Made by a program: the position numbers and the translations under genes. Shown here in pieces: positions 1-20,612 of a stretch of 20,612 bases of DNA (position 1 is its first letter; each line of letters opens with the position of its first letter). Origin of the DNA: a virus. The notes under the pieces were generated by a model. The model was given only the letters and a program-made list of their open reading frames with translations, did not search any database and was not told where the DNA came from. The stretch covers positions 1 to 20,612 of IMG/VR virus record IMGVR_UViG_3300045994_000118; one strand, given 5' to 3'.

Positions 1-396
1 AAGAACTCAGCACAAGCATTAGGCTATTCCTTGATTCTTGATGCTCTGGTTGAGAAGATGAACTTGGATGCAACAGCCAGCTACACAGTTCTCTATCTGG
101 TTTACAAGACAGGAGCGCAGGAATACGAAGCGCTGCCATTCCTTAAAACCAGAAGCCAACGTGCCAGCTTCCTTATGGAACTTGCAATGGATTGTACCAT
201 GATGGATTTCTACCGAGATTCAAACTACTTTCCAGCACGAGGTGAAAGCTGTTATTCCTTCTTCCGAGAGTGTGAGTTCTTCGGTACTTGCAATCTCAAA
301 GCTCAGGTAGATCAATGGCACAACCTGAAACTGATTCAAGACTCAGATGTCATTCAAGGTATTGACGTTGAACTTCATGTAAAGGACTTGAAATAA
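1..396 (+). CDS. PD-(D/E)XK nuclease, Cas4/RecB-like, C-terminal part (5' truncated)
   Basis: The frame is open from the first base, so the gene starts outside the window; 131 codons are visible. The first residues contain Q-x3-Y (QALGY), which matches motif IV of the RecB/Cas4/lambda-exonuclease-like PD-(D/E)XK fold. Near the end is a cysteine cluster C-x6-C-x5-C at about positions 250-292, resembling the C-terminal Fe-S or zinc cysteines of Cas4/AddB-type nucleases. The catalytic D and E/K residues would lie upstream and cannot be checked. In phages such nucleases resect DNA ends to make single strands, which fits the downstream annealase-like ATPase and ssDNA-binding protein. The TTG at 31 is only an internal codon. 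The family call is inferred from a partial domain; another phage exonuclease family is possible. Confidence 0.5.
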   Translation, partial: KNSAQALGYSLILDALVEKMNLDATASYTVLYLVYKTGAQEYEALPFLKTRSQRASFLMELAMDCTMMDFYRDSNYFPARGESCYSFFRECEFFGTCNLKAQVDQWHNLKLIQDSDVIQGIDVELHVKDLK

Positions 397-397
397 A

Positions 398-655
398 ATG
401 ACACTAAAAGAACTGAATCAAAAGCGTTGGATCGCGGAAGGTAAGTACTACATGGCCATGGGGAATCTCCAGAACTTAGCACAGTCTGCAACACGTTGGC
501 AGACTAAGCTGGCAATTCAACATGCAATGACCGAATTGAAACACGAAATAGCTTTAATTCAAACAAAGTACCAACAGGAGAAAGAAGCATGGAATACCCT
601 GAAGAAGATTACGAACCAGAACACTGCTACGACGATGAAGCAGATGGAAAACTAG
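398..655 (+). CDS. Small helical protein of unknown function
   Basis: This encodes 85 residues, charged and Gln-rich, with no cysteines, signal peptide or membrane segment. Most of the sequence (residues about 20-70) looks alpha-helical, possibly a short coiled coil. The ATG lies one base after the upstream nuclease stop, with AAGGA at 382-386 as a probable ribosome binding site. The last 67 bases overlap the start of the next gene in another frame. I recognise no family. Its place between a nuclease and a recombination ATPase suggests a co-transcribed accessory gene, but no function can be assigned. Confidence 0.6.
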   Translation: MTLKELNQKRWIAEGKYYMAMGNLQNLAQSATRWQTKLAIQHAMTELKHEIALIQTKYQQEKEAWNTLKKITNQNTATTMKQMEN

Positions 656-759
656 AGCTAGATTCTGAAGCTGGAATCTGTCCAACCTGTTCTGGTTCTG
701 GTGAAGGAATGCACGAAGGAACAACCTGCTATGTATGTCACGGAAAAGGAGAAATTTAA
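589..759 (+). CDS. 56-residue zinc protein with two DnaJ-like CxxCxGxG motifs
   Basis: The frame starts at an ATG preceded by AGGAG at 576-580 (8 nt spacing) and ends in TAA one base before the next start codon. The N-terminal 30 residues are very acidic (Glu/Asp-rich). The C-terminal half carries C31-P-T-C34-S-G-S-G and C47-Y-V-C50-H-G-K-G. This is exactly the paired CxxCxGxG pattern that forms one zinc site in the DnaJ/Hsp40 cysteine-rich domain. No J domain is present. Small standalone proteins of this pattern occur in phages and bacteria and are presumed to bind zinc; the role here is unknown. It overlaps the preceding 85-residue frame by 67 bases and is easy to miss because of its size. 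The motif pair makes chance very unlikely. Confidence 0.75.
   Translation: MEYPEEDYEPEHCYDDEADGKLELDSEAGICPTCSGSGEGMHEGTTCYVCHGKGEI
746..751 (+). promoter_or_regulatory. Ribosome binding site AAGGAG that fixes the start at 761
   Basis: AAGGAG lies 9 nt upstream of the ATG at 761. An in-frame ATG at 701 is also available, but it falls deep inside the zinc-protein gene and has a poorer context. This site is therefore the reason for choosing 761. Confidence 0.7.
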
Positions 760-760
760 A

Positions 761-1078
761 ATGGCTAAGCAAAAAGTAGAACTACACTTCTTGTATCGGA
801 AGTACAGCTGGGAAAAAGAAGGTAAGTTGTTTGTTACTAACTTGGAACCGGAAACATTTGTATCACCAGACTGCATGCTGGTAACTTCAAGAACTGCAAT
901 GCTTGATATGCCGGAAATTCCAAGCGAAACTGCCAGCACAATGCATCGAATCCAGCAGATGGAAGCGCAGTTGAAAAAGATGAGAGCAGCTCACTACAGG
1001 GAAGATCAAGAACTCACAGCGCAGATTCAAGAACTTCGCTGCCTTTCTTTCCACGCAACTACAGAGGAAACAGAATGA
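761..1078 (+). CDS. Unknown phage protein with C-terminal coiled coil
   Basis: This encodes 105 residues from the ATG at 761. The first ~55 residues look like a small beta-rich domain. Residues about 65-95 are a charged, heptad-like helix (M/I/L spaced through Q, K and E) that probably forms a coiled coil. There is no signal peptide or membrane segment. It begins one base after the zinc-protein stop and its TGA overlaps the next ATG (ATGA at 1075-1078), so translation of the ATPase downstream is probably coupled. I do not recognise a family. A role alongside the recombination genes is suggested only by position. Confidence 0.7.
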   Translation: MAKQKVELHFLYRKYSWEKEGKLFVTNLEPETFVSPDCMLVTSRTAMLDMPEIPSETASTMHRIQQMEAQLKKMRAAHYREDQELTAQIQELRCLSFHATTEETE

Positions 1079-1842
1079 AACTCAATGATTACATTCCAGC
1101 AAGCACACGACGTATCTTAGTCTACGGTGCACCAAAAACAGGTAAGACAGTTCTTGTCGGAGGCTTAGCAACAAAGTACGAACTTACTTGGTTCGACTTA
1201 GAGAACGGAGCCAATTCATTAGTCTCCAATATTCCTAAGGAATTTCACAAGAACATCGAACTGATTCAGATTCCAGACACTAAGGAATTTCCAATCGCTG
1301 TAGAAACCATGCTCAAAGTATTCAATGGTAGCAAGGTAACTATCTGTGAAGCTCATGGCAAAGTATCCTGTGCCTTGTGTAAGATGACCGGCACTGTAGT
1401 GGAACTTAACACGATGACTCAGAATCAAATCGTCGTCATTGATTCCGCCACACAGCTTACAACTTCTGTCATGAACTACATCGGTAAAGGTAAGACGGAT
1501 GACTGGAAGCCGGACTGGGAAGATTGGCGTAAGCAGGGAAGTATCCTCGATCGCATCTTTACACAGATACAACAAGCCGGTTATAATGTTGTCGTTATTT
1601 CCCACGAGACAATGGCTGAAATGCAAGATGGTAAACAGAAGATCGTTCCAGTTGCAGGCAGTTCCAACTTCAGTAAGACATTCGCCAAGTACTTTGACGA
1701 TGTTATCTACTGTGAAATGGTGAACAAGAAACATAAGTTCGCCTCAGGTACAGACTACGGCATGAACATTCTTTCAGGTTCAAGAAGTAACTTGAAGATT
1801 GAAAAGGATGCAACTCCAAGTCTGCTTTCATTGTTTGAATAA
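1075..1842 (+). CDS. Sak4-like RecA-fold ATPase (probable ssDNA annealing/recombination protein)
   Basis: The 255-residue protein has Walker A GAPKTGKT at residues 18-25, Walker B IVVID at 119-123 and a sensor-like ISHE at 175-178. This layout matches phage P-loop proteins of the AAA_24/Sak4 group, which are short relatives of the RecA/Rad51 core. Sak4 proteins promote single-strand annealing and work with a phage SSB, and a probable SSB gene lies at 3231. Residues 91-102 form C-x2-H-x4-C-x2-C, a likely zinc knuckle inserted between the Walker motifs. The start overlaps the previous stop (ATGA), indicating translational coupling. The ATPase assignment is firm; the annealase role is inferred from family and neighbours. 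A DnaB-like helicase is less likely because the protein is short and lacks the usual later motifs. Confidence 0.75.
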   Translation: MKLNDYIPASTRRILVYGAPKTGKTVLVGGLATKYELTWFDLENGANSLVSNIPKEFHKNIELIQIPDTKEFPIAVETMLKVFNGSKVTICEAHGKVSCALCKMTGTVVELNTMTQNQIVVIDSATQLTTSVMNYIGKGKTDDWKPDWEDWRKQGSILDRIFTQIQQAGYNVVVISHETMAEMQDGKQKIVPVAGSSNFSKTFAKYFDDVIYCEMVNKKHKFASGTDYGMNILSGSRSNLKIEKDATPSLLSLFE

Positions 1843-1857
1843 GAAAGGAGATAGACT

Positions 1858-2751
1858 ATGCACAGATTAGAAAATAAAATGTTCCAGTTACCTGATGGGA
1901 TTTTCCACAGAACTGGACTGCCGATGGGCAGTAATGAATGGCAGGATTTGAAACAGGATGTAGCTCGTGGCTTAGGTCTAGCATCCTTGGCAGATAAGTA
2001 CAGGAGAGACCCAGAAGAACTGCGGAAATTCACTCGATCCATGCGAGATAGCAACTTCCAGGACTGGGAAATCAACCCAACAAACTCAGGGAAGACTTGG
2101 ACAGACGAAGATCATTGGACACTGGTTAAGATGTGTAAAGCAGGTAGACCGCTGAATGAGATAGCAAGTAAGCTTAAACGAACTGTCTACGCCATACAGT
2201 GCAAGATAGAATCTTTACCGCCGAATAGTCTGAGGCCTGATCCAAACTTCAAGCTCGAAGAACCACAACTCTCACCTACTTCAAAGAAAGAAGAACCTAA
2301 AATGTCAGCTAAAACAAATCATATCATCAGCCTGTTGCAATCTGGTTACACAACAATCGGCTGCTGCTTCCCACAGATTGATGGAACCATCCGTGAAGGT
2401 AGTCGCAAGTACACCTATAAAACTACTGACCTGAATCTCAAGGTCGACGACTTGGTGCTGGTTAAAACTGGCAATGATTTAAAAGTTGTCAAAGTAATGG
2501 AAGTTCATGCAACTCCCCAGATCGACATTGATTCCAGCATCCATTACACTTGGATCATCCAGAAGATCGACACAACTCACTACGACTCCTTGTTGAAGAA
2601 GGAAGATGAATTCGCTGAAAGCCTGCAAGCGATCGAGAAAGAAAAGCGTAAAGCTCAGATGGTTGCAGACTTCAAGGAATTCATGCCCAAAGAAGCACAA
2701 CCACTGCTGAACCAAGCAATCGAAAATCTTACAGGAAAGGAAACAAACTAA
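1858..2751 (+). CDS. Helix-turn-helix (Myb/SANT-like) protein fused to a conserved phage domain
   Basis: This encodes 297 residues with AAGGAGA 7-8 nt upstream of the ATG. Three parts can be seen. Residues about 39-120 hold one or two helix-turn-helix units; the second starts W81-T-D-E-D-H-W and continues through EIASKLKRTVYAIQ, like a Myb/SANT DNA-binding helix set. Residues about 121-148 are a Pro/Lys/Glu linker. Residues about 150-240 form a beta-rich domain with a VDDLVLVKTGNDLKVVKV stretch, followed by a charged helix (245-297). The N-terminal part probably binds DNA, as a regulator or replication-site protein. Methionine 149 (ATG at 2302) could be an internal start giving the C-terminal domain alone, but it lacks a strong ribosome binding site. 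Confidence 0.65.
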   Translation: MHRLENKMFQLPDGIFHRTGLPMGSNEWQDLKQDVARGLGLASLADKYRRDPEELRKFTRSMRDSNFQDWEINPTNSGKTWTDEDHWTLVKMCKAGRPLNEIASKLKRTVYAIQCKIESLPPNSLRPDPNFKLEEPQLSPTSKKEEPKMSAKTNHIISLLQSGYTTIGCCFPQIDGTIREGSRKYTYKTTDLNLKVDDLVLVKTGNDLKVVKVMEVHATPQIDIDSSIHYTWIIQKIDTTHYDSLLKKEDEFAESLQAIEKEKRKAQMVADFKEFMPKEAQPLLNQAIENLTGKETN

Positions 2752-2752
2752 C

Positions 2753-3136
2753 ATGAGCGAACCAGATCAAATCACAATGATTCTTCAGGAACGTGGAAGT
2801 CGCTACGGTGATTTCAAAGATCATGCACAGATCACACAGGCATTGAAGGACATTGCACAGGCCACAGCTAACTGGAAGATTCTTACTCCGGCAATGAAAG
2901 AAGCACTGGATATGACCTTCCACAAGATAGGTCGTATCTTGAACGGTGACCCTAACTACGCAGATTCTTGGATAGATGTGTGTGGTTACAATCAATTGGT
3001 TGTGGACATACTTCAACAAGAGGAAGTTGTGGTCAAGGAACTCTCGGACATTATTGGAAGCTCTGCGGCTCCAGCTTCTGACGGACTGAATCAAATCATT
3101 CAGATTCCACCGAACTACTTCAAGACTGAAGCTTAA
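2753..3136 (+). CDS. DUF6378-like phage protein
   Basis: This encodes 127 residues. The N-terminal RGSRYGDF motif (residues about 14-21), followed by M-T-F-H-K-I-G-R-I-L-N-G-D-P and a Y-A-D-S-W-x-D-V-x-G-Y segment, is the pattern I associate with the phage family DUF6378. That family is small, largely helical and of unproven function, often found near replication and nucleotide genes. The acidic residues around the helices resemble, but do not establish, all-alpha NTP pyrophosphohydrolases. The start lies one base after the previous stop and has no strong ribosome binding site of its own (AAAGGA is about 13 nt away), suggesting coupled translation. The last ~35 residues look disordered. Confidence 0.65.
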   Translation: MSEPDQITMILQERGSRYGDFKDHAQITQALKDIAQATANWKILTPAMKEALDMTFHKIGRILNGDPNYADSWIDVCGYNQLVVDILQQEEVVVKELSDIIGSSAAPASDGLNQIIQIPPNYFKTEA

Positions 3137-3230
3137 AGCGTTTCACTTATCATCTATGACTTAGGCCGGAAACTTTCTTCCTTAATCCTAACAAACTCAA
3201 CTCTACTTACATTTAAAAAGGAATTACATC
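3137..3230. other. 94-nt gap before the ssDNA-binding protein gene
   Basis: This is one of the two longest spaces inside the plus-strand block. It ends with the AAAAAGGA ribosome binding site of the SSB-like gene. I see no convincing -35/-10 pair and only a trivial 4-bp GGAA/TTCC hairpin. A phage-specific promoter for the SSB gene is possible because neighbouring genes are otherwise packed within a few bases. Confidence 0.4.
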
Positions 3231-3662
3231 ATGTCACAAGCAAACACTCCAGCATTCCCAGACTTAGACTTCGACGCACTGGAAGATCTTCCTTCGTTCA
3301 AAGCACCGGCAAATGGCCACTACAAGTTGCAGTTGACCATCCTGATGAAAGAAATCAACAAGAAGTCTGCTGTTGAATTCAACTACGTTGTGGATGAAAT
3401 CCTGGAACAAGCTGATCCTACCGAAGAACCAAGCAAGCAAGGTGACAAGTTCTCAGTTGCTTACTTCTTGGACAACGAATTCTCACGTGGTCGCCTGAAA
3501 CAATCCCTGCTGCCGCTGAAAGAATTCACAGGTGTTTCAACTCTGGCTGCCATTGCTGAACAGTGCCAAGGCTTAACGGTTTATGGTATGGTAACTAAGA
3601 AGCAAGACAAGAAGGATGCAGAGAAGTTCTACTCCGACGTTCGTAACATCGTAGTAGGTTAA
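3231..3662 (+). CDS. Probable phage single-stranded DNA-binding protein (OB-fold-like)
   Basis: This encodes 143 residues with AAAAAGGA about 8 nt before the ATG. After an acidic N-terminal ~18 residues comes a beta-rich core beginning P-A-N-G-H-Y-K-L-Q-L, then an acidic loop, a Y-F-L-D-N strand, and a closing V-Y-G-M-V-T-K strand. This resembles divergent phage OB-fold ssDNA-binding proteins (DUF669-like). Its position between the Sak4-like ATPase and the DNA polymerase supports the role, since Sak4 annealases usually have a phage SSB partner. It has no cysteine-based metal site. It is the first gene after a 94-nt gap, so it may be independently expressed. The function is inferred from fold-like pattern and context, not from a diagnostic motif. 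Confidence 0.45.
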   Translation: MSQANTPAFPDLDFDALEDLPSFKAPANGHYKLQLTILMKEINKKSAVEFNYVVDEILEQADPTEEPSKQGDKFSVAYFLDNEFSRGRLKQSLLPLKEFTGVSTLAAIAEQCQGLTVYGMVTKKQDKKDAEKFYSDVRNIVVG

Positions 3663-3664
3663 TC

Positions 3665-4027
3665 ATGAGCGCGCAGATTCTGTACCCTGAGTTTGTGCAC
3701 AAGTTAGTGAAGCCAGGAGATTCAATTCTGGCTTCCCTTTCTGGTGAAGATTGCAACCTGATTCACATGGCACTTGGTGTATGCGGTGAAGCTGGCGAAC
3801 TTGCTGATGCTATCAAGAAAGCTACTATCTACCGCAAACCTGTGGACATTAAGAATGTCTTGGAAGAACTGGGCGATCTCAAATTCTTCATGACTGAAAT
3901 CATGAATCACTTCAACTTCACTGAAGCGGATGTTGAAGCTGCTAACATGGCTAAGTTGATGAAGCGTTACGAAAGTCTGACGTACTCGGACAAGGAAGCA
4001 CAAGAAAGAAAAGACAAAGTAGAATAG
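3665..4027 (+). CDS. MazG-like nucleotide pyrophosphohydrolase
   Basis: The 120-residue protein carries the all-alpha NTP pyrophosphohydrolase metal-binding pairs: E42-A-G-E45 (in GEAGELADAIKK) and E68-L-G-D71 (in LEELGDLKF). These coordinate the magnesium ions that drive hydrolysis of NTP to NMP and pyrophosphate. The length fits single-domain phage MazG-like enzymes, which sanitise or adjust nucleotide pools or lower (p)ppGpp; the substrate cannot be read from the sequence. The start lies two bases after the SSB stop, so the two are co-transcribed. It is followed by a hairpin before the polymerase gene. Confidence 0.85.
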   Translation: MSAQILYPEFVHKLVKPGDSILASLSGEDCNLIHMALGVCGEAGELADAIKKATIYRKPVDIKNVLEELGDLKFFMTEIMNHFNFTEADVEAANMAKLMKRYESLTYSDKEAQERKDKVE

Positions 4028-4033
4028 TGCCAC

Positions 4034-4065
4034 ACCCCTACGAATTAGAAATAGTTCCTAGGGGT
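4034..4065 (+). terminator. Hairpin between the MazG-like gene and DNA polymerase (weak terminator or mRNA element)
   Basis: ACCCCTA (4034-4040) pairs perfectly with TAGGGGT (4059-4065). A C/C mismatch then precedes three further pairs, GAA (4042-4044) with TTC (4055-4057), leaving a 10-nt loop. The sequence after the stem is ATTTGCATTTAG, not a clean T-run, so termination would be weak at best. It lies 51 bases before the polymerase start and could attenuate or protect the message. No convincing promoter was found in the same gap. Confidence 0.5.
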
Positions 4066-4116
4066 ATTTGCATTTAGAGCAAATAGTTTCCCACCAACTA
4101 ACAGGAGCATAAACAT

Positions 4117-6282
4117 ATGAATATCCTTCACTTAGGGACTCCATTAGATAATCACTACATCTCCGAACTTAAGAAACTACTACCTTCCGGCGTTGTCTTA
4201 AAGACTACTCACGCCACACCTTCCATGAGAAGTGAACTCCTTATCCAACTCGATCGCTTGAACTCCGGCCCGAATAAGATTGATGCAATCATCACCACGA
4301 ATTACTTAGTTGCTGGTCTGTTCTCAGGAAACTCCAAAGCTACTTTAGATAAGTACGCTGGTAGTATCTTCAGACTCGGCAAAAACAATGTGCCGCTTCT
4401 AGTCTTAAACAACTTAGAACACCTGTTCACCATTCCTCATGGCAAACACTTAGCTAAAAGATATTTAAGTAAGATCATCAATCCAGAATCATTCTTCAGT
4501 CAGTCTGAATTCCGTTGGGAAATCCCCGAACCGCAAGACTTCCCAAGACTCCTGAAGCTTTTCTCAACCTCAATAGCTATAGCAGTAGATATAGAAACAG
4601 TCAGAAACAATCTGGCTATTTCCTGTTCTGGTTACTGTGCTATCTTCCCTGATGGGACTACACACTCAATAGTTATTCCATGCTCGGATGACTTCAACTT
4701 AGAGTGGATAAGGAAGTTCAACGACCTTCCCAATCCTAAGATCATGCAGAACGGAAGCTACGACTGTTCCTACTTCCTGCGCTACGGCATTCCTCCACTG
4801 AACTACAAGTTCGACACCTTACACTTGTTCCATTCATGGTACACAGAAATGCCAAAGGCTTTGGACTTCTTAGTAAGTTACTTGTTACCTGATTTTATCT
4901 ATTGGAAGGATGAAGCGGAAGATGCAAAGTCCTTACATGATTACTACCGATACAATGCCAAAGATACTTGGGCTACAGCTAACTGCTTCATGGCTCTGAT
5001 GAAAGAAATGCCAGACTGGGCGATTCAAAACTATCTGATTGAATTCCCGATGGTATTCCCAACTCTACACATGAGCATGGAAGGTATGGCCATTGATACA
5101 AAGGAACGAGACCGAATCAGCATCATCGAAGAAAAGAAGTTGGATGAGTCCTTGGGTGATATAAGACAAAGCTTGAACCTTCCAATGTTTAATCCTGGAA
5201 GTCCTAAGCAGGTCAAGGAACTTTTTGCTGTACTTGGTTCTGGAGACATACAAAGTTCTGATGTTAAATCTATGGACAAAGTTAGTTCTCGTCACCCACT
5301 CAATGCTTGGTTCGTTTCAAGAATCGTTGGCTACCGTAAGGCAAAGAAACTGCTTTCAACCTATATGAATGCGGAGTTATTAAATGGAAGATTCATGTAT
5401 AGTTTTGCTGTTGCTGGAACAGATACAGGTAGACTTGCTTCCAGAGAATCCGCGTTTTGGTGTGGTGGCAATATGCAGAACATACCAGAAGGGATCAAAT
5501 CTATGTTCGTACCGGATGAAGGATGGCTACTGTCAGAAATAGACTACGCACAATCCGAAGCTCGGTGTGTTGCATACCTGTCCGGAGATACAAAACTTAT
5601 CGAAGTGGTGGAATCCGATAAAGATTACCACAAGCTTAACGCTGCTATGTTCTTCGGTGTCCCCTATGAAGAAGTTACGAAGGCTCTACGAAATCTGGCG
5701 AAGAGAACTAACCATGGCGCTAATTACAACATGGGTTCTGGTGTCATGCTGGAAACTATGGGGATTGATAATGTAATCCAAGCCAAGCTGCTGTTGAATC
5801 TTCCAAGTTATTTAAGTCTGAGGGAGGTTTGTCAACACCTTCTCGATGTTTACTCCAATACTTATCCGGTGGTAAAAGGAAAATGGTACAACTTAATCAA
5901 ATACTCAATTGCTGTAACCTCCAAACTGACAAGTCAACTTGGTTGGACAAGGTTCTGTTTTGGCGACCCGTCAAAAAACAAGCAGGCTTTAAATGCGTAT
6001 GTAGCTCATGTACCGCAAAACTTGTCTGTATCTATCATCAATCAAGCTCTCCTTACTATATGGAAAGAGCTAGCCCTAACTGGGCGTATAAGATTGAAGG
6101 CACAAATACACGACTCAATCCTCTTCCAGTACAGACCAAATGATTCTGAAGTAGTTGGAATTGTAAGCAGGCTCATGGAAGTTCCTGTGCAAATAACTGG
6201 CTCTGATAACAAAGTTAGAACAATGCTTATACCTAACGATGTGGATTCAGACTTAGAACGATGGAAGGTTCCCATGAAATGA
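4117..6282 (+). CDS. Family A DNA polymerase with 3'-5' proofreading domain
   Basis: The 721-residue replicative polymerase has an intact exonuclease domain: Exo I D158-I-E160, Exo II N212-G-S-Y-D216 and Exo III Y279-N-A-K-D283. The polymerase motifs are also complete: motif A D476-Y-A-Q-S-E-A-R, motif B R525-N-L-A-K529-R-T-N-H533-G-A-N-Y537, and motif C Q-I-H665-D666-S. Both catalytic aspartates are therefore present. In the O-helix, His533 sits where E. coli Pol I has Phe762 and T7 polymerase has Tyr526, and Asn538 replaces the usual Gly after Tyr. The first ~140 residues precede the exonuclease and I do not recognise them; there is no 5'-nuclease domain. AGGAG lies about 8-9 nt before the ATG. 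The stop overlaps the next start (ATGA). Confidence 0.97.
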   Translation: MNILHLGTPLDNHYISELKKLLPSGVVLKTTHATPSMRSELLIQLDRLNSGPNKIDAIITTNYLVAGLFSGNSKATLDKYAGSIFRLGKNNVPLLVLNNLEHLFTIPHGKHLAKRYLSKIINPESFFSQSEFRWEIPEPQDFPRLLKLFSTSIAIAVDIETVRNNLAISCSGYCAIFPDGTTHSIVIPCSDDFNLEWIRKFNDLPNPKIMQNGSYDCSYFLRYGIPPLNYKFDTLHLFHSWYTEMPKALDFLVSYLLPDFIYWKDEAEDAKSLHDYYRYNAKDTWATANCFMALMKEMPDWAIQNYLIEFPMVFPTLHMSMEGMAIDTKERDRISIIEEKKLDESLGDIRQSLNLPMFNPGSPKQVKELFAVLGSGDIQSSDVKSMDKVSSRHPLNAWFVSRIVGYRKAKKLLSTYMNAELLNGRFMYSFAVAGTDTGRLASRESAFWCGGNMQNIPEGIKSMFVPDEGWLLSEIDYAQSEARCVAYLSGDTKLIEVVESDKDYHKLNAAMFFGVPYEEVTKALRNLAKRTNHGANYNMGSGVMLETMGIDNVIQAKLLLNLPSYLSLREVCQHLLDVYSNTYPVVKGKWYNLIKYSIAVTSKLTSQLGWTRFCFGDPSKNKQALNAYVAHVPQNLSVSIINQALLTIWKELALTGRIRLKAQIHDSILFQYRPNDSEVVGIVSRLMEVPVQITGSDNKVRTMLIPNDVDSDLERWKVPMK
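6263..6268 (+). promoter_or_regulatory. Ribosome binding site GGAAGG that fixes the start at 6279
   Basis: GGAAGG lies 10 nt upstream of the ATG at 6279, inside the end of the polymerase gene. The alternative in-frame ATG at 6261 has no such site upstream. The 6279 start also gives the ATGA stop/start overlap seen at other junctions here. Confidence 0.6.
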
Positions 6283-7529
6283 CACGAATAATAGATACAT
6301 ACTTGAAAGAGTTCGTACATGAAACAGAATCTACAACCATCCACCATCGCTGGTGCTTCCTCAGTATCGCTGCCGGACTCCTTGGAAGAAAGATTAAGCT
6401 ACCTTTCGGACACTGGGAAATCTATCCTAATATGTACACCATGCTTATGGGAGAGCCTGCCACCAGAAAGAGTTCTGCGATATCAATTGCTGAAGGAGTC
6501 CTTAGAAAGGTTGGATACGATTCTATTGCTAAGGGAAAGACTAGCCACGAAAAGTTCCTAATGGACTTAGGGCGTCATGAAATGGAAGGGAAGAAAGAGA
6601 ATGGAAAAGCAGAAGATTTCAACGTTGACTTGTGGGCAGAAGAATCAGGAAGTTCCGAAGCGCATGAGTTGTTTGTTGCAGCGGATGAATTCAATAACTT
6701 TATCGGACTTGGAAACTATGGTTTCATTTCTACGCTCGGTGAACTGTGGGATTGTAAGCCAGACCATCCCGTCAGATTTAAGAATTCGACAAGCTTTACT
6801 ATCCATGAACCAGTTGTTAACATACTTGGAGGGAATACCCAAACGGGATTCTGTCTCGCCTTCCCACCGGAAATCATTGGTCAGGGGTTTTTCAGCAGAT
6901 TGCTTCTTATACATGCAGACCCTTCTGGAAGACGAATTACTTTCCCGAAAGACCCAAACAGGGATGTAGAAGCAGTAATAGTTCACAGGTTGCAGCAGAT
7001 GGCAAACCTTGTATCCGGAGATTCCACACTAACTCCTGAGGCTGAAGTTGCTGTGGATTGGATTTACCAAAACCAGAAAGGAATAGAAGATGCACGCTTC
7101 CAGAACTATGCAGGTCGGAGATTAACTCACATGCTAAAACTATGTATGATCTATGCAGCTTTGGAACTGAGGAGTGAGATTCAGGAATCAGATGTAGTCT
7201 TAGCCAATTCCACTTTGTGCTTTGCAGAACAAAGAATGCCAATAGCTCTAGGTGAATACGGGAAAGGAAAGAACGCAGATGTTGCAAGTAAGATTCTGCT
7301 CATGCTGGACCAAGCACACAAGCCACTAACCTGCAAAGATATTTGGTCGATGGGGGGTATCAGTTCAGACTTAAATAAGATTCAGGAACTGGCTGAACTT
7401 ATGATGAATCTAAAGATGGCTGACAAAGTTGTAGAACATGGAGGTGGATTCTTGATTAAGAAGAAGCCTGTAGAAGTTGCCGGTAAGTACTGTGACTTCG
7501 AATTATTAATTGAAAACGATAGGAGATAA
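6279..7529 (+). CDS. DUF3987-type P-loop ATPase (helicase-like replication protein)
   Basis: This encodes 416 residues from the ATG at 6279. Walker A is GEPATRKS at residues 58-65, a form typical of DUF3987 proteins. A Walker B-like VAADEFNNF follows near residue 140, a sensor-like NILGGNTQ near 195, and a GFFSRLLLIHADP segment near 220 whose Arg could act as arginine finger. The C-terminal ~100 residues look like a winged-helix domain. DUF3987 proteins are often the helicase half of primase-helicases and lie beside phage polymerases, as here. No TOPRIM or AEP primase motifs are present, so priming must come from another gene. Start overlap with polA suggests the two proteins are made together. 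Confidence 0.75.
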   Translation: MTRIIDTYLKEFVHETESTTIHHRWCFLSIAAGLLGRKIKLPFGHWEIYPNMYTMLMGEPATRKSSAISIAEGVLRKVGYDSIAKGKTSHEKFLMDLGRHEMEGKKENGKAEDFNVDLWAEESGSSEAHELFVAADEFNNFIGLGNYGFISTLGELWDCKPDHPVRFKNSTSFTIHEPVVNILGGNTQTGFCLAFPPEIIGQGFFSRLLLIHADPSGRRITFPKDPNRDVEAVIVHRLQQMANLVSGDSTLTPEAEVAVDWIYQNQKGIEDARFQNYAGRRLTHMLKLCMIYAALELRSEIQESDVVLANSTLCFAEQRMPIALGEYGKGKNADVASKILLMLDQAHKPLTCKDIWSMGGISSDLNKIQELAELMMNLKMADKVVEHGGGFLIKKKPVEVAGKYCDFELLIENDRR

Positions 7530-7531
7530 TT

Positions 7532-8014
7532 ATGGCAAGAATTAAAATGAAACGCAAGGCACGGGATGCTGAGGGTATTCAATACACCGGAGTTCATGAT
7601 CCAGAATTGGATGCAATGCTTACAAGTGTTGGGTACACCAACATCAACATCCTATCTGGCTGCCTTATGGCAAGAGGTGGAAGTAATAACAAGGAACTCT
7701 TGTGTCTTTACATTGGTGACTGGATGATCCAAGGACAGAACGGAACTATCTGGAGAGAAACTAAAAAGGCTATTGACTCCAAGTATGATATTACTGAAGA
7801 CGAGGAAGAGGTAGTTAATACAACTTTCGATGGAGTTCTTAATTCTGATTGGAGCGAACATCTTCTGAAGGTTGAACGAGGCTTGGCTAATGTGAAGTGG
7901 GAGTTGGCAGAAAGAAAGTTCAAACAGGCATTGTACATTCTATCCAGAACCAGTGCAGAACTCAAGAGAATGCGCAGTGCTATCATCCGATTAGGAAACG
8001 AGGAAAACAAATGA
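7532..8014 (+). CDS. Small two-part phage protein of unknown function
   Basis: This encodes 160 residues, with AGGAGA about 6-7 nt before the ATG and a gap of two bases from the ATPase gene. Residues about 1-85 begin with a basic MARIKMKRKAR and contain G-D-W-M-I-Q-G-Q-N-G followed by a K-x-A-I-D-S-K-Y helix. This resembles a widespread uncharacterised phage domain with a GDWI...G...F...Y pattern. Residues about 86-112 are acidic. Residues about 113-155 form a charged helix, possibly a coiled coil. No enzymatic motif is visible. Its stop overlaps the thyX start (ATGA at 8011-8014). Function is unknown. Confidence 0.65.
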   Translation: MARIKMKRKARDAEGIQYTGVHDPELDAMLTSVGYTNINILSGCLMARGGSNNKELLCLYIGDWMIQGQNGTIWRETKKAIDSKYDITEDEEEVVNTTFDGVLNSDWSEHLLKVERGLANVKWELAERKFKQALYILSRTSAELKRMRSAIIRLGNEENK

Positions 8015-8661
8015 AAATCATTAGAGCAGGATATAAGATTCTAAACTTCACACCAAACTTGGAACAGACAATCGAACAAGCTATCCGCTTCTGCTATAAA
8101 TCGGAGGATCGAATCTGCGAAGGAAGTGCAGAAAAGATAATCAAACAGATGTTGGTATCTCACCATGAATCAACCTTAGAACATGGGTTGATTTCAGTTC
8201 ATATTATCTGTGACCGAGGAATCAGCCATGAGATAGTGCGGCATCGGATAGCCAGCTATTCCCAGGAAAGCACACGATACTGTAACTACTCCAAAGATAA
8301 GTTCGGGAATGAAATCACAGTCGTCAATCCTGAATGGGCATTTCCAGATATGGAACTTGACCAGTTCACCTATTGGAGAAAGGGATGTGAAGAAGCTGAG
8401 AAAGCGTACTTCGATATGTTAGAAGCTGGTGCTCCAGCACAACTAGCCAGAAGTGTGCTTCCAGGCAGTCTTAAGACAGAACTTGCCTGGTCAGCCAATC
8501 CAAGAGAATGGCGAAGTGTATTCAAGCTGAGAACCAGTAATGCAGCGCATCCTCAGATCGTTGAGATTATGAAGCCAATGTTGAAAGAGTTTCAGACTCG
8601 CTGGCCAAGTCTTTTCAGTGATATAACTGCTGGGGAGAAGTGGGAAGGAATGTTCGAATAA
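8011..8661 (+). CDS. thyX: Flavin-dependent thymidylate synthase ThyX
   Basis: The 216-residue protein makes dTMP from dUMP using FAD, NADPH and methylenetetrahydrofolate. The diagnostic ThyX motif RHR-x7-S is intact: R77-H78-R79 and S87, followed by R89-Y90. The N-terminal H51-H52-E-S-T-L-E-H58 helix and the C-terminal N163-P-R-E-W-R ... L-R174 block also match the family. Length is typical. The start at 8011 is chosen over an upstream in-frame ATG at 7897 because it has GAGGA 6 nt upstream, begins at the family's usual N-terminus and forms ATGA with the previous stop. It supplies thymidylate for phage DNA synthesis and ends the plus-strand operon just before the terminator. Confidence 0.96.
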   Translation: MKIIRAGYKILNFTPNLEQTIEQAIRFCYKSEDRICEGSAEKIIKQMLVSHHESTLEHGLISVHIICDRGISHEIVRHRIASYSQESTRYCNYSKDKFGNEITVVNPEWAFPDMELDQFTYWRKGCEEAEKAYFDMLEAGAPAQLARSVLPGSLKTELAWSANPREWRSVFKLRTSNAAHPQIVEIMKPMLKEFQTRWPSLFSDITAGEKWEGMFE

Positions 8662-8664
8662 AAG

Positions 8665-8704
8665 AAAAGCCGCCAAATCCCTAATCAGGACTGGCGGCTT
8701 TTTT
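8665..8704. terminator. Bidirectional rho-independent terminator between convergent operons
   Basis: AAAAGCCGCCA (8665-8675) pairs with TGGCGGCTTTT (8692-8702). Three further pairs, TCC (8678-8680) with GGA (8688-8690), close a short loop. On the plus strand the stem is followed by a run of six T (8699-8704). On the minus strand it is followed by CTTTTCTTTTATT. It lies four bases after the thyX stop, and the stop codon of the last minus-strand gene (8703-8705) overlaps its edge, so it can end both operons. Confidence 0.95.
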
Positions 8705-9485
8705 ATTTACCTTTCTTTTGCACTGTCTTAAACAAACCCATCGACATTAAGTCATTGATATGAGAAGCTACATCCCCCAAACTTCCACCGTGGCTACCAT
8801 ACAGCATAGCACTTGTATGAGGATCGAGACTAGTAACTTTAACCTTGTCTGAATATGGGTTAACAATCCGATGGACCAAGTCAGCAGAGTGTGGTGCATT
8901 AACCCCACCCTGGATAACCTGCTCCATCAAAGGTCTGGCATTTCCCATATCTCCCAGAACTCCAGTACCCTTAGGAACTACAGCAACATTACCAAACTGC
9001 TGTTTATAATTTCCGGCAACCCCGCCAATACTATTCTCCATAGCCTGATAGCCGGACTGCATCTCCTTGGCACCAACATTGTCCATGACTCGCTGGACAA
9101 CTTGCTCCGCCCACTTAACATTACCTACTTCTCGGGCTGCCTGATGTAAACCTTCCACCAGCTTACTAGCTACATGACTACCAGCAGCAGGTAAGATATT
9201 AGCCAAAGTATCCGCAGCTATCTGTTCATTGCCAGAACTCTCACCTCCCATGGTCTTACGGATACCTGAACCAGTACCTATTGGAATCTGTGCAGAACTT
9301 GGAAGCACCGCATTAGCTGCATCCACTGGAGTTCCCATCAAATTACTAAGTACGGACTTCAACACATTTCCCATATCCAAACCCTGCGAAGGGGCTTTAG
9401 TTGCCGCCACCTCCTCAGCAGTTTGGTTAGGATTCACGTTGTTACCCATGAGAGCAGCGAGTGCTTCACCTAATCCATCAGCCAT
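8703..9485 (-). CDS. Cysteine-free late protein, candidate internal virion/ejection protein
   Basis: This encodes 260 residues and is the last gene of the late operon. The sequence is rich in Gly, Ala, Asn and Gln, with short amphipathic stretches and no cysteine. There is no signal peptide and no recognisable enzymatic motif. It has GGAGT about 9 nt before the ATG and starts 5 bases after the stop of the 1590-residue gene. Like its two upstream neighbours it begins Met-Ala-Asp and lacks cysteine, so the three may act together in the particle. P22 and T7 both use a trio of ejected proteins; this analogy is inference from order and composition only. Confidence 0.65.
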   Translation of the reverse strand: MADGLGEALAALMGNNVNPNQTAEEVAATKAPSQGLDMGNVLKSVLSNLMGTPVDAANAVLPSSAQIPIGTGSGIRKTMGGESSGNEQIAADTLANILPAAGSHVASKLVEGLHQAAREVGNVKWAEQVVQRVMDNVGAKEMQSGYQAMENSIGGVAGNYKQQFGNVAVVPKGTGVLGDMGNARPLMEQVIQGGVNAPHSADLVHRIVNPYSDKVKVTSLDPHTSAMLYGSHGGSLGDVASHINDLMSMGLFKTVQKKGK

Positions 9486-9490
9486 AATTC

Positions 9491-12400
9491 TTACTCCTCA
9501 TCTGGTTGTTTCAAAAGACCTGCACCCAATATCTGCTGCATGTTCCTACTAAGTCTGTTTCCTTGCTGCATAGCAAACAGATTAGCCTGAGGAACTGTAG
9601 CAAACTTATACTGCTGAACTGCCCAAGAATTAAAGCCGTCAATCTTACCGCCAGCTTTAGCGTACTTAATCTGGAAGTTAGCCAACTGCTCACCATCAAT
9701 GTTCGCATCACCTGCATTGATTCTAAGCTCCTGACTTATCTCCTTCTTCATATCTGCATCATGTGCCTTGTATGCTGCCATACGAAACAAAGCATCATTA
9801 GCTGAAGCTGAATCAAGTCTCTTACCTCCGGCAAGTTTCACACCAATAGTTAGCAAGTTATTATCAAGACTTGTTAGCAGCTTACCGGAACTGTCTGTCT
9901 CACTTCCTTGAAGCAACTGAGCCAAACCAGCCAGGGGTCTTGATACAGAGTTATGTTCCAACCCATGCAACAGACTTTCTCGAACTCCGGCACCACCTGC
10001 CATATTCTGCACAGTATCGACAAAATCTTTCATCGTCTTAACTGTTGCATTATAAATAGGAAGTTCCGAAATTGAAGTAGGAAGTACAGTCATCTGTCTT
10101 GGATTAATGTCACCGCGAGTGTAAAGATTAATCTTCAAGTCAGGGTGAAACAAACCTAAGGCATTAGAGCCAGCACCATACAACAGCCAGTCACCAACAT
10201 CTGAATCTGGATTGTCTCCCTTAATAGAACTATACAAGTCCTTGTGGTTGATGTTTCCAGCAGCATTCCCAATCAGGTGAGTATTAATTGCATTGAATGC
10301 CGGCAAACCCTGCATACCGTACAACCCTGTTTGAGCAACCATAGCTGTAGCCAATGCACCATGCTGGCCAGTTCCAATGTACCGTGCGAACTGTTGCATC
10401 ATGTTCATTTGATACCCCATGAATAATCCCATAGCTGCACCAATCGGCCCTTGGAAAGCTACAGGTCTTTGACTTGCTATGATACTTCCTTGTGCTCGGT
10501 TAGCTGTAGTCATCCAGTAGGCAGAAGCTTCAGCATTCGAAGAAATCAACCCCTGGAACTGAGCGTGATCTGTAAGTTGTCTTGCAGTATCGGCAGCAAT
10601 GAAACGGGAGAATCTTTCTGCTGCCTGATTCCCTGTCCACTTTCTACCAAACTCAAAACCCTTATCAATGGCAGCGTTCATATCCTGCATGGATTTAGAA
10701 AGGCCAGAACCTAACTCTTCCTGAATCATTCGCTGCTGCTGCAGATCATCTGCAACGATCCCATGCATACGATATTCATCAATCAACTCTGGCCCAGTTC
10801 TATGCACCCAAGTCTTACTGACTTCATCGTAGACTTCACCTCCCTTCCAATATCTGGAGATTGAAGAACCGATAAGCTTAGCTGGCGCTATCATCGAGTC
10901 AGTAGTTCCAGGAATCTTAACACCAGCAAGTTTACCAGCAACTTCTGGATTACCTGCTTTCATTCCCTGAATCAACGAGTGAAGTTCTCCTGTAAGAACA
11001 ACAGAACCAATGGCATTGTTCAGAGCATTCAAAGCATCAGTTCCCAGAGTCAGGCCAGAAAGAATTGCCTGTGCCCGCTGAATCATAGAGTACATGATAG
11101 GACGTTGGGCGATCTCTGCATCCATAGCCTTCAGCATAGTCTTAGAATACACTTGACCAATACCAAGCTTCTCCGCAGTTTCATTCATCTGGGCTACTTT
11201 CAAATCCAAATCTTTGCTTCCAGCGTTAGCTACATCCTGAAACATGCTTTGAACTTTACCAAACACAGAACTGCCAGTTCTTTCAACCCATTCATTAGCC
11301 ATGAGCATAGGAGCATAGTTGTCCTTGTTGCTGATATTCATAGCCAGCTTCATAGCATCTGCGAATGGATTGTTCTTCGCACCATACCACCAGTCAGACT
11401 TGCCGGAGAACTTAGAACCAGAAGCTAGTTCATGCTGCGCACCCAAATCAGTAAGCGTCTGGAATGTGTTAGCATATCTAGTCTCAACCATGTCGCGAAC
11501 CAACTTAGCATCCATGCGATTGTTGAAAGCTATGTGGTCGTCAATGAATTCCTGAACTGCCTTCTGCCCTACAGGTAAGTTCTTCTCATCCACTTCCCCC
11601 AGCATACCCTTACGACGCATGGTTGAATCTACTTGGTTCTCATTCATCCCTCTGGAGTAATCATATTCTCCCTTCTGTTTGAAGTAACTAGCTGTCTGTT
11701 CCTTCATGTGGAAGTCGAACTTTCCAGGGTGGTCTTGCTCAACCTGAGCGATTCTAGCCTGAAGCTGTTCAGAAGATTTAGCTGTCAGTACACTCTTATG
11801 GCTTGTCGCTCCCAGACCTTCTTTCTCAGTGACCAGAGCAAAGAATGGATATCTAGTTGTATCTCTTGGTGTGTTATACACAGGAGTAAACAAGTCATGG
11901 GAGAAGGAAGATGCACGATCCTGAATCGACATAGCTGAATTCAAAGCACTGGTACTATTCCTTCGGGCCAATCCAATTGTAGCATTGGTCTGATGGAAAG
12001 CTGCAAGTTCTGGGCTAGTGCTATGCCAATCCTCGCCAGCGATTTCCAAATCTTTCATCTTGAAGTTCGGCAGCTTGTTCTTATCAGCCGCAGTTAACAA
12101 CCACTTAGCAATGTCCTGACGCACCATACCATTCTCAGGCATAGTTCCCTTAGCTACAAACTTATCCCAAGCCTGCCTGATTTCTGGATTAATCATGGCA
12201 TAGTTAGCTTCTGTCAATGCCAGTTTATTTCTAAGCCTGATACCTTCAACTCCAAGTCCTGACCAGTCTTCTAGAATAGAATTCAACAAAGGTCTAAGAG
12301 CCATACCTGATTTATCCTGCATCAGAGTTATGTTCTTATTAGCCCATGCACCAATCTTCTGCAATGCCTGAGTTACCATGCCATTGTCTGCATTGGCATT

Positions 12401-14263
12401 AGTAAGTACACCGGAACCTGGAGTTCCAATAGCCTTCTGAGTGTTCAAATCACTTACGATCTTCTCATCACCCACTGTCAGCTTATCCATATCCTGCATA
12501 CCATGACTCTTGCCCACAATGGAAATAGTATTAGACCGCAAGTTATCCGCTGCTTGAATTTGGGCATCTAAGAACTTCTGGCGTTGGATCAAGTCATTAC
12601 CAACCAGCTGCTTCCGGAACTCATTGGAGTAGGTCATAACAGCATGGCGTGGATTTTCCAGGAACGCTTTCATATCCTGGGACTTAACAGCCAAGTCCCA
12701 ATCCTGAGTCAATCCATCCAGTCCATCGGCTTTAACATTCAAAGCAGCCTGAGCCTTAGGACTGAACTGAGCACTTCTTAAATCCTGCAGCTTGTTTTCT
12801 TGCATCAACATACGAAGTTCTGTAGGGCTGGTAATTTCTACCCCATCAACTTCAATGGCCATATCACCCTTCCAGTTCTGTACCCAATGTTCCATATCTG
12901 GGTAGTCCTGGCCATCCAGCATTCGATTAGGTTCAACCTTCTTAGTAGCTAAAAGGTAGCGCTTAGCCTGCAAACCCAGTACATCTTCAGGGCTGGAATA
13001 AGAAGCTATTGCTTGAAGCTTGGTCTTACCACCATCCACAGAAACTTCCTTACCTCCCCAACCTGTTTCCAGCTTCTGTCCCTTGACGACATTGTCACCC
13101 AGATGAATCCCAACAACTTCTTCAAACTTAGTCACCGCGTTACCTGTCATGGTATCAACGAACATCTTACCTTGTTGAATCATGTTGTTGAGTTTAGTTG
13201 CAGCTCCGCCTTTATTGGGCATAGCCAAACCCATTCTTGTATCTAGCTTAGCCTGAAGTACGGCAAGTCTTGCTGTTTCCTCAGCCACAGTAGTTATTGT
13301 GCTAAGTCCCGGCAATACATTCATGTGATTTGCATCACCCTTCTGAGCAGCTTCGAAGAAGTTATCAGTCAGTTTGTTATTGAAGTACTGATTACCATTG
13401 GTCAATTCATTGAACTGTTCTGGCATCTTCGCTTTGATCGCTAAGTTTCTAGCATTGGTTGCGGAGTTCAATCCATCATCCACCTGATTCAACAGTAATG
13501 CCATCTTAGTACTCGGTCCAACTGTCTCTGCTTGAATTACTTCATCATCAAACTTCATACGTTGAAAGAGTCCTTTAGCTGCCTTGACCTGATAGCCAGT
13601 CTTGAGAGCTGAGAAACTTCCACCAATCGCACCGCCAACCAAGGTATTAGTTAGGATGTTTGAAATTTGATCCCAACCTGTGGCATCCGAATATGCTGGG
13701 GCTTTAAGCTGAGTCAGAGTTGCAGCAGTTTCAAAAGCAAAAGCATCCAAAGCCTGCGCACCATAGCCCTTAGCTACAGCACCAATGAACTGAGAGCCAA
13801 AGTAGCTACCTATGGCGGTTCCTGCTTCATTGGCAGATTTAAGTTCTGCACGTGCTCCCGCCAAACCCTTCTCCAGATTTAGAGTTTCCCAGATAGTTCC
13901 AACTTTAGTACCTGTCTGAGCCAAGCGAAGTGCTTTGATCCCCAGAAGTCCAGGAACTAAGCCACCGGCAACAGTTGCCCAAGCATCAACCGAAGCTGAG
14001 TGCTCTTGGTAGAAACCAGCCGCTTCTACATCTAAAGCTTTAATGGTATCGTGAACATCCAGCTCTTTGATATCGGCACCAAAGATATTCATTGCAGAGA
14101 TACCTGTGTTGATAAGGCCAACCCCTGCATCAGCTACAACTGTTCCAATTGAATCTTTAATTGCAGTTCCCCAATCTCTGCCTGCACCTGTATTAGCTTG
14201 CATATTGTAGAGATTGGCTGAGTCCAAGATTGCCTTGGAGTTATCTACAAATTCATCAGCCAT
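9491..14263 (-). CDS. Very large cysteine-free virion protein, probable DNA-ejection protein
   Basis: The 1590-residue protein is the largest here. It has GGAGA about 7-8 nt before the ATG. Residues about 30-115 and 200-215 include Gly/Ala-rich hydrophobic segments that could insert in membranes. The middle is long, hydrophilic and mostly helical. Near residues 1262-1298 the sequence reads SQRPVAFQGPIGAAMGLF and then MGYQMNMMQQFARYIGTG, an amphipathic segment I recall from other giant podophage internal virion proteins. No cysteine occurs anywhere. I see no lysozyme or SLT catalytic pattern. T7 gp16 is the obvious functional comparison: a giant internal core protein that forms the channel for DNA entry. 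A tape-measure protein is an alternative if the tail is long, but the surrounding gene types favour a podovirus-like particle. Confidence 0.7.
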   Translation of the reverse strand: MADEFVDNSKAILDSANLYNMQANTGAGRDWGTAIKDSIGTVVADAGVGLINTGISAMNIFGADIKELDVHDTIKALDVEAAGFYQEHSASVDAWATVAGGLVPGLLGIKALRLAQTGTKVGTIWETLNLEKGLAGARAELKSANEAGTAIGSYFGSQFIGAVAKGYGAQALDAFAFETAATLTQLKAPAYSDATGWDQISNILTNTLVGGAIGGSFSALKTGYQVKAAKGLFQRMKFDDEVIQAETVGPSTKMALLLNQVDDGLNSATNARNLAIKAKMPEQFNELTNGNQYFNNKLTDNFFEAAQKGDANHMNVLPGLSTITTVAEETARLAVLQAKLDTRMGLAMPNKGGAATKLNNMIQQGKMFVDTMTGNAVTKFEEVVGIHLGDNVVKGQKLETGWGGKEVSVDGGKTKLQAIASYSSPEDVLGLQAKRYLLATKKVEPNRMLDGQDYPDMEHWVQNWKGDMAIEVDGVEITSPTELRMLMQENKLQDLRSAQFSPKAQAALNVKADGLDGLTQDWDLAVKSQDMKAFLENPRHAVMTYSNEFRKQLVGNDLIQRQKFLDAQIQAADNLRSNTISIVGKSHGMQDMDKLTVGDEKIVSDLNTQKAIGTPGSGVLTNANADNGMVTQALQKIGAWANKNITLMQDKSGMALRPLLNSILEDWSGLGVEGIRLRNKLALTEANYAMINPEIRQAWDKFVAKGTMPENGMVRQDIAKWLLTAADKNKLPNFKMKDLEIAGEDWHSTSPELAAFHQTNATIGLARRNSTSALNSAMSIQDRASSFSHDLFTPVYNTPRDTTRYPFFALVTEKEGLGATSHKSVLTAKSSEQLQARIAQVEQDHPGKFDFHMKEQTASYFKQKGEYDYSRGMNENQVDSTMRRKGMLGEVDEKNLPVGQKAVQEFIDDHIAFNNRMDAKLVRDMVETRYANTFQTLTDLGAQHELASGSKFSGKSDWWYGAKNNPFADAMKLAMNISNKDNYAPMLMANEWVERTGSSVFGKVQSMFQDVANAGSKDLDLKVAQMNETAEKLGIGQVYSKTMLKAMDAEIAQRPIMYSMIQRAQAILSGLTLGTDALNALNNAIGSVVLTGELHSLIQGMKAGNPEVAGKLAGVKIPGTTDSMIAPAKLIGSSISRYWKGGEVYDEVSKTWVHRTGPELIDEYRMHGIVADDLQQQRMIQEELGSGLSKSMQDMNAAIDKGFEFGRKWTGNQAAERFSRFIAADTARQLTDHAQFQGLISSNAEASAYWMTTANRAQGSIIASQRPVAFQGPIGAAMGLFMGYQMNMMQQFARYIGTGQHGALATAMVAQTGLYGMQGLPAFNAINTHLIGNAAGNINHKDLYSSIKGDNPDSDVGDWLLYGAGSNALGLFHPDLKINLYTRGDINPRQMTVLPTSISELPIYNATVKTMKDFVDTVQNMAGGAGVRESLLHGLEHNSVSRPLAGLAQLLQGSETDSSGKLLTSLDNNLLTIGVKLAGGKRLDSASANDALFRMAAYKAHDADMKKEISQELRINAGDANIDGEQLANFQIKYAKAGGKIDGFNSWAVQQYKFATVPQANLFAMQQGNRLSRNMQQILGAGLLKQPDEE

Positions 14264-14274
14264 AATCTATTCTC

Positions 14275-15915
14275 CTATAAACCCATGTTAGAAACAGCAG
14301 CTGCAGTAGTATTCGCAGCTTGTTGGCTTCTTTTTACCTGAAGAACTGCAAGCTTAATGGAATCGAGGTTACCCATATCCACAAGCAAGTCAGAATTACC
14401 TGCAACCCCGCCAAACCATTTACCTGGTACTTTCAAAGTAATAGGCATAGAACTGACAGGTTTTAATCCCATCGAATCTCGATTGGAATTTGCATTCTCC
14501 ACCTTCATACCTTGCTGAATCATACCCTGCAATTGCTGAGGTGTTGCATGTCCAGCTACAACAAGATTGAAAGCAGTCTGCCAATCCAGAGCACCAGATA
14601 ACGCAACAGGTACGTGAGGAGCTAACTGAGGATTTGTGTACATAGCGGCAGGACTGATACCACTAAGCCACTTAGCATCTGTGGAAGTGAGTGTGTTCTG
14701 GATTACAGAAGTGGTAGCAAACTCTTCCCGCAATGCAGCCTTCTTAGCTTCTGGCATCTTCAGGTAATCAGCGAACTTAATACCATACTTACTGAGACCT
14801 GACTGCAACAACTGACTCTTCTCATTGGGTGAACCATCAGCATTAAGCATGTCACTATTAAACTTAGCTCCAGCATCGTGTACATTTCTGGCTATTGCAG
14901 CGTTCACTGGATTGACCAATGTTGGATTAGCCGTTGCACTGGCCGGCACACCGGAATTCATGATACCGTAGATTGGCACCATAACCTCAGGAGTTCTAAC
15001 ACCTGCATGATACAACTGCAAAGCCCGCTTCTGTGCATCACTCAGAGATTGTACTTCTGCATAAGCGTTGGCATCAGTAATTCCTTTAGCATCCTTAACT
15101 GTATCAACCAGCGATTTCCGGTAATTGGAATCATTCAGCACATCAGTCAGCTGAACATCCAACAACTGACCTTGTTTAGTTTTCAATCCAATATCCACTA
15201 CATGACCTTCATGCGCATCCTGCCCTGCACGAACTGCCATGTAAGTACTTAGAATCTGACTCTTAACTTCCAAAGACTTCTGACCGGCAGCGGCAACACT
15301 GGCATCCATCTTATTGGACTGTTCCAGATTCGTCATTGCAACGCTATCTGTCTGTGCCTTCAATGCTGCCTGCGTTACAAGTTTAGCGTCATTAACATAC
15401 TGTGGATCTAGCATGACCTTAGCCTGCTCAGTCTTTATAGCATTGTCCCTTGCAGCAGTCTTAGTCAGTTCACTCTGCGTGATTCGCGCAGCGCTTTGCT
15501 GCAACAAGTTAGACTTCCGCAACAAGTCATCCTCAGTAGTGTTGTTGAACCAGCGGCCAAGCTGATTTGGGATATTAGCTATACCAGTCTCGTCATGTGC
15601 CTTAGCTGCATCCATCAAAGTATTCCGTAGGATTTCATTCATCTGCCCTACAGCTGCATAAGACTTAGTTGCAGAATCCGGAGCTACATCCTGAGACTGC
15701 ACACTTCTGGCAGATTCCACAAGCCTGTCAGTATTACGCTGGTTAGCTTCCCCACCGATGCCCATCTGCACAATCTGATCAGCAGCTAACTTAGCCTGCT
15801 GTTGTGCATTGGCTGTAGCGTTAGTGGCATAAGTACTGGCAGCTAGTTCTGCAGCACTCCCAGCTGATTGAATCCCAGGAAGCTGGGCACTAATAGTACT
15901 TGAATAATCAGCCAT
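14275..15915 (-). CDS. Cysteine-free internal virion/ejection protein candidate
   Basis: This encodes 546 residues, with GGAAGGA about 6 nt before the ATG. The N-terminal ~240 residues are Ala/Gln/Ser-rich and almost entirely helical, suggesting a long coiled-coil or bundle. The middle (about 250-420) is mixed. The end (about 480-546) contains a short beta-rich part followed by an Ala/Thr tail. No cysteine is present and no enzymatic motif is visible. Its start overlaps the upstream CFI-box gene by 8 bases and it is followed 11 bases later by the 1590-residue gene, so all are one transcript. Size and place match the middle member of a T7/P22-type ejection set (compare T7 gp15). The assignment is by analogy. 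Confidence 0.65.
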   Translation of the reverse strand: MADYSSTISAQLPGIQSAGSAAELAASTYATNATANAQQQAKLAADQIVQMGIGGEANQRNTDRLVESARSVQSQDVAPDSATKSYAAVGQMNEILRNTLMDAAKAHDETGIANIPNQLGRWFNNTTEDDLLRKSNLLQQSAARITQSELTKTAARDNAIKTEQAKVMLDPQYVNDAKLVTQAALKAQTDSVAMTNLEQSNKMDASVAAAGQKSLEVKSQILSTYMAVRAGQDAHEGHVVDIGLKTKQGQLLDVQLTDVLNDSNYRKSLVDTVKDAKGITDANAYAEVQSLSDAQKRALQLYHAGVRTPEVMVPIYGIMNSGVPASATANPTLVNPVNAAIARNVHDAGAKFNSDMLNADGSPNEKSQLLQSGLSKYGIKFADYLKMPEAKKAALREEFATTSVIQNTLTSTDAKWLSGISPAAMYTNPQLAPHVPVALSGALDWQTAFNLVVAGHATPQQLQGMIQQGMKVENANSNRDSMGLKPVSSMPITLKVPGKWFGGVAGNSDLLVDMGNLDSIKLAVLQVKRSQQAANTTAAAVSNMGL

Positions 15916-16717
15916 TATCTTTTCCTTCCTCTATCGCCAGAACTTGGATTACAGTTTCCAGCAGTTGAATATAAAGTTTAAACGCAAGTTCATCATCCTT
16001 AGCTTTAATCGCTTGTATTGCCGGCAGAATGAACAGTGTGAATAACTGCTTAGAAATAACCTGACCTCGCTTACAATCACGAAGTCTCTGAGCCAACATA
16101 GGACTAAGCGTATAATATACCTGAACCAGCTTTTCACCACTTGTGGTACTCTTCAGGAAAGAGTCTCTCCAAGTTCTAAGTACCTGCAATTCTTCACAGT
16201 CATCATCCAGTCCTACATTCTCACAGATCGCGGTGGTGATGAAACAGCCACCAGTACTCTGCTGCACTGTTTGAGTCTTAGTATCATTAGCCAGATTAGC
16301 TCCACCATTAGCTGTGGTACTGAGGAGATTCAGCAGTGCTGGCATGACATTATTTGAGATCTTTCCAGTAAGATCGGAACTAAGCAGTGCATCCAGATTG
16401 GCGTTACCCGAACCCCCTGCTCCTATGATAGAACTAAGGTGCTGCTGGAGTCCAGAAGTGAGTACGTTAGTAAGCACGGTCTCCATTGTTGGAGCTGTAC
16501 CATCTGCGTTCATCTGACCCAGAATGGCCAGTAACGCGGAAGAATCCCCTGGCTTGCTTATAAGATTGTTGCCAGGTTGGGTCATGCTATTGGCGATGAT
16601 CTGACCAATACCAGTTCCCACAGCACCGCCGTAACTAGGAGTTCCAGCTATCCCAGCAGTATCAGCGGTTGCAGCAGTTGCCGGAGTTCCATTCATAAAT
16701 GAGTTAATACCGCCCAT
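15908..16717 (-). CDS. CFI-box domain protein, paralogue 1
   Basis: The 269-residue protein starts with a Gly/Ala/Thr-rich region, includes a PGDSSALLAILGQMN segment (residues about 56-70) and a probably disordered linker ending TQTVQQSTGG. It then has the CFI-box: C158-F-I-T-T-A-I-C165 ... C174-E-E-L, L-R-T-W-R-D-S-F-L and V-Y-Y-T-L-S-P, followed by helices to the end. The CFI-box is a widespread C-terminal domain of unknown biochemistry. The protein aligns along most of its length with the next upstream gene, so the two arose by gene duplication. The gap between them is 2 bases. A virion or ejection-associated role is inferred from position between the endolysin and the candidate ejection proteins. 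Confidence 0.75.
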   Translation of the reverse strand: MGGINSFMNGTPATAATADTAGIAGTPSYGGAVGTGIGQIIANSMTQPGNNLISKPGDSSALLAILGQMNADGTAPTMETVLTNVLTSGLQQHLSSIIGAGGSGNANLDALLSSDLTGKISNNVMPALLNLLSTTANGGANLANDTKTQTVQQSTGGCFITTAICENVGLDDDCEELQVLRTWRDSFLKSTTSGEKLVQVYYTLSPMLAQRLRDCKRGQVISKQLFTLFILPAIQAIKAKDDELAFKLYIQLLETVIQVLAIEEGKDNG

Positions 16718-16719
16718 AG

Positions 16720-17454
16720 TTATTCCCCTTTCCAGTCTTGTAATACTTTAACCATCAAATGATACAACAGTAACGCTTCTTCGTCATCACCAGCTTCAAT
16801 AGCTTCAATTGCCGGATTGATGAAAGTATCCAGTAACTGTTCGCAAGTTTGCTTAGCTTCCTTGCTGCCGCGAATCTTGTCCGCAAGTCTTGGGGCAATC
16901 AGGTAGTAAAGTTCTACAAGCTTCCTGCCACCACCGGAACCCAGCATGTACGAATCACGCCAGTTCCTGAGCACTGTAAGTTCATCACAATCATCTGGTT
17001 TGCCAAGAAATTCACAGATCACAGTGGTTATAAAACAGCCCCCACCTCCAGCACTCTGCTGCACCGTCTGAGTCTGAGTAGCTTTAGAATAGTTATCCGC
17101 AGCTGTAGCTAGATTCCCTTGACTCTGAGTCACGGCTGCCTGTGCGTTAGCAGTAAGCTGGCTAAGCAAGTCATTCTGTTGCAGTCCTGCACTTGAGCTT
17201 GAGTTTACTTTCATACCAGCCTTACCGGCATTACTTGTTATAGTACCTTCATTCTGATTCAGCCCTGTACTGAATATACCCTGAATCAGTTTGTTAATTG
17301 CTTCAGGTGTATTAGCTGACTGTAAGTTCTGCAAGGTTGTAGCTAAAGCACTGGTATCACCTGGGTTAGTAATAACAGTATTGCCACCCTTAGTTCCCAT
17401 CGAACCCATTATAATCTGGGTGGCTGCCATTGCTGCTGCTTGATATCCTGGCAT
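16720..17454 (-). CDS. CFI-box domain protein, paralogue 2
   Basis: This encodes 244 residues. After a short Ala-rich start come a PGDTSALATTLQNL segment (about 31-44), an Asn/Gln/Ser-rich region, and the linker TQTQTVQQSAGG. The CFI-box follows: C140-F-I-T-T-V-I-C147 ... C156-D-E-L, L-R-N-W-R-D-S-Y-M and L-Y-Y-L-I-A-P, then helices. Cysteine spacing (C-x6-C-x8-C) is identical in the two paralogues. The start lies 2 bases after the M15 peptidase stop, and AAGGAG in the 3' end of that gene serves as ribosome binding site. The two copies have diverged clearly in their N-terminal halves, so the duplication is not recent. Function is unknown; see paralogue 1. Confidence 0.75.
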   Translation of the reverse strand: MPGYQAAAMAATQIIMGSMGTKGGNTVITNPGDTSALATTLQNLQSANTPEAINKLIQGIFSTGLNQNEGTITSNAGKAGMKVNSSSSAGLQQNDLLSQLTANAQAAVTQSQGNLATAADNYSKATQTQTVQQSAGGGGCFITTVICEFLGKPDDCDELTVLRNWRDSYMLGSGGGRKLVELYYLIAPRLADKIRGSKEAKQTCEQLLDTFINPAIEAIEAGDDEEALLLYHLMVKVLQDWKGE

Positions 17455-17456
17455 GG

Positions 17457-17930
17457 TTAGTACTCCTTTCCTTCTTTATCAGTAAGTCCATGAGCGTAAC
17501 CACCAGTGGCTAGCAAACTTAAGACTTCACCATGGGAACTACCACTGTTGAAACTGATATGAACCCAGGTATGTTCCAGAATAAGCTGATCAAAACGAAT
17601 CAGGTCTTTGAACTTAATCAATTGCCGGCAAATTTCCAAAGGAGTTCCAAAGTCAGGACAGGTGAAATCTACTGCCTTGCCTTCTACGTGCTGGCTTGTA
17701 TCCTTAGAACCAAGCAGTCTGTTCAATTCCAAGCAACGATACCAGGAATCCACATGAATAGACTTATCCAGAAGAACTACTCGAACCTTATCCATAGATA
17801 CGGCAGTCTTGAGTATATTAGGCTCAATAGCTACAGGAATCTTGCTGTTATCAATGCCTAGTCTTGAAGCGGTGGAACTTTGAATTACTTCTGTCAAACT
17901 GAAATGATCTGAGATGTGTTTAGGCAACAT
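17457..17930 (-). CDS. M15-family peptidase (D-Ala-D-Ala/L-Ala-D-Glu type), probable endolysin
   Basis: The 157-residue protein has the zinc peptidase pattern of the Peptidase_M15_3 group: H81-V-E-G-K-A-V-D88 supplies two zinc ligands, and E119-x4-H124 (in LEHTWVHISF) supplies the catalytic Glu and third ligand. The N-terminal FSLTEVIQSSTASRLGIDN stretch is typical of phage M15 proteins that begin with a short targeting helix. It has no signal peptide or membrane segment, so release would need a holin. It cuts peptide cross-links of peptidoglycan, either for lysis or as a virion enzyme. It overlaps the upstream 65-residue gene by 11 bases. GGAG lies about 10 nt before the ATG. Confidence 0.88.
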   Translation of the reverse strand: MLPKHISDHFSLTEVIQSSTASRLGIDNSKIPVAIEPNILKTAVSMDKVRVVLLDKSIHVDSWYRCLELNRLLGSKDTSQHVEGKAVDFTCPDFGTPLEICRQLIKFKDLIRFDQLILEHTWVHISFNSGSSHGEVLSLLATGGYAHGLTDKEGKEY

Positions 17931-18117
17931 TTGTTATTACTCCATTCACTACTGTGATTGTTTTATTGGGAGTACCTGTGACAAGGAAACTTCCTGTCCA
18001 ACCTGTACCCATCTGTTGTTGCAACATCTTAAGTGCTCTGCCTTCTTCTGTCAATGGAGCATTTGGAAGAAGTAGGTTGAAAGGACTTCGAATGACTGGT
18101 GCATTACCTCCTGGCAT
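17920..18117 (-). CDS. Small late protein of unknown function
   Basis: This encodes 65 residues with AAGGAG about 7 nt before the ATG. The N-terminal half is Pro/Asn-rich and partly helical. The C-terminal end, G-S-F-L-V-T-G-T-P-N-K-T-I-T-V-V-N-G-V-I-T, forms a beta-hairpin-like pattern that I associate with small phage structural proteins, where the last strand reads TVVNGIIT. There is no signal peptide, membrane segment or cysteine. It sits between the large beta-rich virion protein and the endolysin, overlapping the latter by 11 bases. A minor virion component is plausible but not shown. Confidence 0.65.
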   Translation of the reverse strand: MPGGNAPVIRSPFNLLLPNAPLTEEGRALKMLQQQMGTGWTGSFLVTGTPNKTITVVNGVITNVA

Positions 18118-18144
18118 GTTGTATCTCCTTAGGGTGAATTTTAA

Positions 18145-19881
18145 TTATCGGCTTCCAGCTTGGTGAATAACAACTTCTAAGAACGAAAGGCTGAACTTGC
18201 CTAAGACACAAAGGTTGTGAGCTTTGGCGGTAGCTCTACCATTGAAGAATCCAGGAGTCTGCTGATACATAGAGACAACACTGGATTCGTTAGCACCGTC
18301 CAACAGCAGAATGTCCTGCATATTGGTAACACCTTCAGCCTGCACGTGCTGTACTGTGCAAGTAGAGTTACGTGTCAAGGCAATACGCCCAAAGATAAAT
18401 ACCCCAGTATGTGTAACAGCCTGAGGATCTAACAGATTAACTGTACCATCAGCACTAAGCGCTGCAATCTCTATCTCACTACCTGAGAATGCAAAGGGCC
18501 AAGCAAAGATTTCTACGTGATCTCCCTTGAACTTACCAGTCTGTTTAAGTACCAGATCATATAGGAAACAGTGCGTATATATTTGATTACCGACTACAGG
18601 TGCCCCAAAGCTAACACATAAATACCTGGTTCCAATTCTGGTAACCTTCACCTTCTTATAACCAGTATGTGCTGTAACAACTGGATACCCTAAAGTTGGA
18701 TTATAGGATTCCAGTTTATTGGAATTTAGGAAGTCCGACAGTTCAGCACTTTGCGGAGTTGCTTGGTTGGCATCCATACTAATCATGCCCGAAGCCGTGA
18801 ATGCTATCTGGGTAGAATCCACCATATCGTGGGTTACAGTCTCAGCTGAGATTGGAGGACTACCACCAGATACAGACTTAAATATCCAAGGATAAGTAGA
18901 GTTACCTGAGTACTGGGCTGAAAGAACTAGCTCTGTAGTAGTTATTAAGAATCCATTGGTAATCGGATAGCAGGCAGTTATTGTACCCTGCAAGTCTGTA
19001 GGAATACCTGAGCCAGACCCTGAGATCAAACTGGGAGTAAAGTCCAAAGCAGTGAGGATAGAACTCCAGAAGATAGTCTGACTGTTCCAAGCAATGAGGT
19101 AGTTTGCAGAAGATGTGATGCCAAGAATAGAACCTAAAGCGTATGCTCCAGGAGTATCACTCAGTCCCGCGATGCCAAGACTAGAACTAACAGAAGCGAG
19201 ACTAGTATTAGTACTTGTGGCGGCAACACTCATAGTAACAACGGTAGCAGTCAGACTTAGGATTGTAGCGCCGGCAGGAATACCTGAGCCACTAATACTC
19301 ATACCAGCATACCAACCATCAGTTATGTAAGAACCAGTTGCCCGGCTTATAGTTGCAGCTGCTGCAGTCATTGTAGAAGTTACACCCTGTGTATACATTC
19401 TGAGCTGAGTTAAAGTTCCAGCAGCTACATTGACGCGGTAGATTCCATAGCTTGCATTGGTTCCAGTGCCACTTATGCACAGATAACTTTGATTACCGTA
19501 AGTGGCCATCGTAGAATTAAATGGCACCGTATAAACAGCAGTAGGCAGCAGAGCAGTCCAAACTGGAGTGCCTTGCCGCCATAGATAACACTTACCATCC
19601 GCATTGGGAACTAACAAACCCATAGCTCCAGTAGTATCTTGAACTCGATACATCTCATCGAACCCTAAATTCAAGCCAGCAGTAACCATAGTGGTTAGGC
19701 CGAAACTCTGCCAGCCGTAGGTTGTAGGGAACGCATTTTCTACGAAGATTGGTTGCGGGTTCTTACCTGGCTGCATAATACTAGAGCCTAAGCCCTGTAT
19801 GAATGCAGTCAGGCCAGTGGACTTAGACAGCAAAGGAGGTGAATCCTTAGCTAAGTCTAACTTAATGACCTGACGTGACAT
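18145..19881 (-). CDS. Large beta-rich virion protein (head-completion/tail-type beta-propeller candidate)
   Basis: This encodes 578 residues, with AAGGGGA about 6 nt before the ATG. Repeated strands with aromatic and Gly residues (for example YLCISGTG near 133, YLIAWNSQTIFWSS near 261, NGFLITTTELVLS near 309) suggest a beta-propeller such as the P22 gp10 stabilisation protein or related tail proteins. Residues about 166-230 form a separate Thr/Ser/Ala-rich unit with GMSISGSGIPAGATILSL, a pattern common in phage surface proteins, apparently inserted between blades. No enzymatic motif is seen. It lies between the lysis-type genes and the 65-residue gene. The virion role is likely; which protein it corresponds to is uncertain, and a tail fibre remains possible. 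Confidence 0.6.
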   Translation of the reverse strand: MSRQVIKLDLAKDSPPLLSKSTGLTAFIQGLGSSIMQPGKNPQPIFVENAFPTTYGWQSFGLTTMVTAGLNLGFDEMYRVQDTTGAMGLLVPNADGKCYLWRQGTPVWTALLPTAVYTVPFNSTMATYGNQSYLCISGTGTNASYGIYRVNVAAGTLTQLRMYTQGVTSTMTAAAATISRATGSYITDGWYAGMSISGSGIPAGATILSLTATVVTMSVAATSTNTSLASVSSSLGIAGLSDTPGAYALGSILGITSSANYLIAWNSQTIFWSSILTALDFTPSLISGSGSGIPTDLQGTITACYPITNGFLITTTELVLSAQYSGNSTYPWIFKSVSGGSPPISAETVTHDMVDSTQIAFTASGMISMDANQATPQSAELSDFLNSNKLESYNPTLGYPVVTAHTGYKKVKVTRIGTRYLCVSFGAPVVGNQIYTHCFLYDLVLKQTGKFKGDHVEIFAWPFAFSGSEIEIAALSADGTVNLLDPQAVTHTGVFIFGRIALTRNSTCTVQHVQAEGVTNMQDILLLDGANESSVVSMYQQTPGFFNGRATAKAHNLCVLGKFSLSFLEVVIHQAGSR

Positions 19882-19882
19882 G

Positions 19883-20092
19883 TTAGTTCCCCTTAGTTTG
19901 TAGCGCCGTTTTTACCGTTTCAAACAGTTCATCATCCACAGTATTCGTGGTCATAGTAACTGCTTTGGCCATAGTAGCCAGCAGCACCTTCTCAATTACC
20001 TGCTGCAAGAAGGACTGCGTTACGACCTTGGAAAGAATTGCCAAGAAGATATTGGGAAGTGAGGCTAGAATTGTGGAAATAAGTAGTGTCAT
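19883..20092 (-). CDS. Small hydrophobic protein, holin or antiholin candidate
   Basis: This encodes 69 residues from the ATG at 20092. Residues about 2-26 (LLISTILASLPNIFLAILSK and on) form a single hydrophobic, Leu/Ile-rich helix that could cross the membrane, followed by an amphipathic helix and an acidic C-terminal end. Together with the membrane-anchored coiled-coil gene upstream this looks like part of a lysis cassette serving the M15 peptidase. The hydrophobic stretch contains Pro and is short, so peripheral membrane binding is also possible. It ends one base before the next start. Confidence 0.5.
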   Translation of the reverse strand: MTLLISTILASLPNIFLAILSKVVTQSFLQQVIEKVLLATMAKAVTMTTNTVDDELFETVKTALQTKGN

Positions 20093-20094
20093 TT

Positions 20095-20466
20095 TTAAAT
20101 CTCCTTGTGATCGTGGTTGCAACTTATGTCGCTATGTCTGCGAGTTAGCTGCTGTTGGTGGTTAACTTCGTACTGCACATGTTTCAGTAGAGCTTCAGAG
20201 AGCTTATCGAACTTACTCCCTAAATCTCCAAAGCTGGACTTAATTGTACCTTCCAATTTATCGAATCGTGTATCAAGTTCTCCCCGCTTGTAGTGATCCT
20301 CCGCGATCTTGAGTCTGAGTTGTTTCAGTTCCTCCGCATCTTGATCGTGTTTCTTGAACAGTAGTTGAATCTCTCCAGCCTGTTTGTCATCCTTCTGTCT
20401 AAGGAGGTACCAGAGCACCGCGACTGTTGGCGTCATTATGTACGCTATAAGATCATGCCAGTTCAT
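20095..20466 (-). CDS. Membrane-anchored coiled-coil protein (lysis-type, holin or spanin-like candidate)
   Basis: This encodes 123 residues. Residues about 5-22 (LIAYIMTPTVAVLWYLL) are a single N-terminal membrane segment without a cleavage site. They are followed by a long charged coiled coil (about 25-102; K/E/L/Q heptads such as EELKQLRLKIAE) and a His-rich end. This N-in, one-helix-plus-coiled-coil layout fits inner-membrane spanins (Rz-like) and some phage membrane proteins next to holins. No overlapping Rz1 lipoprotein frame was recognised, which weakens the spanin reading. It lies 2 bases before the small hydrophobic gene. Confidence 0.55.
   Translation of the reverse strand: MNWHDLIAYIMTPTVAVLWYLLRQKDDKQAGEIQLLFKKHDQDAEELKQLRLKIAEDHYKRGELDTRFDKLEGTIKSSFGDLGSKFDKLSEALLKHVQYEVNHQQQLTRRHSDISCNHDHKEI
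20101..20106 (-). promoter_or_regulatory. Ribosome binding site AAGGAG that fixes the start at 20092
   Basis: On the minus strand AAGGAG lies 8 nt before the ATG at 20092. A longer in-frame start at 20122 would overlap the upstream gene by 28 bases and would place this strong site inside the coding sequence. Confidence 0.7.
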
Positions 20467-20472
20467 GTTGAA

Positions 20473-20612
20473 TTAAACTTTCGTGAATGTTTGAGTTAGT
20501 GGATCGTAAAGGTCGCCAATGGCAGGGTGTAGATTTGGAAGTACGGGAACTGCACCTTCTATTACTTCCAAATCTATCACTATAACATTGGTCACGATGC
20601 TGTTTGAATCTA
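20473..20612 (-). CDS. C-terminal end of a phage structural protein (truncated by the window edge)
   Basis: The minus-strand frame is open from the window edge to a TAA at 20473-20475, giving the last 45 codons of a gene that begins outside. The visible residues are Val/Ile/Pro-rich and finish with I-G-D-L-Y-D-P-L-T-Q-T-F-T-K-V. A closing (I/G)(D/W)xYDPxTxTFT pattern is common at the ends of phage tail fibre or tail assembly proteins, including fibre-chaperone-like C-termini. The stop lies 6 bases before the start of the next gene, in line with the tight packing of this operon. The identity cannot be settled from this fragment. Confidence 0.55.
   Translation of the reverse strand, partial: DSNSIVTNVIVIDLEVIEGAVPVLPNLHPAIGDLYDPLTQTFTKV

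Follow-up and report, generated by a model that had tools for sequence, protein, structure and literature searches.

Histidine at the O-helix 762 position of family A DNA polymerase: an apparently undescribed fourth residue state in a large phage lineage with DUF3987 partners

The family A DNA polymerase encoded by a 20.6 kb virus fragment (IMG/VR record IMGVR_UViG_3300045994_000118, positions 1 to 20,612; the whole of this 20,612-nucleotide stretch is referred to as the window) carries a histidine at the O-helix position occupied by Phe762 in E. coli Pol I and Tyr526 in T7 polymerase. The original prediction described the active site as unusual; we find that the residue is no oddity of one enzyme but is fixed across a broad lineage, cultured phages among them, and is apparently an undescribed fourth residue state. 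By fold and catalysis the polymerase is an ordinary member of family A, while its active-site state and its partner protein are clade-wide and apparently undescribed. The features discussed below are located in Table 1.

Table 1 Features of the window and the basis of their assignment.
Feature	Position	Strand	Basis
Sak4-like / AAA_24 RecA-fold protein; in 17/17 relatives	1075..1842	+	profile matches
MazG-like nucleotide pyrophosphohydrolase, upstream of polA	3665..4027	+	profile matches
Family A DNA polymerase with 3'-5' exonuclease domain, His762 type, 721 aa	4117..6282	+	PF00476, PF01612, phrog_17
3'-5' exonuclease domain, D158/E160/D216/Y279/D283 intact	4564..5010	+	PF01612, alignment
Motif A D476-Y-A-Q-S-E481; equivalents of catalytic D705 and steric gate E710	5542..5559	+	alignment
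Motif B / O helix R525..K529..H533-G-A-N536-Y537-N538	5689..5730	+	alignments; AF2 helix 522-536
Codon CAT, His533, E. coli 762 / T7 526 position	5713..5715	+	alignments
Codon AAT, Asn536 (E. coli I765), second signature residue	5722..5724	+	alignment
Ala630 (E. coli N845), third signature residue	6004..6006	+	alignment, profile comparison
Motif C H665-D666-S667 (E. coli H881-D882-E883); Ser in 94% of His clade	6109..6117	+	alignment
Stand-alone DUF3987 protein, 422 aa, predicted MCM-fold AAA+ ATPase; overlaps polA stop	6261..7529	+	PF13148
Walker A GEPATRKS of DUF3987	6450..6473	+	conserved block
S212-R213 of DUF3987, candidate MCM-type arginine finger (GFFSRLLLI)	6894..6899	+	conservation; finger role inferred
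ORF with flavin-dependent thymidylate synthase ThyX, downstream of polA	7897..8661	+	PF02511 1.3e-47

Profile searches with the polymerase ORF returned PF00476 (E 1.8e-39, 136 bits against a gathering score of 34), which places the protein in family A, together with the exonuclease domain PF01612 (E 3.7e-6) and the DNA polymerase group phrog_17 (E 1.5e-75). The AF2 model had a mean pLDDT of 93.2, and its best PDB match in Foldseek was the Klenow fragment (E 7e-27, TM 0.74-0.77 by target). Catalytic D476 and D666 (E. coli D705 and D882) are intact, as are D158, E160, D216, Y279 and D283, the counterparts of E. coli exonuclease residues D355, E357, D424, Y497 and D501; both catalytic aspartates and all five exonuclease residues were invariant in an alignment of 51 relatives. 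R525, K529 and Y537 (E. coli R754, K758 and Y766) are also kept. The earlier statement that the catalytic and exonuclease residues are all present therefore holds, while the accompanying claim of a working enzyme is retained as a presumption: judged by these residues, the polymerase is intact and presumably functions.

The stretch at 5689-5730 reads CGAAATCTGGCGAAGAGAACTAACCATGGCGCTAATTACAAC, that is R525-N-L-A-K529-R-T-N-H533-G-A-N536-Y537-N538, in exact agreement with the coordinates and residue numbering originally given. His533 fell on E. coli F762 and T7 Y526 without gaps in an L-INS-i alignment with E. coli Pol I and T7 gp5, took the same position, again gap-free, against Taq (phmmer), and lay on the 762 position without a gap when a 51-member clade profile was aligned with an 11-member classical profile (hhalign, E 4e-55). 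Pairwise, multiple and profile-profile alignments thus concur with the proposed equivalence, and one continuous helix of the AF2 model, residues 522-536, bears R525, K529 and H533. His533 occupies the O-helix 762 position, and the enzyme belongs to none of the Phe, Tyr and Leu types. The asparagine reported in place of the glycine after the tyrosine (Asn538) was also seen in the window, and in the His clade G767 is relaxed to Asn, Met, Asp or Leu. By homology, His533 would contact the incoming dNTP.

A first viral scan retrieved 80 relatives, and 80/80 had His, including all relatives at 40-57% identity; one of the search peptides, NHGANYNM, held the motif itself, so this count proves nothing alone. 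Two motif-blind samples were also drawn. The first was anchored on the neighbouring DUF3987 gene and comprised the 80 loci ranking closest to the DUF3987 of the window, with identities as low as about 25%; 77 were readable at 762, with 75 His and 2 Tyr. The second, anchored on the exonuclease half of the polymerase of Microcystis phage Mel-JY34, a distant relative, yielded His in 24/24. Control sequences, classical phage Pol I enzymes anchored on motif A, had Phe in 80/80 cases and DUF3987 within the fetched flanks in 0/80. No matches were returned by an unbiased scan using the window polymerase's own N-terminal half, or by a scan using the DUF3987 of ctLwi270. Sequencing error or chance as the source of the histidine is excluded by its fixation in the relatives and the motif-blind samples.

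DUF3987 was present in 72 of the 80 His loci of the first scan; of the eight loci lacking it, seven are on contigs that stop less than 400 bases from polA. Named phages with the polA-DUF3987 pair are Aeromonas P5, EBPR podovirus 3, Polaromonas Tiera, Pseudomonas 119X, PaP2-like phages, Mel-JY34, a Desulfofustis phage, Caulobacter Kuura and Vibrio VS-ABTNL-3. His762 itself occurs in the cultured phages Pseudomonas 119X/PaP2, Tiera, P5, Mel-JY34, Kuura and VS-ABTNL-3. A scan of genome contigs revealed nine His762 polA loci in MAG contigs; these are probably phage contigs, and for this reason no host was assigned from them. PBMU01000004.1 (L411, L412, L414) and NZUJ01000115.1 (L409, L410) hold two to three His762 polA copies tens of kb apart, a pattern suggestive of assembled phage concatemers that were placed in bacterial bins.

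A tree of 101 polymerase domains was built with the motif B columns removed (a quick search with SH-aLRT support only and some long branches). The 82 His rows and two Tyr rows formed one clade (SH-aLRT 95.5) whose members nearly always have DUF3987 beside polA, the grouping that the original prediction had proposed looking for. Strict monophyly of the His rows without the two Tyr rows was rejected by the AU test (p 2.6e-8); the Tyr pair is thus nested in the His clade. Inside the clade there was one later switch from His to Tyr (L292 and L298, codon TAC), and neither Phe nor Leu. Just outside it, with support of 92, lie ctLwi270 (Tyr) and vir526 (Phe, from a virus assigned to Methanomicrobiales), both DUF3987-paired. 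The tree requires one change for DUF3987 pairing and one origin of His, inside the paired part, and the pairing seems to be older than the histidine. A link between partner and residue, as had been suggested, is therefore seen as a near-perfect association, but one of shared descent and not of strict dependence, since it extends to non-His lineages with Phe (vir526) and Tyr (ctLwi270, L292 and L298). As a single evolutionary event, the association is not in itself evidence of a functional link. The history was likely one of Phe to Tyr to His within an already DUF3987-paired lineage, a route favoured because Phe and His codons are two base changes apart, and Tyr and His one.

In a virus assigned to Methanomicrobiales (L237, accession BK063670, and L322-L325) the polA-DUF3987 pair occurs together with Phe762 and an extra Gly in the motif (KIFFFGGISYG). 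Separately, in several His-clade or sister phages polA is split into two genes, one for the exonuclease half and one for the palm/fingers half, which a small ORF separates in some cases (L222; L220; L232; L234 in Vibrio VS-ABTNL-3; L235 in Kuura; and L236 in ctLwi270); these are either natural split family A polymerases or remnants of an intron or insertion.

Comparison of 107 His-clade with 96 control sequences revealed a wider active-site signature. At the I/L765 position, 94% of the His clade has Asn, against Leu, Val or Ile in the controls; at N845 the clade has Ala (88%) or Ser (10%) and the controls Asn (96%); and Ser replaces E883 in 94% of the clade. R668, D705, K758, Q849, H881 and D882 are kept throughout. 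Both Tyr rows retain Asn765, which thus does not strictly require His. Asn536 and Ala630, neither of which featured in the original prediction, are as diagnostic as His533. In Klenow, a role in sensing terminal-pair shape has been proposed for N845, and the N845A substitution lowers selectivity (PMC3347538), whereas Ala at 845 is a natural state of the His-clade polymerase. Naturally lacking N845 and combining His762 with Asn765, the pocket seems to have been rebuilt as a whole. Asp replaces the steric gate E710 in 20% of the clade (the Mel-JY34-like and some other subgroups); in the Mel-JY34-like subgroup (L208-L233, L197, L198; DLSSADLR) this unusual Asp may affect rNTP exclusion.

The partner protein matched PF13148 with E 5.5e-11 and 42.7 bits (gathering score 27); 34/34 relatives also matched the model. 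DUF3987 is the only domain in its 422 residues, a primase catalytic domain of the AEP or Toprim type being absent. Its AF2 model had a pLDDT of 88.5, and the 50 best PDB fold matches listed were all MCM subunits (best E 2e-9), with a TM by query of only 0.41-0.49. The Pfam MCM model PF00493 gave no match in the window protein and matched one of 34 relatives, at E 0.0096. On the evidence of its modelled fold, the protein would work like an MCM without being a member of the MCM family. Its conserved blocks, GxPGxRKST (Walker A), ADEF (Walker B), GFxSRLxLV and RRFTHLLKL (lid), read like an AAA+ MCM core. The arginine finger of MCM is SRFD, and R213 of the candidate finger is invariant in 34 relatives. 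The label 'DNA primase' in PHROGs and GenBank stems from phrog_14296, an annotation and not a domain, and looks wrong. DUF3987 domains fused to primases were predicted to be helicases by Kazlauskas 2018 (PMC5862659), and the helicase prediction is common to both cases; the DUF3987/DUF927 domains of that study are AEP primase fusions, whereas DUF3987 here stands alone beside a family A polymerase with no primase domain. DUF927 is cited there as a demonstrated helicase, and the cited paper terms it MCM-like.

All 17 relatives of 42-49 kb encode DUF3987, an AAA_30 (Dda/RecD-like) helicase and the Sak4-like protein; DnaB_C, SF2 Helicase_C, integrase and ribonucleotide reductase were detected in none of them. 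A T7-type replisome, with a gp4/DnaB-type ring helicase alongside polA, was accordingly not seen (DnaB_C in 0/17 relatives, the window being a fragment). The ThyX domain begins near residue 48 of its ORF and its true start is probably internal. A match to RVT_2 in the ORF at 7532-8014 fell below the gathering score and was taken as chance. Adjacent paralogues at 15908-16717 (-) and 16720-17454 (-) both carry a CFI-box-CTERM domain (NF041770).

With moderate confidence, we favour a replicative polymerase of the His762 lineage in which His533 acts in a Tyr-like manner at the dNTP, unwinding is provided by DUF3987 and/or a Dda-like helicase, and the residue passed from Phe through Tyr to His. The enzyme would be the replicative polymerase of a lytic-type tailed phage. 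The flat imidazole of His533 would pack on the incoming dNTP, against its sugar and base, as the fingers close, replacing Phe762/Tyr526, and its ring N-H may give the beta-phosphate oxygen the polar contact made by Tyr526-OH in T7. There, Tyr526-OH and the dNTP 3'-OH each lie within hydrogen-bonding distance of that oxygen, and Phe versus Tyr at 762/526 alone sets ddNTP discrimination (PMC3997047). We would predict Tyr-like and not Phe-like behaviour, with weak ddNTP discrimination, because His keeps a flat ring and a ring N-H and because Tyr, one base away (CAY/TAY), is its only replacement in the clade, which itself fits a polar, Tyr-like role. This behaviour is possibly pH-sensitive. Nucleotide selection would be shared with the Asn765 and missing-Asn845 remodelling, with the intact exonuclease clearing errors; the Dda/RecD-like helicase, the MCM-like DUF3987 protein or both would unwind the duplex. 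More tentatively, His762 with Asn765 and the loss of Asn845 might constitute a distinct fourth selection pocket in family A, evolved within an unrecognised replisome of polymerase, minimal stand-alone MCM-like DUF3987 protein and Dda/RecD-like helicase.

We regard it as unlikely that His762 is instead near-neutral and Phe762-like, having become fixed by drift in the lineage's ancestor, with the DUF3987 association a matter of shared descent only. One origin of His and one change in pairing lend that association no statistical weight beyond one event, and Phe or Tyr accompanies DUF3987 in vir526, ctLwi270, L292 and L298. However, His has stayed fixed across very deep divergence, whereas positions 759-761, 764 and 767 vary freely, Tyr is its only replacement, and it comes with Asn765 and the loss of Asn845. 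Considerably less probable is a His/Asn/Ala pocket tuned to a phage-made modified nucleotide, as in DpoZ phages. MazG-like, ThyX and other nucleotide genes do lie near polA, MazG/phosphohydrolase genes also follow polA in 119X and Tiera, and DpoZ phages demonstrate that motif B of family A can change with base chemistry (PMC8599892). Yet ThyX and MazG are common phage genes, and the set of nucleotide genes varies, with a deoxycytidine deaminase gene in EBPR podovirus 3. The window polymerase resembles DpoZ of vibriophage phiVC8 in its natural departures from the motif B consensus, but the changes of the latter at L455 and F459, its helix-O insertion and its PurZ genes have no counterpart here (PMC8599892). 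A 2-aminoadenine genome, or DpoZ membership, was rejected: the NCBIfam DpoZ models, with cut-offs of 500 and 350, gave 59 and 25 bits respectively, and no PurZ homologue was found among eight relatives, seven of them 43-48 kb. Finally, a shifted alignment with an aromatic from elsewhere filling the dNTP-facing position, the outcome named in advance as fatal to the assignment, is already largely refuted and highly improbable, for although an extra residue between R754 and K758 in the 119X subgroup (R-N-K-V-L-K-K-I-V-H) indicates that helix register can change, every alignment reproduces the R-x3-K-x3-H-G-x2-Y spacing of the window exactly and without gaps, the AF2 model has an unbroken O helix and the sole nearby aromatic is Y537, the equivalent of Y766.

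The Phe762, Tyr762 and Leu762 classes of phage PolA were reportedly set out by Schmidt in 2014. The His lineage is like them in family, in position, in a residue that marks large clades and in helicase neighbours that differ by residue; it differs in its partners (DUF3987 and a Dda/RecD-like helicase, against gp4, DnaB, SNF2, UvrD or RecB) and in the extra signature of Asn765 and loss of Asn845. With Klenow and T7 gp5, the window polymerase shares the fold, the catalytic aspartates, R754, K758, Y766 and the proofreading residues, and differs from them in its His762, Asn765, Ala845, Asn767 and Ser883. Fredfastierviridae (Pseudomonas 119X and PaP2) and Polaromonas Tiera have the same gene order, a His762 polA followed by DUF3987 (as 'primase') and MazG/phosphohydrolase; their polA is 32-35% identical to that of the window, with motif B KKIVHGTNYMMG and one extra residue before K758. 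The O helix of the 119X/Tiera/EBPR3 subgroup (L082-L084 and relatives) is one residue longer between R754 and K758 (RNKVLKKIVH).

Only Phe, Tyr and Leu are described at 762 in Nasko 2018 (PMC6302109), Keown 2022 (PMC9069017) and a 2026 study of T7 mutants (PMC13228545). Since Nasko 2018 assigned 2,045 of 2,095 assembled sequences to three types (PMC6302109), a few His sequences could have gone unreported there. Searches of the non-subscription literature returned nothing relevant on natural or engineered His762, F667H or Y526H, and no biochemistry of any His762 enzyme.

The 762/526 position is among the best-studied residues of DNA polymerases: it underlies the enzymes used in sequencing, and phage life style is inferred from it in metagenomes. 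Viral PolA is divided in published surveys among Phe, Tyr and Leu only, yet a fourth state exists in cultured phages. The His lineage is a source of natural enzymes without Asn845, and its DUF3987 partner is pointed to as a putative MCM-like motor instead of a primase.
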